64,000 nt of DNA, from assembly GCF_009709675.1 (NCBI RefSeq), contig NZ_WMLB01000023.1, forward strand, positions 310,001 through 374,000, in the 5' to 3' direction. The DNA is from Agromyces bracchium (lineage in GTDB: Bacteria > Actinomycetota > Actinomycetes > Actinomycetales > Microbacteriaceae). Position numbers and translations under genes: made by a program. Positions 1-64,000 of the stretch are shown here, piece by piece. The notes under the pieces are model-generated. The model saw nothing but the letters and a program-made list of their open reading frames with translations, did not search any database and was not told the origin of the DNA. Each line of letters opens with the position of its first letter. Position 1 is the stretch's first letter.

Positions 1-294
1 CTGCAGCGAGAGCGGCCGAGCGGCGGCCAGCACCTTGAGCAGGAACGGCAACCGGGCGCCCTCGCGTGCGTGCTCGGGCCCGAGGGCGAGGGCGGGGTTC
101 GCGGCGATGAGCTCGGCGAGGTCGGCCGCGCCCGCGGCATCCGGACCCACCAGCTCCGCCGGCGAGCCGGCGTGCGCGCCGAGCCAGAGCTCGGCCTCGG
201 GGGATCCGCTCGGCTCCACCCCTCGGAACTCGGCGATCGCGGTGTGGGAACCCCACGCGTAGTCCCTGGGCGCGTTGCGGATCGCGACAAACAT
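1..294 (-). CDS. manA: Mannose-6-phosphate isomerase, class I, partial (N-terminal 98 residues)
   Basis: Only the N-terminal 98 codons are inside the window; the gene runs off the left edge. The protein starts MFVAIRNAPRDYAWGSHTAI and reaches FLLKVLAAARPLSLQ at the edge. The YAWGS start and the LPFLLK..A..PLSLQ segment leading to the zinc-binding QxH are hallmarks of type I phosphomannose isomerase, which interconverts fructose-6-P and mannose-6-P in the cytoplasm. Start ATG at 294-292. A TAGTTT -10 candidate lies at 331-326 on the same strand. It probably supplies mannose-6-P for the neighbouring glycan locus. Identification is by recognition; the catalytic C-terminal part is not visible. 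Confidence 0.85.
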   Translation of the reverse strand, partial: MFVAIRNAPRDYAWGSHTAIAEFRGVEPSGSPEAELWLGAHAGSPAELVGPDAAGAADLAELIAANPALALGPEHAREGARLPFLLKVLAAARPLSLQ

Positions 295-362
295 GCGGAG
301 AGGGGTCCTTTCACCGTTTGGCCCCAAACTACCAAGCGCTGCGTGCTCGTCCCGCCGCTGCC

Positions 363-368
363 TAGGCT
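363..368 (+). promoter_or_regulatory. -10 box TAGGCT of the acyl-CoA dehydrogenase gene
   Basis: TAGGCT lies 32 nt before the ATG at 401, so transcription would start near 375 and leave a short leader carrying the GAGGAG ribosome site at 389-395. No clear -35 is visible. The divergent manA -10 candidate TAGTTT is at 326-331 on the other strand. Confidence 0.45.
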
Positions 369-400
369 CGGCGCATCCCCCCGATGAATGAGGAGCAGTC

Positions 401-1579
401 ATGTCCTTCGAGCCGCTCGCGAGCGATTTCTACTCGTACGCCTCCCTGCTGACCGACCGCGAGCAGGAGGCGCTCGTGTCCCTCCGCGTCTGGCTCGAGC
501 GCGACGTCCGGCCGATCGTGAACGACCACTGGGAGCGCGCCGAGTTCCCGATGGAGGTCGTGACGCCGCTCGCCGAGCTCGGCGCACTCTCGTTCGCGTG
601 GGACGAGACTCGCCCGTTCGAGAACTCGGCCGTGTTCCGCGGCTTCGTCGCACTCGAGCTCGCACGGGTGGATCCGTCGGTCGGCACGTTCGTGGGGGTG
701 CAGAACGGCCTCGCGACCGGATCGATCGCGGTCGCGGGCTCCGACGAGCAGCGCCGAGAGTGGATCCCGAAGCTCGCCTCGGGCGAGGTCGTCGGCGCGT
801 TCGGCCTCACCGAGCCGCTGTCCGGCTCGGACTCCGCCCGCGGCCTGCAGACCACGGCCCGCCGCGAGGGCGACGAGTGGGTGCTGAACGGCGCCAAGCG
901 CTGGATCGGCAACGCCACCTTCTCGGACATCACGATCATCTGGGCGAAGGACGAGGCCGACGGCCAGGTCAAGGGCTTCATCGTCCCCACGTCGACGCCC
1001 GGCTACGTGGCGACGAAGATCGAGGGCAAGATCAGCCTGCGGATCGTGCAGAACGCCGACATCACCCTCACCGACGTCCGCGTGCCCGAGTCGCTGCGAC
1101 TGCAGAACGCGAACTCCTTCCGCGACACCGCGGCCGTGCTGCGCCAGACCCGCGCCGAGGTCGCCTGGGCAGCGGTCGGCACCGCGATCGGCGCCTACGA
1201 GGCCGCCGTCCGCTACGCGACGGAGCGCGTGCAGTTCGGCAAGCCGATCGCCGCCCACCAGCTCGTCCAGGACCTCCTCGTGAAGTGCCTCGGCAACATC
1301 ACCGCCTCGCTCGCCATGGTCGTGCGCGTCTCCGAGATGCAGGACGCGGGCGAGCAGCGCGACGAGCACTCCTCGCTCGCGAAGACCTACGCCACCGAGC
1401 GCATGCGCGAGACGGTCGGCTGGGCGCGCGAGGTGTGCGGCGGCAACGGCATCGTGCTCGACTACGACGTCGCGCGGTTCTTCGCCGACGCCGAGGCGCT
1501 CTACTCGTACGAGGGCACGCGCGAGATGAACACGCTGATCGTCGGCCGCGCCATCACCGGGCACGCCGCGTTCGTCTGA
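401..1579 (+). CDS. Acyl-CoA dehydrogenase, glutaryl-CoA dehydrogenase-like
   Basis: 392 residues, the usual length for a soluble FAD-dependent acyl-CoA dehydrogenase that introduces an alpha,beta double bond into an acyl-CoA. Visible hallmarks are FGLTEPLSGSD near residue 130 (flavin/substrate binding), KRWIGNATFSDITIIWAKD, the RVQFGKPI helix and the C-terminal YEGTREMNTLIVGRAITG. In glutaryl-CoA dehydrogenases the Glu of YEGT is the catalytic base and GRAITG is typical, so this subfamily is the best guess; true decarboxylation is not proven. The ATG at 401 is preceded by GAGGAG. It is transcribed alone: a 14-bp hairpin follows the stop. Confidence 0.88.
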   Translation: MSFEPLASDFYSYASLLTDREQEALVSLRVWLERDVRPIVNDHWERAEFPMEVVTPLAELGALSFAWDETRPFENSAVFRGFVALELARVDPSVGTFVGVQNGLATGSIAVAGSDEQRREWIPKLASGEVVGAFGLTEPLSGSDSARGLQTTARREGDEWVLNGAKRWIGNATFSDITIIWAKDEADGQVKGFIVPTSTPGYVATKIEGKISLRIVQNADITLTDVRVPESLRLQNANSFRDTAAVLRQTRAEVAWAAVGTAIGAYEAAVRYATERVQFGKPIAAHQLVQDLLVKCLGNITASLAMVVRVSEMQDAGEQRDEHSSLAKTYATERMRETVGWAREVCGGNGIVLDYDVARFFADAEALYSYEGTREMNTLIVGRAITGHAAFV

Positions 1580-1583
1580 ACCG

Positions 1584-1617
1584 ATCGCGGCGGCCGGGCG
1601 GATCCGGCCGCCGCGAT
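1584..1617 (+). terminator. Perfect 14-bp hairpin terminator after the acyl-CoA dehydrogenase
   Basis: ATCGCGGCGGCCGG (1584-1597) and its exact reverse complement (1604-1617) enclose a 6-nt loop, five bases after the stop. There is no U-tract, as is usual for GC-rich actinobacterial terminators. The last base of the right arm is also the T of the next gene's -10 box. Confidence 0.75.
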
Positions 1618-1622
1618 ACCCT
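1617..1622 (+). promoter_or_regulatory. -10 box TACCCT, leaderless start of the first Wzy-like gene
   Basis: TACCCT is followed by 7 nt and then the ATG at 1630, placing transcription start at or next to the start codon. There is no ribosome-binding site between them. It overlaps the preceding terminator stem. Confidence 0.5.
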
Positions 1623-1629
1623 TGTGCCC

Positions 1630-2994
1630 ATGATCCACGGACGACGGCCGGTGCTCGAGAGCGCGTTCGCCACGTTCGTGTTCTTCACGGCCTTCGCCGG
1701 CCAGTTCTGGCGGAACCTGCTCGGCTGGTGGGGCTTCGGCGCGATGGTCGCCGTGGTGCTCATCGGCTCCGTGTGGCTCTGGGTCGCGCGGCGGCCTCGC
1801 CCGAGTTGGCGGCGGACCCCGAAGTCGTCCCTGTTCTTCCTCGGGATCGCGACGCTCTCGCTCGCATGGTCGCACTACCCGGGGGGCACGGCCCTCGGGC
1901 TCGCGATCCTGTTCGTCACGACGATCGCGGCGCTCTCGCTCACGCTCTCGCTCGGCTGGCACGGCGTGCTCCGCGCCGTGGGCGGCGCACTGAAGTGGGT
2001 GCTGGCCCTCTCGCTGATCTTCGAGCTCTGGGTCGCCGTGTTCGTGCGCGAGCCGCTGCTGCCGAACTTCCCCGACTTCGACGCGTCGGCGGGCGAGTTG
2101 CCCATGGCGTTCTACTGGTCGCGCGCGATGCTCTTCGACGGCGGCCCGATCGAGGGCATCGTGGGCAACCGCAACCTGCTCGGCATGGCCGCGCTGATCG
2201 CCGCGATCCTGTTCGCCGCGCTGCTCGCCAGCGGCGGCATGCGCCGCGCGCAGGGCATCGGCTGGCTGGTCGTGAGCGGCGTCGTCCTCCTGCTCACGCG
2301 GTCCGCCACCGTCGCGCTCGTCGGAGTGCTCGTGCTGGCCGCCTACGGCTTCGCGATGTGGGCCCGCCGGGTCGGCCCGGACGGCCGTCGCGTGGTCTAC
2401 GTCTCCGCGGCCGCGGCGCTCGCGGCATCCGTCGCCCTGCTCGCCCTGCTCTGGAACGCACTGCTCGGCCTGTTCGGCAAGAGCGAGGACCTGACGGGCC
2501 GCCTCGACATCTGGGAGTCGGTGATCGGGCTCGCCGCCGAGCGCCCGGTCGTGGGCTGGGGCTACATCGGGTACTGGCAGCCGTGGGTCGAGCCGTTCGA
2601 CGGACTCGCGGTCCGGAACGGCGTCGAGTACCTCCAGGCGCACAACGCGTGGCTCGACGTGTGGATGCAGCTCGGCGTCGTCGGGCTCGTCGCGTTCGCC
2701 TCGATGGTCGCCGGCGCGCTCTGGCGCTCGTGGTTCCTGGCCGTCGACCGGCCAAGGGACGAGCGGGGCGGCCCCGTCGCCTTCTCCGCCATCGCACTCG
2801 TCCCGTTGCTGGTGCTGGTCGCCCTGATCGGGCAGTCGCTCGCCGAGAGCCGGCTGCTCATCGAATCCGGATGGATGCTGCTCCTCGCGATCGCCTGGGG
2901 CACGAAGCAGCGCCAGTGGTCCCCCGAACCCCTGCCGGCCATGCCGCCGACCCGCTCGCCGAGACGCTGGTCGCGCCCGGAGGTGCACCGGTGA
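1630..2994 (+). CDS. O-antigen ligase/polymerase family membrane protein
   Basis: 454 residues with about ten to twelve hydrophobic segments from residue 10 onward, and the Wzy_C/WaaL-type signature: a GNRNLLGMAALI helix start, then TGRLDIWESVIGLAAERPVVGWG before a large extracytoplasmic loop. Such proteins polymerise lipid-linked repeat units or transfer finished glycans to an acceptor on the outer face of the membrane. The ATG at 1630 follows a leaderless-type promoter. The stop overlaps the GTG of the next gene (GTGA), and that gene is a paralogue, so the two are translationally coupled. Whether it is a polymerase or a ligase cannot be decided from sequence. Confidence 0.82.
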   Translation: MIHGRRPVLESAFATFVFFTAFAGQFWRNLLGWWGFGAMVAVVLIGSVWLWVARRPRPSWRRTPKSSLFFLGIATLSLAWSHYPGGTALGLAILFVTTIAALSLTLSLGWHGVLRAVGGALKWVLALSLIFELWVAVFVREPLLPNFPDFDASAGELPMAFYWSRAMLFDGGPIEGIVGNRNLLGMAALIAAILFAALLASGGMRRAQGIGWLVVSGVVLLLTRSATVALVGVLVLAAYGFAMWARRVGPDGRRVVYVSAAAALAASVALLALLWNALLGLFGKSEDLTGRLDIWESVIGLAAERPVVGWGYIGYWQPWVEPFDGLAVRNGVEYLQAHNAWLDVWMQLGVVGLVAFASMVAGALWRSWFLAVDRPRDERGGPVAFSAIALVPLLVLVALIGQSLAESRLLIESGWMLLLAIAWGTKQRQWSPEPLPAMPPTRSPRRWSRPEVHR

Positions 2995-4262
2995 GGTCGG
3001 CCCTGCGCGAGTTCGCCGGCTCGGCGCGCTTCGCGCAGGCGGTCACGCTCATGTCCGTCGGGCTCGCGTTCTCGACGCACGCCGTTCGGGCGCTGGTCGG
3101 CTGGCCCGGCCTCATCGCCGCACTGGCGACGCTGATCGTGCTCGCGGGCGTCTCGCTCGTCGCGCGGTGGCGAGCGGTGGAGTGGTACGGCATCCTGCCG
3201 CTCACGATCCTCGTCTTCGTCGGCTGGTGCGGGGCGTCGGTGATCTGGAGCGACACGCCGGGCCTCACGCTCCTCGGCGTCGGCTACCTGATCACATTCG
3301 GCGTGCTCGGCGTCTACGTGGCGCTCATGCGCGACACCATCCAGATCGTGCGCGCCTTCGGCGACGTGCTGCGGGTCCTCCTCGGCGTCTCGCTCGCGCT
3401 CGAGGTGCTCTCGGGCATCCTGCTCGACCTGCCGATCGCGTTCCTCGGGATCCAGGGGAACATCGCCACGCTCGGCCCGATCCAGGGCGTGTTCGGCTCC
3501 CGGAACATGCTGGGCTTCGTCGCGCTCATCGCCCTCATCACCTTCATCGTCGAGTGGCGCACGCGCAGCGTGCGACCCGCCCGGGCGATCGCGTCCGTCG
3601 TGCTCGCGAGCCTGATGCTGCTGCTCTCCGGCTCACCGACGACGTTCGTCGCACTCGGCATCACGCTGCTCGCGCTCGCCGCGCTCTACGGACTGCGTCG
3701 CGTGTCCGCCGAGACGAGGTGGCGCTGGCAACTCGCACTGCTGACCTCGGCCGTCGCCCTGATCGTCGTCGGCTGGATCACGCGCATCCGGATCATCGAG
3801 CTGCTCGACGCGCGCGGCGAGTTCGACGTGCGGCTCGACGTCTGGCGCGAGGTCTCCCGCTACCTCGCCGTCAATCCGCTGCAGGGCTGGGGCTGGGTCG
3901 GGCGATGGCCGGATGCCGCACCCTACGTCTGGGTCGAGCGCGGCGTCGGACGCGACCACTCGTCGGCCCTCAGCGCCTACATCGACGCCTACTTCCAGGT
4001 CGGCGTCATCGGCGCGCTGCTCTTCGCCGGGCTCGTGGGCGTCGCCCTCGTACGCGCGTGGCTCCTGGCGTCCGCCCGCCGCAGCGTGGTCTACGCGTGG
4101 CCGGCCCTCGCCCTCGTCGCCCTCGGCGTCACGAGCTTCGCCGAGAGCTTCGCCCTCATCGAGGGCGGATGGATGCTGCTCGTCGTCTGCGCGGTGAAGG
4201 CCGCCCGCGACATGAGCTGGCGGGACGCGCTCGTGAGCGCGACGCCCGCGCGCCCGACCTGA
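2991..4262 (+). CDS. O-antigen ligase/polymerase family membrane protein, second copy
   Basis: 423 residues, about ten to twelve membrane helices, paralogous to the preceding protein. It keeps the same signature positions: GSRNMLGFVALI for GNRNLLGMAALI, and VRLDVWREVSRYLAVNPLQGWG for the periplasmic loop entry. The GTG start at 2991 overlaps the upstream stop by four bases, so it is almost certainly made with its partner. A tandem pair could be polymerase plus ligase, or two polymerases for different glycans; this is inference. The gene ends at a convergent terminator whose tetraloop contains the stop codon. Confidence 0.82.
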   Translation: MRSALREFAGSARFAQAVTLMSVGLAFSTHAVRALVGWPGLIAALATLIVLAGVSLVARWRAVEWYGILPLTILVFVGWCGASVIWSDTPGLTLLGVGYLITFGVLGVYVALMRDTIQIVRAFGDVLRVLLGVSLALEVLSGILLDLPIAFLGIQGNIATLGPIQGVFGSRNMLGFVALIALITFIVEWRTRSVRPARAIASVVLASLMLLLSGSPTTFVALGITLLALAALYGLRRVSAETRWRWQLALLTSAVALIVVGWITRIRIIELLDARGEFDVRLDVWREVSRYLAVNPLQGWGWVGRWPDAAPYVWVERGVGRDHSSALSAYIDAYFQVGVIGALLFAGLVGVALVRAWLLASARRSVVYAWPALALVALGVTSFAESFALIEGGWMLLVVCAVKAARDMSWRDALVSATPARPT

Positions 4263-4271
4263 GTCGGGCGC
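4250..4271. terminator. Bidirectional hairpin between convergent genes
   Basis: GCGCCCGAC (4250-4258) pairs perfectly with GTCGGGCGC (4263-4271) around a CTGA tetraloop. The TGA in the loop is the stop of the + strand Wzy-like gene, and the - strand glycosyltransferase stops at 4275, so one 9-bp hairpin can serve both. Confidence 0.65.
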
Positions 4272-4274
4272 AGG

Positions 4275-5309
4275 TCAGACGGGCTGGACGAGGTCGCGGA
4301 GCACGTCCTGTCCGCCCAGGCCGTAGCGCGTGTACCGGCCGGTGCGCCACTCCCGGAGCACCGGCCCGAGCCGGTGGACCCGCGACTCGGGCAGGTCGGC
4401 CCTCGCTCGCTCGTGGGCGAGCTTGTCCCCGGTCACGGTCGCGACGAACTCCGGTGCCACGCGTCCGGCGAGGTCCGCGATACCCGGCAGTCGCCTCGCG
4501 AGCGCGTCGGCACGCGAGAACAGTCGGCCGTTGCGTTCGGTCCGGGGCGCACGCAGGCGATCCACCCGGTCGCGCCAGCCGAGGGAGGTCACGCCGATCT
4601 GGTTCGCACCGTGCTGTCGGTACCCGATGAGCCGCTCGGGGAGCACGGCGATGCCCCCGGACACGGCGGCGACGACCGCGAGCCACTCGTCGTGCACCCA
4701 GCTCGACGGGAACGGCGCCGCGAGCTCGACCAGTTCACGGCGGACGACCATGGTCGCGCCGGTCAGGAGGTTGCGCCGGAGCAGTTCGTCGAAGGCCGCC
4801 GGCCCGTCGAGCGACGCCCGCAACGACTCGTCGATCCCGAGCGTCTCGAACAGGGACGCGTCCATCGGCGCCCCGTCGGCGTCGACGAGGTCCGCATCGC
4901 TCGCCACGAGGCGCACCTGCGGTCGACCCTCGAGCACGGCGACCGCCATCGCGATGCGGTCCGGATGCCAGAGGTCATCTTGGTCGCAGAGGGCGACGAG
5001 GTCGCCCGTGGCGGCGCGCAGCGCCTGCTCGAAGTTGGCGGTGACCCCGAGCGGCGCCGGGTTCCGGAGCACGACGAGGTCGACGGAACCGCCGGTCGCG
5101 CGATGCTCGTCCACGGCTCGCTCGACGACGCCGACCGTGTCGTCGGTGGAGGCGTCATCGCTCACGACGAGTTCGTCGACGGGTCTCCTCTGCGCGAGGA
5201 TCGTGCGAACCTGCTCGCCCACGTAGCGCCCGCCGTTGTGCGTGCCGATCGCCACCGAGACCCGGACCGGTCGCGGCGCCGGGGACGCGGCATCCGCCCT
5301 GCTGCTCAT
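4275..5309 (-). CDS. Glycosyltransferase family 2, rhamnosyltransferase-like
   Basis: 344 residues. A GT-A fold nucleotide-sugar domain fills the first half: VSVAIGTHNGGRYVGEQVRTIL near residue 18, VVSDDASTDDT, and ALCDQDDLWHPDRI with the DxD metal site. The DQDDLW form is typical of rhamnosyl/galactosyl transferases acting on lipid-linked glycans at the inner membrane face. No membrane helix is visible. The ATG overlaps the stop of the upstream GT2 gene by 4 bp (5306-5309), so the two form an operon reading from 6478. Donor and acceptor are unknown. Confidence 0.85.
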   Translation of the reverse strand: MSSRADAASPAPRPVRVSVAIGTHNGGRYVGEQVRTILAQRRPVDELVVSDDASTDDTVGVVERAVDEHRATGGSVDLVVLRNPAPLGVTANFEQALRAATGDLVALCDQDDLWHPDRIAMAVAVLEGRPQVRLVASDADLVDADGAPMDASLFETLGIDESLRASLDGPAAFDELLRRNLLTGATMVVRRELVELAAPFPSSWVHDEWLAVVAAVSGGIAVLPERLIGYRQHGANQIGVTSLGWRDRVDRLRAPRTERNGRLFSRADALARRLPGIADLAGRVAPEFVATVTGDKLAHERARADLPESRVHRLGPVLREWRTGRYTRYGLGGQDVLRDLVQPV

Positions 5310-6478
5310 TCCTTGCGGAGCCCGACCTTGAGGACGCCGAGGAACATGCCCGCCATGATGGTCTGCGAACCGAGCATCATGAAGAGCGCGGCGAGCACCG
5401 CGGTGCGGGCCGTGGCGCCCGGATCGAGCGGACCGAAGTCAGCGGCGGCCCAGATGGCGAACTGCCAGATCGCGATCACGAGCCCGACGAGGAACAGCGC
5501 GAGTCCGACCAGGGCGCCGCTCTCGAGGCTGATCCGGCGTTCCAGCCGGTCGAAGTTGCGCGAGCGCGGGATCCGGAATCCCTCGTGCTGGGCGTAGATC
5601 TTCGTCAGGATCGCGAAGAGCACCGACTGGTACCCGACCACCGTGAGCGCCGCGAGGTACACCTGGCTCAGCAGATCGAAGCCGACGTCGCCGAAAACCA
5701 CCGGGCCGAACGTGAGCGCGAGCGTGCCGAGGAGTCCGAGGAAGAACGCGATCGCACCGGGGATCAGGAAGAGCCAGCGCGGGCTGAAGATGAGCAGGAA
5801 CCGCAGGTGCCGCCATCCGTCGCGCCAGCTGCGCAGGTGCGGCGGCCTGCTGCGGCCGTCCTTGTCGAGCGTCGTGGGCACCTCGGTCACCCGGAGTCCG
5901 CCGAGCGTCGACTTCACGACGACCTCGCTCGCGAACTCCATGCCGGTCGTCTGCAGGTGCAGGTCGAGCATCGATTGCCGGTGGAAGCCCCGCAGGCCGC
6001 AGTGGAAGTCGCCGATCGGCGAGCGGAACAGCACGCGGCCGACCCACGACAGCACGGGGTTGCCGAGGTACTTGTGCAGCGGCGGCATGGCCCCCTCGGC
6101 GATGCCGCCGCGGAACCGGTTGCCCATGACCAGCTGGTCGCCGGCGCGGAGCCGCTCGACGAACGCGTCGAGGTTCGAGAAGTCGTAGCTGTCGTCGGCG
6201 TCGCCCATGATGACGTAGGTGCCGCGCGCGGCCTCGATGCCGCCCAGGAGTGCGCTGCCGTACCCCTTGGCGGGCACGTCGACGACACGGGCGCCGTGAG
6301 CGCGCGCGATCTCCTGCGACCCGTCGGTCGACCCGTTGTCGGCCACGACGACCTCGCCGACGACGCCGCTGCGTTCGAGGTACCCGTTCGCCTTGTCGAT
6401 GCAGGTGGCGAGGGTCTCGGCCTCGTTCAAGCACGGCATCACGATCGAGAGCTCGATCGTTTCGGTCGCAGCGGGCAT
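5306..6478 (-). CDS. Membrane-anchored glycosyltransferase family 2 (polyprenol-phosphate sugar transferase type)
   Basis: 390 residues. The N-terminal GT2 domain (about 8-225) has MPCLNEAETLATCIDKANGY, VVADNGSTDGS and IMGDADDSYDF; the C-terminal 150 residues hold about four membrane helices. This is the architecture of dolichyl/polyprenyl-phosphate mannosyl or glucosyl synthases that load a sugar onto a lipid carrier for use outside the cell. Start ATG at 6478. A TACGAT -10 at 6522-6517 faces away from the neighbouring + strand gene's promoter, so the -10 boxes of the two divergent genes touch. It overlaps the next gene by 4 bp. Confidence 0.85.
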   Translation of the reverse strand: MPAATETIELSIVMPCLNEAETLATCIDKANGYLERSGVVGEVVVADNGSTDGSQEIARAHGARVVDVPAKGYGSALLGGIEAARGTYVIMGDADDSYDFSNLDAFVERLRAGDQLVMGNRFRGGIAEGAMPPLHKYLGNPVLSWVGRVLFRSPIGDFHCGLRGFHRQSMLDLHLQTTGMEFASEVVVKSTLGGLRVTEVPTTLDKDGRSRPPHLRSWRDGWRHLRFLLIFSPRWLFLIPGAIAFFLGLLGTLALTFGPVVFGDVGFDLLSQVYLAALTVVGYQSVLFAILTKIYAQHEGFRIPRSRNFDRLERRISLESGALVGLALFLVGLVIAIWQFAIWAAADFGPLDPGATARTAVLAALFMMLGSQTIMAGMFLGVLKVGLRKE

Positions 6479-6516
6479 GTCGCAGTGGGGTCCTGTCGGT
6501 GTGGGAGGGCGAGTTC

Positions 6517-6528
6517 ATCGTACAGAAT
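6517..6528. promoter_or_regulatory. Back-to-back divergent -10 boxes
   Basis: On the minus strand TACGAT covers 6522-6517 and serves the GT2 gene starting at 6478. On the plus strand CAGAAT covers 6523-6528 and lies 8 nt before the GTG at 6537, the leaderless spacing. The two boxes abut, so the promoters should exclude each other. Confidence 0.45.
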
Positions 6529-6536
6529 GAGTCATC

Positions 6537-7427
6537 GTGGAACTCGGACTGGTGGTCTCGACGCTCGGTCGCGTCGAGCCGCTGCAGCGCCTCCTCGACT
6601 CGCTCGCCGGTCGGCTCGGCCGGGGCGACCAGCTCGTGATCGTGGCGCAGCGCAACCTCGCCGAGGTCGAGGCCATGATCGAGCGATTCGATGCGGGCGC
6701 CGGGAGCGCGGTCGTCACCTCGAGCGAGCCGGGCGCCGCCCGCGGCCGCAACCACGGCGTCGCCGCGCTCACCGCGGCCGACCCCCTGCTGGTGTTCCCC
6801 AACGACACCACCTGGTTCCCGGAGGGGACGCTCGAGGCCCTGCGGGCACTCCCCGACGACACGCGGCTCGCCGCGATGACCGTCGTCGACGAGCACGGAC
6901 CGAAGTTCGCGCTCCCCTCGCCCGGCACGCCCTTCGACCGCTGGAACGCGTGGAGCGTCATCGAGATGGGACTGCTCGTGCGGCGCACCCTCTTCGACGC
7001 CGTCGGCGGCTTCGACGCCGACCTCGGCACGGGGGCGCCGACGCCCTGGCAGGCGGGCGAGGCGACCGACCTCCTGTTGCGCATCCAGTCCCGCGAGCCC
7101 CGTGCGAGTGCGGGGATCACGTGGCTGCCGCCGTCGGTCGCGGTCGGCGGGATCGCCGACGCCCACGGGCTGGAGCGCGCGGAACGCCGACGGAAGCTCC
7201 GCGCGTACGGTCGCGGGCTCGGCCTCGTCGTCACGCGCTGGCGCTATCCGTGGCCGTGGCGGATCGCGTTCGTCGGCGGCGGCCTCGCGTTCGGCCTGCG
7301 CCACGGCGGCGACTACGGCGCGCTCGACGGCTGGTGGGTCTTCCTCGGCCGGCTCGAGGGCGCGCTCGGCCGCACGCTCGGCGGCGCGCTCGGCGGAGCC
7401 GCCGGGGTCGAGGCGGTGCGTCGATGA
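6537..7427 (+). CDS. Glycosyltransferase family 2
   Basis: 296 residues. The N-terminus ELGLVVSTLGRVEPLQRLLDSL and VTSSEPGAARGRNHGVAALTAADPLLVFPNDTTWF fit a GT-A transferase, with an FPNDT motif where the DxD site is expected. The later QAGEATDLLLRIQ resembles the acceptor side of GT2 enzymes. The family match is weaker than for the other transferases here. GTG start at 6537; no ribosome site, consistent with leaderless translation. The last bases overlap the ATG of the flippase gene (ATGA), and the flippase in turn overlaps a GT4 gene, giving a tight three-gene operon. Confidence 0.75.
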   Translation: MELGLVVSTLGRVEPLQRLLDSLAGRLGRGDQLVIVAQRNLAEVEAMIERFDAGAGSAVVTSSEPGAARGRNHGVAALTAADPLLVFPNDTTWFPEGTLEALRALPDDTRLAAMTVVDEHGPKFALPSPGTPFDRWNAWSVIEMGLLVRRTLFDAVGGFDADLGTGAPTPWQAGEATDLLLRIQSREPRASAGITWLPPSVAVGGIADAHGLERAERRRKLRAYGRGLGLVVTRWRYPWPWRIAFVGGGLAFGLRHGGDYGALDGWWVFLGRLEGALGRTLGGALGGAAGVEAVRR

Positions 7428-8722
7428 GCCTCGAGTCCCCCGCCCCGATGCGCCTGCGCCGGGCCACCATGAGCGCCATCACGCTGCTCGGCGGCGTCTC
7501 GCTCGCGGTGATCCCGGCGGCGACCGTGTCGATCGCCTCGCGCCTGTTCACCACGGCCGAGCAGGGCGTCATCGCCGTCACGGTCACGGTCGCGACCTTC
7601 GCGGGACAGCTCGCCTTCGCCGTCATCGTGGAGTCGCGCCTCAGCTCGGCGGGCACCGAACGACGCGTGGTGTTCCCCCTGTGGCTCGCCGCGGCATCCG
7701 TCGTCGCCGGCGTCGCCGTCATCGCGACCGGGCCGAACGTGGTCTCGCTCTGCATCGGGCTGCCGGTGCTCGTCGCCGCGCTCGAGGTCGGTCGCGGGGT
7801 CTCGGTGGCCGAGCGCCTGGACCGCCGCGAGATCTGGGCGTCGATCCTCGTCGGCGCGGGTGCGCTCGTGGGCGTGCTCGCCGGCTTCGCGGGCCAGGAC
7901 TGGGCCCTCGCGCCGCTCGTCGTGGGCATCGTCGCGGCGACCGTCGTGCGCTGCCTCCCCGTCGAGCATCGCGCGAGCCGACCCGAGCGGCGCGTCATGG
8001 GCTGGGTGGTCGCCGACACGGCGATCACGGGCGCCGTGTACCCGCTGCTCAACTCGATGATCCTCGCGTTCCTCGGCCCGAACGAGGCGGTGCTGTTCGC
8101 CGCGATCTCGACGGTGTCGGGCCTGCTGGCGATCCCGCTGAACTTCATGCGGCTGCGCCTGCTCAAGGAGCACTCGGGGCTCGACATCGTCGTGTCGGCC
8201 GGCGCCGTGGTCGCCGCGATCGCCGCCCTCCTCGTCGCCGAGCAGCTCGGCCTCTTCGGCTTCCTGTTCGGCGAGGCCTGGACGACCTCGGCGACGCTCC
8301 TGCCGCTCCTCGTCGCCTGCGCGTGGCGCGCGGCCTCGCTCGCGACCACGATCCCGTTCGCCGCGCTCCGACGCCGCGGCGAGGTGCGGCTCGTCACCGG
8401 GCTGCGCGCGCTCGTGTCGGCCATCACGTTCGCCCTGGCCGGACTCGCCCTCGCCACCGGGTCGCTCGCGGCGGTCTTCGCCGGGCTGCTCGTCGCCGAA
8501 CTCATCTCGGCGGTCGTCTACGAGGCGGCGCGGCGTCGCCGGGTCGCCGCCGAGCGCGTCGCCGCCGAGCAGGTCGCCGCCGAGCAGAGCGGTGCCGAGC
8601 AGAGCGCTGCCGAGCAGAGCGCTGCGAAGGCCGGGGCGGATGCCGCGGCACCGGCCGGCACGGAGGCGGCCGGGTCGGCGCGCCACGCGCGCGACGAGCG
8701 ACCGGATGGCGGGACGCCGTGA
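7424..8722 (+). CDS. Polysaccharide flippase, Wzx/MATE-like membrane protein
   Basis: 432 residues with about a dozen hydrophobic helices between residues 15 and 370, beginning ATMSAITLLGGVSLAVIPAATV and including LFTTAEQGVIAVTVTVATF, typical of lipopolysaccharide-translocating flippases. These move undecaprenyl-linked glycans across the membrane. ATG at 7424 overlaps the upstream stop; its own stop overlaps the next GTG. The C-terminus is odd: after the last helix it continues into a hydrophilic cytoplasmic tail made of five-residue repeats (VAAEQ/SAAEQ) and an Ala/Gly-rich end, encoded by 15-bp DNA repeats. Confidence 0.8.
   Translation: MSLESPAPMRLRRATMSAITLLGGVSLAVIPAATVSIASRLFTTAEQGVIAVTVTVATFAGQLAFAVIVESRLSSAGTERRVVFPLWLAAASVVAGVAVIATGPNVVSLCIGLPVLVAALEVGRGVSVAERLDRREIWASILVGAGALVGVLAGFAGQDWALAPLVVGIVAATVVRCLPVEHRASRPERRVMGWVVADTAITGAVYPLLNSMILAFLGPNEAVLFAAISTVSGLLAIPLNFMRLRLLKEHSGLDIVVSAGAVVAAIAALLVAEQLGLFGFLFGEAWTTSATLLPLLVACAWRAASLATTIPFAALRRRGEVRLVTGLRALVSAITFALAGLALATGSLAAVFAGLLVAELISAVVYEAARRRRVAAERVAAEQVAAEQSGAEQSAAEQSAAKAGADAAAPAGTEAAGSARHARDERPDGGTP
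8543..8629 (+). repeat. 15-bp tandem repeats encoding an (A)AEQ tail of the flippase
   Basis: Five 15-bp units run from 8543 to 8617 with a partial sixth, each encoding VAAE(R/Q) or S(A/G)AEQ. The unit GTCGCCGCCGAGCAG occurs twice exactly and shifts to AGCGCTGCCGAGCAG. In-frame units of this kind can expand or contract by slippage without breaking the gene. Confidence 0.8.
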
Positions 8723-9816
8723 CCCGGATCCTCGTCGACCTCCTCTTCCACACCGGCCGCAAGGGCGGGATGGAGTCGTACGTCCGCGAGCTCTATCCGC
8801 GACTCGGCGAGCTGCGCCCTGACCTCGAGCTCGTCGGGCTGGCCTCGACGGAGCTCGTCGAGGCGGGCGCGCCGTGGTTCCCCGGCGAGCTCGTGGCATC
8901 CGGTCGCTCCGGCGAGGACCGCGTCGCGTGGGCCCGCGGCGAGCTGCTCGACGTCGCGCGGCGTGCCGCGCGGCTCGACGCCGACCTCGTGCACGCGCCG
9001 GCCAACCTCGGTCCGATCCGGACCCGCACGCCGATGGTCCTCACCGTGCACGACCTGCTCCCCTTCCGGCACCCGGAGTACGTCCCCGGTCCGTACGCTC
9101 CGGTGCTCCGCTGGATGATCCGCGGCGCGGCGCGCGCCGCGCGGCGGGTGCTGACCGTGAGCGATGCGACCGCCGGCGACCTCACCGCCCTGTTCGGCGT
9201 CGACCGGACGCGGATCGACGTCGTGCCGCTCGCGAGCGGGGCGCCGGTCGGAGAGGGCGGCCGGGCCGCCGACACGGCTCGGTCGGACGACCTCGTGCTC
9301 GCGATCGGCAACCGCATGCCGCACAAGAACTTCGTCGCGCTGCTCGAGGCGGTGGCACTCCTCCCGGTCGAGCGTCGTCCGCGCGTCGTCGTGACCGGCA
9401 GCCACGACGACGACCCGCTCGCGCCCGAGGTGCGTCGCCTGGGGCTCGAGGACCGTGTGCGACTCGAGCGCTGGGTCTCCGCCGACGAGCTCGAGCGGCT
9501 CTATGCGGAGGCGGCGCTGTTCGCGTTCCCGACCCGGTTCGAGGGCTTCGGCCTGCCGCTCATCGAGTCGATGGCGCGCGGCGTCCCCGTTGTGGCATCC
9601 GACCTGCCGGTGCTCCGCGAGGTCGGCGGCGAGGCGGCGCGCTGGGTCGACCCCGACGACCGGGCCGGGCTCGCCCGCGCGATCGACGCGCTCCTCGGTG
9701 ATCGCGCCGAGCGCGAGCGGATGTCGCGGGCCGGCCTCGCGCGTGCGGCGGGCTTCTCGTGGGAACGCACCGCCCGCGGCACGCTCGACTCGTTCGAACG
9801 CGCCCTCGCGGGCTGA
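8719..9816 (+). CDS. Glycosyltransferase family 4 (GT-B)
   Basis: 365 residues with a GT-B fold. The N-terminal domain starts TRILVDLLFHTGRKGGMESY with the glycine-rich acceptor loop. VLTVHDLLPFRHPEY is typical of mannosyl/rhamnosyl GT4 enzymes. The donor domain has AIGNRMPHKNFVALLEAV and FEGFGLPLIESMARGVPVVASDLPVLREV, with the conserved EGFGLPLIE acidic pair that binds the nucleotide sugar. GTG start at 8719 overlaps the flippase stop. Cytoplasmic; sugar specificity unknown. It converges on the next gene with only three bases between the stops. Confidence 0.87.
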   Translation: MTRILVDLLFHTGRKGGMESYVRELYPRLGELRPDLELVGLASTELVEAGAPWFPGELVASGRSGEDRVAWARGELLDVARRAARLDADLVHAPANLGPIRTRTPMVLTVHDLLPFRHPEYVPGPYAPVLRWMIRGAARAARRVLTVSDATAGDLTALFGVDRTRIDVVPLASGAPVGEGGRAADTARSDDLVLAIGNRMPHKNFVALLEAVALLPVERRPRVVVTGSHDDDPLAPEVRRLGLEDRVRLERWVSADELERLYAEAALFAFPTRFEGFGLPLIESMARGVPVVASDLPVLREVGGEAARWVDPDDRAGLARAIDALLGDRAERERMSRAGLARAAGFSWERTARGTLDSFERALAG

Positions 9817-9819
9817 GCG

Positions 9820-11001
9820 TCAGCGACGCAGCCGTGCCGCCCGTCGGAGCAGCTCATCCACCGATCCGCCGAGGTTCCGGTGCGCGCGCTCCCTGGCGAA
9901 CCATTCCGCGGTCGAGCGGCGCAGGTCGTCGCCGCCGTCGAGCACGGCTCGGATGGCGCCGCCGAGCGCCTCGGCCGAGGCATCCGTCGCCACCGCGCCG
10001 TTGACGCCGGGTTCGACGAGCTCGGCGGCGGCGTTGTCCTCGCCGGCGACGACGATCGACGGGACGCCGACGGCGGCGGCCTCGGCGACCACGAGCCCGA
10101 ACCCCTCGCGGGCGGAGGGATTCACGAGTGCCGCGGCACCGGCGACGACCGCGTCGAGGTCGTCGTCGCCGAGGCGGCCGAGGAAGTGCACGGCATCGGC
10201 GACGCCCGCATCGGCGGCCGCAGCCCTGGCGCGCTCGGTCTCCGGGCCTGCGCCGACGACGCGCGCCTCCAGCCCGGGGAACGCGCGCCGCGCCACCGCG
10301 AGGGCGGGAGGCAGGGCCTCCAGTCGCTTGTCGGCGATGTGACGGCCGATGAACACGACGTAGGCGCCGTGCGCAGCGGGGCCGACCCCGGCCACCTCCC
10401 GGTCGACGGACCCGCGCGGTGGACCCGCGAGGTCGAGCAGGCCGAGCACGATGGGGTCGGCGCCCGCCAGCGCCGCGCGCAGCCGCGCGCGAGTGAAGTC
10501 GCTGTTCACGAGGCGGATGTCGCCGATCCGGACCGCGAGCCACTGCAGCACCGCGGCGATCGTCCCGGTCGCCGCGCCCGCATACGCGCGCCACTTGCGC
10601 GCGGGCCACACCTCGAGCCAGTCGACGGCGATCACCACGGGCCGCCCGAGCAGCGCCGCACGGACGGCGAAGACGTTGAGCACGGGAAGCGCGGCCACGA
10701 CCACGAGGTCGACCTCGCGGCGGTGCCGGAGGAAGTGTCGGAACAGGCCGAACGCGAAGGCCACGGCGCTGCGCGTCGTGCGGACGCCCGCGTCGTCGTA
10801 GATCTCGCCGCGCCACACCGACACGAGGTCGAACGGCGCACGCGGCGGCGCCGAGGCCGGCCACTGGGCGCGGGTGACGTAGCTCACCCGCGATCCGCGC
10901 GCGACGAGCTCCTCCGCCATCCGCCGGTAGACGCGTTCGCCGCCCCCCGTGTTCACCGGGAAGAGGCAGTCGTAGCAGATCGCGACGCGTGGTGCGCTCA
11001 T
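9820..11001 (-). CDS. Glycosyltransferase family 4 (GT-B)
   Basis: 393 residues. The N-terminal half begins APRVAICYDCLFPVNTGGGERVYRRMAEEL, the nucleotide-independent acceptor loop of GT4 enzymes. The C-terminal half carries VFIGRHIADKRLEAL and AREGFGLVVAEAAAVGVPSIVVAGEDNAAAELV, with the donor-binding EGFG..E pair. ATG at 11001 overlaps the stop of the DUF2142 gene by 4 bp, so both come from the promoter near 12577. No membrane helix. Donor and acceptor unknown. Confidence 0.86.
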   Translation of the reverse strand: MSAPRVAICYDCLFPVNTGGGERVYRRMAEELVARGSRVSYVTRAQWPASAPPRAPFDLVSVWRGEIYDDAGVRTTRSAVAFAFGLFRHFLRHRREVDLVVVAALPVLNVFAVRAALLGRPVVIAVDWLEVWPARKWRAYAGAATGTIAAVLQWLAVRIGDIRLVNSDFTRARLRAALAGADPIVLGLLDLAGPPRGSVDREVAGVGPAAHGAYVVFIGRHIADKRLEALPPALAVARRAFPGLEARVVGAGPETERARAAAADAGVADAVHFLGRLGDDDLDAVVAGAAALVNPSAREGFGLVVAEAAAVGVPSIVVAGEDNAAAELVEPGVNGAVATDASAEALGGAIRAVLDGGDDLRRSTAEWFARERAHRNLGGSVDELLRRAARLRR

Positions 11002-12536
11002 GCGGAGGCGTCCGCGGGTCGGGCGGCGATCGCACCGAGCCGGCCCACGAAGACCGCGAATGCGGCCGATGCGAGCGAGTACAGCCCCACCAGCAGCATC
11101 CAGCCGCCCGGGGGCTGCCACTCCGGTGCGAGGACCATCTCGGTGATGCGGTCGTCGAGCCCCACCACGTAGCGGTACATCACGAAGAGGAACGCGTAGG
11201 CGCCGAACGCCGACAACATGACGGCGCCGAGCCACGTGTACCTGACCGACATCCACGCGACCCGCTCGGCGTACGGCGAGGAGAGCAGCCAGCCGACCAG
11301 GATGAGCGCGCCGAGGTAGAGGAACAGGCCGTACCGCCCCTGCCAGATGATCCCGGTCTGCGCGACCGAACGGGACTGCACGAGCACCGGCACGAGGACG
11401 CAGGCCGCCACCGCCACGGCGATCACGACCGCTGCGCGCCGGTCGGCCGAGCCGACGGCGAGGAACACGATGGCGGCGACGACCGCGGCCACCGCCCACA
11501 GCGACCAGCCCGGGAGGACCGCGTCGAGCCAACCGAACTCGCCGATCGACTGCTGCAGCAACTCGTCGGTGAGGCGCAGCATGTAGACCGCGCCCTCGAG
11601 GAAGCCGGCGCCGACCAGCGGCGCATCGCCCTCGTTCGCCTGGCTCGAGAGGCTGCCGCCGAGGAGCGTCCAGCCGAGCGAGAACAGCCCGAACACGGCG
11701 ATCACGGCGATCCAGATGTAGCTGCGCGCGGTGGTGAACAGGCGGCGGACCGGCCTCCAACCGACCGTCAGCGCCGCGAGCGCGACGATGACCACGAGCC
11801 AGAGCGGGCCGAGCGCGCGGGCCGTGACGAGCGCGGCGGCCGCGGCGGTCGTGACCACCCACAGCCAGGTCGTCGAGAACACCACGTCGGAGCCGTCGTC
11901 GTCGTGCGCCTCGAGGAGCCGGAGCAGCGCCATCCAGAGCGCGACCGAGGCCGCGATCTCGAACCCGTTCGGGTTCACCGAGCCCATGAGGTACACGCAC
12001 AACGGCAGGGCGGCGAACGCGAGCACCAGCGGCATCCAGCGCTGTCGCGGACTCGCGAGCGCCGACTGGAAGGCGGCGCCGACGAACAGCGCCCCGATCA
12101 GCGCGCTGACGACGCGCATGGCGATGAGTCCCGCATCGCCGCCGAGGAGCAGCGAGGGCCATCCGACCAGTGCGTAGTACACGGGGTTGTAGGCGCCGGT
12201 CCACGTGTTGAACCAGTCCTGGCCCCGCTCGCCGCCGAGCTCGGCGCCGCAGTCGGCCGACCGGTTCTCATCGCCCGCGTAGCAGAGCAGCGCTGGGTCG
12301 TACCGGAACTCGTCGGGCAGCCGCACGACGAGGTGCATCACGCCCTCGACCTCCTCGCCGACGAGCTGACCGTGCGCCTGCGCGATCGCCTTCATGGCAT
12401 GGGCGTTCTCGTCGGGCGCGGAGAGGATCGGACTCGCGAACGCCCACAGGATGCCGAGGATCGCGGTCAGGGCGAACCCGACCAGGCCGGCCCGATTCGC
12501 CGCCGTGCGTCGTGCGGCCCTCGTCGATGCGTTCAC
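10998..12536 (-). CDS. DUF2142 family polytopic membrane protein
   Basis: 512 residues, about eleven to twelve membrane helices. The first extracytoplasmic loop has SPILSAPDENAHAMKAIAQAHGQL; the PDE.AH segment after helix 1 is diagnostic of DUF2142, a GT-C-like family found in surface polysaccharide loci and presumed to be lipid-linked-sugar glycosyltransferases. The GTG at 12536 is chosen because the ATG 45 bases upstream (12581) would lie upstream of the TAGACT -10 box (12577-12572), while GTG 12536 has GGGAGCAGGG before it. It overlaps the following GT4 gene by 4 bp. Function is inferred only from family and context. Confidence 0.78.
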   Translation of the reverse strand: MNASTRAARRTAANRAGLVGFALTAILGILWAFASPILSAPDENAHAMKAIAQAHGQLVGEEVEGVMHLVVRLPDEFRYDPALLCYAGDENRSADCGAELGGERGQDWFNTWTGAYNPVYYALVGWPSLLLGGDAGLIAMRVVSALIGALFVGAAFQSALASPRQRWMPLVLAFAALPLCVYLMGSVNPNGFEIAASVALWMALLRLLEAHDDDGSDVVFSTTWLWVVTTAAAAALVTARALGPLWLVVIVALAALTVGWRPVRRLFTTARSYIWIAVIAVFGLFSLGWTLLGGSLSSQANEGDAPLVGAGFLEGAVYMLRLTDELLQQSIGEFGWLDAVLPGWSLWAVAAVVAAIVFLAVGSADRRAAVVIAVAVAACVLVPVLVQSRSVAQTGIIWQGRYGLFLYLGALILVGWLLSSPYAERVAWMSVRYTWLGAVMLSAFGAYAFLFVMYRYVVGLDDRITEMVLAPEWQPPGGWMLLVGLYSLASAAFAVFVGRLGAIAARPADASA

Positions 12537-12571
12537 CCCTGCTCCCGCTCGATCGATGGCATGACCGCCCG

Positions 12572-12577
12572 AGTCTA
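12572..12577 (-). promoter_or_regulatory. -10 box TAGACT of the DUF2142 / GT4 operon
   Basis: TAGACT on the minus strand gives a leader of about 30 nt to the GTG at 12536. The same hexamer recurs upstream of five other genes in this window (rmlC, purK, the YfhO-type gene, the GT4 gene at 21044 and this one). Confidence 0.45.
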
Positions 12578-12609
12578 GCAACGGGCGTCCCGGCTGGCGG
12601 GCACCGCGG

Positions 12610-13860
12610 TCACTGGACGGTGATCGTGCGGCACCCGGCGGAGACCGTCGAGCCGGGGCTCACCTGGTCGATGGCGTACGTGCAGACCGAGTGCGCGCCC
12701 GGCGAGAGGCCCGTGAGGTCGGCGCGGAACCCGTGCAGGTCGCCCATGCCCGGGTACACGGTGCCCAACCCCTCCTTGACGAGGCTCGCCTCGACGGATG
12801 CCGCGCCGACGCCGTCCACGTAGACGTGGACGCGGATCGGGTCGACCGTGTCGGGGTCGAATGCCCACCCGCGGACGACCGCGGTGCCGGGCGTCGCCCC
12901 CGCCGCCGCCTCGTCGATGAAGATCTTCGGCGAACCCTGCGGCATCGTCACGTCGAGGCAGCCGAGCTTCGTCGTCCCGCCGCCCGCGACGTTGATCGCG
13001 TACGCGCAGACCGAATGCCTGCCCGGCGCGACGCCGGAGAGCTGCGTGGCGAACCCGTGCGCCGAGCCGTAGCCGGGCCAGGTCGGCGAGGTGCGCTCGA
13101 CGTCAGCGGGGACGGACGCCCACCCCGTGCCGTCGACGTAGAGGTGCACCCGGATCGGATCCACGACGTCCGGGTCGTAGGCCCAGCCCGAGACGTCGAT
13201 CCGGCCGATCGTCGGTGCGGCCGCCGACTCGAACTCGCCCACCGGCGATCCGCTCGGCATCGCGACCTGGGGGCACCCGATCCGCTTGGTGGCGCCGCCC
13301 TGCACGTTGATCGCGTAGAGGCAGACGGTGTGCGTGCCGGGTCCGATGTCGGGGATCGTCGCCTCGAAGCCGTGCCGGTCGCCGAAGCCCGGCTTGGCCC
13401 GGTCGAGGCCCTCCTTCACAGTGTCGGCGGCGATCGACGCGCGGCCGACGCCGTCGACGTAGACGTGGACGCGGATCGGATCGACGGTGTCGGGATCGAG
13501 CGCCCAGCCGCGCAGTTCGATCGCCCCCGGCGCTCCGGCGATCTCGTCGATCACGCCGAACGGCGTCCCCGACGGGATGGCGACCCGGACGCAGCGCAGC
13601 AGGGTGTTCGATCCGGCGCCCACGTTGATGGCGAAGGCGCAGACCGACCGGATTCCCGGCGAGAGGTTCGCGATGCGTGCCGTGAACCCGTTCGTCCCCG
13701 ACCCGCCGGACCCGTCGGCGGAGACGGAGGCCGCTCCGACGCCGTCGACGTACACGTGGACCCGGACCGGCGAGGTGCTGTTCGGATCGGTCGCGGTGCC
13801 GGAGACCTCGATGGCCTTGAAGCCGCCGACCGCGCGCGTCACGTCGCCGACCGGGGAGTC
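12610..13860 (-). repeat. Four tandem ~315-bp coding repeats
   Basis: Four units with matching DNA cores near 12818, 13135, 13458 and 13748 (for example GTAGACGTGGACGCGGATCG at 12821 and 13461). The last two protein repeats and the second are most alike; the first (residues 268-370) is the most divergent, with RVHVYVDGVGAASV kept. Confidence 0.75.
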
Positions 13861-14661
13861 GTTGCCCTTCGTCGAGCCGAACCAGTCGGTGAAGAGGCGC
13901 CAGAAGTTGCGGTTGCCGTACGACGAGCACGAGTCGCCCGTGCCGTAGAGGTTGGCCATGGCCGCGGAGTTCGGCGTGTACGGCGTGTAGAGGTACAGGC
14001 CCGCCGTCGCCTGGTTCTTGATGTAGACGGTCTTGGTGCCGCAGCCGGTGTTCGGGTGGTACAGGATGCTGTTGTTACGACCGGCCTCGTAGGCGCGACC
14101 CGTCGGCGCCGCGGCGTAGCGCTTGAACTGCAGCGCAGCCGCGTAGACCTGGTTGAAGAAGCCGTAGTACTGGCTGTCGCAGTCGGCCGTGTCGGGGCAG
14201 CCGTACCCCGTCGCGCTCCGGTACTGCCGGTCCGACGGCGTCGCGTCGGTGACGAGGCTCTGCTCCTTCTCGAGCAGGACGATCATCGCTCGCGGGTTGA
14301 TGCCGCACACCTGCGAGACGTCGTAGATGATCTGCGCGGCGGACTGGTTCGACCTGCCGGTGTACGCACCGCAGCGTCCGGACTCGCCGGCCTTGCTCAC
14401 GGTGTTGGTGACGTAGCCCTTGAGGCACGTCGGTCCGGTCGTCGCCTGGCAGGTGGGCACGCGGGCGTTGAGGAAGGACTGGATGGCGGAGACGCTCATC
14501 GTCGACCGGTCGTAGAAGACCTGGTCGCTGATGATCATGCCGGGATCGAAGTCCCGCGCGTCGGCCGCCGACGCGGCCTGCCGCGGCGTCGCGGCATCGA
14601 CCAGGGTCACGCCCGCGACGGCGAGCAGCAGCATGACGAGTGCGAGCGCGCGTCGTCTCAT
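12610..14661 (-). CDS. Secreted protein: N-terminal cell-wall-hydrolase-like domain plus four tandem ~104-residue repeats
   Basis: 683 residues. A signal peptide covers about 1-34 (MRRRALALVMLLLAVAGVTL, then AxA). Residues 35-265 form a Cys-rich domain with VCGINPRAMIVLLEKEQSLVTD (Glu131, Glu133) and YYGFFNQVYAAALQFKRY; the conserved Glu in such a helix recalls lysozyme-like glucosaminidases, but that is inference. Residues 268-683 are four repeats, each with (R/S)G(W/T)A.DP....P(I/V)RVH.YVDG, then HGF, then a CxYAIN core and a paired Cys. The protein overlaps a lipoprotein gene upstream by 4 bp. It probably acts at the cell wall or surface in a glycan-related role. No LPxTG or surface-layer motif is visible at its end. 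Confidence 0.72.
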   Translation of the reverse strand: MRRRALALVMLLLAVAGVTLVDAATPRQAASAADARDFDPGMIISDQVFYDRSTMSVSAIQSFLNARVPTCQATTGPTCLKGYVTNTVSKAGESGRCGAYTGRSNQSAAQIIYDVSQVCGINPRAMIVLLEKEQSLVTDATPSDRQYRSATGYGCPDTADCDSQYYGFFNQVYAAALQFKRYAAAPTGRAYEAGRNNSILYHPNTGCGTKTVYIKNQATAGLYLYTPYTPNSAAMANLYGTGDSCSSYGNRNFWRLFTDWFGSTKGNDSPVGDVTRAVGGFKAIEVSGTATDPNSTSPVRVHVYVDGVGAASVSADGSGGSGTNGFTARIANLSPGIRSVCAFAINVGAGSNTLLRCVRVAIPSGTPFGVIDEIAGAPGAIELRGWALDPDTVDPIRVHVYVDGVGRASIAADTVKEGLDRAKPGFGDRHGFEATIPDIGPGTHTVCLYAINVQGGATKRIGCPQVAMPSGSPVGEFESAAAPTIGRIDVSGWAYDPDVVDPIRVHLYVDGTGWASVPADVERTSPTWPGYGSAHGFATQLSGVAPGRHSVCAYAINVAGGGTTKLGCLDVTMPQGSPKIFIDEAAAGATPGTAVVRGWAFDPDTVDPIRVHVYVDGVGAASVEASLVKEGLGTVYPGMGDLHGFRADLTGLSPGAHSVCTYAIDQVSPGSTVSAGCRTITVQ

Positions 14662-15095
14662 CCGGGCACCTCGACCTTCTCCTCGTTCGAGTACGTCCCG
14701 CCGTAGCCGAGCCGCACGGACCACGTACCCGGTCCGAGTTCGTCGACCTGGACGTACGCCGATCCGCAGTCCAGGCTGCTCGGCCCGGGTTCCGGAACGG
14801 TCTCCCTGGTCACGGTGCGGCCGTCGAGCCCGAACTCGAAGACGCAGTCCGCCGACGCGTCGAGCGTCCCGTCGACGAGACCCGAGGCGATCACCTCGTT
14901 CGAGGGCTCGTTCCAGACCGCCTGCGTCAGGACGGGTGACGCCGGAGCGGGCGGTTCCGTCTCCGTCGCCTCGGGAGCGGTGGGCGACGACGGCGATGAC
15001 GAGGGGGCCACCGCTCCGAGATCGCACGCGGAGAGGAGCAGCGCCATGGCGAGGCACCCGGGACCCGCGATCCACGACACCGGCGAGCGACGCAC
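14658..15095 (-). CDS. Small secreted lipoprotein of unknown function
   Basis: 145 residues. The signal peptide MRRSPVSWIAGPGCLAMALL ends in the lipobox LLSAC (Cys24), so the mature protein is lipid-anchored outside the membrane. A Ser/Pro/Thr/Glu-rich linker (about 30-55) is followed by a beta-rich domain with two Cys (VFEFG region and LDCGSAYVQVDELG). The GTG start at 15095 has a strong AGAGGGGG site 5 nt upstream and a TACCCT -10 at 15132-15127. It overlaps the secreted repeat protein by 4 bp, so the two are probably partners. I do not recognise a family. Confidence 0.7.
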   Translation of the reverse strand: MRRSPVSWIAGPGCLAMALLLSACDLGAVAPSSSPSSPTAPEATETEPPAPASPVLTQAVWNEPSNEVIASGLVDGTLDASADCVFEFGLDGRTVTRETVPEPGPSSLDCGSAYVQVDELGPGTWSVRLGYGGTYSNEEKVEVPG

Positions 15096-15180
15096 GGAGT
15101 CCCCCTCTCCCCTCGGCTGCGTCGTCAGGGTAGCGGCCGGTCGTGGCGCCGGGCGGACGCCACGCGGAGGGGCTCCGGGC

Positions 15181-18006
15181 TCAGTCGGCGTCGCCTGCGC
15201 CGCGGCGGCGCGCCAGGAGCGCGCCGATCGCCGCCCATGCCACCAGCAGGGTCACGGTGATCACGGACACCCAGACACCGGCCGTGAGACCGGGAGTGGA
15301 GTAGGTCAGGACCACCTCGTGCTCGCCTTCCTCCAACGCCACGGCGCCGGCGGCGTGGTCGGCCGGAAGCAGTTCCACGGTCGAGCCGTCGACGGTGACG
15401 TTCCACCCCGGGCGCCGGAAGGAGTCCTCGATCACGAGCAGTCCGCTGCCGCCGTCGACCTCGACGGTGAACGCCTGGCGATCGGGGTCGGGACCGTCGA
15501 CCTCGTCGATGACGGCGGTCGACCCCGAGTCGGCCGGCGGTGCCTGCGTCGCATCGATCACGACCGCGTCCCGGCCGACCGTTCCGTCCGCCATGGCGGC
15601 GAGCCGCTCGTCGGGGTCGGCGATCGCGACGGCCTCGTCCGCCCAGCGCACCCGTTCGAGGGCGTCGGTGCGCTCGAGCACGGTGGCGTCGCCCGTGTGG
15701 ACGACGCGCAGCCCGTCATCCGCCGGCCGCGTCACGTCGATCGCGAGCGTGCCGTCGGCTTCCGCCGCGACGTCGACGGGACCGTCGGCGCCGTCGAGCA
15801 CGACACGCGCGATCCACTGCTGCTCGTCGGGCAGTGCTTCGGCGTCGAGCGCCACCCAGCGCTGACCGGAGAACGCGGGGACCCAGGTCGACGTCGCGGC
15901 GAGCGACTCGCCCGACGCCGGGTCGACGAGCTCGACCCGGATGTCCACGCCCGTCTCCGATGCGGCGATAGTGTTCTGGACGGTGAAGGCGACCCCGCGG
16001 ACGGGTCCGGTCCGCACCGAGCTCTCGAGCTCCGCGCCCGCCGCGGCGACGACCCCGGCCGGCGCCGCGCCCTCGACGTCGCCCGGGAGCGCGAGCCCGG
16101 GGTCGGCGACGAGGTAGTGCACGGCGAGCCGATCGAGGATGGGCGACCGCCCGTACTCCGCGATGCCTTCGGGTCGCAGGGTCGAGTACGTGGCGCTCTG
16201 GAGCGCCCCTTCGTCGACCTCGAGGAGCAGGTCCTTCCACTCCGGCGTCATGAACGCGTGGCCGCCGACCGCGCGCATCCGGTAGGACGAGCTGGAGCCG
16301 GGGAGCATCGTCTGCCCGACCGTGGCGAAGCGCGAATCGCCGAGCTCCTCCGCGAGGAACTCGTGCGCGGGCGACGACGGGTAGAACGTGTCGAGCTCGG
16401 ACTTCGGCCACCACGCGGCGGCCGTGAGCGTGGCCGGGATGACGAGCGCGACGGGGATGACGATCCCCGCGAGCACGCGGAGCAGCCGGGCGCGGAAGAA
16501 GTACGCCAGCACCACGATGACCGTCGCGGCGATCGCCGTGAGGCCGATCGCGGCGACCTGCCGTGCGATCAGGGGGAACTGCGCGGGCGGGACCTCACGG
16601 AGCACGTCGAGTACGAGGACGACCGCGCCGACCCCGAGCACGATCGGCAGGAGCAGGCGAAGCACGAGCACGACGCGACTGCCCGTGCCCGATCTCCAGG
16701 ACTTGCGGATGCGGGCGCCCGGCGCCTCCGGGCCGACGACTCGATCGAGGCCGAACGCCGCCAGCACCGCCGCGCTGAACCCGACGATGACGCGCAGTCG
16801 GCCGATCGGGTTGTTCGAGAAGATCGGCAGCTCCTGGGCGAGCGCGAGCGTGGGGCCGCCGACGTAGATGAGGACCACCGCGACGAGCAGCATGCCGGCG
16901 AAGAAGATCGGCACGCCGCGCTGGACCGCGACGCGGCGTCGGAAGAGCGCCATCGTCCCGAGGAGGACCAGCGCGACCGCGCTGAAGTACGACAGGTGCT
17001 CGACGGGATGCCCCGCCCAGGTCCCGATCGTCGGCCCGCCGTTGATGTCGGGGACGAGCCCGGAGGCGAGGTCCTCGAACGGCAGGTGGGAATCCGCCGA
17101 CTGCTCGCGGATCGAGAGGTCGATCACGCTCAGCGCGTTGAGCGCGAACGGCACGAGCTGCCACGCCGCGAGGATCAGGCCCAGCAGGACGCCGCCGGCG
17201 GCGACCGCGCCCGAGACGAGGATCTCGCGGATGCCGCGCCGGAGGACGAACGCGCGCACGATGACGTATGCCGCGCCCGCGTAGAGCGCGTACCCCGCGA
17301 TGGCGGGGAAGCCGCCCAGCATGAGCCCCGCGACGGCGATGCCGACCGGCACGATGTCGCGCGCGCGGGCCTCGGCCACCGCACGCTCCAGGGCCCAGAA
17401 CAGCAGCGGGATGAACGCGGCCACGCGGGTCTGCGGCCAGTTCGTCCAGGCGATCATGAACCCGGACGAGACGAACACGATGCTCGCGAGCGGCCAGGCG
17501 ACCTGGCGGACCCGGAGTCGGCGCAGGAAGAGCGACATGCCGAGCGTGACGAGCGCGATCTCGAGCAGCTTGACGACCGCCGCCGCATACGACGCCGGCA
17601 GCAGCCACCACGGGAGCGACAGCGGCGAGTAGGCCCCGGAGTTCGGGAGACCCGCCAGTTCCGCCCCGCCGGCCACGTAGGGGTTCCACTCGGGGAAGAC
17701 GCCCGAGCGCACCGAGTCGACGAGGAGCATCGTCTGCGGGGCCATCGAGTCGATGGTGTCGCCGATCAGGCGGTTGGTCAGCGGGGTCGGGTCCGCGAGG
17801 TCGGACTGCCACGGCGGGAGCCAGGCGAGCAGTTGCGTGCCGAGGAAGGTGCCGACCCCGATGAGCGGAAGTCCGATGGAGAGCACCGTGAAGGCGACGA
17901 GCGACCCCCAGGAGGCGATCAGGTCCCATCGGACGGCGGCCAGCCGGTTCAGCAGGGCGCGCCGGCCGGTCGCGGGTCGGCGGTTCGAGGGCGTGGCCGT
18001 CGACAC
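15181..18006 (-). CDS. YfhO-type large membrane glycosyltransferase (GT-C like)
   Basis: 941 residues. About twelve to fourteen helices occupy residues 35-500, a long extracytoplasmic beta-rich region follows (about 520-905), and one last helix (ITVTLLVAWAAIGALLARRR) precedes the end. The loop after helix 1 has PPWQSDLADPTPLTNRLIGDTIDSM and the next one RSGVFPEWNPYVAGGAELAGLPNS, the W.P....G.P....G layout of YfhO proteins, which attach sugars to wall polymers. The GTG at 18006 has GAGGAG five bases before it and a TAGACT -10 at 18043-18038; longer in-frame starts would lie upstream of that promoter. Its substrate is unknown. Confidence 0.8.
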   Translation of the reverse strand: MSTATPSNRRPATGRRALLNRLAAVRWDLIASWGSLVAFTVLSIGLPLIGVGTFLGTQLLAWLPPWQSDLADPTPLTNRLIGDTIDSMAPQTMLLVDSVRSGVFPEWNPYVAGGAELAGLPNSGAYSPLSLPWWLLPASYAAAVVKLLEIALVTLGMSLFLRRLRVRQVAWPLASIVFVSSGFMIAWTNWPQTRVAAFIPLLFWALERAVAEARARDIVPVGIAVAGLMLGGFPAIAGYALYAGAAYVIVRAFVLRRGIREILVSGAVAAGGVLLGLILAAWQLVPFALNALSVIDLSIREQSADSHLPFEDLASGLVPDINGGPTIGTWAGHPVEHLSYFSAVALVLLGTMALFRRRVAVQRGVPIFFAGMLLVAVVLIYVGGPTLALAQELPIFSNNPIGRLRVIVGFSAAVLAAFGLDRVVGPEAPGARIRKSWRSGTGSRVVLVLRLLLPIVLGVGAVVLVLDVLREVPPAQFPLIARQVAAIGLTAIAATVIVVLAYFFRARLLRVLAGIVIPVALVIPATLTAAAWWPKSELDTFYPSSPAHEFLAEELGDSRFATVGQTMLPGSSSSYRMRAVGGHAFMTPEWKDLLLEVDEGALQSATYSTLRPEGIAEYGRSPILDRLAVHYLVADPGLALPGDVEGAAPAGVVAAAGAELESSVRTGPVRGVAFTVQNTIAASETGVDIRVELVDPASGESLAATSTWVPAFSGQRWVALDAEALPDEQQWIARVVLDGADGPVDVAAEADGTLAIDVTRPADDGLRVVHTGDATVLERTDALERVRWADEAVAIADPDERLAAMADGTVGRDAVVIDATQAPPADSGSTAVIDEVDGPDPDRQAFTVEVDGGSGLLVIEDSFRRPGWNVTVDGSTVELLPADHAAGAVALEEGEHEVVLTYSTPGLTAGVWVSVITVTLLVAWAAIGALLARRRGAGDAD

Positions 18007-18037
18007 ATATACTCCTCGGGTACGGGGGGACCGACAC

Positions 18038-18096
18038 AGTCTACGCACGCCGCCACGCACGGCGATGCCGGTCCGCCCTCCGCGGCCTGCGATAAT
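18038..18096. promoter_or_regulatory. Divergent promoter pair between the YfhO-type gene and a GT2 gene
   Basis: On the minus strand TAGACT (18043-18038) gives a 25-nt leader to GTG 18006. On the plus strand GATAAT (18091-18096) gives a leader of about 34 nt to ATG 18137. No recognisable -35 boxes. Confidence 0.45.
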
Positions 18097-18136
18097 GGCG
18101 TGCCCCCGCGCTCCTCCCCCGAGAACAGAAAGCCCC

Positions 18137-19078
18137 ATGAAGGTATTCGTCCAGATCCCGTGCCTCAACGAGGAAGAGACCCTTCCCTCGGTCATCAACT
18201 CGATCCCCCGTGAGATCCCCGGAGTGGACGAGGTCGAGATCCTCGTCATCGATGACGGCTCGACGGACCGGACCGTGGAGATCGCACGCGAGCTCGGGGT
18301 CACCCACTTCGTGCGCCACGCGCGGAACATGGGCCTCGCGCGCTCGTTCGCGGACGGCGTCGACTACGCACTGCGCAACGGCGCCGACATCGTCGTGAAC
18401 ACCGACGGCGACAACCAGTACCCCCAGGCGCGCATCCCGGAGCTCGTGCAGCCCATCATCCACGGCCGGGCCGAGATCGTCGTCGCCGACCGCCAGACGG
18501 GCAAGATCGAGCACTTCTCGCGGTTCAAGAAGATCATGCAGCGCTTCGGCAGCTGGGTGGTCAACAAGGCCGCGGGAACGGACCTCCCCGACGCCGCCAG
18601 CGGATTCCGGGCGTACTCGAAGGAATCGCTCATCCGCCTGAACGTCGTGACGCGGTTCAGCTACACGATGGAGACCATCATCCAGGCCGGCTACAAGCGC
18701 CTGGCGATCACGAGCGTCCCGGTCGAGACGAACCCGAAGACCCGCGAGTCGCGGCTGTTCAAGAACATCTGGCAGCACATGCTGCTCTCCGGCTCCGCGA
18801 TCACCCGCGCGTACCTCATGTACCGCCCCTACATCGTGTTCGCCTCCCTCGGCGTCATCCTCGCGGTCGCGGCCCTCATCCCGTTCGTGCGGTACCTCGT
18901 GCTGGTGGCACTCGACGTGCAGGGCGATCACCTGCAGTCGCTGCTCATCGGCGCCATCCTCGCGACGGGCTCGCTGCTCTCGTTCGCGCTCGGGGTGATC
19001 GCCGACCTCACGAGGATCAATCGATCCCTGAGCGAGGACGCACTCGAGTACCTCAAGATCCAGCGGTATGGCGACTGA
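18137..19078 (+). CDS. Glycosyltransferase family 2, polyprenol-phosphate sugar synthase type
   Basis: 313 residues. The GT2 domain (about 1-215) shows MKVFVQIPCLNEEETLPSVI, VIDDGSTDRT, NTDGDNQYPQARIPEL and FKKIMQRFGSWVVNKAAGTDLPDAASGFRAY, the last being typical of DPMS/GtrB-like enzymes. Two C-terminal membrane helices follow (residues about 235-305). It likely loads a sugar on a polyprenyl phosphate. It overlaps the next gene (a flippase-like membrane protein) by 11 bp, which fits a load-and-flip pair. Confidence 0.86.
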   Translation: MKVFVQIPCLNEEETLPSVINSIPREIPGVDEVEILVIDDGSTDRTVEIARELGVTHFVRHARNMGLARSFADGVDYALRNGADIVVNTDGDNQYPQARIPELVQPIIHGRAEIVVADRQTGKIEHFSRFKKIMQRFGSWVVNKAAGTDLPDAASGFRAYSKESLIRLNVVTRFSYTMETIIQAGYKRLAITSVPVETNPKTRESRLFKNIWQHMLLSGSAITRAYLMYRPYIVFASLGVILAVAALIPFVRYLVLVALDVQGDHLQSLLIGAILATGSLLSFALGVIADLTRINRSLSEDALEYLKIQRYGD

Positions 19079-20018
19079 CCTCGTCGAGCGCCTCCGGGCC
19101 GCCGGCCGCGCGGTCGCAGGGTCGGCCCCGGTCAGGTGGGCGCGTCGTCACAAGCGCGCGCTCGCGATCGCCGTCATGGTCGCGTTCTTCGCGTTCATCA
19201 TCGGCTACATCGCGCTGAACCCGTCGATCATCGACGACGTGCTCTCGGTCGGCTGGGGCACGCTCGCCCTGCTCCTCGGCCTGTACACCGTCATCCTGGT
19301 GACCCACTTCGGGATCCTCGAATCCACCATCCGACTGAGCGGGCATCGCCTGCCGTTCGGCGAGGGCCTCCTGCTCACGGTGTACTCGACCGTGTCGAAC
19401 TTCTTCGGGCCGCTGCAGAGCGGTCCCGGCATCCGCGCCGCCTACCTCAAGACGCGGCTCGGCATGCGGCTGCGCGACTACACCTACGCGACGCTCTACT
19501 ACTTCTTCGTCTTCGCCGTGCTGAACGGCGCCCTGCTGTTCTGCACGACGCTGCCGTGGCTCTCCGCCCTCGGGCTCGTCGTCGGCGCCGTCCTGATCGT
19601 GATCGTCGTCCGCCGCGTCGGGCTGTCCCACCGCTGGCCGCAGCTCGCGGCGATCGGCGCCGTGACCGTCGCCCAGGTCTTCATCATGGCGACGATCTAC
19701 TTCGTCGAGATCAACGCCGTCGGGACGGGCGCCTACACGTTCGCCCAGGCGATCGTCTACTCGGCGAGCGCCAACCTCTCCCTCTTCGTCTCGATCACGC
19801 CCGGCGCCATCGGGTTCCGCGAGGGATTCCTCATCTTCGCCGAGGGCCTCCACGGGGTCCCGGTCGACACCATCGTCGCCGCGGGCATCGTGGACCGCGC
19901 CTTCTACGCGCTCTTCCTCGGCCTACTGTTCGTGATCTCGAGCATCTTCCACGTCGGCCGCATGCTGCGCGCCAAGAGCGGCACGGAGCTCGATCGCGAT
20001 GCGGTGGACGGAGAATAG
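19068..20018 (+). CDS. Flippase-like integral membrane protein (UPF0104/LPG synthase membrane-domain family)
   Basis: 316 residues, about eight hydrophobic helices. VRWARRHKRALAIAVMVAFFAFI opens the protein, and ESTIRLSGHRLPFGEGLLLT and FVSITPGAIGFREGFLIFAEGL are characteristic of the lysyl-phosphatidylglycerol synthetase membrane-domain family. Members occur with polyprenol-phosphate glycosyltransferases and are thought to move lipid-linked sugars. ATG at 19068 lies inside the end of the upstream GT2 gene. The 3' end overlaps the convergent GT4 gene by 96 nt. Confidence 0.8.
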   Translation: MATDLVERLRAAGRAVAGSAPVRWARRHKRALAIAVMVAFFAFIIGYIALNPSIIDDVLSVGWGTLALLLGLYTVILVTHFGILESTIRLSGHRLPFGEGLLLTVYSTVSNFFGPLQSGPGIRAAYLKTRLGMRLRDYTYATLYYFFVFAVLNGALLFCTTLPWLSALGLVVGAVLIVIVVRRVGLSHRWPQLAAIGAVTVAQVFIMATIYFVEINAVGTGAYTFAQAIVYSASANLSLFVSITPGAIGFREGFLIFAEGLHGVPVDTIVAAGIVDRAFYALFLGLLFVISSIFHVGRMLRAKSGTELDRDAVDGE

Positions 20019-21044
20019 GCGCTCGTACAGCTCGCGACCCCGCGACCCGATGCGGGAGAGCTCATCGGTGTGGTCGGCGGCCCAGCCGACGGCGTCGGCG
20101 AGGGCGGCCGAGTCGCCCAGCGGGACCACGAGCGCGTCGGAGCGGTCGGTGAACACGTCGCTCTCGAGGTTCTCTCCGACGACGGTCGGCAGCGCGCACG
20201 CGAGGAACTGGTAGGTCTTCCCCGTCACGACGAACTGCGCCTGCGTCGTCGCGCCGAACGGCCCGCCCAGCATCAGGTCGTGCTCGGCGAACAGGGCGGG
20301 CAGCTCCGCATACGGCACCCAGGACACGTGGCGGACGCGAGCGCCGCGCGAACCGGCCTCGGCGATCCGCTCCGCGTCGTCCTCGCCGCCGCCGACGAAC
20401 GTGAACGAGACGCGCGCGTCGGCGGCGAGCGACTCCGCGGCGGCGAGGACGACCTCGAGCCCGTGCAACGGGAGCATCGACCCGTAGTAGAGCACGCGCA
20501 GGCGGTCCGGACTCCAGGTCCGTTCCATCGGGCGGAAGGTCTCCTCGTCGGTTCCGACCGCCACGGGGCTGAAGTGGGACCTCGGCACGTCCATCAGGGC
20601 GGCGGAGTGGTCCGCATGCGAGGCGGTGTCGGTGAGCACGCGCGCACTGCGCAGCATGAGCCGGCGGAAGATCGCGCGCAGCAGCCGCGCCCGGAGCGAC
20701 CCCTCGGGGAACTTGCCGTGCTCCTGGACGAACCACTCCACCGGGTTGATGAACTCGTCGTAGTACACCGGACGGCCGCCCGCGAGCAGCAGCACGACGG
20801 GCAGGATCTCGTACCCGCGGAACGTCACGAGGTACGCGTCGGGTCGGTTCGACAGCATGCGCAGGAGGCTTCCGGTGACCTCGGCGTAGCGCAGCACCCC
20901 GGTGCGACGGTTCTTGACCACGCGCACCGTTCCGTACATCCCGGATTCGCGCAGTGCCGCCCGCAGGCTCGCGGCCCTGACGTAGTCGGGGTGCCGATAG
21001 CAGGTCACGACCGCGATCGACGGGCGGGCGGGGGTGCGGCTCAT
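19923..21044 (-). CDS. Glycosyltransferase family 4 (GT-B)
   Basis: 373 residues. N-terminal IAVVTCYRHPDYVRAASLRAAL and GRPVYYDEFINPVEWFV; C-terminal donor domain with RVLYYGSMLPLHGLEVVLAAAE, WVPYAELPALFAEHDLMLGG and GKTYQFLACALPTVVGEN, the K..Q.LA.G.P..V pattern of GT4/GT-B enzymes. ATG at 21044 is chosen for its AGGAG site 5 nt upstream; the TAGACT -10 at 21147-21142 lies within a longer in-frame extension, which is therefore not translated. The final 32 codons are antisense to the end of the flippase-like gene. Confidence 0.82.
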   Translation of the reverse strand: MSRTPARPSIAVVTCYRHPDYVRAASLRAALRESGMYGTVRVVKNRRTGVLRYAEVTGSLLRMLSNRPDAYLVTFRGYEILPVVLLLAGGRPVYYDEFINPVEWFVQEHGKFPEGSLRARLLRAIFRRLMLRSARVLTDTASHADHSAALMDVPRSHFSPVAVGTDEETFRPMERTWSPDRLRVLYYGSMLPLHGLEVVLAAAESLAADARVSFTFVGGGEDDAERIAEAGSRGARVRHVSWVPYAELPALFAEHDLMLGGPFGATTQAQFVVTGKTYQFLACALPTVVGENLESDVFTDRSDALVVPLGDSAALADAVGWAADHTDELSRIGSRGRELYERLFSVHRIAIELRAALGAQHAADVEDARDHEQ

Positions 21045-21203
21045 GGTTCTCCTGGCTCGTTGCGGGGCCGGCCGGAACGGCCGATGGCGAGCGTGCGTGG
21101 CGGTGGATCGCGTCGGCCGGCGGACCCGGCGACGCTGGAAGAGTCTACGGTGCACCGCTCCGCCGACCCCACGCGTGGCACCGATCGGTCAGGCCCGGTC
21201 GGC

Positions 21204-21209
21204 TAAGAT
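21204..21209 (+). promoter_or_regulatory. -10 box TAAGAT of the ABC exporter operon
   Basis: TAAGAT lies 31 nt before the ATG at 21241. The divergent GT4 gene has its TAGACT box at 21147-21142. Confidence 0.45.
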
Positions 21210-21240
21210 CGAGTGTTCCCGACCCTCAGGATGTGACCCA

Positions 21241-22161
21241 ATGGAATCTGCCTCGTCGAGTGGTGCGCCCCGCATTCGCACGATCGACGAACCGCTGGTC
21301 AAGGTCGGCCGGGCCTCGGGCGGACGGCGTTCGACGCGCGAGTCCCTCGCCGAGATCCTCGCGTACCGACACCTGCTCAGGCTGCTCGTCAACCGCGAGC
21401 TCCGCGCGAAGTACAAGAACAGCAGTCTCGGCATCGTGTGGTCCCTCGTGCGACCGCTCGCGCAGCTGCTCATCTACTACATCGCGATCGGGCAGTTCCT
21501 CGGCGCCGCGCGCGCGATCCCCGACTTCGCGATCTTCGTCTTCACCGGCCTCACCGTGTGGGGCCTGTACTCCGAGATCGTCTCCGCCGGTACCACGTCG
21601 GTCGTCGGGAACTCCGGCCTGGTGAAGAAGGTCTACCTCCCTCGCGAGATCTTCCCGCTCGCCGCGGTCGGCGGGGCCCTCTTCAACTTCATGGTGCAGT
21701 TCCTGATCCTCGTGGTCGCCACGATCGTGCTGGCCCGCCCGCCGCTGCACCCCGAGCTGCTCTACGTCCCGCTCTCCATCCTGGTGACGGTCGTCTTCGG
21801 GACCGCGCTCGCCCTCGTGCTCTCGGCGGTCAACGTCTACCTCCGCGACGTCGAGCACCTCGTCGAGATCTACGTCCTGATCTTCTTCTGGCTCTCGCCC
21901 ATCGTGTACTCGATGGCGCTCGTCAACGACGTCCTGCACGGGTCGTGGGTGGAAGAGCTGTACCTGGCGAACCCGATCACGCTGGCGATCATCGGCATGC
22001 AGCGGGCGATGTGGACGGCCGGGTCCGCCGATCCCGCGCAGTACTGGCCGGCCGGGCTGGAGTGGCGCATGCTCGTCGCCCTCGTCGTCGGCATCATCTT
22101 CCTCTGGATCGCGCAGCGCGTCTTCTCGCGCCTGCAGAGCAATTTCGCACAGGAGCTCTGA
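21241..22161 (+). CDS. wzm: ABC-2 type polysaccharide export permease
   Basis: 306 residues. A cytoplasmic N-terminus with LAEILAYRHLLRLLVNRELR and KYKNSSLGIVWSLVRPLAQL precedes six helices; NRELR.KY..S.LG..WS...PL is the Wzm/TagG signature. With the ATPase encoded next it exports a finished lipid-linked polysaccharide across the membrane. The C-terminus FSRLQSNFAQEL is also typical, the F...E.. end of TagG/RfbA permeases. ATG at 21241; the stop TGA at 22159-22161 overlaps the presumed start of wzt. Confidence 0.9.
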   Translation: MESASSSGAPRIRTIDEPLVKVGRASGGRRSTRESLAEILAYRHLLRLLVNRELRAKYKNSSLGIVWSLVRPLAQLLIYYIAIGQFLGAARAIPDFAIFVFTGLTVWGLYSEIVSAGTTSVVGNSGLVKKVYLPREIFPLAAVGGALFNFMVQFLILVVATIVLARPPLHPELLYVPLSILVTVVFGTALALVLSAVNVYLRDVEHLVEIYVLIFFWLSPIVYSMALVNDVLHGSWVEELYLANPITLAIIGMQRAMWTAGSADPAQYWPAGLEWRMLVALVVGIIFLWIAQRVFSRLQSNFAQEL

Positions 22162-23402
22162 TCAGCATCTCGACCCCCGCCCCCTCCGCCGTCGAAGCGC
22201 CGGTCGTCCGGCTGCACGACGTCTCCAAGCGCTTCATCCTGCACACCGACAAGTCGATCAAGGAGCGCGTCCTCTACTTCCGCCACCGCGAGACGGGCAA
22301 GCGGACCTTCTGGGCGCTCGACGGCATCGACCTCACGATCGAGCTCGGCGAGACGGTCGGCCTGATCGGCCACAACGGTTCGGGCAAGAGCACGCTGCTC
22401 AAGGTGATCGGCGGGATCATCGATGCGAGCTCCGGCGTGGTCGAGCGACGCGGTCGCGTGGCCGCGCTCCTCGAACTCGGCGCCGGATTCCATCCCGACC
22501 TCACCGGGCGCGAGAACGTCTACCTCAACGCCGCGATCCTCGGCATGAGCCGGGCCGAGACCGACGTCGTCTTCGACGACATCGTCGACTTCTCGGGGAT
22601 CGGGGAGTTCATCGACTCCCAGGTGAAGTTCTACTCGTCGGGCATGTACGTCCGTCTGGCCTTCGCCGTCGCGGTCCACTCCGACCCCGACCTCCTCCTC
22701 GTCGACGAGGTCCTGGCGGTCGGCGACGAGCCGTTCCAGAACAAGTGCATGGCGAAGATCCGCCAGTTCCAGCGCGAGGGCCGCACGATCGTGCTCGTCA
22801 GCCACTCGGCCGACCAAGTCGCCGACGTCTGCACGCGCGCGGTCGTGCTCGACTCGGGCTCCGTCGTCTACGACGGCGACGTGGCCGAGGGCATCCGGGT
22901 GCTCCGCGAGGGCTACGAGCGCGACCGCATCGAGCGTTCGCAGGCGACCGCGCTGCGCGACCACGCCCCGGCCGAGCCGGCGATCGACGTCATCGAGGCG
23001 ACGATCACGAGCATTGACGGCACGCCGATCACCGAGCCGGTGACGCCCGGCACCGATCTCGCGATCACCATCCGGGCGCTCGTCCGGCGTCCGACCGAGT
23101 GGATCACCGGGTTCACGCTCTCCACCCCGCTGGGGCAGGCCGTCTACCGCCTGAATTCGGAGGGACTCGGCATGGAGCTCCCGAGCGAACCGGGCGAGTA
23201 CCTCGTGCGGTTCGACGTGGCGGGAACGAACTTCGCCGTCGCACAGCTCGTGCTGAGCGCGGGCGCCACGACGCTCGACGGAGAGATCCTCGCGCAGCTC
23301 GACCCGGCCGGGCGCGTCGACTTCACCGCCGACCCGCACGCGGCCGGCTTCGTCCAGTTCGCGACGCGCGGCGAGGTCGCCCCCGCGTCCGCGCTTCGAT
23401 GA
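22161..23402 (+). CDS. wzt: Polysaccharide export ATPase with C-terminal substrate-recognition domain; apparent ATC start
   Basis: 413 residues from 22161. The ATPase domain (about 15-255) has Walker A GHNGSGKST (70-78), FYSSGMYVRLAFA as the ABC signature and LLLVDEVLAVGD as Walker B. Residues about 285-400 form a Wzt-type beta-sandwich (LGQAVYRLNSEGLG..LPSEPGEYLVRFDV) that in related exporters recognises the glycan end. The start is odd: no ATG, GTG or TTG exists in frame near the beginning. ATC at 22161 sits where ATG is expected, 5 nt after AGGAG, overlapping the wzm stop and followed by AGC. ATC initiation, CTG at 22158, or a one-base error are the options. Confidence 0.85.
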   Translation: MSISTPAPSAVEAPVVRLHDVSKRFILHTDKSIKERVLYFRHRETGKRTFWALDGIDLTIELGETVGLIGHNGSGKSTLLKVIGGIIDASSGVVERRGRVAALLELGAGFHPDLTGRENVYLNAAILGMSRAETDVVFDDIVDFSGIGEFIDSQVKFYSSGMYVRLAFAVAVHSDPDLLLVDEVLAVGDEPFQNKCMAKIRQFQREGRTIVLVSHSADQVADVCTRAVVLDSGSVVYDGDVAEGIRVLREGYERDRIERSQATALRDHAPAEPAIDVIEATITSIDGTPITEPVTPGTDLAITIRALVRRPTEWITGFTLSTPLGQAVYRLNSEGLGMELPSEPGEYLVRFDVAGTNFAVAQLVLSAGATTLDGEILAQLDPAGRVDFTADPHAAGFVQFATRGEVAPASALR

Positions 23403-23418
23403 CGGGGACGCGCAGGTC

Positions 23419-24282
23419 GTGAGCACGCCGCAGGTCGCCATCGTCACCGTGTCGTACGGCTCCGACGAGGCGCTCGAGCCGTTCCTCGCCAGCGTCCCGT
23501 CCGCGGGGGCGGAGGACGCCGTCGTCGTCGTGGCGGACAATCGCCCGGGCTTCGGCGAGGCCGAGCGGATCGCGACGACGCACGGCGCGGAGTACCTGCC
23601 CATGCCGGCCAACCTCGGCTACGGCGGCGCCGTCAACCGGGCGGTCCGAGGCCTCCCCGACTCCGTCGAGTGGGTGCTGGTCAGCAACCCCGACATCGTC
23701 CTCGGACCGGGGTCGCTCGACGTCCTGGTCGCGACGGGGTCCGCCGATCCGCGCATCGGCAGCCTCGGTCCGCGTGTGCTGAACGCCGACGGCAGCCTGT
23801 ACCCGTCGGCCCGGGACGTCCCATCGCTCCGCACGGGGATCGGCCACGCGCTGCTCTACCGCGTCTGGCCCGGCAACCCGTGGACGACGAGGTACCACCG
23901 CAGCGAGTCGGAGCCCACGGGCCGCGACGCCGGCTGGCTGTCCGGGTCGTGCCTGCTCGTCCGTCGTCGGGCGTTCGACGAGCTCGGAGGCTTCGACGAC
24001 AGCTACTTCATGTACTTCGAGGACGTCGACCTCGGCTACCGCCTCGGCAAGGCGGGATGGCTGAACCGCTACGAGCCCGCCGCCTCCGTCGTCCACACGG
24101 GCGCGCATTCGACGTCCGAGTCGTCATCGGCGATGATCCGCGTCCACCACGACAGCGCGGCGCGATTCGTCGCGCGAAAGTACCCGTCGCCGCTGCTCTG
24201 GCCGGTGCGCGCGATCATCCTGGCGGGCCTCCGCGTCCGCGCCGAGGTCGAGACCCGGCGCGGACGCGGAGGGAAGGTCTGA
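23419..24282 (+). CDS. Glycosyltransferase family 2, rhamnosyltransferase (WbbL-like)
   Basis: 287 residues. VAIVTVSYGSDEALEPFLAS, VVVADNRPGFGEAE, PANLGYGGAVNRAV and VLVSNPDIVLGPGSL form the GT-A domain; DAGWLSGSCLLVRRRAFDELGGFDDSYFMYFEDVDLGYR is the classical WbbL-type acceptor and ED motif. In mycobacteria WbbL adds rhamnose to GlcNAc-PP-decaprenol, the linker between peptidoglycan and arabinogalactan; the nearby rml genes make that role plausible here. GTG start at 23419, 16 nt after wzt, same operon. Confidence 0.87.
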   Translation: MSTPQVAIVTVSYGSDEALEPFLASVPSAGAEDAVVVVADNRPGFGEAERIATTHGAEYLPMPANLGYGGAVNRAVRGLPDSVEWVLVSNPDIVLGPGSLDVLVATGSADPRIGSLGPRVLNADGSLYPSARDVPSLRTGIGHALLYRVWPGNPWTTRYHRSESEPTGRDAGWLSGSCLLVRRRAFDELGGFDDSYFMYFEDVDLGYRLGKAGWLNRYEPAASVVHTGAHSTSESSSAMIRVHHDSAARFVARKYPSPLLWPVRAIILAGLRVRAEVETRRGRGGKV

Positions 24283-24291
24283 CGCCGCGCC

Positions 24292-25155
24292 TCAGGAGGA
24301 GGCGAGTCGCATGAGGTAGCGACCGTAGCCGCTCTTCACGAGCGGAGCCGCGAGTGCGGCGAGCTGTTCGGAGTCGATCCATCCCGCACGCCAGGCGATC
24401 TCCTCGATGCAGCCGATCTTGAAGCCCTGCCGGTCCTCGATGACCCGCACGTACTCGGAGGCCTGCATCATCGACTCGAACGTCCCGGTGTCGAGCCATG
24501 CCGTGCCGCGGTCGAGGACCTGAACCTGGAGCGTGCCGCGCTCGAGGTAGCGCTCGTTCACGGTCGAGATCTCGAGCTCGCCGCGCGCGCTCGGCTCGAT
24601 CGACTTCGCGATCTCGATCACGTCGTTGTCGTAGAAGTAGAGGCCGGGAACCGCGTAGTCGCTCTTCGGCTGCGCGGGCTTCTCCTCGATCGACACGGCC
24701 GTGAAGTTCTCGTCGAACTCCACGACGCCGTAGGCGGTCGGGTCGCTCACCTGGTAGGCGAAGATGACCGCTCCGTCGATCGCGTTGTGCTGGCGCAGCG
24801 ACGAGCCGAGCCCTGTGCCGTGGAAGATGTTGTCGCCGAGGACGAGCGCGACGGACTCGTCGCCGATGAACTCCTCGCCGATGATGAAGGCCTGGGCCAG
24901 CCCGTCGGGCGAGGGCTGGACGGCGTACTCGAGTCGGATGCCGAGGTCGGAACCGTCGCCGAGCAGCGCCTTGAACTGCGCGTTGTACTCCGGCGTCGTG
25001 ATGATGAGGATCTCGTTGATCCCCGCCATCATCAGCGTCGACAGCGGGTAGTAGATCATCGGCTTGTCGTAGATGGGCATGAGCTGCTTCGAGATGCCCT
25101 TGGTGATCGGCCAGAGCCGCGTGCCGGATCCACCGGCGAGGATGATGCCGCGCAT
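24292..25155 (-). CDS. rmlA: Glucose-1-phosphate thymidylyltransferase
   Basis: 287 residues, full family length. It makes dTDP-glucose from glucose-1-P and dTTP, the first step of dTDP-rhamnose synthesis. The nucleotide loop [20 protein letters not shown] is at the very N-terminus, with [28 protein letters not shown] and the C-terminal RYLMRL also typical. ATG at 25155, 3 nt after rmlC, so it is co-transcribed from the rmlC promoter. It converges on the WbbL-like gene with a 9-nt gap. Confidence 0.96.
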
Positions 25156-25158
25156 CGG

Positions 25159-25770
25159 TCAGTTCCCCTTGGAGTTCAGCGAGTCGTAGAAGGCCCGGGC
25201 GGCCTCCCAGGTGGGCAGCAGTCCGGATGCCGCGGCCTCGGCGAGGCTCGGGGCGTCGGTGTCCTTCGGCGAGAGCAGCAGGTCGGCCGAGTCGAGCGTG
25301 AAGTCGAGCCCGATCTCGGGGTCGAGGGGGTTCACGCCGTGCTCGCGCGGCGCGTTGAACGGCGCGGTCACGAGGTAGCTCACGGTCGCGTCGTCGCTCA
25401 GCGCGACGAAGCAGTGGCCGAGTCCCTCGGCGATGTAGATCGCCCGGCGGTCCTGCTCGTCGAGCAGCACCGAGTCCCACTGGCCGAACGTCGGCGAACC
25501 CACGCGGATGTCGATCACGAAGTCGAGGACCGCGCCACGGGTCGCCGTGACGTACTTGGCCTGGCTCGGCGGGATGTCGGCGAAGTGGATGCCGCGCACG
25601 ACACCTCGCTTGGACACGGACGTGTTCGCCTGGGCCAGCGACAGCGGATGCCCGATCGCCTCCTCGAGGCGATCGAACCGGTACCACTCGAGGAAGACGC
25701 CGCGGTCGTCGCCGAACTGCTTCGGGGTGATCTCGTAGCTGTCGGGGATCTTCAGTTCGCGGATCTGCAC
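25159..25770 (-). CDS. rmlC: dTDP-4-dehydrorhamnose 3,5-epimerase
   Basis: 203 residues of cupin fold. Seen: PKQFGDDRGVFLEWYR, VVRGIHFADIPPSQAKYV with the catalytic His of RGIHF, IDIRVGSPTFGQWDSVLLDEQ and GLGHCFVALSDDATVSYLVTAPFNAPREHGVNPLDPEIGL, where the C-terminal part carries the active-site Tyr. It is the third step of dTDP-L-rhamnose synthesis. GTG start at 25770 lies 6 nt after a TAGACT box (25782-25777) that covers the stop of the upstream methyltransferase gene, so it should be a leaderless start. Confidence 0.95.
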   Translation of the reverse strand: MQIRELKIPDSYEITPKQFGDDRGVFLEWYRFDRLEEAIGHPLSLAQANTSVSKRGVVRGIHFADIPPSQAKYVTATRGAVLDFVIDIRVGSPTFGQWDSVLLDEQDRRAIYIAEGLGHCFVALSDDATVSYLVTAPFNAPREHGVNPLDPEIGLDFTLDSADLLLSPKDTDAPSLAEAAASGLLPTWEAARAFYDSLNSKGN

Positions 25771-25779
25771 CCCGGAAGT

Positions 25780-27854
<2,075 letters not shown>

Positions 27855-27855
27855 C

Positions 27856-28704
27856 ATGCGCGTGCTCATCACCGGCGCGAACGGCATGCTCGGCCGCGAC
27901 CTGCAGGCGGCGCTCGCGGGCCGCGAGGTGACCGCGCTCGCCCGTGCCGACCTCGACGTGACGGATGCCGCCGCGGTCGCCGCGGCCGTGGCGGGTCATG
28001 ACGTGGTCGTCAACTGCGCCGCCTACACGAAGGTCGACGACGCCGAATCGCACGAGGAGCAGGCCTACGCGGTGAACGCCACGGGCACGGCGAACCTCGC
28101 CGCCGCCTGTGCGACGCTCGGGGCGCGCCTCGTGACCGTCTCCACCGACTACGTGTTCGACGGGAATGCGACCGAACCGTACGCGGAGGACCTCCCCCGC
28201 GACCCGATCAACGCCTACGGCCGCACCAAGGCCGCCGGCGAGGAACTCGCGCTCGCCGCGCATCCGGACGGCACCTACGTCGTCCGCACGGCATGGCTGT
28301 ACGGCGAGCACGGCCCGAACTTCGCGCAGACCATGCTGAACCTCGCGAAGTCGAAGGACACCTGGTCGGTCGTCGACGACCAGCTCGGCCAGCCCACGTG
28401 GACGGCCGACCTCGCGGCGCAGATCGTCGCGCTGCTCGACTCCGACGCCCCCGCGGGCGTGTACCACGGCACCAACTCGGGCCAGGCGACCTGGTACGAG
28501 TTCGCGCGCGCCGTGCTCGAGGAGGCGGGCCTCGACCCCGAGCGGATCACGCCGACCGACAGCTCGTCGTTCGTGCGTCCGGCTCCTCGTCCGTCGTACT
28601 CGGTGCTCGGGCACGGGGCCTGGGCCTCCGCCGGCATCGCCGAGATGCGTCCGTGGCGCGACGCGCTCACCGACGCCGTGCGCACCGGCGCCGTCAGCGC
28701 CTGA
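27856..28704 (+). CDS. rmlD: dTDP-4-dehydrorhamnose reductase
   Basis: 282 residues, the last step of dTDP-L-rhamnose synthesis. NADPH loop MRVLITGANGMLGRDLQAAL, VVNCAAYTKVDDAESHEEQAYAVN, STDYVFDGNATEPYAEDLPRDPINAYGRTKAAGE with the catalytic Ser/Tyr/Lys, and PTWTADLAAQI near the C-terminus. One nt separates it from rmlB. Together with rmlC and rmlA on the other strand the pathway from glucose-1-P is complete in this window. Confidence 0.95.
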   Translation: MRVLITGANGMLGRDLQAALAGREVTALARADLDVTDAAAVAAAVAGHDVVVNCAAYTKVDDAESHEEQAYAVNATGTANLAAACATLGARLVTVSTDYVFDGNATEPYAEDLPRDPINAYGRTKAAGEELALAAHPDGTYVVRTAWLYGEHGPNFAQTMLNLAKSKDTWSVVDDQLGQPTWTADLAAQIVALLDSDAPAGVYHGTNSGQATWYEFARAVLEEAGLDPERITPTDSSSFVRPAPRPSYSVLGHGAWASAGIAEMRPWRDALTDAVRTGAVSA

Positions 28705-28741
28705 GCGCGCGACGGATCGCCTGACGCGTACGCGGCGCGAC

Positions 28742-28774
28742 GCGGCATCCGCTCGTCTTCGGGGCGGATGCCGC
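28742..28774. terminator. 11-bp hairpin terminator between convergent rmlD and GT genes
   Basis: GCGGCATCCGC (28742-28752) pairs exactly with GCGGATGCCGC (28764-28774) around an 11-nt loop. The flanking GCGCG.. bases can extend the stem imperfectly. It is placed to stop transcription from both sides. Confidence 0.65.
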
Positions 28775-28781
28775 GCGCGCG

Positions 28782-30296
28782 TCAGAGCATGCGCGAATAG
28801 AGCTCGACCTGCATCCGGCGCGCCCAGCGCGACTGCAGCGTCGAGATGTCGGTGTCGAGGATCCTCGGGTCGCGCGTCTTCGACTCGAAGTGGTACAGCC
28901 GCGCCCACGGCGAGAAGACCGCGGACCGCCCGGTCGCCCGGATCTTCATGTTGAGGTCGACGTCGTTGTAGTTGCCCGGGAAGGCGAGGCTGAAGCCGCC
29001 CACCTCGAGGAACAGGTCGCGGCGCATCAGCGCGCAGGCCGCGGTGACGCCCGACACCTCGTGATCGACGTTGAGCGACTTGATCGAGTCGTCCCGGCCG
29101 CCCTCCCAGCCGAAGGCGGCATGACCGGCGACCCCGCCGGTGTACACCTGGCCGGAGTGCTGGAGCGTGCTGTCCTCGAAGTAGAGCTGCGCGCCGACGA
29201 TACCGACGCCGGGCTGCTGCGCGATGCCGAGCATCGTCTCGATCCAGTCCGGAGTGACGATCTCGACGTCGTCGTTCAGCAGCAGCAGGTACTCGCCGCG
29301 CGCGGCCGCGGCACCGCGGTTCATCTTGCCGCTGAAGTTGAACGGCGCGTCCCAGAGCACCAGGCGCAGGCGGTCGCCGGCGATCCGCTCCAGTTCCTCG
29401 ATCACCGTGGGCGGCGTCTCGGCGTCGGCGACCACGACCAGCTCGACGTTCTCGTACGTCGATCCCTCGATCACGCCGCGCGCCGCCTCGACCACCAGGA
29501 CGCGGTCGACGCCGCCGATCTCGGCCGCGCTCCCGCGCGTCGGGATCACGACGGACACGAGCGGATCGCCGACGACCTCGAAGCGGACGCGGCGCAGGAA
29601 CGGCTCGACGTCCTCGACGCGCGCCTCGATCCCGCGCTCCCGGAGCTCGTGCTCGACGACACCGCGTTGAGCGTCGGAGGTGCCCGCGAAGTCGTCGTGG
29701 TGCAGGTCCTCGATCGCGAGCATCGCGGGCAGCAGGGAGATCTCCGCGCCGATGCGATCGAGGCGGAGGACCACGTCGAGGACCTGGCTGCGCCGGGCGT
29801 CGGGGCGGAAGCCGCCGATCCGGCGGAGCGCGTCGGCCCGCACGGCGACGACGGGGCCGAGGTAGTCGTTGCCGAGCAGGCGGACGGGCGAGGCCATCGG
29901 GCGCAGCAGCGGCGCCCCGGTCTCGGTGGTCGAGTCGCCGTACACGGCGGACAGTCGCGGGTACCGGTCGAAGTAGGCGGCGAGGTGCGCGAAGGCATCC
30001 GGCAGGACTCGACCGGCGCGGACGAACACGATGAACTCGGCATCCGTGTTCGCGAGGCGTTCGGACAGCGACACGGGGTCGGCGTCGATGACCTCGACCC
30101 CGGCGCCGCGGGCCTCGGAGGCCGGCTGCTCCGCGGACTCGGCCTCTGCCGCGCGCACGACCAGCCGCACCTGCGACGGTGCGACGCCGGCCGCGAGGAC
30201 GGCATCGATCGCGCGGCGCGGCTCGTCCGGGGCGAGGCCCGCCCCGTCGATCCAGGCCTCGAATCGGCCGCGGCCGGGATCGTCGGGCGTGCTCAT
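28782..30296 (-). CDS. Bipartite glycosyltransferase family 2 protein
   Basis: 504 residues. The C-terminal half (about 243-500) is a complete GT2 enzyme: DPLVSVVIPTRGSAAEIGGV, ENVELVVVADAETP, GAAAARGEYLLLLNDDVEIV (DDxE metal site) and CALMRRDLFLEVGGFSLAFPGNYNDVDLNMKI. The N-terminal half (about 30-235) resembles a degenerate second GT-A domain (FIVFVRAGRVLPDAFAHLAA, AVYGDSTTE). This rhamnan/teichuronic-type layout is usual in actinobacterial glycan loci. ATG at 30296 overlaps the 94-residue gene by 4 bp. The sugar is not predictable. Confidence 0.83.
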   Translation of the reverse strand: MSTPDDPGRGRFEAWIDGAGLAPDEPRRAIDAVLAAGVAPSQVRLVVRAAEAESAEQPASEARGAGVEVIDADPVSLSERLANTDAEFIVFVRAGRVLPDAFAHLAAYFDRYPRLSAVYGDSTTETGAPLLRPMASPVRLLGNDYLGPVVAVRADALRRIGGFRPDARRSQVLDVVLRLDRIGAEISLLPAMLAIEDLHHDDFAGTSDAQRGVVEHELRERGIEARVEDVEPFLRRVRFEVVGDPLVSVVIPTRGSAAEIGGVDRVLVVEAARGVIEGSTYENVELVVVADAETPPTVIEELERIAGDRLRLVLWDAPFNFSGKMNRGAAAARGEYLLLLNDDVEIVTPDWIETMLGIAQQPGVGIVGAQLYFEDSTLQHSGQVYTGGVAGHAAFGWEGGRDDSIKSLNVDHEVSGVTAACALMRRDLFLEVGGFSLAFPGNYNDVDLNMKIRATGRSAVFSPWARLYHFESKTRDPRILDTDISTLQSRWARRMQVELYSRML

Positions 30297-30577
30297 CCGA
30301 GGATCCGCCGCTTCACGACCTTGGCCGCACGGATCGGCAGCGTGACCAGTCGGCCGGCCCGCCAGGTCATCGAGGACCGCATCGCCGCGAGGTTGCGCTC
30401 GACGGCGATCGTCTCGGACGGGCCGAGGACGTTCGCCGACTTCAGTTCGGTGACCTGCTGCTCGAGGCCGATCACGCGGTCCAGCAGCTCGAGGTGCTGC
30501 TCGATCGCCCGCTCCTCGGGGGTGAGTCCGATTCCGGGCCTCCCCTCGGACCAATTGACTCCACGGACCTCGCTCAC
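30293..30577 (-). CDS. Small coiled-coil protein with SxTWRxG tail, probable glycosyltransferase partner
   Basis: 94 residues. Residues about 18-55 look like a coiled coil (EERAIEQHLELLDRVIGLEQ), and the end reads SSMTWRAGRLVTLPIRAAKV followed by basic residues. The TWR.G/T...P.R tail is the same module as at the end of the methyltransferase at 25780. In longer glycosyltransferases such segments sit between catalytic domains, so this may be a split-off linker that helps the following GT bind the membrane. The GTG start at 30577 has AAAGGAAG upstream and a TAGGCT -10 at 30619-30614. It overlaps the GT gene by 4 bp. Confidence 0.65.
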   Translation of the reverse strand: MSEVRGVNWSEGRPGIGLTPEERAIEQHLELLDRVIGLEQQVTELKSANVLGPSETIAVERNLAAMRSSMTWRAGRLVTLPIRAAKVVKRRILG

Positions 30578-30607
30578 GCTCGATGACTTCCTTTCGACGG
30601 CGGGACG

Positions 30608-30619
30608 TAAGCTAGCCTA
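30608..30619. promoter_or_regulatory. Interleaved divergent promoters
   Basis: Plus strand: TAAGCT (30608-30613), 6-nt spacer, ATG at 30620 (leaderless). Minus strand: TAGGCT (30619-30614) for the 94-residue gene starting at 30577. The two -10 boxes occupy 12 contiguous bases. Confidence 0.5.
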
Positions 30620-31600
30620 ATGCCCCGTTCGCGACCACCCCGAGCGCCGCTGGCGACGACCATCGCTCCGTCCGCCACCATCCCAGCACCTCGCGTGATC
30701 GCCGTCGTCCCGACCTACCACCCCGACGACGAGGTCGTCCGGAACATGCGTTCGCTCTCCTCGCAGGTCGATGAGCTCGTGGTCGTCGACGACGGCACCG
30801 GGCCCGGCGCCGACCGTGTCCTCGGGCTCCTCTCGACGGAGCTCGAGAACACCCGGATCATCCGGCTCGAGCGCAACTCGGGCATCGCCCGGGCCCTGAA
30901 CGCCGGCGTCCGCGCGGCACTCGAGGACGGCGCGGACTTCATCGTCAACACCGACCAGGACACCGACCTGCCGGCGGGATACGTCGCATCGTGCCTCGAG
31001 ACGTTCGCGCGCGCGAACCGCGTGACCCGGGTCGGCATCGTCTGCACGGATCGCGTGAACGGCCAGCCCTCGATCCCGACGTGGTACTCGCCGGAGGGCC
31101 TCGGCCTCGTCCCGGAGGCGATCCAGTCGGGCTTCGTCATCTCGCGCGAGTGCCTGGAGACGTCGGGCCTGTTCGACGAGCGCCTCGTGATCGACTGCGT
31201 CGACACCGAGTTCTGCCTGCGCGTCCGCGATCACGGATTCCGCATCGCCGTCGCCGAGGACACCGACATCGCCCACGCGCTCGGCGAGATGGTTCCGTTC
31301 CGTCCGTTCGGCCTGACGCTGCCGCACCGCGACGGCGGGCACCTGTACCAGTACCACTCGCCGTTCCGGCAGTACTACATCATCCGGAACAACATCGACC
31401 TCGTCTTCCGGAACGTCATCCGCCGCCGGCGATGGACCCTCGCGGTGGTCAAGCGCCAGATCGGCCCGACGTTCGACGCGATCGTGAGCGGCCCGAAGCG
31501 GACGAAGCACCTCGTGGCGACGGTCGTCGGCGGGGTCCACGGCCTGCTGCGCATCCGCGGACCGATTCCCCCGGGACTGCTCCGGTACCTCCGGAGCTGA
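30620..31600 (+). CDS. Glycosyltransferase family 2, rhamnosyltransferase-like
   Basis: 326 residues. After about 24 residues the GT-A fold starts: PRVIAVVPTYHPDDEVVRNM, DELVVVDDGTGPGADRV, RNSGIARALNAGVRAALEDG and DFIVNTDQDTDLPAGY with the metal site, followed by GFVISRECLETSGLFDERLVIDCVDTEFCLRV. NTDQDT and the D..DTEFCLR acidic pair are typical of RfbF/WbbL-like rhamnosyltransferases. ATG at 30620 fits the leaderless promoter; GTG at 30695 is the only other candidate and lacks a ribosome site. It probably uses dTDP-rhamnose made next door. Confidence 0.86.
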   Translation: MPRSRPPRAPLATTIAPSATIPAPRVIAVVPTYHPDDEVVRNMRSLSSQVDELVVVDDGTGPGADRVLGLLSTELENTRIIRLERNSGIARALNAGVRAALEDGADFIVNTDQDTDLPAGYVASCLETFARANRVTRVGIVCTDRVNGQPSIPTWYSPEGLGLVPEAIQSGFVISRECLETSGLFDERLVIDCVDTEFCLRVRDHGFRIAVAEDTDIAHALGEMVPFRPFGLTLPHRDGGHLYQYHSPFRQYYIIRNNIDLVFRNVIRRRRWTLAVVKRQIGPTFDAIVSGPKRTKHLVATVVGGVHGLLRIRGPIPPGLLRYLRS

Positions 31601-31649
31601 GCACGCGCCGCCTGTGGGCGGTCACGGCGACGTCCGAGCGGAGCACGGC

Positions 31650-31655
31650 TAGTCT
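31650..31655 (+). promoter_or_regulatory. -10 box TAGTCT of the GT4 gene
   Basis: TAGTCT lies 60 nt before the GTG at 31716, leaving a leader of about 54 nt with a good AAGGAGAG ribosome site at 31702-31709. Confidence 0.45.
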
Positions 31656-31715
31656 TGGCCCGTCGCACGCCGGTTCCCCCGGCGAGATCCCGAACATCGC
31701 GAAGGAGAGACCGAC

Positions 31716-32852
31716 GTGGCCACGACCCTCCGGCTGATCGTCGACCAGATCGTCGCACCGGTGCCCGGCGCCGTGGGGCGGTACACGCGCGACCTCGGCC
31801 GTGCGCTCATCGACGCGACCCCGCCCGGCTGCGAGGTCGAGGGCATCGTCTCGTCGTCGCTGCCCGACGACTACGCGCGCATCGACGCCGAACTGCCGGG
31901 CCTGTCGGGCCTGTACAAGTCCTCGCTCGCGCGGCGCGAGCTCGCAGCGGCGTGGCAGTTCGGCCTGACCACGTCTCCCGGCGGCGGCATGATCCACGGG
32001 ACGAGCCTCTTCGCGCCCTTGCGCAAGCACGACGCGGATGCCGGCGACCAGACCGTCGTCACCGTCCACGACGTGCTCGCCTGGACCCATCCGGAGGCGC
32101 TGAGTTCCGCGTCCGTCGCCTGGCAGAAGGGGATGCTGAAGCGCGCTCGCAAGCACGCCGACGCCGTCGTCGTCACGACCCACGCCCTCGCGGACCGCCT
32201 CTCGATGATCGCCGACTTCGGCGATCGGGTGCGCGTGGTCGGCACCGCCCCCCGCGCCGGGCTCGCCGTCGGGTCCGACGCCGAGGAGCGCGCCGCGAGG
32301 CTCGGCCTCCCCGACGCCTACCTCGCCGTCGCCGGCACGCTCGAGCCGCGCAAGGGCCTCGTCGACGTCCTCACCGCACTGGGGCGCCGCGGCGTGCCCG
32401 AGATCCCGATCGTCGTGATCGGACCCGAGAGCTGGGGCGACCAGCACCTCGCGCAGACCGCCGACGAGCTCGGCGTCGACGTGCGACGCATCCACCGCCT
32501 CGACGACCTCTCGCCCGAAGACCTCGCGGTGGTCATCGCCGGCGCGACCGCGTACCTCGCCCCGGCGCACGACGACGACTCGGGCACCGAGCTCATCGAG
32601 GCGTTCTCGCTCGGCGCCCCGGTCATCCACTCCGACACGCCGGCGTACCTCGAGGTGTCGGCCGGGGCCGGCCTCGTCGTGCCGGTCGGGGTCGGCGACG
32701 GCTTCGCCGACCGCCTCGCCTCCGCGATCACCCGCGTCGTCGAGGACCGCGATTCGGCGTACCGGCTCGCGGTGTCCGGGCACGACCGATCCCGCGCGTA
32801 CGACTGGCGCGACGCGGCCGAGCGGGTCTGGCACCTCCACGCCGACCTCTGA
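31716..32852 (+). CDS. Glycosyltransferase family 4 (GT-B)
   Basis: 378 residues. TLRLIVDQIVAPVPGAVGRYT opens the acceptor domain; TVVTVHDVLAWTHPEALSSA is the HD motif of GT4 enzymes. The donor domain has YLAVAGTLEPRKGLVDVLTAL and DDDSGTELIEAFSLGAPVIHSDTPAYLEV, with the E......E pair. A strong ribosome site (AAGGAGAG) supports the GTG start at 31716. Donor and acceptor unknown; it is the last transferase before the LCP gene, with a hairpin between the two. Confidence 0.87.
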   Translation: MATTLRLIVDQIVAPVPGAVGRYTRDLGRALIDATPPGCEVEGIVSSSLPDDYARIDAELPGLSGLYKSSLARRELAAAWQFGLTTSPGGGMIHGTSLFAPLRKHDADAGDQTVVTVHDVLAWTHPEALSSASVAWQKGMLKRARKHADAVVVTTHALADRLSMIADFGDRVRVVGTAPRAGLAVGSDAEERAARLGLPDAYLAVAGTLEPRKGLVDVLTALGRRGVPEIPIVVIGPESWGDQHLAQTADELGVDVRRIHRLDDLSPEDLAVVIAGATAYLAPAHDDDSGTELIEAFSLGAPVIHSDTPAYLEVSAGAGLVVPVGVGDGFADRLASAITRVVEDRDSAYRLAVSGHDRSRAYDWRDAAERVWHLHADL

Positions 32853-32870
32853 GGCGGTGGGTCGCGCCGG

Positions 32871-32891
32871 GGCCGCCGGTCGGCGGCGGCC
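32871..32891. terminator. Hairpin between convergent GT4 and LCP genes
   Basis: GGCCGCCG (32871-32878) pairs with CGGCGGCC (32884-32891), loop 5 nt, directly before the LCP stop at 32892. Confidence 0.55.
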
Positions 32892-34256
32892 TCAGCCCTC
32901 CTCGGGCTCCGTGGTCGGCGGGACGAGGGCCGACTGGATCATCTGCCGGATCATCTCGTAGTCGGGATCGAGCGGATCCACGCCGTTGTCCGGGATGAGC
33001 GGGACATCCACGATCGGGAGCTCCCTGGTCTTGCCCGCCAGGTCGACGAAGTACCCGAGCATCGACTGCGGGACGTCCGTCTTGACGACCTGGGAACCCG
33101 CCGCGGCGACCTCCTGGAACTTCGAGAGCACGTTCGCGGCGTTGAACTGCGCGAGCACGGCCTCCTGGATCTGCAGTTGCCTCGCCATCCGGTCGTAGTC
33201 GCTCGTGCCGTGCCGCGAGCGGGCGTACCACAGCGCATGGTAGCCGTCGAGGTGCTGCTCGCCCGCCGGGATCCACTCGGCGACCGTCGTGAAGGTCTCG
33301 TCCGCGTGGATCGGCACGTCGTGCGGGACGTTCACCGTGACGCCGCCGAGCGCGTCGATGAGCTGCTGGAAGCCGGCCATGTCGATGAGCACGTAGTACT
33401 GGATCGTGAGGCCCGTGATGCCCTCGGCGGCATCGCGCATCGCCTCGATGCCCGGTTCGCTGCCCTCGGCGACGGCATTCGGATAGAGCTCGGGGCTCTT
33501 CAGCTCGACCTCGGTGTAGATCGAGTTGAGCTGGCACACGTCGACGTCGCAGACGCCGTTCGCCCCGTACCCGTCCGGGTAGGTGGCTCGCAGCGGCGAG
33601 GACTCGTCGAACGGCACGTTCGCGAGGTCGCGCGGGAGCCCGATCGTCACCGCCTGGCCGGTCTCGGCGTCCACGCTCACGACGCGGATGCTGTCGGGCC
33701 GCAGGCCCTCACGGTCGGGCCCGGCGTCGCCGCCGAGCAGGAGGATGTTGTACCGGCCGTCGACGGGCGGCTCGCTCGGTCCGGCCACGAAGACCGACGA
33801 CAGGAAGCCGCTCGCGGTGGTGGCCACGTACGCGCCGTAGGCGGCGCCGCCGGAGACCAGCACCATCGCCGCGATCGCGAGCGCCGCGATCCCGCCGCGC
33901 GCAGCCGGGACGGTCTTCACCAGGCGGACGAGGCGGAGCGTGTCGAACGTGAGCACGACCCAGAGCACGGCGTAGAAGACGGCCGCGATCGCGACGATCC
34001 ACAGGACGATGCTGTTCGACGCGAGCGTGTAGAGGACGGCGGGCGCGACGAGCCACGTGACGAACGCGGCGACCACGAGCAGCCACAGCGTCAGCGTCGC
34101 CCCCAGGCCGATGCGGGCGAGCCGGTGGTTGCCGGCGAGCGACTGCGCCGACCCCGGGATCAGGATGTTGAGTCCGACGAGCCACCACCCGCGCCGCGTC
34201 ATGATCGGGCGCGAGCCGGTGTCCGGGTATCGGATCGGGCTGTCGGCGAGGGTCAT
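32892..34256 (-). CDS. LCP family wall-polymer ligase (LytR-CpsA-Psr)
   Basis: 454 residues. An unusually hydrophobic N-terminus (about 20-175) holds four to five helices, then the LCP domain: [44 protein letters not shown], where Asp and Arg residues bind the pyrophosphate lipid, and [29 protein letters not shown] proteins transfer lipid-linked glycans to peptidoglycan outside the membrane, which fits the locus. ATG at 34256 overlaps the purE stop by 4 bp, so it depends on the purE promoter. Confidence 0.9.
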
Positions 34257-34762
34257 CGGCTCGACTTCAACCGTTCGTTCTTCTCCTCGACGAGCGCCGC
34301 GAGCGAGGCGGCGTACCCGGCGAGCGCGTCGCGCAGCGCGTCGTCGGCGGTCGCGAGGATCTTGACCGCGATGAGGCCCGCATTCTTCGCGCCGCCGATC
34401 GAGACGGTGGCGACGGGCACGCCCGCGGGCATCTGCACGATCGACAGCAGGGAGTCGAGCCCGTCGAGGCGTGCGAGGGGAACCGGAACGCCGACCACGG
34501 GCAGCGTGGTCACCGAGGCGAGCATGCCCGGCAGGTGCGCGGCGCCGCCTGCGCCCGCGATGATGACGCGGATGCCGCGGCCGGCGGCCTCCTTGCCGTA
34601 CGCGATCATCTTCTCGGGCGTACGGTGCGCCGAGACCACCTCGACCTCGTGCGGGACGCCGAACTCGTCGAGCAGCTCCGACGCGTCCTTCATCACGGAC
34701 CAGTCGGAGTCGGAGCCCATGACGACGCCGACGAGCGGGGTGGAGGGGTTGCCTGCGATCAC
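34253..34762 (-). CDS. purE: N5-carboxyaminoimidazole ribonucleotide mutase
   Basis: 169 residues, class I PurE length. [40 protein letters not shown] and [20 protein letters not shown] are the conserved substrate loops. It moves the carboxylate from N5 to C4 of the imidazole ring in purine synthesis, using the PurK product. GTG at 34762 follows TAATAT by 7 nt, a leaderless start. It is separated from purK by 71 nt and overlaps the LCP gene. Confidence 0.95.
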
Positions 34763-34769
34763 CCGATCG

Positions 34770-34775
34770 ATATTA
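34770..34775 (-). promoter_or_regulatory. -10 box TAATAT, leaderless purE start
   Basis: TAATAT on the minus strand, 7-nt spacer, GTG at 34762-34760. It is the most AT-rich -10 in the window and lies between purK and purE, so purE-LCP can be expressed apart from purK. Confidence 0.6.
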
Positions 34776-34833
34776 GGGCCGCCGGCTGCGAGTTCCCCGC
34801 AGCGGCGCTCCGCCGGACGCGACCCGGCGCGAC

Positions 34834-35976
34834 TCAGTCCTGCAGCGCCGCGGCCGCCGCGCGAGCCTCGTAGACCGCGTCGTCGAGGTCGTCGCCGATC
34901 GCGGTGACGTGCCCGACCTTGCGGCCGGGTCGCGGGTCCTTGCCGTAGTTGTGGATCTTCACGGTCGGATGCGACGCGAGCGCCTCGGCGTAGCGGTCGG
35001 CGAGCGTGCCCTCGGCGGGCCCGCCGAGGAGGTTCACCATGACGGCCCACTCCGCGTGGCATCCGGTGCCGCCGAGCGGCAGGTCGAGCACGGCGCGAAG
35101 GTGCTGCTCGAACTGGCCGGTGGTCGCGCCGTCCATGCTCCAGTGGCCCGAGTTGTGGGGGCGCATGGCGAGCTCGTTGACGAGCACGCGGTCGTCGGTG
35201 GTCTCGAACATCTCCACGGCGAGGACGCCGGTGACGCCGAGGCCCTCGGCGATCGCGACGGCGACGTCGGCCGCGACGTCGGCCAGCCGGCCGGCGGAGT
35301 GCGGCGCGGGTGCGATGACCTCGCTGCAGACGCCGCCGACCTGGACGGTCTCGACGAGCGGCCAGGCGACGACCTCGCCCGACGGGCGGCGGGCGACGAG
35401 CTGGGCCAACTCCCGGCGGAAGTCGACGAGTTCCTCGACGAGGAGTGCGCCGGCGCGGCCGTCCTCCGCGATCGCAGCGAACCACTCGGCGACCTCGGCG
35501 GCGCTGCGCACGACGCGCACGCCCTTGCCGTCGTAGCCGCCGCGCGGGGTCTTCACGACCGCCGAGCCGCCGTGCTCGGCGATGAAGCCGTCGAGCTCCT
35601 CGGGCGTCGACACGCGCGCCCAGTCGGGTACGGGCAGGCCCAGTTCGGAGAGGCGCTCGCGCATCAGCAGCTTGTCCTGCGCGTAACGCAGCGCGTCGGG
35701 TCCGGGGTGCACCGGGATCCCCGCGTCGACGAGCGCGCGGAGCACGTCCTGGGGGACGTGCTCGTGGTCGAACGTGACGACGTCGACCTCGCGGGCGAAC
35801 GGGAGCACCGCGTCGACGTCGGTGTAGTCGCCGACGCGATCGGCCGCGAGCCCGGCGGCCATGCCCTCGGCCTCCGCGAGCACCCGCAGCTCGACGCCGA
35901 GCTCGATCGCCGCGGGGATCATCATCCGGGCCAGCTGCCCTGCGCCGATCACTCCGACTCGCACGTGACGCACCAT
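34834..35976 (-). CDS. purK: N5-carboxyaminoimidazole ribonucleotide synthase
   Basis: 380 residues with ATP-grasp fold; it carboxylates AIR with ATP and bicarbonate. Seen: [62 protein letters not shown] (ATP loop) and [27 protein letters not shown], the PurK signature. I chose the ATG at 35976 ([11 protein letters not shown]): the alternative ATG at 36006 is only 3 nt from the TAGACT -10 at 36015-36010, too close to be inside the transcript. PurK and PurE act consecutively. Confidence 0.93.
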
Positions 35977-36009
35977 CCGTTCCCGCGGCGCCGATCGCCG
36001 CGACATCCC

Positions 36010-36036
36010 AGTCTAGGGCGAGGCGGTCGGTAGGAT
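36010..36036. promoter_or_regulatory. Divergent purK / gtrA promoters
   Basis: Minus strand TAGACT (36015-36010) drives purK with a leader of about 27 nt. Plus strand TAGGAT (36031-36036) is followed by 6 nt and the ATG of the gtrA-family gene, a leaderless start. Confidence 0.5.
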
Positions 36037-36042
36037 CGGGGG

Positions 36043-36711
36043 ATGTCCGAGACCCTGCGCACCCTTGCATCGCGGGCGTGGCACGGGTTCCTGGCCTACC
36101 TCCTGAAGTTCGGCGTCGTCGGGCTCATCGGCCTCGTGATCGACGTCGCGCTCTTCAACGCACTGCGGGTGGGGCTGCTCGGCACCGACACGTGGGCGCA
36201 GTCGGCGATCGGCGCCAAGACGATCTCGACGAGCGTCGCCATCGTGTTCAACTGGCTCGGCAACCGCTACTGGACCTTCCGGCGGCACCGCCGGCGGCAC
36301 GTGCTGCGCGAGTTCGCGGAGTACCTCGTCGTCTCCCTCGGCGGCATGGCGATCTCGCTCATCTGCCTGTGGATCAGCCACCACCTGCTCGGCTTCACGA
36401 GCCTGCTCGCCGACAACATCTCGTCGAACGTGATCGGGCTCGGGCTCGGCACGGCGTTCCGGTTCGTGCTCTACCGCTACTGGGTCTACGGGCACCACCG
36501 GAGCGACGGGCTGTCGAACCTCGCCCGCGTCGAGGAGGCTCAGCGGGCGCTCTTCGAGCAGCCGCCCCTCGAGGAGGCGCCGCTCGAGCGATCGGAGCCG
36601 CCGACGACGACGACCACGGGTCGCGACTCGGCCGCGGCGACGACGGATGCCCCCGGCGCGAGCGCCGCCGAGCCGGTTCAGTCGGCGGAGCCGAGGAACC
36701 ACGGCGGGTAG
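36043..36711 (+). CDS. GtrA family membrane protein
   Basis: 222 residues with four helices (about 18-140) and a hydrophilic, acidic then Thr/Ala-rich tail. [21 protein letters not shown] and [17 protein letters not shown] (helix end with NRYWTF) are diagnostic of GtrA, presumed to flip polyprenol-phosphate sugars. In M. tuberculosis the equivalent position next to purK is held by Rv3277. ATG at 36043 follows a leaderless promoter. The last 34 nt overlap the convergent DarT-like gene. Confidence 0.88.
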
Positions 36712-37532
36712 ACCGCCACCCGCGTCTTCGCGCCGACCGCGTTGAGGGCGGCGCGCACGCGGTCGCGCACGCGGTCGTTGGAGACCGCGATGAGCGCGAT
36801 CCGCTCGAGCGGCACGCTGCCGCGGACGAGCACCTCGCCCGTGCGGAGCCCCTCGCCGTCGTCGGCGAGGGTGAGCCGCACGATCGCGCGGGAGACCGCC
36901 GGCCAGTCGGCCGCGAGCTCGGCGCCGCCGACGGCGGCATCGGTCGCGCTGACCACGACCTCGCCGTCGGTGTCACGTCGGGCACCGGCCGCCGCCGCGA
37001 CGGACGAGACCAGGATGACGTGGTCGGCCGCCGCCCGATCGACGGCCCCCGCGGCGAGCCGCGGATCGGGGGTGCCCGTGCGGATCGCATCCCACACGTG
37101 CGCGTCGGTGCTGAGGAGGAAGGGCACGTACTCGGCCACGGTGGCGTCGGCGCCGGGCACGCTCGCGCTGCGTCGGTACTGGCGTGCGGCGGGGGCGGCG
37201 AGGTCGACCGCAGGCGTCGCCGGCGGATCGCCCGCATCCGCGAGGAGCGCGCCGGCGCCGAGGATCCGGCCGAGGTTCTCGACGTGGGTCACGTGGTAGA
37301 TGCGCGTACCGCCCACGTCGATCGGCGCAGACGAGGCGGTGCTCGACGATCGCGACGAGCGGGCGGATGCCCCGGGCGCGGCGCCGCCGGCGACGGAGCG
37401 CTCAGGTGCGGCGCTCCGACCGGTGGTCGTGCGCGTCGCACGCGCCGGCTTGGGCTTCGCCGCGGGCTCGGGCGGGGGCGAGCAGATCGCGCAGAGACCC
37501 TCGTCGAATCCGTGGATGCATTCCTCGCCCAA
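36678..37532 (-). CDS. DarT-like (DUF4433) ADP-ribosyltransferase domain protein with N-terminal zinc-finger-like motif
   Basis: 284 residues. The N-terminus has ECIHGFDEGLCAIC (Cys5, His7, Cys14, Cys17), a likely zinc knuckle, then a Ser/Ala/Pro-rich linker to residue 74. From 78 on it reads IYHVTHVENLGRILGAGALL, then QYRRSASVPG with Arg121, EYVPFLL, and TGEVLVRGSVPLERI with Glu233. The HxT..NL..IL start, a central R, YVPF, and a late (A/G)E(V/F)LV match DarT, which ADP-ribosylates thymidine in single-stranded DNA with NAD+. The usual RSPML after YVPF is replaced by STDAHVWDAI, so activity is uncertain. TTG start at 37532 after GAAGGG. No DarG macrodomain gene is adjacent. Confidence 0.68.
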   Translation of the reverse strand: MGEECIHGFDEGLCAICSPPPEPAAKPKPARATRTTTGRSAAPERSVAGGAAPGASARSSRSSSTASSAPIDVGGTRIYHVTHVENLGRILGAGALLADAGDPPATPAVDLAAPAARQYRRSASVPGADATVAEYVPFLLSTDAHVWDAIRTGTPDPRLAAGAVDRAAADHVILVSSVAAAAGARRDTDGEVVVSATDAAVGGAELAADWPAVSRAIVRLTLADDGEGLRTGEVLVRGSVPLERIALIAVSNDRVRDRVRAALNAVGAKTRVAVYPPWFLGSAD

Positions 37533-37650
37533 GTGGTCTCGCCCTTCCGTGCCCGACGGCCCGACCGACGTGCGCGGGCCGCGGACTAGAGTACGCGCTC
37601 CACCATCGTTCGGGGTCCACGGGGAGGGCTCGGTCAGGTCGGCGGAGCGC

Positions 37651-38211
37651 TCAGCGACCGCCCCACGGGAGCGAGTCGGCCGTTGCGAACGCCGCCGGCC
37701 GGGCCGCGGGCCCGACCGCGGGACCGCCGAGCGCGTGCGCCTCGGCCATGAGCTCGTGCAGCGCGGCCTGCACGGCGAGCGGCGCCGGGACGTCGCGGAG
37801 CACCACGGCCACTTCGTGTCCGGTCTCGAGCCGCACGTCGCCCGAGCCCGCCATCCGCTGCATCCACGACCGTGCGACCTGGACGTCGTAGCCGGTGCGG
37901 TGCCAGAGCTCGCGGCGGACCCGGACGAACAGACCGCGCCGCACGATGACGCGACGCGTCGTGATCGTCGTGCGCGAGCTCAGCCATCCGAGGTACGGCA
38001 GCAGGCTGCCGAGCACCACGATGAGCGCACCGCCGACGATCGCCGCGAGGCGGGGCCATCCGTCCTCGAGCCACGGCACCGCGTAGGCCGTCACCCCCGC
38101 GACGGCGATGAGCAGCAGCGCGGGGAGCACGAGGATGCGGCCGTGTCGCCGCACCCGCGCCACCACGTGCTCCGCGCCGTCGGGCGCGGGGACCTCGGCC
38201 GTCTGCCCCAT
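37651..38211 (-). CDS. PH-domain (bPH2/DUF304-like) membrane protein
   Basis: 186 residues. Two helices (LVLPALLLIAVAGVTAYAVP and LAAIVGGALIVVLGSLLPYL) precede the bacterial PH-like domain: RTTITTRRVIVRRGLFVRVRRELWHRTGYDVQVARSWMQRMAGSGDV, the T.RR...R.G......E....R...V...Q...R..G.G.V pattern. The function of the family is unknown. The start lies 7 nt after the birA stop. M. tuberculosis has the same neighbour (Rv3278c next to birA), so this is a conserved actinobacterial pair. Confidence 0.82.
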   Translation of the reverse strand: MGQTAEVPAPDGAEHVVARVRRHGRILVLPALLLIAVAGVTAYAVPWLEDGWPRLAAIVGGALIVVLGSLLPYLGWLSSRTTITTRRVIVRRGLFVRVRRELWHRTGYDVQVARSWMQRMAGSGDVRLETGHEVAVVLRDVPAPLAVQAALHELMAEAHALGGPAVGPAARPAAFATADSLPWGGR

Positions 38212-38218
38212 AGGCCCA

Positions 38219-39058
38219 TTAATACCTCAGGTGCGTGACGTCCCCCGCGGCGACAGCCTGCTCGTCGCCGTTCTCGTCATCGCGGACCACGAGCCGGCCG
38301 TCGGGGTCGATGCGCTCGGCGTGGCCCACCAGTTCGCTCCCGCCGGGGAGTTCGACCCGCACGTGCTGCCCGAGCGTGCCGCACAGCGCGGTCACGCGAT
38401 CGGCGACACCGCTCGAGACCGGGTCGCCGCCGGCGTCGGCGAAGTCGGCGGTGAGCCCGAGCAGCCGCTCGAGGTAGTCGGCGAGCACGGCGTCGGCGTC
38501 GGGCCGGACGCCCGTGGCCAGCTGGAGCGACGTCGACGTCAGCGTCGGGAGATCGTGCTCGTCGAGCGTGAGGTTGAGCCCCGCGCCGATGACCACGGCA
38601 TCGTCGGCGACGAGCTCCGAGAGGATGCCGCACACCTTGAACCCCGACACGAGCACGTCGTTCGGCCACTTCAGCCAGGCCTCGACGCCGCCGGTGCCGT
38701 CCTCCTCGCCGCCGCGGTCGACGGATGCCGCCGCGAGCGCGCCGCGGACCGCCTCGGTCATCGCCGCACCCGCGATCAGCGGGAGCCAGCCGAGCGCGTC
38801 GGGCGGGAGCGGCGCCCCGCGGAGCTCGCTCTGACGGATGAGGACGGAGATCGCGAGGGTCTTCCCCGTGGGCGCGAGCCAGGTCCGCCCGAGCCGCCCG
38901 CGGCCGTGCGTCTGGTCGTCGGTCACGACGGTCGCGCCGTGGCGCCAGCCCGCGGCATCCGCACCGGTGACGCCCTCGCGGACGACGTCGTTCGTCGAGC
39001 CGGTCGAATCGAGCCATTCGAATCGCGGCACCGCGCGTCGCGACCGCTCCCAGTCCAT
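38219..39058 (-). CDS. birA: Biotin--[acetyl-CoA-carboxylase] ligase, monofunctional
   Basis: 279 residues from the ATG at 39058, which has GGGGAGG just upstream and a TACCCT -10 at 39089-39084. Group I ligase: there is no N-terminal helix-turn-helix. Seen: STGSTNDVVREGV, DQTHGRGRLGRTWLAP (biotinoyl-AMP loop) and AWLKWPNDVLVSGFKVCGIL with the catalytic Lys, then a small C-terminal SH3-like domain. It biotinylates the BCCP domain of the carboxylase alpha subunit encoded at 46591, and is divergent from its partner subunit gene accD. Confidence 0.94.
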   Translation of the reverse strand: MDWERSRRAVPRFEWLDSTGSTNDVVREGVTGADAAGWRHGATVVTDDQTHGRGRLGRTWLAPTGKTLAISVLIRQSELRGAPLPPDALGWLPLIAGAAMTEAVRGALAAASVDRGGEEDGTGGVEAWLKWPNDVLVSGFKVCGILSELVADDAVVIGAGLNLTLDEHDLPTLTSTSLQLATGVRPDADAVLADYLERLLGLTADFADAGGDPVSSGVADRVTALCGTLGQHVRVELPGGSELVGHAERIDPDGRLVVRDDENGDEQAVAAGDVTHLRY

Positions 39059-39083
39059 GCGACCTCCCCTGCCCTCGAGGTTC

Positions 39084-39089
39084 AGGGTA
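39084..39089 (-). promoter_or_regulatory. -10 box TACCCT of birA
   Basis: TACCCT on the minus strand leaves a leader of about 19 nt with a strong GGGGAGG site. It excludes the longer in-frame start at 39127. Confidence 0.45.
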
Positions 39090-39135
39090 GTGTCCGAGGG
39101 CGCCGCGTCGGTGGCGATCACCACCACGCACCGAC

Positions 39136-39154
39136 GGCTTTTTGTGGGAATCCC
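39136..39154 (+). promoter_or_regulatory. Element upstream of accD shared with accA3
   Basis: GGCTTTTTGTGGGAATCCC contains a five-T run and the near-palindrome GGGAATCCC. Upstream of accA3 the pieces GGGCTTTTTTGTG (46531-46543) and GGGAATCC (46564-46571) recur. It may be a regulator site common to both carboxylase subunits; T-runs could also belong to terminators. Confidence 0.35.
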
Positions 39155-39182
39155 TCAACGAACCGGCCCGGATGGGCGCCGG

Positions 39183-39188
39183 TAGAGT
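39183..39188 (+). promoter_or_regulatory. -10 box TAGAGT, leaderless accD start
   Basis: TAGAGT, 7-nt spacer, GTG at 39196. No ribosome site is present in between. In-frame starts further upstream would overlap the promoter. Confidence 0.55.
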
Positions 39189-39195
39189 GAACGGC

Positions 39196-40797
39196 GTGAC
39201 CGAATCGACGAACGACGGCCCCGACCTCTCCACCACCGCGGGCAAGCTCGCCGACCTCAAGCAGCGCTATCACGAGGCCGTGACGGCCTCGGGCGAGGCG
39301 GCCATCGAGAAGCAGCACGCCAAGGGCAAGATGACCGCGCGCGAGCGCATCGACGAGCTCCTCGACCCGGGCTCGTTCGTCGAGCTCGACGAGTTCGTGC
39401 GGCACCGCACGCACGCGTTCGGCATGGAGGCCAAGCGCCCCTACGGCGACGCCGTCGTCACCGGCCTCGGCACGATCCACGGTCGCCCGGTCGCCGTGTA
39501 CTCGCAGGACTTCACGATCTTCGGCGGCTCGCTCGGCGAAGTCGCCGGCGAGAAGATCATCAAGGTCATGGAGCACGCGCTGAAGACGGGCGTGCCGATC
39601 ATCGGCATCCTCGACTCCGGCGGCGCCCGCATCCAGGAGGGCGTCGTCGCCCTCGGCAAGTACGGCGAGATCTTCCGCCGCAACACCGCCGCCTCCGGCG
39701 TCATCCCGCAGATCTCCATCGTGTGCGGACCGGCCGCGGGCGGTGCCGTGTACTCCCCCGCCCTCACCGACTTCGTCATCATGGTCGACAAGACCAGCCA
39801 GATGTTCGTCACCGGCCCCGACGTCATCAAGACGGTCACCGGCGAGGACGTCGGGATGGAGGAGCTCGGCGGCGCACTGACGCACAACACGATCTCGGGC
39901 GTCGCGCACTACCTCGCGAGCGACGAGTCCGACGCGCTCGACTACGCCCGCACGCTCGTGTCGTTCCTGCCCGACAACAACATGTCGGAGGCGCCGGTCT
40001 ACGAGTCCGAGGTCGAGCTCGAGATCACCGACGACGACCGGAAGCTCAACGCGATCATCCCCGACTCGCCGAACCAGCCGTACGACATGCACTCGATCAT
40101 CGAGGGCATCGTCGACCACGGAGACTTCCTCGAGGTGCAGCCGCTGTTCGCGCCGAACATCGTCGTCGGCTTCGCCCGCGTCGAGGGCCGCTCGGTCGGC
40201 ATCATCGCGAACCAGCCGAGCCAGATGGCGGGCACGCTGAACATCGCCGCCGGCGAGAAGGCGTCGCGGTTCGTGCGCTTCTGCGACGCGTTCTCCATCC
40301 CGATCCTGACGCTCGTCGACGTGCCCGGCTACCTGCCCGGCACCGACCAGGAGTGGACGGGCGTCATCCGGCGCGGCGCGAAGCTGCTCTACGCCTACGC
40401 CGAGGCGACCGTCCCCCTCGTCACGGTCATCACCCGCAAGGCCTACGGCGGCGCGTACATCGTCATGGGCTCCAAGCAGCTCGGCGCCGACATCAACCTC
40501 GCCTGGCCGACCGCCGAGATCGCGGTCATGGGCGGACAGGGCGCCGTGAACATCCTGTACCGCGGCGAGATCAAGCGTGCGGAAGAGGCCGGCGAGGACG
40601 TCGCGGCCGTGCGCACCAAGCTCGCCAACGAGTACACCTACAACGTGGCCTCCCCCTTCCTCGCCGCGGAGCGCGGCGAGCTCGACGGCGTGATCGAGCC
40701 CGCTGCGACTCGCGTGTCGGTCACGAAGGCGCTGCGCGCGCTCCGCACCAAGCGGGCGAGCCTGCCGCCGAAGAAGCACGGCAACATCCCGCTCTAG
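39196..40797 (+). CDS. accD: Acyl-CoA carboxylase beta (carboxyltransferase) subunit
   Basis: 533 residues. N-terminal [20 protein letters not shown] and [28 protein letters not shown], then two crotonase-fold halves with [40 protein letters not shown] and [20 protein letters not shown], and [15 protein letters not shown] near the end: the AccD5/PccB family. It transfers CO2 from biotin on the alpha subunit to acetyl- or propionyl-CoA. The neighbours birA, accE, maf and accA3 match Rv3279c-Rv3285. The epsilon gene follows after 8 nt. Confidence 0.95.
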
Positions 40798-40805
40798 GAG
40801 GCACG

Positions 40806-41036
40806 ATGACCAGCGCATCCCCCGAGGGCGACGCCGATTCCCTCGATCTCCGGTTCCTCACGCGCGAGGTGACGGCCGAGGAGTCCGCCGCCGTGACCGC
40901 GGTGCTCGCCGCGACCGTCCGCGACGCGCAGGGCGACCACGAGCCGACCCCGCGCAACGACTGGTCGCATCCGCGCAACGCGCTGCGGCCGCGCATCGAG
41001 GTCGGTCCGGGCCGCTGGGCGGCGTCGGCACGCTGA
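40806..41036 (+). CDS. accE: Acyl-CoA carboxylase epsilon subunit
   Basis: 76 residues. It begins TSASPEGDADSLDLRFLTRE and ends PRNDWSHPRNALRPRIEVGPGRW; the W..P...LR......GP..W end is typical of AccE, a small actinobacterial subunit that strengthens the alpha-beta complex. GGAGG at 40797-40801 lies before the ATG. Same operon as accD. Confidence 0.88.
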   Translation: MTSASPEGDADSLDLRFLTREVTAEESAAVTAVLAATVRDAQGDHEPTPRNDWSHPRNALRPRIEVGPGRWAASAR

Positions 41037-41384
41037 CCGCCGTCCGCTTCGAGCGCCTTCCGACGTCCCCCACATGCGCGTGCGGATGCCTCCGGCACCC
41101 GCGAGTCCCGTCCCCTCGTGTCCCCCATGTCCCCCGAAATGCTGACTTCGCACGGCGCGCCGGATCCGTACGATGGGGGGTACGCACTCCATCGGAGTCG
41201 TATCCGTCACCGGCTGGGTAACCGGTGGCGCTCTGGGGGCGAGTCAGGGCGATATTCGGGTTGTCGCCGTGACTCGGGCTTGCTGGGGGGTCGGTAGGGG
41301 CCGACCCCCCGCTTCCATGTCCGGAGCCCTCCGCTCGCCGCGACGGCGGGCCGGTCCCGTCATCGCGGGGTGCGGCCCGATGAC
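41037..41384. other. 348-bp non-coding stretch between accE and the sensor locus
   Basis: No convincing gene. It holds two GTCCCCCAxATG-like direct repeats (around 41063 and 41117), a TACGAT -10-like box at 41169-41174 with no start codon at leaderless distance, a small hairpin CACCGG/CCGGTG at 41208-41227 and a strong terminator at 41285-41310. A small RNA from the TACGAT box to the terminator (about 130 nt) is possible but unsupported. Confidence 0.5.
41285..41310. terminator. Perfect 10-bp hairpin between convergent units
   Basis: GGGGGGTCGG (41285-41294) pairs with CCGACCCCCC (41301-41310), loop TAGGGG. It is placed between the accD-accE operon and the - strand gene ending at 41385. Confidence 0.7.
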
Positions 41385-42395
41385 TCAGCCGGCACGCGGG
41401 ATCTCCAGCCACAGCTCGACTTCGGCGTCCTCGGACTCGACCGTCTCGCCGTTCCCACCGCTCAGCCCGACGACCGTGACGGCTACCGGCGAACCCTCCG
41501 CTGCCGTGCGGGCGATGATCCGCTCGGCCCGGGTCCGCTCGACCACGTCGGCCAACTGCGACAGGATCCGGTCGCGCTCGGCCTCGTCGAGCTCGTCGAT
41601 CCCGCCCTCGTCGAGGAGCGTCACGGTGGCGCCTCGATCACGCGCGTGCCGCACCGCCGCACGAACGGCGTCGGTCAGCAGCATCCGCCCGCGGATCTCG
41701 TCGCGGATCGCCGCCTCGAGCGTTCGGCACTCCGCGCGTTCGACATCGCTCAGCGCGTGGCCCCCGTCGGCGATGCGGCGGAGCATGGGCGAGGCGAGGC
41801 GCTGCGTCTGCGCGAGTCGCATGCGACCCTCGAAGAGGTGTGCGTCCTGTGCCGCCTGCCAGGCGGCCGCCTCGCGTTCGGCCTGCGCGTAGCGCCTCGT
41901 CGCACGGGCGGCGCTGGCGAGCGCGGCGGAGAGCATGTGGGCGATGCCGACCCAGACGAGGCTGCCGATCACGCCGAGCTGCCCGAGCGCGAGGGGACCG
42001 GCCCACAGCACGGTCTGCACCGCGAGCACGATGACGCCCGCCCACGCGACCACCAGTTGGCGCCGTGCCGCCGCGATCGTCATCAGGGTCCCGACCGCCG
42101 CGACGTACCAGGTCGCGTAGCCGTTGTCGCGCGACGGATCGAGCTGGCTGGTGACGAGGACGGGGAGCACGATGCCGACCGCGAGGTCGAGCGCGGCGAG
42201 CCAGTCCGGCATCCGCGCCCGCCGCGCGGGCCACAGGCTGAGGACGGTGGCGACCGCATAGAGCACGAGCGCCACGATGATCGGCCACGGCGAGGCCGCG
42301 ACCTCCGTCGACAGGGACGAGACGCCCAACACGATGTGATAGCCCGAGAACATCGCCGCGAGCGCCATGAGCAGCCACCGGGGCACGGAGATCAT
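41385..42395 (-). CDS. Membrane protein with degenerate sensor-kinase-like layout, partner of the two-component system
   Basis: 336 residues. Six to seven helices occupy about 5-165, then a helical linker (RYAQAEREAAAWQAAQDAHL) and a C-terminal region ending EDAEVELWLEIPRAG, the layout of a HisKA_3 kinase. However, I find no phospho-acceptor HD motif and no N/G-box ATP site, so it is probably not a kinase. Its ATG overlaps the upstream kinase stop by 4 bp, so it is made with the kinase and may sense signals or modulate it. Confidence 0.65.
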   Translation of the reverse strand: MISVPRWLLMALAAMFSGYHIVLGVSSLSTEVAASPWPIIVALVLYAVATVLSLWPARRARMPDWLAALDLAVGIVLPVLVTSQLDPSRDNGYATWYVAAVGTLMTIAAARRQLVVAWAGVIVLAVQTVLWAGPLALGQLGVIGSLVWVGIAHMLSAALASAARATRRYAQAEREAAAWQAAQDAHLFEGRMRLAQTQRLASPMLRRIADGGHALSDVERAECRTLEAAIRDEIRGRMLLTDAVRAAVRHARDRGATVTLLDEGGIDELDEAERDRILSQLADVVERTRAERIIARTAAEGSPVAVTVVGLSGGNGETVESEDAEVELWLEIPRAG

Positions 42396-43576
42396 GCGCC
42401 GCTCCCCTGCACGCCCGCGGGCCAGGCGAGCGTCACCGTCGTCCCCTCACCCGGCACGGAGTCGATCCTCGCCGACCCGCCCTCGTTCGCCATCCGCTCC
42501 TCGATCGAGACCCGGAGCCCGAGCCGGCTGGGCGGCACCGCGGCCGGGTCGAAGCCCGAGCCGTTGTCGATGACGCGGATGACGCATCCGCCCGCCCCGA
42601 CCCCGCGGACCTCGAGCTCCCGACGAACCCTCCCGATCGGGCCGTCGGCGTGCTGCACGCTGTTCACCATCGCCTGCATCGCGGCCGACGAGAGCGCGTC
42701 GATCGCCTCGACCGGCAGCTCGACGCCGTCGGCGCCGTCGACGCGCACGATGAACGGGGCGGAGAAGCCGGCGACGCCGGATCGGAGGCGGCGGGTGAGC
42801 ACCGTGAGGGCGACGCGGTCGTCCACGCCGGGGACCTCGACCGCGGCCTCGTCGAGCCGGCGCACGGCGTCTCCGGCCATGCGCGCCGCGAGGGCGCGCT
42901 CGGCCGGCGAGCGGGCGGCCGCCGCGGAGAGCAGCGTCGTCAGCACGCTGTCGTGCACGAGGGCGTCGACCTTCACGCGCTCGATCTCCGTCGCGTGCCG
43001 TCGTGCCACCGCGTCGTAGCGTTCCAGCGCGGCCTCCTGCGCGGCGTCCACCGCGATCGCGGCCTGCCGGAGCATGGTGATGATCACGAGCACCACGATG
43101 CCGAGGATCACGGCGTACATGGTGTCCAGCACCGCGAGCAGCGCACCGGCGCCGCCGCCGGACGGGCTCAGCCGCACGACGCCGTAGATCGCGGGAACCG
43201 CGCTCGTGTACGCGGCGGCCGGCGCGACCGGGAGCGCGATCACGGCCGCGGTCGTCGCGACCGTGCACAGGTAGTACAGCCACGGCGTCTGCCCGGCCAT
43301 ACCGGCCGTGTCGACCACGAGGAACGGCCACGCCAGGAGCGCGATGACGTAGATCGCCGCGAACGCGAGCGCGGCCGCCCGTACCGCGACCCGCGTGAAC
43401 GTCGCCGCCGCGAGCGCGGCGATCGCGCCGTACACGACCGCCATCATCGCGACGCCCCCGCCGTCCGCCATGAGCGTCGCCTGGTCGATGGCCGTCGGCA
43501 CGGTCTGCGCGCCGAACACGAGCCCGAACGCCCCCAGCGCGCGACCCGCGACGGTCTCGACCTGGGCGCGGCTCAC
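42392..43576 (-). CDS. Sensor histidine kinase (HisKA_3-like)
   Basis: 394 residues from the GTG at 43576. Six or so helices (about 15-170), a coiled-coil linker, then VKVDALVHDSVLTTLL with the likely phospho-acceptor His208, AMQAMVNSVQHAD as the N-box and VIRVIDNGSGFDP as the G-box of the ATPase domain, and LGLRVSIEERMANEGG. It is paired with the LuxR-type regulator encoded 37 nt upstream. The start is uncertain: ATG 43642 would overlap the regulator gene by 29 nt, and neither start has a good ribosome site. Confidence 0.78.
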   Translation of the reverse strand: MSRAQVETVAGRALGAFGLVFGAQTVPTAIDQATLMADGGGVAMMAVVYGAIAALAAATFTRVAVRAAALAFAAIYVIALLAWPFLVVDTAGMAGQTPWLYYLCTVATTAAVIALPVAPAAAYTSAVPAIYGVVRLSPSGGGAGALLAVLDTMYAVILGIVVLVIITMLRQAAIAVDAAQEAALERYDAVARRHATEIERVKVDALVHDSVLTTLLSAAAARSPAERALAARMAGDAVRRLDEAAVEVPGVDDRVALTVLTRRLRSGVAGFSAPFIVRVDGADGVELPVEAIDALSSAAMQAMVNSVQHADGPIGRVRRELEVRGVGAGGCVIRVIDNGSGFDPAAVPPSRLGLRVSIEERMANEGGSARIDSVPGEGTTVTLAWPAGVQGSGA

Positions 43577-43613
43577 CGCCGCACGGCGCGGGACGAGCCG
43601 GCTCGCCCGCCAG

Positions 43614-44318
43614 TCAGCGGCGGGCTTCCCCGGCCTCGGCATCGAGCCCGGGCAGGATGCCGTCCTCGACCGCGCGGCGCAGCAGGTCGACCTTCGTCGG
43701 AGCGGGCCGGCCGACCTCGACGTACTTCGCACGGATGCGGTCGAGGTACTCGCGGGCCGTCGAGTGCGCGATGCCGAGCTGCTGGGCGACGAGCTTCAGC
43801 GGCAGTCCGGAGGCGTACAGGTGCAGCACGTCGCGCTCCCGGCGCCCGAGCTGCGCCTTCGCGAAGTCGCGGTCGGCCTCGATCGCGCTCGCCCACTCGA
43901 CGTTGTTGAGCGCGTCGCCGCGCGCGACCGTCGCGATCGCCGCGATCACCGAGGCCGTCGGCGAGGACTTCGGGATGACCCCGGCCGCGCCCGCCGCGAG
44001 CGCCTCGCGCACGGCTGCGACCCGGTCGGCGATGCTGTGCACGAGCACCTGGCTCCCCGTCGCGAGCACCGCCCGCACGTTGTCGGTCACGTTCGAGCCG
44101 TCGCCCAGCGAGAGATCGAGCAGCACGACCCGCGGCGGATCCACGGCGGGGTCGGCGAACGCGGCGAGCAGCGTCGGGACATCGGCGGTGTCGGCGACGA
44201 CCTCGTAGCCCGCCTCCCGGCACGCCGCACGGAGCCCGAGCCGGACCGCCTCGTGGTCGTCGACGATCGCCACCGTCGTCGTGGCCGTCGCCTCCGCCTC
44301 GCCCGTCTCCGTCGTCAC
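43614..44318 (-). CDS. LuxR/NarL-family response regulator
   Basis: 234 residues. Receiver domain: TVAIVDDHEAVRLGL with the acidic pair, VVLLDLSLGDG with the phospho-accepting Asp68, and VIPKSS with the conserved Lys. The C-terminal LuxR helix-turn-helix (about 165-225) has LGRRERDVLHLYASGLPLKLVAQQLGIAHSTAREYLDRI. GTG 44318 is preferred to GTG 44324 because GGGGGAG lies 5 nt upstream of it. A six-codon open frame with a perfect AGGAGG overlaps this start. The -10 candidate is TATCGT at 44403-44398. Confidence 0.88.
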   Translation of the reverse strand: MTTETGEAEATATTTVAIVDDHEAVRLGLRAACREAGYEVVADTADVPTLLAAFADPAVDPPRVVLLDLSLGDGSNVTDNVRAVLATGSQVLVHSIADRVAAVREALAAGAAGVIPKSSPTASVIAAIATVARGDALNNVEWASAIEADRDFAKAQLGRRERDVLHLYASGLPLKLVAQQLGIAHSTAREYLDRIRAKYVEVGRPAPTKVDLLRRAVEDGILPGLDAEAGEARR

Positions 44319-44346
44319 GCGCACTCCCCCGTCACGCCGTCCTCCT
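44315..44346 (-). promoter_or_regulatory. AGGAGG and six-codon leader peptide overlapping the response-regulator start
   Basis: AGGAGG at 44346-44341 is followed by 5 nt and GTG at 44335, opening a frame of six codons (VTGECA) that stops with the TGA at 44317-44315, overlapping the GTG of the regulator (GTGA). It is the best Shine-Dalgarno in this locus, so ribosomes should load on the leader and pass to the regulator by coupling. Confidence 0.4.
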
Positions 44347-44393
44347 GTCGTGCCGGCCCCGCGCGGAGCCCGGCCACGCGATTCCCGCCGTCC

Positions 44394-45749
44394 TCACACG
44401 ATAGCGGCGAACCGGGCGACCGCCTCGACGTGATGGGTGTTCGGGAACAGGTCGAACGCCTCGAGGGTCTCGAGCTCGTACCCGTGCGCCCGGAAGGTCG
44501 CGACGTCGCGCGCCAGCGCGACGGGGTCGCACGCGACGTAGACGACCTGCGCCGGCCGCAGCTCGGCGAGCCGGTCGACGACCGTCCGCCCCGCGCCGGC
44601 GCGCGGCGGGTCGAGCACCACGGTGGCGCCGCGGAGACCTCGCGTCGCGCCATCCGTCGCCCCGGCGAGCCGGTCGAGGTACCGGTCGACGCGCTCGGGG
44701 ACGGCGCGCGCGCCGACCCAGTCGGCGAGGTTCGCACCCGCGTGCTCGGTCGCGCGCGCGTCGGCCTCGACGGTCGTGATGCGCGTCGACGGGCCGAACC
44801 GGTCGCCGACCGCGGCGGCGAGCAGGCCCACGCCGCCGTAGAGGTCCTGGTTCTCGGCGTCGGGGTCGAAGCGATCGGCGTCGATCGCCGCCTGCACGGC
44901 GAGCGTGAGAGTCGATGCCGCGCCGCGGTGCACCTGCCAGAACCCGCCGCGGTCGAGGGTGAAGCTGCGGTCGCCGACGCGCTCGACGACGGTGGGCGGA
45001 TGCTCCGGGCGGCGGTCACGCGCGGCGTGCACCACGAGTTCGGCTCGCCCGCCGGACGGTGCGACGAGGTCGATCGAGGACGCCTCGGCCGCCGCTCCCG
45101 CGCGGCGGGCGCCTCCGGCCAGCGGGGCGATCTCCTCGAGCTCCGCGACGGCGAGCGGCAGCGACGCGACCGGGACGACCCGGTGGCTGCGTGCCGCATA
45201 CGGACCGACGACGCCCTCGGCGTCGACGTGCAGGCGCACGCGCGTGCGCCATCCGGTCCCCTCCTCGACGTCGACGCCGGGCGCCAGCGCGGGATCGACC
45301 GCACGCACCTCGACGTCCCGTTCGACACCTCCCATGCGGGCGAGGGCGTCGCGGAGCACCTCGGCCTTCAGCTCGCGCTGGCGCCGCATGGCGATGTGGC
45401 CGAACTCGGCCCCGCCGGCGCGATCCTCCGGAGCCCGGTCGACCGACGCCTCGGCCCAGACGTGCTCGCGGCGGTCGGGCGAGGCGCCCAGCACCTCGAG
45501 CGTCTCGGCGCGCCAGAATCGGTCGCGCGCGGCATCCGTCACCTGCGCCCGCACGCGTTCGCCCGGGATCGCGTCGGCGACGAAGACCACGCGGCCGTCG
45601 TGGCGGGCCACCGCGACGCCGCCGTGGGCGATGCGCTCGACGTCGAGCTCGAGCACGGGACCGGGCTCGGCCGGACGCTGCGGCGCGGGACGCCGCCGAC
45701 CCTCGGGAGCCGGGCGGCGCGACGGACGACGACGGGAGGTGGCCATCAT
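44394..45749 (-). CDS. TrmA/RlmCD-family RNA (uracil-5-)methyltransferase
   Basis: 451 residues. An N-terminal TRAM-like domain (LELDVERIAHGGVAVARHDG, VVFVADAIPGERVRAQVTDA), a central region, and a C-terminal SAM domain: NQDLYGGVGLLAAAVGDRFG, VVLDPPRAGAGRTVVDRLAEL, and VYVACDPVALARDVATF with the nucleophilic Cys of the (A/S)CDP motif. It would methylate C5 of a uridine in tRNA or rRNA. Three Cys of the iron-sulfur site seen in RlmD are not obvious. ATG at 45749 or 45746. Divergent from maf. Confidence 0.85.
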   Translation of the reverse strand: MMATSRRRPSRRPAPEGRRRPAPQRPAEPGPVLELDVERIAHGGVAVARHDGRVVFVADAIPGERVRAQVTDAARDRFWRAETLEVLGASPDRREHVWAEASVDRAPEDRAGGAEFGHIAMRRQRELKAEVLRDALARMGGVERDVEVRAVDPALAPGVDVEEGTGWRTRVRLHVDAEGVVGPYAARSHRVVPVASLPLAVAELEEIAPLAGGARRAGAAAEASSIDLVAPSGGRAELVVHAARDRRPEHPPTVVERVGDRSFTLDRGGFWQVHRGAASTLTLAVQAAIDADRFDPDAENQDLYGGVGLLAAAVGDRFGPSTRITTVEADARATEHAGANLADWVGARAVPERVDRYLDRLAGATDGATRGLRGATVVLDPPRAGAGRTVVDRLAELRPAQVVYVACDPVALARDVATFRAHGYELETLEAFDLFPNTHHVEAVARFAAIV

Positions 45750-45800
45750 CCGAGCATCCCACACCGAGCCGAATGCGGGCCGGGAGCGGCACCGCACCGG

Positions 45801-45806
45801 CAGGAT
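45801..45806 (+). promoter_or_regulatory. CAGGAT, -10-like box at leaderless distance from maf
   Basis: CAGGAT, 6-nt spacer, ATG at 45813. It deviates from TANNNT at one base, and AGGATGG could equally be a weak ribosome site. Confidence 0.35.
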
Positions 45807-45812
45807 GGACGC

Positions 45813-46454
45813 ATGCGCCTCTACCTCGCGTCGACCTCGCCCGCCCGCCGTCAGCTGCTGCGCCAGGCCGGCATCGAGCCGCTGCTCGTGGCGCCGGGAG
45901 TGGACGAGGAGGCGGCGGTCGCCGAGCACGAGGCGGCGCACGGCCCGCTCGACCCGGAGCGGCTCGTGCAGCTGCTCGCGCAGCGCAAGGCCGAGGCTAT
46001 CGTCGGGCGCGACGTCGACGGTGCGCCGATCGACGGCCTGATCCTCGGCGGCGACTCGGCGTTCCTCGTCGACGGCGTGCTGCATGGCAAGCCGCACCGC
46101 CCGGAGGTCGCCCGCGAGCGGTGGACGGGCCAGAACGGGCGCTCCGGCGTGCTCTGGTCGGGTCACTGGGTCATCGACCACCGCGGCGGTTCGGTGCAGG
46201 CGGCCGTCGGGCGAGCCGCCTCGGCCGTCGTGGAGTTCGCCGAGCTCGACGACGACGAGATCGACGCGTACATCGCGACCGGCGAGCCGCTGGCCGTCGC
46301 CGGCGCCTTCACCGTCGACAGCCTCGGCGGGCCGTTCATCCGCTCCGTCTCCGGCGACCCGTCGACCGTGGTGGGGCTCTCACTGTCGACGATGCGCGAC
46401 CTCGTGCGCGAACTCGGCGTGGCCTGGATCGACCTCTGGGACCTCGGCGGGTGA
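45813..46454 (+). CDS. maf: Maf family nucleotide pyrophosphatase
   Basis: 213 residues. [21 protein letters not shown] is the Maf N-terminal loop, followed by [29 protein letters not shown] with the catalytic Asp, and [31 protein letters not shown] at the C-terminus. Maf enzymes hydrolyse dTTP/UTP or modified nucleotides to monophosphates. Its position between the carboxylase beta and alpha genes is conserved in actinobacteria (Rv3282). Confidence 0.92.
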
Positions 46455-46576
46455 CCCGTCGGCGCCTGGGCCGGCCGGCCTCACATCCCACCGCGCCATC
46501 CGTTCGTTGTCGGTCACCGAAACACCTGCAGGGCTTTTTTGTGTGCACCGCCCAAAGGCGGCTGGGAATCCGCCAA

Positions 46577-46582
46577 TAGGCT
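46577..46582 (+). promoter_or_regulatory. -10 box TAGGCT, leaderless accA3 start
   Basis: TAGGCT, 8-nt spacer, ATG at 46591. The stretch before it (46531-46571) carries a six-T run and GGGAATCC as at accD. Confidence 0.5.
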
Positions 46583-46590
46583 TGGTCATC

Positions 46591-48360
46591 ATGCGTCGCA
46601 TCACCAAGGTCCTCATCGCCAACCGCGGCGAGATCGCCGTCCGCGTCATCCGCGCCGCCCGCGACTCCGGGCTCGCCTCAGTCGCCGTCTACGCCGACCA
46701 GGACCGCGACGCGCGCCACGTCAAGCTCGCCGACGAGGCCTACGCCCTCGACGGTTCGACGAGCGCCGAGACGTACCTGGTGATCGACAAGCTGCTCTCG
46801 GTCGCCCGCCGCTCGGGCGCCGACGCCGTGCACCCCGGCTACGGCTTCCTCGCCGAGAACCCCGACTTCGCGCGCGCCGTCATCGACGCCGGACTCATCT
46901 GGATCGGACCCTCGCCCGAGGCCATCGAGCGCCTCGGCGACAAGGTCTCGGCCCGCCACGTGGCCGAGAAGGTCGGCGCGCCGCTCGCGCCCGGCACCCT
47001 GAACCCCGTGGCGGATGCCGCGGAGGTGCTCGAGTTCGTCGACGAGCACGGCCTGCCCGTGGCCATCAAGGCCGCGTTCGGCGGCGGCGGGCGCGGACTC
47101 AAGGTCGCGCGCGAGCGCGACGAGGTGGCGGAGCTCTTCGAGTCGGCGACCCGCGAGGCCGTCGCCGCGTTCGGCCGCGGCGAGTGCTTCGTCGAGAAGT
47201 ACCTCGACAAGCCGCGCCACGTCGAGACGCAGTGCCTCGCCGACGAGCACGGCAACGTCGTCGTCGTCTCGACGCGCGACTGCTCGCTGCAGCGCCGCCA
47301 CCAGAAGCTCGTGGAGGAGGCGCCGGCGCCGTTCCTGACCGAGGAGCAGAACCGCCTGCTCTACGAGTCGTCGAAGGCGATCCTGCGCGAGGTCGGCTAC
47401 GTCGGTGCGGGCACGTGCGAGTTCCTCATCGGCCAGGACGGCACCGTCTCGTTCCTCGAGGTGAACACGCGCCTCCAGGTCGAGCACCCCGTGTCCGAGG
47501 AGGTCACGGGCCTCGACCTCGTGCGCGAGCAGTTCCGGCTCGCCGAGGGCGGCACCCTCGACTACCCCGACCCCGTCACGACCGGTCACTCGTTCGAGTT
47601 CCGCATCAACGGCGAGGACCCGGGCCGGAACTTCCTCCCCGCGCCGGGCCCGATCCACCAGCTCCGCTTCCCCGGCGGCCCCGGGGTGCGCGTCGACTCC
47701 GGCGTGACCAGCGGCGACGAGATCTCGGGCGCGTTCGACTCGCTGCTCGCCAAGCTCATCGTCACGGGCGCGACCCGCACGGACGCGCTCGAGCGGGCCC
47801 GCCGCGCGCTCGACGAGTTCGACGTGGCCGGCCTGCCGACCGTGCTGCCCTTCCACCGCGACATCGTCCGCAACACGGCCTTCGCGCCCGACGGCGACGA
47901 GCCGTTCTCGGTGTACACGCGCTGGATCGAGACGGAGTACGACAACCGGCTCGAGCCGTGGACCGGCGAGCTCGCCGAGACCAAGGGCCCCGGCGCCCGC
48001 ACGGCGCTCGTGGTCGAGGTCGACGGGCGACGCATCGAGGTGTCCCTCCCGAAGCGCCTCGCGGGCGCACCGTCGACGAACGGAACCCGCGGGCCGGCTC
48101 CGCGCCGACGGGCCGCCCACCACTCGGTCGACACGTCGACCGGCGACGCCGTGACCGCCCCGATGCAGGCCACGGTCGTCAAGGTCGCCGTCGCCGAGGG
48201 CGACAAGGTCGTCAAGGGCGACCTCGTGCTCGTGCTCGAGGCGATGAAGATGGAGCAGCCCATCGTCGCGCACAAGGACGGCATCGTCGGCCTCGTGAAC
48301 GCCGAGCCGGGCTCCACCGTCTCGAGCGGCCACCTGCTCCTGTCGATCGCCGACGTGTAG
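46591..48360 (+). CDS. accA3: Acyl-CoA carboxylase alpha subunit (biotin carboxylase + BCCP)
   Basis: 589 residues. Biotin carboxylase N-domain ([20 protein letters not shown]), ATP-grasp domain with [20 protein letters not shown] and [21 protein letters not shown]-domain ([20 protein letters not shown]), a linker, and a C-terminal BCCP with [11 protein letters not shown]; Lys553 is the biotinylated residue. It carboxylates biotin with ATP and bicarbonate for the AccD subunits and is the substrate of BirA. The name follows the syntenic M. tuberculosis gene. The inverted-repeat cassette begins immediately after its stop. Confidence 0.95.
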
Positions 48361-48460
48361 GGACCGCTGCTTTTCTCAGGAGTTCTTCGGCGAGGCGCCT
48401 GATTCATCGGCGTTTCTTCCTGAGAACCGCGCAATTGCGCCCCATCGGTCCTGAGAACGG
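48361..48460 (+). repeat. Left inverted-repeat arm with three TTCTCAGGA sites
   Basis: Nonamer sites: 48373-48381 (forward), 48418-48426 and 48449-48457 (both reverse, TCCTGAGAA). The outer sites 1 and 2 can pair as a 9-bp stem. A 12-bp palindrome GCGCAATTGCGC (48429-48440) is present only in this arm. Confidence 0.75.
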
Positions 48461-48519
48461 TGCCGTGCCGGGCAGATGCGGATGCCGCGCGCGCACGCCA
48501 TGTGACCGTGGGCCGCGGG

Positions 48520-49407
48520 TCATCCCAGCGCAGCGAGCGCCCGCACGACCCGCATCGCGGCGGCCTTCGGGTCCGCGAGCACGTCGCTCGCGGCCAGCCG
48601 CAGGGTCGGGATGCCGCGACGCAGCAGCTCCTCATCGCGCCGACGGTCGCGGATGAACGCTTCGCGATCGCCGTGATACGCGAAGCCGTCGGTCTCGACG
48701 GCGAGCCGCCCAGCGACCAGGAAGTCGATGAAGCCGACGCCGTCGAACGGCACCTGCTGGAGGAAAGGCACCCCGAGCTCGCGCAGCTCGATCGCGAGCA
48801 GCGTCTCGACACCTGATCCGTCGCGGCCCCCGATCACGATCGGACCGACTCGATCCGGTGCGGCGTCCTCGAGGAATCGCCGGGCTGCCTCCACCCCGAG
48901 GAACCCGAGCGTCACGGCCGATTCGAAGGCGGCGGCGACCTCGGGCCGTGGCCGACAGTGGGCGAGGTCGGCGAGAGCTCGCTCGACCGGAACCCGCCAG
49001 GCGTCCTCGCCGTCCCGAGCACCGACCGCGATGTCGGTCCAGTGGAGGCGAACCTCGCTGAGGTGGCGATCCGAGGTGAGCGGCTCCTCGCTCGGCACCA
49101 GGGCCCGGTTCGTGCGGAGCCGGGCCGCGTTGACCGGCAGCGCCACATGCACCTCCGGTGTCGAAGCGGCCCAGATCCCGTAGCTGGCTGCGGCGCTCAC
49201 GCACCCCAGCCGGCCGCCGACTCGCACCGCGGTGACGGCGGCAGCGGATGCCTCGGGGCCTGCGTAGTGCGCCCGACGTACGCGCGCGAGCTCACCGGCA
49301 CGTACGGCCCGGGAGACGTCGACGCCGCGGACACCCGCCCCGAGAATCGCCGCGCGCGTGGCGATACCTCCGAAGGATGAGACCACTGCTGCCGGGGAGG
49401 GAGTCAC
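48520..49407 (-). CDS. AbiEi-like N-terminal domain plus DUF559 (Vsr/PD-(D/E)XK-like) nuclease domain protein
   Basis: 295 residues from the GTG at 49407. Residues about 8-60 resemble the AbiEi antitoxin winged-helix (GGIATRAAILGAGVRGVDVSRAVRAGELARVRRAHY). The C-terminal 100 residues are a DUF559 domain: GVETLLAIELRELGVPFLQQ with Glu201, GVGFIDFLVAGRLAVETDGFAYHGD with Asp228, Glu238 and Asp240, then RRRDEELLRRGIPTLRL. The E...D...ExD set needed for a PD-(D/E)XK nuclease is intact. Such proteins are common and multicopy in actinobacteria with no known function. No neighbouring toxin is present. The start could be up to 21 codons longer (GTG-like at 49470). Confidence 0.72.
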   Translation of the reverse strand: MTPSPAAVVSSFGGIATRAAILGAGVRGVDVSRAVRAGELARVRRAHYAGPEASAAAVTAVRVGGRLGCVSAAASYGIWAASTPEVHVALPVNAARLRTNRALVPSEEPLTSDRHLSEVRLHWTDIAVGARDGEDAWRVPVERALADLAHCRPRPEVAAAFESAVTLGFLGVEAARRFLEDAAPDRVGPIVIGGRDGSGVETLLAIELRELGVPFLQQVPFDGVGFIDFLVAGRLAVETDGFAYHGDREAFIRDRRRDEELLRRGIPTLRLAASDVLADPKAAAMRVVRALAALG

Positions 49408-49600
49408 GGAGATCGAGTGTGGCGTCGCCGGGCCGCGTCGGCCCCGCCTGTGCGCGCATTCGCAGACCACGCGTGCGGGCGGTGCGGCTGTGGAGGACGA
49501 CCACCCGTGAGACGCCTCGCCCGAGGCATCCGCTCGCCAGAGCCGCCACGCGATCGCACGCCCGCCCGCGTCTCGGCCGGAACCCTACGCGCCGGTTCCA

Positions 49601-49700
49601 CCCTTCTCAGGAACGCGGAGCGCCCTACATGCCGTTCTCAGGAAGACACGCCGTCGAAACTCGCGACACGCCGAATAACTCCTGAGAAAAGAAGCCAGCC
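49601..49700 (-). repeat. Right inverted-repeat arm with three TTCTCAGGA sites
   Basis: Nonamer sites: 49604-49612 and 49635-49643 (forward), 49680-49688 (reverse). Read from the outer end these mirror the left arm exactly in order and spacing. The outermost 20-nt block matches the left arm at 19 of 20 positions (TTTTCTCAGGAGTTATTCGG against one C for A). Confidence 0.75.
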
Positions 49701-49710
49701 GGCCGCCGGG

Positions 49711-51141
49711 TCAGCGGACGACGTGCATCGCGCGCGCGGCGTCGGTGAGCGAGCCGGTCAGCGACGGGTAGACCGGGAACGCCTCGGCGAACTGGTCGAC
49801 CGTGAGCCGGTGCTCGACCGCGAGCGCGAGCGGGAAGATCAGCTCCGACGCCTTCGGCGCCACGATCACGCCGCCGATGATCGCGCCCGACCCGGCCGAG
49901 GCGAACAGCTTCACGAAGCCGTCGCGGATCCCCATCATCTTCGCCCGCGGGTTCGATGCGAGCGGGAGCTTGTAGACCGTCCCGGGCACGACGCCCTCGT
50001 CGATCTCCTTCTCGGTCCAGCCGACCGTGGCGATCTCGGGCTGAGTGAAGATGTTGGACGTGATGTTGCGGTTCTCGGGCGGGTTCACGATGTCGCCCAT
50101 CGCATGGAAGACGGCCGTGCGGCCCTGCATCGAGGCGACGGAGGCCAGCGGCAGGAAGGTCGTGCAGTCGCCCGCGGCGTAGATGTTCGGCATCGACGTG
50201 CGGGCGACCCGGTTGACCCGGATGTGGCCCGACTCGGCCAGCTGCACGCCCGCCTCCTCGAGGCCGAGGTCGGCCGTGTTCGGCACGGAGCCGACCGCCA
50301 TGAGGCAGTGCGAACCGCGCACCTCGCGACCGTCGGAGAGGGTGGCGAGCACCCCGTCGCCGTCGACGACGACCGAGTCGGCGCGCGACTTCGAGAGCAC
50401 CTTCATGCCGTTGCGCTTGAAGACCTTCTCGATGACGGCGGCCGCGTCGGCGTCCTCGCCGGGCAGCACGTGCTCGCGGCTCGAGATGAGCGTGACCTTC
50501 GCGCCGAGCGCACGGTAGGCCGACGCGAACTCGGCCCCGGTGACCCCGGAGCCGACGACGATGAGGTGCTCGGGCACCTGCTTCAGCGCGTAGAGCTCGG
50601 TCCACGTCAGGATGCGCTCGCCGTCGGGCACCGCCGACGGGAGCACGCGCGGCGTCGCACCGGTCGAGATGACGAGCGTGTCGGCGTCGATGCGGTCGAA
50701 GTCGGTGCCGCCCTTCGCCGTCGCCACGATGATCGCGTTGGGTCCGTCCAAGCGCCCCTCGCCCTGCACGAGGCGCACCCCGGCGTCGAGCAGGTTCGTG
50801 CGCATGTCCTCGGACTGCTGCGCGGCGAGGCCGAGCAGGCGCTTGTTCACGGCCTGGAGGTTGATCGCGACCTCGGGCTTCACGGCCTTCGCGTCGCCGC
50901 CGCGCGCGAAGAACTGCACGCCGAGGTCGGCGGCCTCCTTCACGGCGTTCGAGGCCTCGGCCGTCGCGATGAGCGACTTCGACGGCACGACGTCGGTGAG
51001 CACCGCCGACCCGCCGACGCCGGCGCGCTCGACGAGGGTGACCTCGGCCCCGAGCTGCGCGGCGGCGAGGGCGGCTTCGTACCCGCCGGGGCCACCTCCG
51101 AGTACGGCGATCCTCTGGGTGCGCTCGAAGGTGGTGTGCAT
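49711..51141 (-). CDS. lpdA: NAD(P)H-quinone dehydrogenase, flavoprotein disulfide reductase family (LpdA-like)
   Basis: 476 residues. FAD loop RIAVLGGGPGGYEAALAAAQ, second dinucleotide loop LIVVGSGVTGAEFASAYRAL, NIYAAGDCTTFLPLASVA, and a dimerisation domain ending LTGSLTDAARAMHVVR. The active-site segment reads GGSAVLTDVVPSKSL: both redox Cys of dihydrolipoamide dehydrogenase (GGTCLNVGCIPSK) are missing. This fits Rv3303c-type enzymes that reduce quinones. ATG at 51141 lies 7 nt after GAGAAT, a leaderless-type start; ATG 51150 overlaps that box. Confidence 0.88.
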   Translation of the reverse strand: MHTTFERTQRIAVLGGGPGGYEAALAAAQLGAEVTLVERAGVGGSAVLTDVVPSKSLIATAEASNAVKEAADLGVQFFARGGDAKAVKPEVAINLQAVNKRLLGLAAQQSEDMRTNLLDAGVRLVQGEGRLDGPNAIIVATAKGGTDFDRIDADTLVISTGATPRVLPSAVPDGERILTWTELYALKQVPEHLIVVGSGVTGAEFASAYRALGAKVTLISSREHVLPGEDADAAAVIEKVFKRNGMKVLSKSRADSVVVDGDGVLATLSDGREVRGSHCLMAVGSVPNTADLGLEEAGVQLAESGHIRVNRVARTSMPNIYAAGDCTTFLPLASVASMQGRTAVFHAMGDIVNPPENRNITSNIFTQPEIATVGWTEKEIDEGVVPGTVYKLPLASNPRAKMMGIRDGFVKLFASAGSGAIIGGVIVAPKASELIFPLALAVEHRLTVDQFAEAFPVYPSLTGSLTDAARAMHVVR

Positions 51142-51148
51142 GGCCCCC

Positions 51149-51154
51149 ATTCTC
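51149..51154 (-). promoter_or_regulatory. -10-like box GAGAAT, leaderless lpdA start
   Basis: GAGAAT on the minus strand, 7-nt spacer, ATG at 51141-51139. Confidence 0.4.
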
Positions 51155-51256
51155 GCGTACGCGCGGGCGGGCGCGCGAACGCGGGCGGGCGGGCGGATGG
51201 CGCGCGCAGACGAGCACGTGCGCGCGCATGCCGTGCCGCGGCATCCGGCCCTTGCG

Positions 51257-51262
51257 TACGAT
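51257..51262 (+). promoter_or_regulatory. -10 box TACGAT of purine nucleoside phosphorylase
   Basis: TACGAT, 6-nt spacer GAGGGG, ATG at 51269. Leaderless spacing, although the GAGGGG itself could act as a very close ribosome site if transcription starts earlier. Confidence 0.45.
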
Positions 51263-51268
51263 GAGGGG

Positions 51269-52096
51269 ATGCAGCAGCAGAATCCGCTCGACGACCCCGC
51301 CGCCGATCCGTTCGACGTCGCACGCGAGGCGGCCGCCCGCATCGCGGAGCTCACGGGCGTCGAGCACCATGACCTGGCGCTCACGCTCGGCTCGGGCTGG
51401 GGCGCCGCCGCCGAGAAGATCGGCGAGACGACGCACACGATCCCCGCGAACGAGGTGCCGGGCTTCTCGAAGCCCGCGCTCGAGGGCCACGTCGGCACCC
51501 TTCGCTCCGTCGCGCTGCCCGACGGCCGGCGCGCGCTGGTGATCGGCGCACGCACGCACTACTACGAGGGCCACGGCGTGCGCCGGGTCGTCCACTCGGT
51601 ACGCACCGCGGCGGCGACGGGCGCGAAGACCATGATCCTCACCAACGGCGCCGGCGGCATCAGGGAGCACTGGACGCCGGGCAGCCCCGTGCTGATCAGC
51701 GACCACATCAACCTCACGGCCGACTCGCCGCTCGAGGGCGCGACCTTCGTCGACCTCACCGACCTGTACTCCGCGCGGTTGCGCGCCGTCGCGAAGGGCA
51801 TCGACCCGTCGCTCGACGAGGGCGTCTACGTGCAGTTCCGCGGTCCGCACTACGAGACGCCGGCCGAGGTGCAGATGGCGAAGGCCATCGGCGGGCACAT
51901 CGTCGGCATGTCGACCGCGCTCGAGGCGATCGCGGCACGTCAGGCCGGCATGGAGATCCTCGGCATGTCGCTCATCACGAACCTCGCGGCGGGCATCCAG
52001 ACCACGCCGCTCAGCCACGAGGAGGTCATCGAGGCCGGCCGCAACGCCGAGGCCAGGATCTCCGACCTGCTCGCGAAGGTCGTCGCGGCGATCTAG
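51269..52096 (+). CDS. Purine-nucleoside phosphorylase (trimeric type)
   Basis: 275 residues. LALTLGSGWGAAAEKIGETT (phosphate loop GSGWG), VLISDHINLTADSPLEG, YVQFRGPHYETPAEVQM with the purine-site Glu, and GMSTALEAIAARQAGMEILGMSLITNLAAGI fit the PNP II family (deoD in M. tuberculosis). It splits guanosine/inosine-type nucleosides into base and ribose-1-P. The following gene, a phosphohexo/pentomutase, could use the sugar phosphate. Part of the salvage functions in this region. Confidence 0.92.
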   Translation: MQQQNPLDDPAADPFDVAREAAARIAELTGVEHHDLALTLGSGWGAAAEKIGETTHTIPANEVPGFSKPALEGHVGTLRSVALPDGRRALVIGARTHYYEGHGVRRVVHSVRTAAATGAKTMILTNGAGGIREHWTPGSPVLISDHINLTADSPLEGATFVDLTDLYSARLRAVAKGIDPSLDEGVYVQFRGPHYETPAEVQMAKAIGGHIVGMSTALEAIAARQAGMEILGMSLITNLAAGIQTTPLSHEEVIEAGRNAEARISDLLAKVVAAI

Positions 52097-52187
52097 CCGG
52101 CGGCGCGACCCGCGAGGTCGTGGAATCGAACACCGGAACGTCCTGCGCCGGGCCGCCGCCCGCCGCAATCGAGAGAGAAGGCAACGG

Positions 52188-53906
52188 ATGCCAGAGCTCA
52201 CCGACGCCGACCGCATCGCCCGCGCCGAGGCGTGGATCGCACAGGATCCCGACCCCGAGACGCGCGAGGAGCTCGCCGCGATCGTCGCGCGCGTGCGCGA
52301 GGGGGATGCCGCGGCATCCGCCGACCTGGCCGACCGCTTCGACGCCCGGCTCGCCTTCGGCACCGCCGGCCTGCGCGGTGAGATCGCCGCGGGCCCGAAC
52401 CGGATGAACCGCGTGCTCGTGTCGCAGGGCGCCGCGGGCCTCGCCGCCCACCTGATCGAACGGGCGACGGATGCCGCGGCCCCGAGCGTCGTCGTCGGCT
52501 ACGACGGCCGCCGCAACTCCGAGGCGTTCGCGCGCGACGTCGCCGAGGTCATGGCGGGTGCGGGCGTGCGCGCCATCCTCCTCCCCCGCCTGATGCCGAC
52601 GCCCGTGCTGGCGTTCGCCGTCCGGCACCTCGACACGAGCGCCGGCGTGATGATCACCGCGTCGCACAACCCGCCGAACGACAACGGCATGAAGGTGTAC
52701 CTCGGCGGAGCCGACCAGGGCTCGCAGATCGTCGCTCCGGCCGACGCCGAGATCGCCGCGCAGATCGACCGGATCGCCGCGTCGACGACCGTGCCCGAGC
52801 TCCCGCGCGGTGCGTTCGAGACGGCGGACGAGTCCGTCGTCGACGCGTACGTGGCCGCGACGGCGGCCGTGGCATCCGCCCCCGCCGCACAGCCGCGTGT
52901 CGTCTACACGGCCATGCACGGCGTCGGATGGGAGACGATGCGCCGCGTGATCGAGGCGGCGGGCTTCGACGCGCCCTCGCTCGTCGCGGAGCAGATCGAG
53001 CCCGACGGACGGTTCCCGACCGTCTCGTTCCCGAACCCCGAGGAGCCGGGAGCGATGGACCTGTCGTTCGCGGCGGCGCGCGCCGCGCGCGCCGACCTCG
53101 TCATCGCGAACGACCCCGACGCCGACCGGCTGGCGGTCGCCATCCCCGACGCCTCCGATCCCGAGGGGTACCGGCGCCTGACCGGCAACGAGGTCGGGCT
53201 CCTCCTCGGCTGGCAGGTCGCCGAGCAGGTCGCGGCGGCGGGCGGCGAGGCGGGGGCGACGGATGCCGCGAGCGCACGCGGCACGCTCGCGTGCTCGATC
53301 GTCTCCTCCCCCGGCCTCGAGGCCGTGGCGCGAGCCCACGGCCTCGACTTCCGCGCGACGCTCACGGGATTCAAGTGGATCTCGCGGGCGCCCGAGCTCA
53401 GGTTCGGCTTCGAGGAGGCCCTCGGGTACCTCGTGAATCCCGAGACGGTCCGCGACAAGGACGGCATCTCGGCGGCGATCGCCTTCCTCTCCCTCGCGGC
53501 ACGGCTCGCGGCCGAGGGTCGCACGATCGCCGATCACCTCGACGACTTCGCCATGCGGTTCGGGTGCTTCGACTCGACGCAGGTCTCGATCCGCGTGACC
53601 GACCTCTCCCGCATCGCCGAGGTCATGGCGCGACTGCGCGCCGAGCCGCCGGTCGAGGTCGGGGGCATCCGCGTCGAGCGCATCGACGACCTCGCGGCCG
53701 GTGTCGACGGGTATCCGCCGTCCGACGTGCTCCGCCTCGTCCTCGAGGGCGATGCGCGCGTGATGGTGCGCCCGAGCGGAACCGAGCCGAAGCTCAAGGT
53801 CTACATCGACGCGGCCGCGAGCGAGGGCACGCTCGCGGAGCGCCGCGCCGCCGCATCCGACGCGGTGGGCCGGCTCGAGGCGGGGATGCGCGCGCTCGTC
53901 GCCTGA
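52188..53906 (+). CDS. Phosphomannomutase/phosphoglucomutase family phospho-sugar mutase
   Basis: 572 residues, the long PgmB/PmmB form. FGTAGLRGEIAAGPNRMNRV, the phosphoserine loop GVMITASHNPPNDNGMKVY (Ser of TASHNP), the metal site NDPDADRLAVAI, the sugar loop GFEEALGYLV and the phosphate-binding end VRPSGTEPKLKVYI are all present. It isomerises hexose (or deoxyribose) 1- and 6(5)-phosphates; next to PNP a phosphopentomutase role is possible. The GAGAGAAGG site precedes the ATG at 52188. The same neighbour pair (deoD-pmmB) exists in M. tuberculosis. Confidence 0.88.
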   Translation: MPELTDADRIARAEAWIAQDPDPETREELAAIVARVREGDAAASADLADRFDARLAFGTAGLRGEIAAGPNRMNRVLVSQGAAGLAAHLIERATDAAAPSVVVGYDGRRNSEAFARDVAEVMAGAGVRAILLPRLMPTPVLAFAVRHLDTSAGVMITASHNPPNDNGMKVYLGGADQGSQIVAPADAEIAAQIDRIAASTTVPELPRGAFETADESVVDAYVAATAAVASAPAAQPRVVYTAMHGVGWETMRRVIEAAGFDAPSLVAEQIEPDGRFPTVSFPNPEEPGAMDLSFAAARAARADLVIANDPDADRLAVAIPDASDPEGYRRLTGNEVGLLLGWQVAEQVAAAGGEAGATDAASARGTLACSIVSSPGLEAVARAHGLDFRATLTGFKWISRAPELRFGFEEALGYLVNPETVRDKDGISAAIAFLSLAARLAAEGRTIADHLDDFAMRFGCFDSTQVSIRVTDLSRIAEVMARLRAEPPVEVGGIRVERIDDLAAGVDGYPPSDVLRLVLEGDARVMVRPSGTEPKLKVYIDAAASEGTLAERRAAASDAVGRLEAGMRALVA

Positions 53907-53943
53907 TTCGGGCGCCAGCCGGGTTCGCGTCGCGCGACCGGCT

Positions 53944-53957
53944 CGCCGCGCGCGGCG
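53944..53957. terminator. GC palindrome between convergent genes
   Basis: CGCCGCGCGCGGCG is a perfect 14-base palindrome between the mutase stop (53906) and the PTS IIB stop (53985). It could form a short stem, but in such GC-rich DNA this is weak evidence. Confidence 0.3.
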
Positions 53958-53984
53958 CTCGCGCCACTCGTCGGCGTGCGCGCG

Positions 53985-54269
53985 TCAGCCGAGCGATGCG
54001 TCGAGCTTGCGCCCGATCTCCTCGACGTCGAAGTAGTTCTCCACCTCGATGATCTCCGCCCAGGTCCGGCCGAGCGCCTCGCGGACGCGGTCGGCGAGCT
54101 CCGTCGAGGTGAGCACCACCTGGGCGTCGGCCGCCGCCTCGCGGACGCCCGCGAGGTCGCTCGCCGTCACGTCGGCCGTGAGGCCGAGCCGGTCGAGCGC
54201 TCGCTCGGCATTGCCCTTCAGGATGGCCGAGGTGCCGACGCCGACGCCGCAGACCGCGACGATCCTCAT
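53985..54269 (-). CDS. PTS system IIB component (lactose/ascorbate type)
   Basis: 94 residues. MRIVAVCGVGVGTSAILKGN has the active-site Cys7 in the CG.G.GTS phosphate loop; VTASDLAGVREAAADAQVVLTS and EVENYFDVEEIGRKL complete a small Rossmann-like UlaB fold. It passes phosphate from IIA to an incoming sugar held by a IIC permease, which is absent here. ATG at 54269 overlaps the IIA stop by 4 bp. Confidence 0.82.
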   Translation of the reverse strand: MRIVAVCGVGVGTSAILKGNAERALDRLGLTADVTASDLAGVREAAADAQVVLTSTELADRVREALGRTWAEIIEVENYFDVEEIGRKLDASLG

Positions 54270-54751
54270 GACGGCGCCCCCGCGGCATCCGTCGCCGGGC
54301 GCCCCTCGCCCGCGACCCGCAGGACGCGTCGCACCTCGGCGGGGGTCGCGGCGTCGGCGATCCGGTCGGTGGCGTCGCGTTCGTTGAACACGTTCGCCAG
54401 GTCGGCGACGCTGGCGACGTGCTCCTCGGCGCTCGAGACCGCGAGGCCCAGGACGACCCGGACGGGATCGTTGTGCGGATGGCCGAACGCGACCGGCTCC
54501 GCGAGGGTCACGACCGACAGGCCGCTCCGGCGCACGTCGGGACCGGGACGCGCGTGCGCGAGCGCGAGCCCGGGAGCGATCACGATGTACGCGCCGAACT
54601 CCTCCAGTACGTCGATCATCCGGTCGGCGTACCCCGGCATCGTCGCTCCGGACCGGGCGAGCGCGTGCCCGGCGGCGCGGACGGCGTCTCGCCAGTCGGC
54701 GACCTCGGCGCGCAGCACGATCGCGTCGTCGGGGAGCGGTGGGAGGGTCAT
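54266..54751 (-). CDS. PTS system IIA component (mannitol/fructose/ascorbate type)
   Basis: 161 residues. IVLRAEVADWRDAVRAAGHA, TMPGYADRMIDVLEEFGAYIVIAPGLALAHARPG with the phosphorylated His of A(H)AR, and VVLGLAVSSAEEHVASVADLANVF match PTS EIIA type 2 (UlaC/MtlA-like). It accepts phosphate from HPr and hands it to the IIB encoded directly after. No IIC, HPr or EI gene lies in the window. It follows add by 116 nt. Confidence 0.82.
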   Translation of the reverse strand: MTLPPLPDDAIVLRAEVADWRDAVRAAGHALARSGATMPGYADRMIDVLEEFGAYIVIAPGLALAHARPGPDVRRSGLSVVTLAEPVAFGHPHNDPVRVVLGLAVSSAEEHVASVADLANVFNERDATDRIADAATPAEVRRVLRVAGEGRPATDAAGAPS

Positions 54752-54851
54752 CGATGTCCGTTCGGCGGGTGGATCTGGTGGAGCGGGTTCGGTGCGAACC
54801 GCAGGGAGGTCGGCGGGCTCGATCGGTCTCGCGTGCGGCGAGGGCGCGGTT

Positions 54852-54865
54852 CCGGGCCGGCCCGG
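54852..54865 (-). terminator. Palindrome CCGGGCCGGCCCGG after add
   Basis: A perfect 14-base palindrome 2 nt after the add stop (54868). It may end the add transcript before the PTS genes or act as a pause site; the loop would be tight. Confidence 0.35.
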
Positions 54866-54867
54866 GA

Positions 54868-55989
54868 TCAGGCTTCGTCGAAGCCGTCCTGGATCTGCTC
54901 GACGAGGTCTTCTCGGTCGTCGAGCGGGAGGAAGGCCGCCGCGGCGGCGTTGAGCTGGAACACCTCGAAGTCGTCGAGGTCGTAGCCGAACGCGTCGGAG
55001 AGCAATGCGAGCTCGCGCGTGAGCGACGTGCCCGACTGCAGCCGGTTGTCGGTGTTGACGGTGACTCGGAACCCGAGCTGGTAGAGCAGGTCGAAGGGGT
55101 GGTCGACCAGCTCATCGCCCCACGCCGCGATGGCGCCCGTCTGCAGGTTCGAGGACGGGCTCGTCTCGAGGGCGATCTCGCGGTCGCGCACCCACTGGGC
55201 GACCGGACCGAGCGAGACGTAGGTGTTCTCGTCGTCCTGGCGCTCGATCGTGAGGTCCTCGGCGAGTCGCACGCCGTGGCCGAGGCGGAGTGCCCGGCCG
55301 TCGAGCAGCGCGCTCCGGATCGAGTCGAGCCCGTCGGCCTCGCCCGCGTGCACGGTCACGGGCATGAAGCTGGTCGCGAGGAAGTCGAACGCGGTGCGGT
55401 GGCGGCTCGGCGGGAAACCGGCCTCGGCGCCCGCGATGTCGAAGCCCACGACGCCGCGGTCGCGGTGGCGCACCGCGAGTTCGGCGATCTCGAGTCCGCG
55501 GTCGGCGTGCCGCATCGCGGTGATGAGCTGGCCGACCCGGATGCGCGCGCCCTGCCGCCGCACGTCGTCGACGCCCTCGTCGAGGCCCGCCTGCACGGCC
55601 TCGACGGCCTCATCGAGCGAGAGCCCGCGACCCAGGTGCTGCTCGGGAGCCCAGCGGATCTCACCGTAGATCACGCCGTCCTCGGCGAGGTCGTTGACGA
55701 ATTCGCGCGCGACGCGTGCGAGCCCGTCGCGGGTCTGCATGACCGCGGTGGTCACGTCGAACGTCTTGAGGTACTCCACGAGCGAACCCGAGTCGGACTG
55801 GTCGGCGAACCATCGGCCGAGCTCGTCGGCCGCGGTCGCGGGGAGCTCGAACCCGATCTCGTCGGCGAGCTCGATGACGGTCTGCGGCCGCAGGCCGCCG
55901 TCGAGGTGATCGTGCAGCGAGATCTTCGGCAGCGACCGGATGTCGGTGCCGTCCCCCTCGATCCGGTATTCGGTCGCGTGCGTGTCCAC
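54868..55989 (-). CDS. add: Adenosine deaminase
   Basis: 373 residues. Zinc and substrate sites visible: LPKISLHDHLDGGLRP (HxH), MPVTVHAGEADG, LRLGHGVRLAED and VTVNTDNRLQSG, where the Asp of NTD is the last zinc ligand. It deaminates (deoxy)adenosine to (deoxy)inosine for PNP. The GTG at 55989 lies 6 nt after TATCGT (56001-55996), a leaderless start. It is downstream of deoA by 91 nt, with its own promoter. Confidence 0.94.
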   Translation of the reverse strand: MDTHATEYRIEGDGTDIRSLPKISLHDHLDGGLRPQTVIELADEIGFELPATAADELGRWFADQSDSGSLVEYLKTFDVTTAVMQTRDGLARVAREFVNDLAEDGVIYGEIRWAPEQHLGRGLSLDEAVEAVQAGLDEGVDDVRRQGARIRVGQLITAMRHADRGLEIAELAVRHRDRGVVGFDIAGAEAGFPPSRHRTAFDFLATSFMPVTVHAGEADGLDSIRSALLDGRALRLGHGVRLAEDLTIERQDDENTYVSLGPVAQWVRDREIALETSPSSNLQTGAIAAWGDELVDHPFDLLYQLGFRVTVNTDNRLQSGTSLTRELALLSDAFGYDLDDFEVFQLNAAAAAFLPLDDREDLVEQIQDGFDEA

Positions 55990-55995
55990 CCCACC

Positions 55996-56001
55996 ACGAT
56001 A
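55996..56001 (-). promoter_or_regulatory. -10 box TATCGT, leaderless add start
   Basis: TATCGT on the minus strand, 6-nt spacer, GTG 55989-55987. The same hexamer is the -10 candidate of the response-regulator operon at 44403-44398. Confidence 0.5.
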
Positions 56002-56080
56002 GCGGCGCGGCCCCTCGCCGAGGCAGGGAAATCCCTGCGTACGACGGCGTGCGACGCAACGGACGTGCGCGGCGACCCGG

Positions 56081-57382
56081 CTAGCGTCCGATGCGCTCCG
56101 CGATGAGCGGACCGCCGTCCTGGACGGCCGAACCGGCGTCGCCGATCTCCCAGGCGCCCTCGACGGCCTCGAGCGCACGGGCGAATCGGGCGGGCTCATC
56201 GGCGTGCAGGGTGAACAGCGGCTGTCCGGCGCGCACGACGTCTCCCGGCTTCGCGTGCAGGTCGATGCCCGCCGCGTGCTGCACCGGGTCCTCCTTGCGG
56301 GCGCGGCCGGCGCCGAGTCGCCATGCGCCGATGCCGAACGGCAGCGCCTCCTGGCGGACGAGCACGCCGTCGCGGTCGGCGATGACGACGTGCTGCTCCT
56401 TCGCGACCGGAAGCGGGGCGTCGGGGTCGCCGCCCTGCGCACGGATCGACGCGCGCCACGTGTCCATGGCCCGACCGTCATCGAGGGCGGCCTCGACGTC
56501 GGCGTCGGCGACGCCGGCGAGCTCGAGCATCTCGCGGGCGAGGGCGACGGTGAGTTCGCGGATGTCGGCGGGGCCGCCGCCGGCGAGCACCTCGACGGAT
56601 TCGCGGACCTCGTTCGCGTTGCCGATCGTGAGCCCGAGCGGGACGTTCATGTTGGTCAGCAACGCCGAGGTCGCGACGCCCGCGTCCTCGCCGAGCTCGA
56701 CCATCGTGCGGGCCAGCTCGCGCGAGCGCTCGATGTCCTGGAGGAACGCACCCGAGCCGAACTTGACGTCGAGGACGAGTGCGCCCGTCCCCTCGGCGAT
56801 CTTCTTCGACATGATGGACGACGCGATGAGCGGGATCGCCTCCACCGTCCCGGTGATGTCGCGCAGCGCATAGAGCTTCTTGTCGGCCGGAGCGAGTCCC
56901 GCCCCCGCCGCGCAGATCACGCCGCCCACGTCGCGCAGCTGCGCGAACATCTCCTCGTTGGACAGCTCGGCGCGCCAGCCGGGGATCGACTCGAGCTTGT
57001 CGAGCGTGCCGCCGGTGTGGCCCAGGCCGCGACCGGAGAGCTGGGGCACGGCGACACCGAACGATGCGACGAGCGGCATCAGCGGGAGCGTGATCTTGTC
57101 GCCGACCCCGCCCGTCGAGTGCTTGTCGGTCGTGGGCTTGCCGAGCGCCGAGAAGTCCATCCGCTCGCCGGATGCGATCATCGCCATGGTCATGTCGCGG
57201 ATCTCGCGACGCGTCATCCCGTTCAGGAAGATCGCCATGGTCATCGCCGACATCTGCTCGTCGGCCACGTACCCGCGGGTGTACGCGTCGACCAGCCAGC
57301 CGATCTGGTCGGTGGTCAGCTCGCCTCGATCGCGCTTGGTGCGGATCAGGTCGACGGCGTCGAAGGCCTCGACGGCGCTCAT
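56081..57382 (-). CDS. deoA: Thymidine phosphorylase
   Basis: 433 residues. FDAVDLIRTKRDRGELTTDQ, the phosphate loop TDKHSTGGVGDKITLPLMPL, GRGLGHTGGTLDKLESIPGW and DVKFGSGAFLQ are diagnostic of pyrimidine-nucleoside phosphorylases, which split thymidine/deoxyuridine to base and deoxyribose-1-P. ATG at 57382 overlaps the cdd stop by 4 bp, so cytidine deaminase products flow into this enzyme. Confidence 0.95.
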   Translation of the reverse strand: MSAVEAFDAVDLIRTKRDRGELTTDQIGWLVDAYTRGYVADEQMSAMTMAIFLNGMTRREIRDMTMAMIASGERMDFSALGKPTTDKHSTGGVGDKITLPLMPLVASFGVAVPQLSGRGLGHTGGTLDKLESIPGWRAELSNEEMFAQLRDVGGVICAAGAGLAPADKKLYALRDITGTVEAIPLIASSIMSKKIAEGTGALVLDVKFGSGAFLQDIERSRELARTMVELGEDAGVATSALLTNMNVPLGLTIGNANEVRESVEVLAGGGPADIRELTVALAREMLELAGVADADVEAALDDGRAMDTWRASIRAQGGDPDAPLPVAKEQHVVIADRDGVLVRQEALPFGIGAWRLGAGRARKEDPVQHAAGIDLHAKPGDVVRAGQPLFTLHADEPARFARALEAVEGAWEIGDAGSAVQDGGPLIAERIGR

Positions 57383-57798
57383 GCGGTCTCCCCCCGGTAC
57401 TCGGCGAGCTGACGCGGACCGAACGCATCGGGCAGCACCTCGTCGATGTTCTTCAGGCCCGAGACGGTCTCGAGGACCATGCCCTCCGCCGAGTGCTCGT
57501 ACAGCAGCTGGCGGCAGCGTCCGCATGGCATGAGGACGTTGCCGTGACCGTCCACGCAGGTGAATGCGACGAGCTTGCCGCCGCCCGACATGACGAGGGC
57601 GGAGACGAGCGAGCACTCGGCGCATAGGGTCACGCCGTACGAGGCGTTCTCGACGTTGCATCCGCTCACGACGCGGCCGTCGTCGGCGATCGCCGCGGCG
57701 CCCACGGGGAACTGGGAGTACGGGACGTACGCCTTCGCCATCGCCTCGCGGGCGATCTCGCGAAGGTGGCCCCAGTCGATCGACTGGTGGTCGGTCAT
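57379..57798 (-). CDS. cdd: Cytidine deaminase
   Basis: 139 residues. VPYSQFPVGAAAIADDGRVV, GCNVENASYGVTLCAECSLV and VLMPCGRCRQLLYE give the zinc Cys residues and catalytic Glu of the CAE..PCG.C motif. It converts (deoxy)cytidine to (deoxy)uridine. GAGGAG 8 nt before the ATG. The start is 15 nt after the permease stop, so it is the fourth gene of the nucleoside uptake operon that begins at 61969. Confidence 0.96.
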   Translation of the reverse strand: MTDHQSIDWGHLREIAREAMAKAYVPYSQFPVGAAAIADDGRVVSGCNVENASYGVTLCAECSLVSALVMSGGGKLVAFTCVDGHGNVLMPCGRCRQLLYEHSAEGMVLETVSGLKNIDEVLPDAFGPRQLAEYRGETA

Positions 57799-57813
57799 GA
57801 GGTGGCTCCTCGA

Positions 57814-59127
57814 TCAGGCTTTGATGTAGGGCTTGCCGGCTGCGGCGGGCCCGCGGACCTTGCCGACGAATCCGGCGACGGCGAGGATCGTGACGACGTA
57901 GGGCAGCATGAGCATGAACTCGCTCGGGACCGGGGATCCGATCACGGAGAGCGTGTTCTGCAGGTTCGAGGCGAAGCCGAACAGCAGGGCTGCGAGGGTC
58001 GCCCGGATCGGGTCCCACTGGCCGAAGATCACGGCGGCGAGGGCGATGAAGCCCGCGCCCGCGGTCATCTCCTTGTTGAACGCGCCGACCGCGCCGAGGG
58101 TGAAGAACGCGCCGCCGAAGCCGGCGATCGCGCCGGCGAGGGAGACGTTCCAGAACCGGGTGCGCGCGACGTTGATGCCCACGGTGTCGGCCGCGGTGGG
58201 GTGCTCGCCGACCGAGCGGAGGCGGAGCCCCCACCGGGTGTGGAACAGCCCGATGTAGACGGCCGCGATGATGACGTACATCGCGTACACGATGAGGGTC
58301 TGGCGGAAGAACATCGGCCCGATCAGCGGGATCTCGGACAGGATCGGGATCGGGATGCGCTGCAGCCGCGGCGGCGAGTTCAGCAGGGCCGCGTTCGGGG
58401 CGAGGACCTGGGAGAACAGGAAGCTGGTCAGTCCGATCACGAGCACGTTCAGCACGACGCCGACGATGACCTGGTCGACGAAGTACTTGATCGAGAACGC
58501 GGCGAGCACGAACGCGACGAGCACGCCCGAGATGGCGGCGGCGAACAGGCCCACGATCGGGCCGAGCCACTGCTGCCCGATCACGGACGCGACCACGGCG
58601 GAGGTGAACGCGCCGGCCAGGAGCTGGCCCTCGATGGCGATGTTGATCACGCCGACCCGCTCCGAGATGACACCGCACAGGGCGCCGAAGATCAGCGGCA
58701 CGGACAGGCTGAGCGCGCCGGCGAGCAGGCCCGGCAGCGGGATCACCGGGGTGCGGGCGCCCGCGGCGGCCCAGGTGAGGAACGCGATCAGTCCGATCAC
58801 GGCGAAGATCACGACCACCCAGAGCGGCACGCGCCGCTTGGCGCGCACGAGCGCCGCCGCGGCGACCGTGATCGCGGTGAGCAGAGCGATGCAGGTCCAG
58901 GTCGTGACCGGCCCGTTGAGGGTGACCTCGGGGATCTGGATGAGGTCGTTGCCGGCCGAGAGCCGGAACGTCGCGTCGCCGGAGTGCCGGGTCGTGAGGA
59001 AGAGCACCGCGAGCAGGGCGGTGATCACCGCGAACGAGATCGGCGCCTTCCAACTGAGCACGGTGGTGCTGTCGAGCGCCTGCTCCGTGGGAGTCGCGGT
59101 GGCGTGGTGCTGGCTGGGAGCGGTCAC
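57814..59127 (-). CDS. Nucleoside ABC transporter permease (NupQ/YufQ-like)
   Basis: 437 residues with about ten helices; the conserved BPD_transp_2 core is PLIFGALCGVISERVGVINIAIEGQLLAGAF and LRSVGEHPTAADTVGINVARTRFWNVSLAGAIAGFGGAFF. The ISERVGVINIAIEG segment is diagnostic of the second permease of BMP-type nucleoside transporters. An N-terminal extension of about 110 residues includes extra helices. GTG at 59127 overlaps the other permease by 4 bp. Confidence 0.9.
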   Translation of the reverse strand: MTAPSQHHATATPTEQALDSTTVLSWKAPISFAVITALLAVLFLTTRHSGDATFRLSAGNDLIQIPEVTLNGPVTTWTCIALLTAITVAAAALVRAKRRVPLWVVVIFAVIGLIAFLTWAAAGARTPVIPLPGLLAGALSLSVPLIFGALCGVISERVGVINIAIEGQLLAGAFTSAVVASVIGQQWLGPIVGLFAAAISGVLVAFVLAAFSIKYFVDQVIVGVVLNVLVIGLTSFLFSQVLAPNAALLNSPPRLQRIPIPILSEIPLIGPMFFRQTLIVYAMYVIIAAVYIGLFHTRWGLRLRSVGEHPTAADTVGINVARTRFWNVSLAGAIAGFGGAFFTLGAVGAFNKEMTAGAGFIALAAVIFGQWDPIRATLAALLFGFASNLQNTLSVIGSPVPSEFMLMLPYVVTILAVAGFVGKVRGPAAAGKPYIKA

Positions 59128-60431
59128 TTCGCCGCCACCTCCTCCGTGCGTGCGGTTCGGTTTCGCTTCTTCGGCTTCGACCCCGGTTGCGGCAACCGGA
59201 AGATCGCGCGCACCAGCGGCGGGGCCGCGATGAAGAGCACGATCAGGGACTGGACGACGAGGACGATGTCGATGGGCACGCCCTCGGCGGCCTGCATCGA
59301 GAAGCCGCCGGCCTTGAACGCGCCGAACAGGATGCCGGCCGCGAGGATGCCCCACGGGTTCGACCCGCCGAGCAGCGCGACCGTGATCGCGTCGAACCCG
59401 ATGCCGGCGTCGATGCCGGAGGAGAACCCGGTCGTGACGGTGCCGAGCACCTGGTCGACCCCGGCCAGGCCCACCAGGGCGCCGGAGATCAGCATGCCGT
59501 ACACGTACATGCGGTTGACGTTGATGCCGGCGACCCTGGCGGCCTTCGGGTTCAGGCCCACGGCGCGGAACTGGAAGCCCAGGCTCGAACGGTCGAGGAT
59601 CCACCACACCAGGACCACGCACGCGATCGAGAGGATGAACCCGAAGTGCAGGTTGAACTGCGGTCCGAGCAGGTCGAAGAAGATCGCCGTGTCCTTCATC
59701 GGCGGGGTCTTCGGGTTGTTCGTGCCCGGCGCCTGCAGCAGTCCCTGGGTGCGCAGCATCCACGACACCAGGTAGAGGGCGACGTAGTTCAGCATGATCG
59801 TCACGATGACCTCGTGCGCGCCGGTGCGAGCCTTCAGCAGGCCCGCGATCCCCGCCCACAGCGCGCCCGCGACGATGCCCGCGATCGTCGCGACGATCAT
59901 GTGCACCGGGAACGGCAGGTCGAACGAGAAGGCCACCCAGCCGGCGGCGGATGCCGCGAGCAGCATCTGTCCGCGACCACCGATGTTGAACATGCCGACC
60001 CGGAACGCGAGGCCCACGCCGAGGCCCGCGGCGATCAGGGGCGTCGCGAAGTTCAGCGTCTCGGTCAACGGCCGGATGCCGGACACGAAGTCGGGCCGGC
60101 GGAAGTTGTACACCGCGCCCTGGAACAGCGCCGAGTACGCGCCGGCGACCGAGTCCCAGATCGCGACGAACGTGTCGCCCGGGCGGGCGAAGAAGTAGCC
60201 GGACGCCGCCTGCACCCGCTCGTCGGTGAAGGCGATCATGATCGCACCGACGGCGAGGGCCAGCAGGACCGCCAGCACCGAGATGATCGCGTTGCCGGTC
60301 GCGATCTCGCGCAGCGCCTGCTGCCAGCGCGAGGGTTCCTCCGGCTCGGGCTCCTTCTCGATCACCGGCTCGTCGGGCGGCACCTGCGCGCCGGTCTCGA
60401 GCGCGACGTCGGGATCGTTGCGGTCGCTCAT
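59124..60431 (-). CDS. Nucleoside ABC transporter permease (NupP/YufP-like)
   Basis: 435 residues, about nine to ten helices. An acidic cytoplasmic start (to residue 38) is followed by the permease core with LNFATPLIAAGLGVGLAFRVGMFNIGGRGQMLLAASAAG, FNIGG.GQ being the family signature, and FRAVGLNPKAARVAGINVNR before the coupling helix. It forms the channel with the other permease. ATG at 60431 overlaps the ATPase stop by 4 bp. Confidence 0.9.
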   Translation of the reverse strand: MSDRNDPDVALETGAQVPPDEPVIEKEPEPEEPSRWQQALREIATGNAIISVLAVLLALAVGAIMIAFTDERVQAASGYFFARPGDTFVAIWDSVAGAYSALFQGAVYNFRRPDFVSGIRPLTETLNFATPLIAAGLGVGLAFRVGMFNIGGRGQMLLAASAAGWVAFSFDLPFPVHMIVATIAGIVAGALWAGIAGLLKARTGAHEVIVTIMLNYVALYLVSWMLRTQGLLQAPGTNNPKTPPMKDTAIFFDLLGPQFNLHFGFILSIACVVLVWWILDRSSLGFQFRAVGLNPKAARVAGINVNRMYVYGMLISGALVGLAGVDQVLGTVTTGFSSGIDAGIGFDAITVALLGGSNPWGILAAGILFGAFKAGGFSMQAAEGVPIDIVLVVQSLIVLFIAAPPLVRAIFRLPQPGSKPKKRNRTARTEEVAAK

Positions 60432-61969
60432 GCGGCGGCTCCTTCGGGAGTGGGGGCGTCACCGGACGCCGCCGGACGCTCACCGGCCATCATCAGGCCG
60501 AGGACTTCTCGAGGCGTGTCGCCGGGCACGATACCCACGACCTTGCCCCGGTACATGACCATGATCCGGTCGGCGAGGGCGGTGACCTCGTCGAGCTCGG
60601 TCGAGACCACGACGACGGGCACGCCCGCATCACGGGTCTCGATGATGCGCTTGTGGATGAACTCGATCGAGCCCACGTCGACGCCACGCGTCGGCTGCGC
60701 GGCGACCAGCAGGTTCAGGTCGCGGCTGAGCTCACGGGCCAGGACCACCTTCTGCTGGTTGCCGCCAGAGAGACGCCCCGCCTTCGTGTCGATGCCGGGC
60801 GTGCGGACGTCGAACTCCGCCACCTTCTCCTTCGCGAACTCGGCGAGGAAGCCGCGCTGCACGTTGCCGGCCTTCACGAACGGCTCGCCGTCGGCGCGGT
60901 CGAGCATCAGGTTCTCGGCGACGGAGAACTCGCCCACCAGGCCGTCCTCGGTGCGGTCCTCGGGGACGAAGCCCACGCCCGCGTCGAGGATCCGGCGCAC
61001 CGAGTTGCGCGTCAGGTCCTGCCCGTCGAGCCGGACGGTGCCCTGCACGCGGGACTGGAGCCCCACGAGGGCCTCGGTGAGCTCGGTCTGCCCGTTGCCC
61101 TGGACGCCCGCGACGGCGAGCACCTCGCCACGACGCACCGAGAAGCTCACGTCGTTGACCACGAGCTGCCCGACCGGGTCGACCACCGTGAGGTGCTCGA
61201 CCTGCAGGGCCTCCTCGCCCAGGTCCGGCTCCTCCTTCTGCACCGTCAGCTCCACCGCACGGCCCACCATCAACGAGGCGAGCTCCGCGTTCGTCGCGGT
61301 CGGCTCTGCCTCGCCGACGACCTTGCCGAGGCGCACCACGGTGATCCGGTCGGCGACCTCGCGGACCTCGCGGAGCTTGTGCGTGATGAACACGATCGAC
61401 GCGCCGGTCTCCTTCAGCTGCCGCATGATCGCCATCAGCTCGTCGGTCTCCTGCGGCGTCAGCACCGCGGTCGGCTCGTCGAAGACCAGCACCCGCGCAT
61501 CGCGTGAGAGCGCCTTGATGATCTCCACGCGCTGCTGCACCCCAACGGGGAGGTCGTCGACCAGCGCATCGGGATCCACGTCGAACCCGAACCGGTCGCT
61601 GATCTCGCGCACCTTCGCCCGTGCCGCCGCGAGGTCGAGCAGCCCGGCCGTCCGGGTCTGCTCGTGGCCCAGCATCACGTTCTCGGCGACGGTGAACACC
61701 GGGATCAGCATGAAGTGCTGGTGCACCATGCCGATGCCGGCCCGCATCGCGTCGCCGGGGCCCTCGAAGTGCTGGAGCTGGTCGTCGAGGAGGATCTCGC
61801 CCTCATCGGCCCGGTACAGCCCGTACAGCACGTTCATCAGCGTCGACTTGCCCGCCCCGTTCTCGCCGAGGAGGCAGTGGATCTCCCCCGCCTCGACAGT
61901 GAGGTCGATGTGGTCGTTCGCCACCAGGGAACCGAACTTCTTCGTGATTCCTCGGAGTTCGAGTTTCAT
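60428..61969 (-). CDS. Nucleoside ABC transporter ATP-binding protein (NupO/YufO-like)
   Basis: 513 residues with two ABC domains. First domain: CLLGENGAGKSTLMNVLYGL (Walker A), DLPVGVQQRVEIIKAL and VLVFDEPTAVLTPQE. Second domain: VLAVAGVQGNGQTELTEAL (degenerate Walker A), RLSGGNQQKVVLARELSRD, and LLVAAQPTRGVDVGS. This RbsA-like tandem ATPase energises the two permeases. ATG at 61969 lies 7 nt after TAGGAT, a leaderless start, so the transporter has a promoter separate from the lipoprotein genes. Confidence 0.93.
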   Translation of the reverse strand: MKLELRGITKKFGSLVANDHIDLTVEAGEIHCLLGENGAGKSTLMNVLYGLYRADEGEILLDDQLQHFEGPGDAMRAGIGMVHQHFMLIPVFTVAENVMLGHEQTRTAGLLDLAAARAKVREISDRFGFDVDPDALVDDLPVGVQQRVEIIKALSRDARVLVFDEPTAVLTPQETDELMAIMRQLKETGASIVFITHKLREVREVADRITVVRLGKVVGEAEPTATNAELASLMVGRAVELTVQKEEPDLGEEALQVEHLTVVDPVGQLVVNDVSFSVRRGEVLAVAGVQGNGQTELTEALVGLQSRVQGTVRLDGQDLTRNSVRRILDAGVGFVPEDRTEDGLVGEFSVAENLMLDRADGEPFVKAGNVQRGFLAEFAKEKVAEFDVRTPGIDTKAGRLSGGNQQKVVLARELSRDLNLLVAAQPTRGVDVGSIEFIHKRIIETRDAGVPVVVVSTELDEVTALADRIMVMYRGKVVGIVPGDTPREVLGLMMAGERPAASGDAPTPEGAAA

Positions 61970-61976
61970 GCCACCG

Positions 61977-61982
61977 ATCCTA
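61977..61982 (-). promoter_or_regulatory. -10 box TAGGAT, leaderless start of the nucleoside transporter operon
   Basis: TAGGAT on the minus strand, 7-nt spacer, ATG 61969-61967; no ribosome site. Confidence 0.55.
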
Positions 61983-62089
61983 ATGATCGCGCCGGGTTTC
62001 GCAGCGGTCGTGCGCCGAAGTGCGCCGATGAGCGTCCCGAACTGCTCAGATGTTGGCGGACGTGCTCAGCAGCGCCCGGAAAAGCCGGA

Positions 62090-62118
62090 AGGGAGGCCGG
62101 TGCGGCACCGGCCTCCCT
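62090..62118 (-). terminator. 12-bp hairpin terminator after the first BMP lipoprotein gene
   Basis: AGGGAGGCCGGT (62090-62101) pairs with ACCGGCCTCCCT (62107-62118), loop 5 nt, 17 nt after the stop. It separates the abundant binding-protein transcript from the transporter operon. Confidence 0.75.
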
Positions 62119-62134
62119 CCGCGAACGGCTCGGC

Positions 62135-63232
62135 TCAGCCGGCCAGGTAGGACTCGACGGTGATGTCGCCGTCGATGATCATCTGCTGCAGCTCCTCGAG
62201 CTTCGACGACAGGTCGGCCGGAACCGCGTCCTCGAAGTCGTGGAACGGCGCGAGGCCGACGCCCTCGTTCTCGAGCGTGCCGATGAACGGCGCCGGGTCG
62301 AACTCGCCGTTGCCGGCCGCGATGATCGCGTCCTCGACACCGACGTCGATGCCCTTGCGGATCGAGGTGAGGAGGAGGTCGCCGACCGACGGGTCGGTCT
62401 CGTACACGTCCGCGTCGACACCGAGCAGCATGATCTCACGGCCGGAGTCGCGGATCGCCGCAGCACCCGACTGGTAGATCGGGCCGCCGACGGGCAGCAG
62501 CACGTCGATGTTCTGGTCGATGAGGCCCTGGGCGACCTGGCGAGCGGTGTCGTTCGCCTCGAAGCCACCGGTGAAGGAGCCGTCCTGTGCCTCGCGGTCC
62601 CAGCCGAGCACCTGGACGTCGGCGCCGTTCTCCTCGTTGTAGTACTCGACGCCCTGCGCGAAGCCGTCCATGAAGATCGACACGGTCGGGATGTTGATGC
62701 CGCCGTACGTGCCGACCGCGCCGGTCTCGGACATGCCGGCCGAGAGGTAGCCCGCGAGGAACGCGGCCTGGGCGGTGTCGAAGATGATCGGCTTGATGTT
62801 CTCGGCGTCGGTGGTGCCGTCGAAGTCCTGGTCGACGGTGTCGTCGATCGAGACGTACTCGAGGTCGGGGTTGGCGGTCGCCGACTCGAGCGCCGCGGGA
62901 GCGAGCAGGAAGCCGACCGTCACGATGGTGTTGCAGCCCTGGTCGACGAGGCTCTGCAGGTTGGACGCGTAGTCGGTCTCGGCGGCGGACTCGACGAGGG
63001 TCGGCTCGACGCCGAGTTCCTCGGAGGCGGCCTCGAGGCCCTCGCGGCCGAGCTGGTTGAACGACTTGTCGTCGAAGCCACCGGCGTCGGAGACCATGCA
63101 GGGAAGGAAGTCGAGCGTCTCGCCGCCGCCGGCGTCGGTCTCCTCGGGAGCCGACGCGCAGCCTGCGAGGAGCGCGACCGCGCCGATGGTCGCGAGGCCG
63201 CCGACCGCGGCCTTCTTGAACGTGAACGTCAC
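62135..63232 (-). CDS. BMP-family nucleoside-binding lipoprotein
   Basis: 365 residues. Signal peptide VTFTFKKAAVGGLATIGAVA with lipobox LLAGC (Cys25), then the BMP (PnrA-like) fold: PCMVSDAGGFDDKSFNQLGREGL, AGYLSAGMSETGAVGTYGGI, SIFMDGFAQGVEYYNE and QDGSFTGGFEANDTARQVAQGLIDQNIDVLLPVGG. It is the extracellular receptor of the nucleoside ABC transporter. GTG at 63232 has GGAGG exactly 5 nt upstream. -10 candidate TAACCT at 63344-63339, with a palindrome at its -35 position. Confidence 0.93.
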   Translation of the reverse strand: MTFTFKKAAVGGLATIGAVALLAGCASAPEETDAGGGETLDFLPCMVSDAGGFDDKSFNQLGREGLEAASEELGVEPTLVESAAETDYASNLQSLVDQGCNTIVTVGFLLAPAALESATANPDLEYVSIDDTVDQDFDGTTDAENIKPIIFDTAQAAFLAGYLSAGMSETGAVGTYGGINIPTVSIFMDGFAQGVEYYNEENGADVQVLGWDREAQDGSFTGGFEANDTARQVAQGLIDQNIDVLLPVGGPIYQSGAAAIRDSGREIMLLGVDADVYETDPSVGDLLLTSIRKGIDVGVEDAIIAAGNGEFDPAPFIGTLENEGVGLAPFHDFEDAVPADLSSKLEELQQMIIDGDITVESYLAG

Positions 63233-63338
63233 AGTGTCCTCCAAAAGACAGTGCACCCCGAACGATCGCGGGGACCGTGAGGTCACGTTACCCAATGTTT
63301 CGACCGGCGCCATCGGCCCTGCGACCCGGATCGGGCAA

Positions 63339-63344
63339 AGGTTA
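63339..63344 (-). promoter_or_regulatory. -10 box TAACCT of the BMP lipoprotein gene
   Basis: TAACCT on the minus strand would give a leader of about 100 nt. Longer in-frame extensions of the lipoprotein upstream of 63232 would put residues before the signal peptide and are rejected. Confidence 0.4.
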
Positions 63345-63360
63345 TGAACCCGCGACATTC

Positions 63361-63374
63361 TGCTCATATGAGCA
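63361..63374. promoter_or_regulatory. Perfect 14-bp palindrome TGCTCATATGAGCA, candidate operator
   Basis: It lies 17 nt upstream of the TAACCT box, at the -35 position, between two BMP genes. The AT core (CATATG) stands out in GC-rich DNA. Symmetry and place suggest a dimeric regulator (GntR- or LacI-like) controlling nucleoside uptake. Confidence 0.45.
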
Positions 63375-63403
63375 ACCACGAGGCTCCCGCGAGCATGGGA
63401 CGT

Positions 63404-64000
63404 TCATGGTGCGGACGGCGACTCCACGACCAGCTCCCCCGCGATGATCGCCTGGCGCAGCCCCTCGATCTCGCCCTGCAGGCCGGGATCGACGAGCGAC
63501 TCCAGGTCGTGGTACGGAGCGATCTCGACGCCGCCGTTCTCCAGCGTGCCGACGTAGGGCTCGTTCGAGAACGTGCCGTCCTGGACGGCTCCGACGATCT
63601 CGACCATCGCCTGCTGCGTGTTCTTCAGCACGCTCGTGAGGACGACGGGCCGGAACTCCGCCGGCAGCGTCTCGTACCCGTCGCTGTCCACCCAGATGAC
63701 CGAGGTCGAGCCGTGCTCGATCGCCGCAGCGGCCGCGCCCTCGCCGACCTGGCCCGCGACCGGGAGGATCACGTCGGCGCGCTGGTCGATGAAGCCCTCG
63801 GCGAGCACCTTTCCCTTGTTGATGTCCTCGAAGTCGCCCGTGAACGAGCCGTCCTGTTCCTGCTTGTTCCAGCCGAGCGCTCGAACCTGCGTCCCGTGGA
63901 CCTCGTTGTACCGGTCGACCCCGTCGACGAAGCCGTCCATGAACAGGGTCACCGGAGGCTGGTTCCCGCCCCCGAACGTCGCGACGACGCCCGTCTTCGA
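63404..64000 (-). CDS. BMP-family binding protein, second copy, partial
   Basis: The N-terminal part is outside the window; the frame is open to the right edge. The 198 visible residues run from SKTGVVATFGGGNQPPVTLF to the end GELVVESPSAP and align well with the neighbouring lipoprotein (FMDGFVDGVDRYNE against FMDGFAQGVEYYNE; QDGSFTGDFEDINKGKVLAEGFIDQRADVILPVAG). A tandem paralogue read in the same direction, 171 nt upstream of the first. It may bind a different nucleoside for the same transporter. Confidence 0.9.
   Translation of the reverse strand, partial: SKTGVVATFGGGNQPPVTLFMDGFVDGVDRYNEVHGTQVRALGWNKQEQDGSFTGDFEDINKGKVLAEGFIDQRADVILPVAGQVGEGAAAAAIEHGSTSVIWVDSDGYETLPAEFRPVVLTSVLKNTQQAMVEIVGAVQDGTFSNEPYVGTLENGGVEIAPYHDLESLVDPGLQGEIEGLRQAIIAGELVVESPSAP

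Follow-up and report, generated by a model that had tools for sequence, protein, structure and literature searches.

The closest described systems are the REPIN/RAYT systems of proteobacteria and others (REPtrons and TIRtrons), for which excerpts of two papers report a repeat type matched to the gene and species-specific families (PMC3733652, PMC8049555). The excerpts outline the REPtron as a single-copy gene between mirrored repeats, accompanied by many solo extragenic repeats mostly downstream of genes (PMC3733652), and the gene of RAYT systems as vertically inherited (PMC8049555). The locus analyzed here resembles these systems in that mirrored copies of a dispersed repeat flank the gene, in all 11 orthologs found. 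It differs in both partners: RAYTs are HUH tyrosine transposases, whereas here a PD-(D/E)XK nuclease is joined to an AbiEi-like winged helix, and REPs are 20-40-bp palindromes with a GTAG tag, whereas the repeats here are multi-site arrays of about 80-130 bp. No Y1 (HUH tyrosine) transposase domain was found among the Pfam matches of the nuclease, and no conserved GTAG in an alignment of 28 elements, whose invariant columns were three nonamers.

By Pfam, the nuclease domain is the same as in Vsr-like/DUF559/MTES_1575 proteins. Vsr differs in acting on T:G mismatches. In the available parts of the literature the MTES_1575 domain is named as a Vsr-type REase (PMC3710099) and a role in very-short-patch repair is proposed for Caulobacter VsrA, a DUF559 Vsr-like protein (PMC12907096); those parts of both papers mention no cognate flanking or dispersed repeats, unlike the case described here. 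The winged helix recalls the AbiE type IV toxin-antitoxin systems, but a nuclease domain follows it, and no AbiEii nucleotidyltransferase toxin gene lies beside the nuclease, whose neighbors are accA3-like and lpdA-like. As with a homing endonuclease, cutting followed by copying could underlie the spread of this nuclease, but here the gene stays put while the sites multiply, and homing endonucleases are defined by cutting a set target that lacks the element; one ortholog (L146) matches a PADLOC model named homing endonuclease (E 4e-6). The mirrored ends of Tn7 and Mu enclose a DDE transposase, whereas the sole gene found between the arms here is the nuclease, with no DDE transposase inside the mirrored ends. 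We treat the system as a new kind because, homing endonucleases aside, the tests found every known kind compared to lack agreement in a defining feature; counting any enzyme-partnered dispersed repeat as one kind would make it a variant. A first-pass annotation of this DNA knew of no description of the arrangement, and we likewise found none of the nuclease/array association in the open-access literature searched.

The window, meaning the whole 64,000-nt stretch analyzed, contains the following features at this locus.

46588..48360, plus strand: accA3-like gene, biotin carboxylase/carrier subunit (Pfam); core-gene context, outside the system
48373..48457, plus strand: left array element, one of 17 copies in the genome; sites at 48373-48381 (+), 48418-48426 (-) and 48449-48457 (-)
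48520..49407, minus strand: nuclease gene, about 295 aa by ortholog comparison
49604..49688, minus strand: right array element, mirrored, one of 17 copies in the genome; sites at 49680-49688 (-), 49635-49643 (+) and 49604-49612 (+)
49711..51135, minus strand: lpdA-like gene, dihydrolipoamide dehydrogenase-like (Pfam); core-gene context, outside the system

The first-pass annotation had placed two inverted arms between the accA3-like and lpdA-like genes, with six nonamers in the order forward-reverse-reverse from the outside and start-to-start distances of 45 and 31 nt in both arms, and all of this was reproduced, the flanking genes by Pfam. Its hand estimate of about 72% ungapped identity over 100 bases was accurate: the arms are identical at 72/100 bases when aligned in inverted orientation, and the best-offset identity of 300 random pairs of window segments was at most 50/100. 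Exact TTCTCAGGA occurs six times in the window against 0.20 expected, a number reached in 0/100 shuffles, and all six copies sit in the two arms. The left array, with linkers of 36 and 22 nt, begins 12 nt past the accA3-like stop, and the right array 22 nt past the lpdA-like stop.

The nuclease reading frame (48520-49470, minus strand) is open from a GTG at 49470, giving 316 aa, and residue numbers below refer to it. An AbiEi-like winged helix, weakly matched, is followed by a Vsr-type PD-(D/E)XK nuclease (MTES_1575/DUF559). The earlier identification of an AbiEi/DUF559 protein holds for the nuclease domain, with Pfam matches above the curated cut-offs for both MTES_1575 (E 2e-10, 41 bits against 38.2) and DUF559 (E 3e-4, 21.3 bits against 20.6); the AbiEi resemblance is weak (Pfam AbiEi_4 E 0.008, below the curated cut-off; PADLOC AbiEi E 1e-4). 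The E..D..ExD set is intact, as had been noted, and kept in relatives except for one residue: E222 is present in 18/18 sequences, D249 and D261 in 17/17 and E259 in 16/17 with one Q, one partial sequence being without the last three positions. In four pairs dN/dS is 0.15-0.24, so the gene evolves under purifying selection. Single-sequence fold prediction was poor (mean pLDDT 36), and no solved structure matching the protein by sequence was found. Carriage on plasmids or phages was rejected, the protein having no match at E 1e-5 in plasmid and phage collections. So was a phage origin: two viral contigs fit a two-site pattern, but in AT-rich sequence that has no third site.

A search of the source genome (genus Agromyces, soil bacteria; 4.16 Mb in 47 contigs) for further triplets of 45/31 spacing found 15 beyond the two arms. 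All 51 copies of TTCTCAGGA in the genome fall within these 17 triplet elements, of geometry TTCTCAGGA-N36/37-TCCTGAGAA-N21/22-TCCTGAGAA; despite the one geometry, first linkers average just 65% identity. Two elements flank the nuclease gene and 15 lie away from it. The description of the arms as enclosing only a nuclease gene is thus true locally and misleading for the genome: arms without a DUF559 gene are the rule, though not clearly as ordinary terminators, and the absence of copies elsewhere, which the first-pass annotation would have counted against itself, did not materialize. In 10/17 elements a stop codon is found at a distance of 5-22 nt from the lone-site end. Neighboring genes are unrelated and mostly housekeeping (argininosuccinate synthase, aminotransferases, prephenate dehydratase, DUF445 and others), and no transposase was found among the 20 flanking proteins scanned.

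In a sample of 199 Microbacteriaceae genomes, one, the source genome, contains the exact triplet; a scan of 84,980 species, which may omit the source genome, returned three other Agromyces records. A sequence model of the element matches at least 19 of 60 Agromyces genomes, with many matches in G219, G079, G222 and G220, in whose elements the linkers vary while the sites (TTYTCAGGM) and spacing persist. A nuclease homolog at E 1e-10 or better is found in 55/60 Agromyces genomes. We delimited an ortholog group of 41-70% identity and at least 165 bits, all other homologs scoring at most 126 bits; it is present in 11/60 genomes, the source included, and missing from 49. Mirrored arrays with a TCAGGA core stand on both sides of the gene in 11/11 orthologs, which bears out the earlier suggestion that nuclease and arms belong together and that the arms resemble arrays for protein binding, binding itself being predicted. 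Five types of motif and geometry occur among the 11.

Type A: TTYTCAGGA-like, three sites, 45/30-31 (four genomes)
Type B: TTTTCAGGA, two sites 117 apart (three genomes)
Type C: TTTTCAGGA, 78 apart (one genome)
Type D: AACTCAGGAAC, 78 apart (two genomes)
Type E: CAGAATTCAGGA arrays (one genome)

Array types coincide with clades on the nuclease tree, on which the five types need 4 changes, the minimum; support for the type A clade is moderate (82/87). The gene lies within 1.5 kb of accA3 and/or lpdA in 11/11 Agromyces orthologs (both in 7), in 10/28 loci of other genera (both in 7) and in 0/19 paralogs. In G079 and G222 an amino-acid permease gene intervenes between nuclease and lpdA. The G079 locus (L144 2443-2570) also has further repeats next to the right arm, a tandem repeat of about 28 bp on its inner side and an 8-bp repeat on its outer side.

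The first-pass annotation had proposed a hopping single-gene cassette. This is not supported, because the gene is inherited largely in place beside accA3/lpdA in all 11 orthologs; it is the array that has multiplied, 15 of the 17 copies in the source genome standing without the gene. We accordingly rejected a mobile cassette. Orthologs do not occupy a variety of genomic positions, whereas the more distant paralogs sit away from this locus. The vertical divergence in place that the annotation had named as contrary to its proposal is largely what is seen for the gene, but the arms change.

If the arrays belong to the nuclease, each type is expected to be dispersed in its own genomes, and it was so found. 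Type A has 17 elements in the source genome and, among the matches listed, many in G219, G079 and G222. The type B pattern gave 15, 14 and 20 matches in G212, G251 and G235 and 0 in five other genomes. A pattern for C/D/E, which cannot separate these three types although their sequences differ among the matches listed, gave at least 21 matches in G254, 26 in G230, 29 in G238 and 8 in G244, and 0, 1 and 0 among the matches listed in the B genomes G212, G251 and G235. CAGAATTCAGGA, of type E, occurs 26 times in G244, once in G254 and not at all in the source genome or G212. Reversed-pattern controls for types B, C/D/E and E had 0 matches. Arrays were also found in genomes without an ortholog, all 49 of which were searched for type A and G201 alone for types B-E: 10-11 type-A elements occur in G220, and type-E arrays (at least 4 and 15 matches in two patterns) in G201, which had been picked as a negative control. 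These would reflect gene loss or another driver. The single element of G224 (L132), a genome without the ortholog, has the same linkers as L086 of G079 between homologous genes. On C1 of G079 (L082-L101, L141) elements occupy at least 41 places, most of which fall in the stretch from 0.5 to 2.4 Mb on a length of 3.8 Mb; among the matches listed, orientation is mostly minus below 1.5 Mb (17/23) and mostly plus above (12/18).

Some elements can be compared at the same place in different species. One lies between the same genes in four genomes (L017 in the source, L099 in G079, L126 in G220 and L103 in G222), and linker likeness among these four, 0.25-0.53, is no higher than that of random cross-species pairs, whose genome-pair means are 0.35-0.51. 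Over 23 shared-site pairs it was 0.25-0.81 with a mean of 0.49, taking the best value where a locus holds two elements; one G220-G222 pair is 0.81 alike, as expected from plain descent. Within genomes, linker likeness is 0.65 (source), 0.59 (G079), 0.43 (G222) and 0.38 (G220), so that homogenization, in the sense of greater likeness within a genome than between species, is seen in two of the four, the source and G079, and not in G222 or G220. A block, GTAAYGGGTCGG, is present in 17/28 elements of G079 and, by the same pattern, in 0/54 elements of six other genomes; the G079 positions that carry it include three also occupied in other species (L084, L094, L099). At least three intergenic sites outside the nuclease locus that hold type A in one species are occupied by C or E in a second. 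Three sites combine type A with type D, of which one is about 6 kb from the nuclease locus and one belongs to the former set as well; about one type-switched shared site is expected by chance, on a rough estimate that assumes 2,500 gene pairs. None of the 17 type B sites of G235 is common to the other species. By these comparisons, array sequence turns over at sites whose position and spacing are retained. Neither a target-site duplication nor a clean insertion was observed, and two sites compared in the close relative G221 are simply without the element. At the place of one source-genome element, G221 (L303 2402-2598) has direct repeats with CACACCGATCGGTTC instead.

The arrays are associated with the nuclease, and their motif and geometry covary with nuclease clade, which suggests that enzyme and repeats evolve together. 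The nuclease probably binds the arrays and drives their copying and replacement by cutting. The reading we favor, with somewhat better than even confidence, is a nuclease-partnered dispersed-repeat system, comparable to REPIN/RAYT without a transposase, in which arrays would be bound, cut and copied by repair. The gene is inherited largely in place at accA3/lpdA between two mirrored multi-site arrays, with many solo copies of the same array between other genes. The winged helix would recognize 9-12-bp TCAGGA-core sites at fixed spacing, and the nuclease would nick or cut at or beside the array. Repair would then copy array sequence from another copy in the genome, now and then into a new intergenic site, and such conversion would adjust the array copies within a genome to whatever specificity its nuclease has at the time, with the result that motif and geometry would drift jointly between species.

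AbiEi antitoxins autoregulate via inverted repeats, which counts toward a different reading, in which the protein is a repressor of AbiEi-like type that carries a nuclease domain; the arms would be autoregulatory operators and the dispersed arrays the operators of a regulon. The AbiEi-like N-terminus, weakly matched, the multi-site inverted arrays, which suit a regulator, and the keeping of sites at shared positions across species all favor it. We nevertheless find it unlikely: merely 11 of 82 elements from seven genomes lie between divergent genes, against 50 between tandem and 21 between convergent genes (gene boundaries here, and for shared sites, are from a simple codon-usage gene caller), the lone-site end of many source-genome elements is close to a stop codon, the neighboring genes are unrelated and mostly housekeeping, and the catalytic residues are kept. 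The location after stop codons and the convergent settings would fit REP-like terminators, or elements of RNA 3′ ends, with no relation to the nuclease, two copies of which were gained beside the gene. Sites 1 and 2 of the element do form a 9-bp inverted repeat, and a terminator-like stem (1 found against 0.4 expected) is found in the interval from the lpdA stop to the right arm, with a T-rich tail that enters the outer end of the arm. This stem is outside the array, however, and the left arm yielded no such stem; the Rfam matches numbered just three, all below threshold and within the nuclease gene. Moreover, positions of the would-be RNA stem vary regardless of pairing, with C-A in 7/52 elements, which weakens an RNA stem and favors DNA binding instead. 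With lineage-specific motifs on both sides of all 11 orthologs that track the nuclease tree, unrelated terminators seem very unlikely.

Dispersal of the kind shown by MITEs, and long palindromes in some lineages, would also suit miniature transposable elements moved by an unseen transposase, with the nuclease as cargo or bystander of an old copy. Against this, the association recurs with different motifs in orthologs, paralogs and homologs of other genera, all 51 source-genome sites are intact, unlike those of decaying MITEs, and the flanking proteins scanned include no transposase, and we consider it decidedly improbable. Strict spacing and strong site conservation are likewise features of chromosome-organizing sites such as matS, KOPS or parS, for which the nuclease would be the site-binding protein. 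Among the matches listed, the 41 places of G079 are clustered (Rayleigh p about 3e-5) and switch orientation around 1.5 Mb, but no significant clustering was found in G222, G238 or G235, and 49 of 60 Agromyces genomes do without the ortholog; we give this reading hardly any credence.

The first-pass annotation had asked whether other DUF559-type genes have such arms, and they often do. As controls we took the 19 Agromyces homologs that do not belong to the ortholog group; these often carry arrays too, built on different motifs, for example GCATGAGAATC, TTCGCAGGAT and GTTGCAGGA. A GCATGAGA pattern occurs in 11/60 Agromyces genomes, with 6-12 copies in five of them, and in G215 4/6 copies are at the nuclease locus. 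In the family, a homolog at E 1e-12 is present in at least 109/169 genomes and at least 62/85 Microbacteriaceae genera. Inverted arm scores exceed 95% of mismatched pairs at 9/11 orthologs, 8/18 paralogs and 18/27 loci of other genera, the mismatched-pair null being restricted to other genera; no locus exceeds the 99% point, which shared neighbor genes inflate. TCAGGA is denser beside the gene than farther from it, at 5.56 against 0.45 per kb for orthologs and 2.30 against 0.30 per kb for other genera; enrichment near the gene is not consistent for four control 5-mers, of which ACGGA is up to 2.4-fold denser. (Two short loci, L156 and L265, are left out of the arm-score and density comparison, and L158, with stop codons within the matched stretch, out of the protein alignment.) A CAGGAG pattern for other genera has 5, 7, 9, 6 and 4 copies in five of eight gene-bearing genomes and no match in the other three; none of eight gene-less genomes matches it, and one of these has one match to the reversed control.

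As the earlier idea had it, a nuclease-linked repeat would help explain the multicopy orphan DUF559 genes. Extending the favored reading, we propose, tentatively and at rather less than even confidence, that the AbiEi-like winged-helix/Vsr-type orphan family of Microbacteriaceae, perhaps more widely, consists of resident systems in each of which a nuclease would maintain its cognate arrays by cutting and repair overwriting, an intragenomic homing without transposase. Our confidence in this proposal and in the favored reading is held down because linkers are homogenized in just two of four genomes. If the proposal is true, nuclease specificity and dozens of scattered sites evolve jointly, one genome can host several such pairs, and a population of sites would be kept in step with its enzyme with no transposase. 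An unannotated multicopy nuclease family gains a concrete genetic partner and a testable role, and its members offer a natural series in which protein and DNA specificities are matched, with five or more in a single genus, for studying the evolution of DNA recognition.

The source genome has a second nuclease (34% identity) at L344 (C40:1-3000, gene 173-1003), with inverted GTTCGCAGGA arrays near 45-58, 1198-1259 and 1314-1375. It also has two GCATGAGAATC...GATTCTCATGC elements, L345 (C37:60469) and L346 (C44:328227), possible relics of a third system; in other Agromyces, the GCATGAGAATC...GATTCTCATGC repeat flanks paralogous nucleases.
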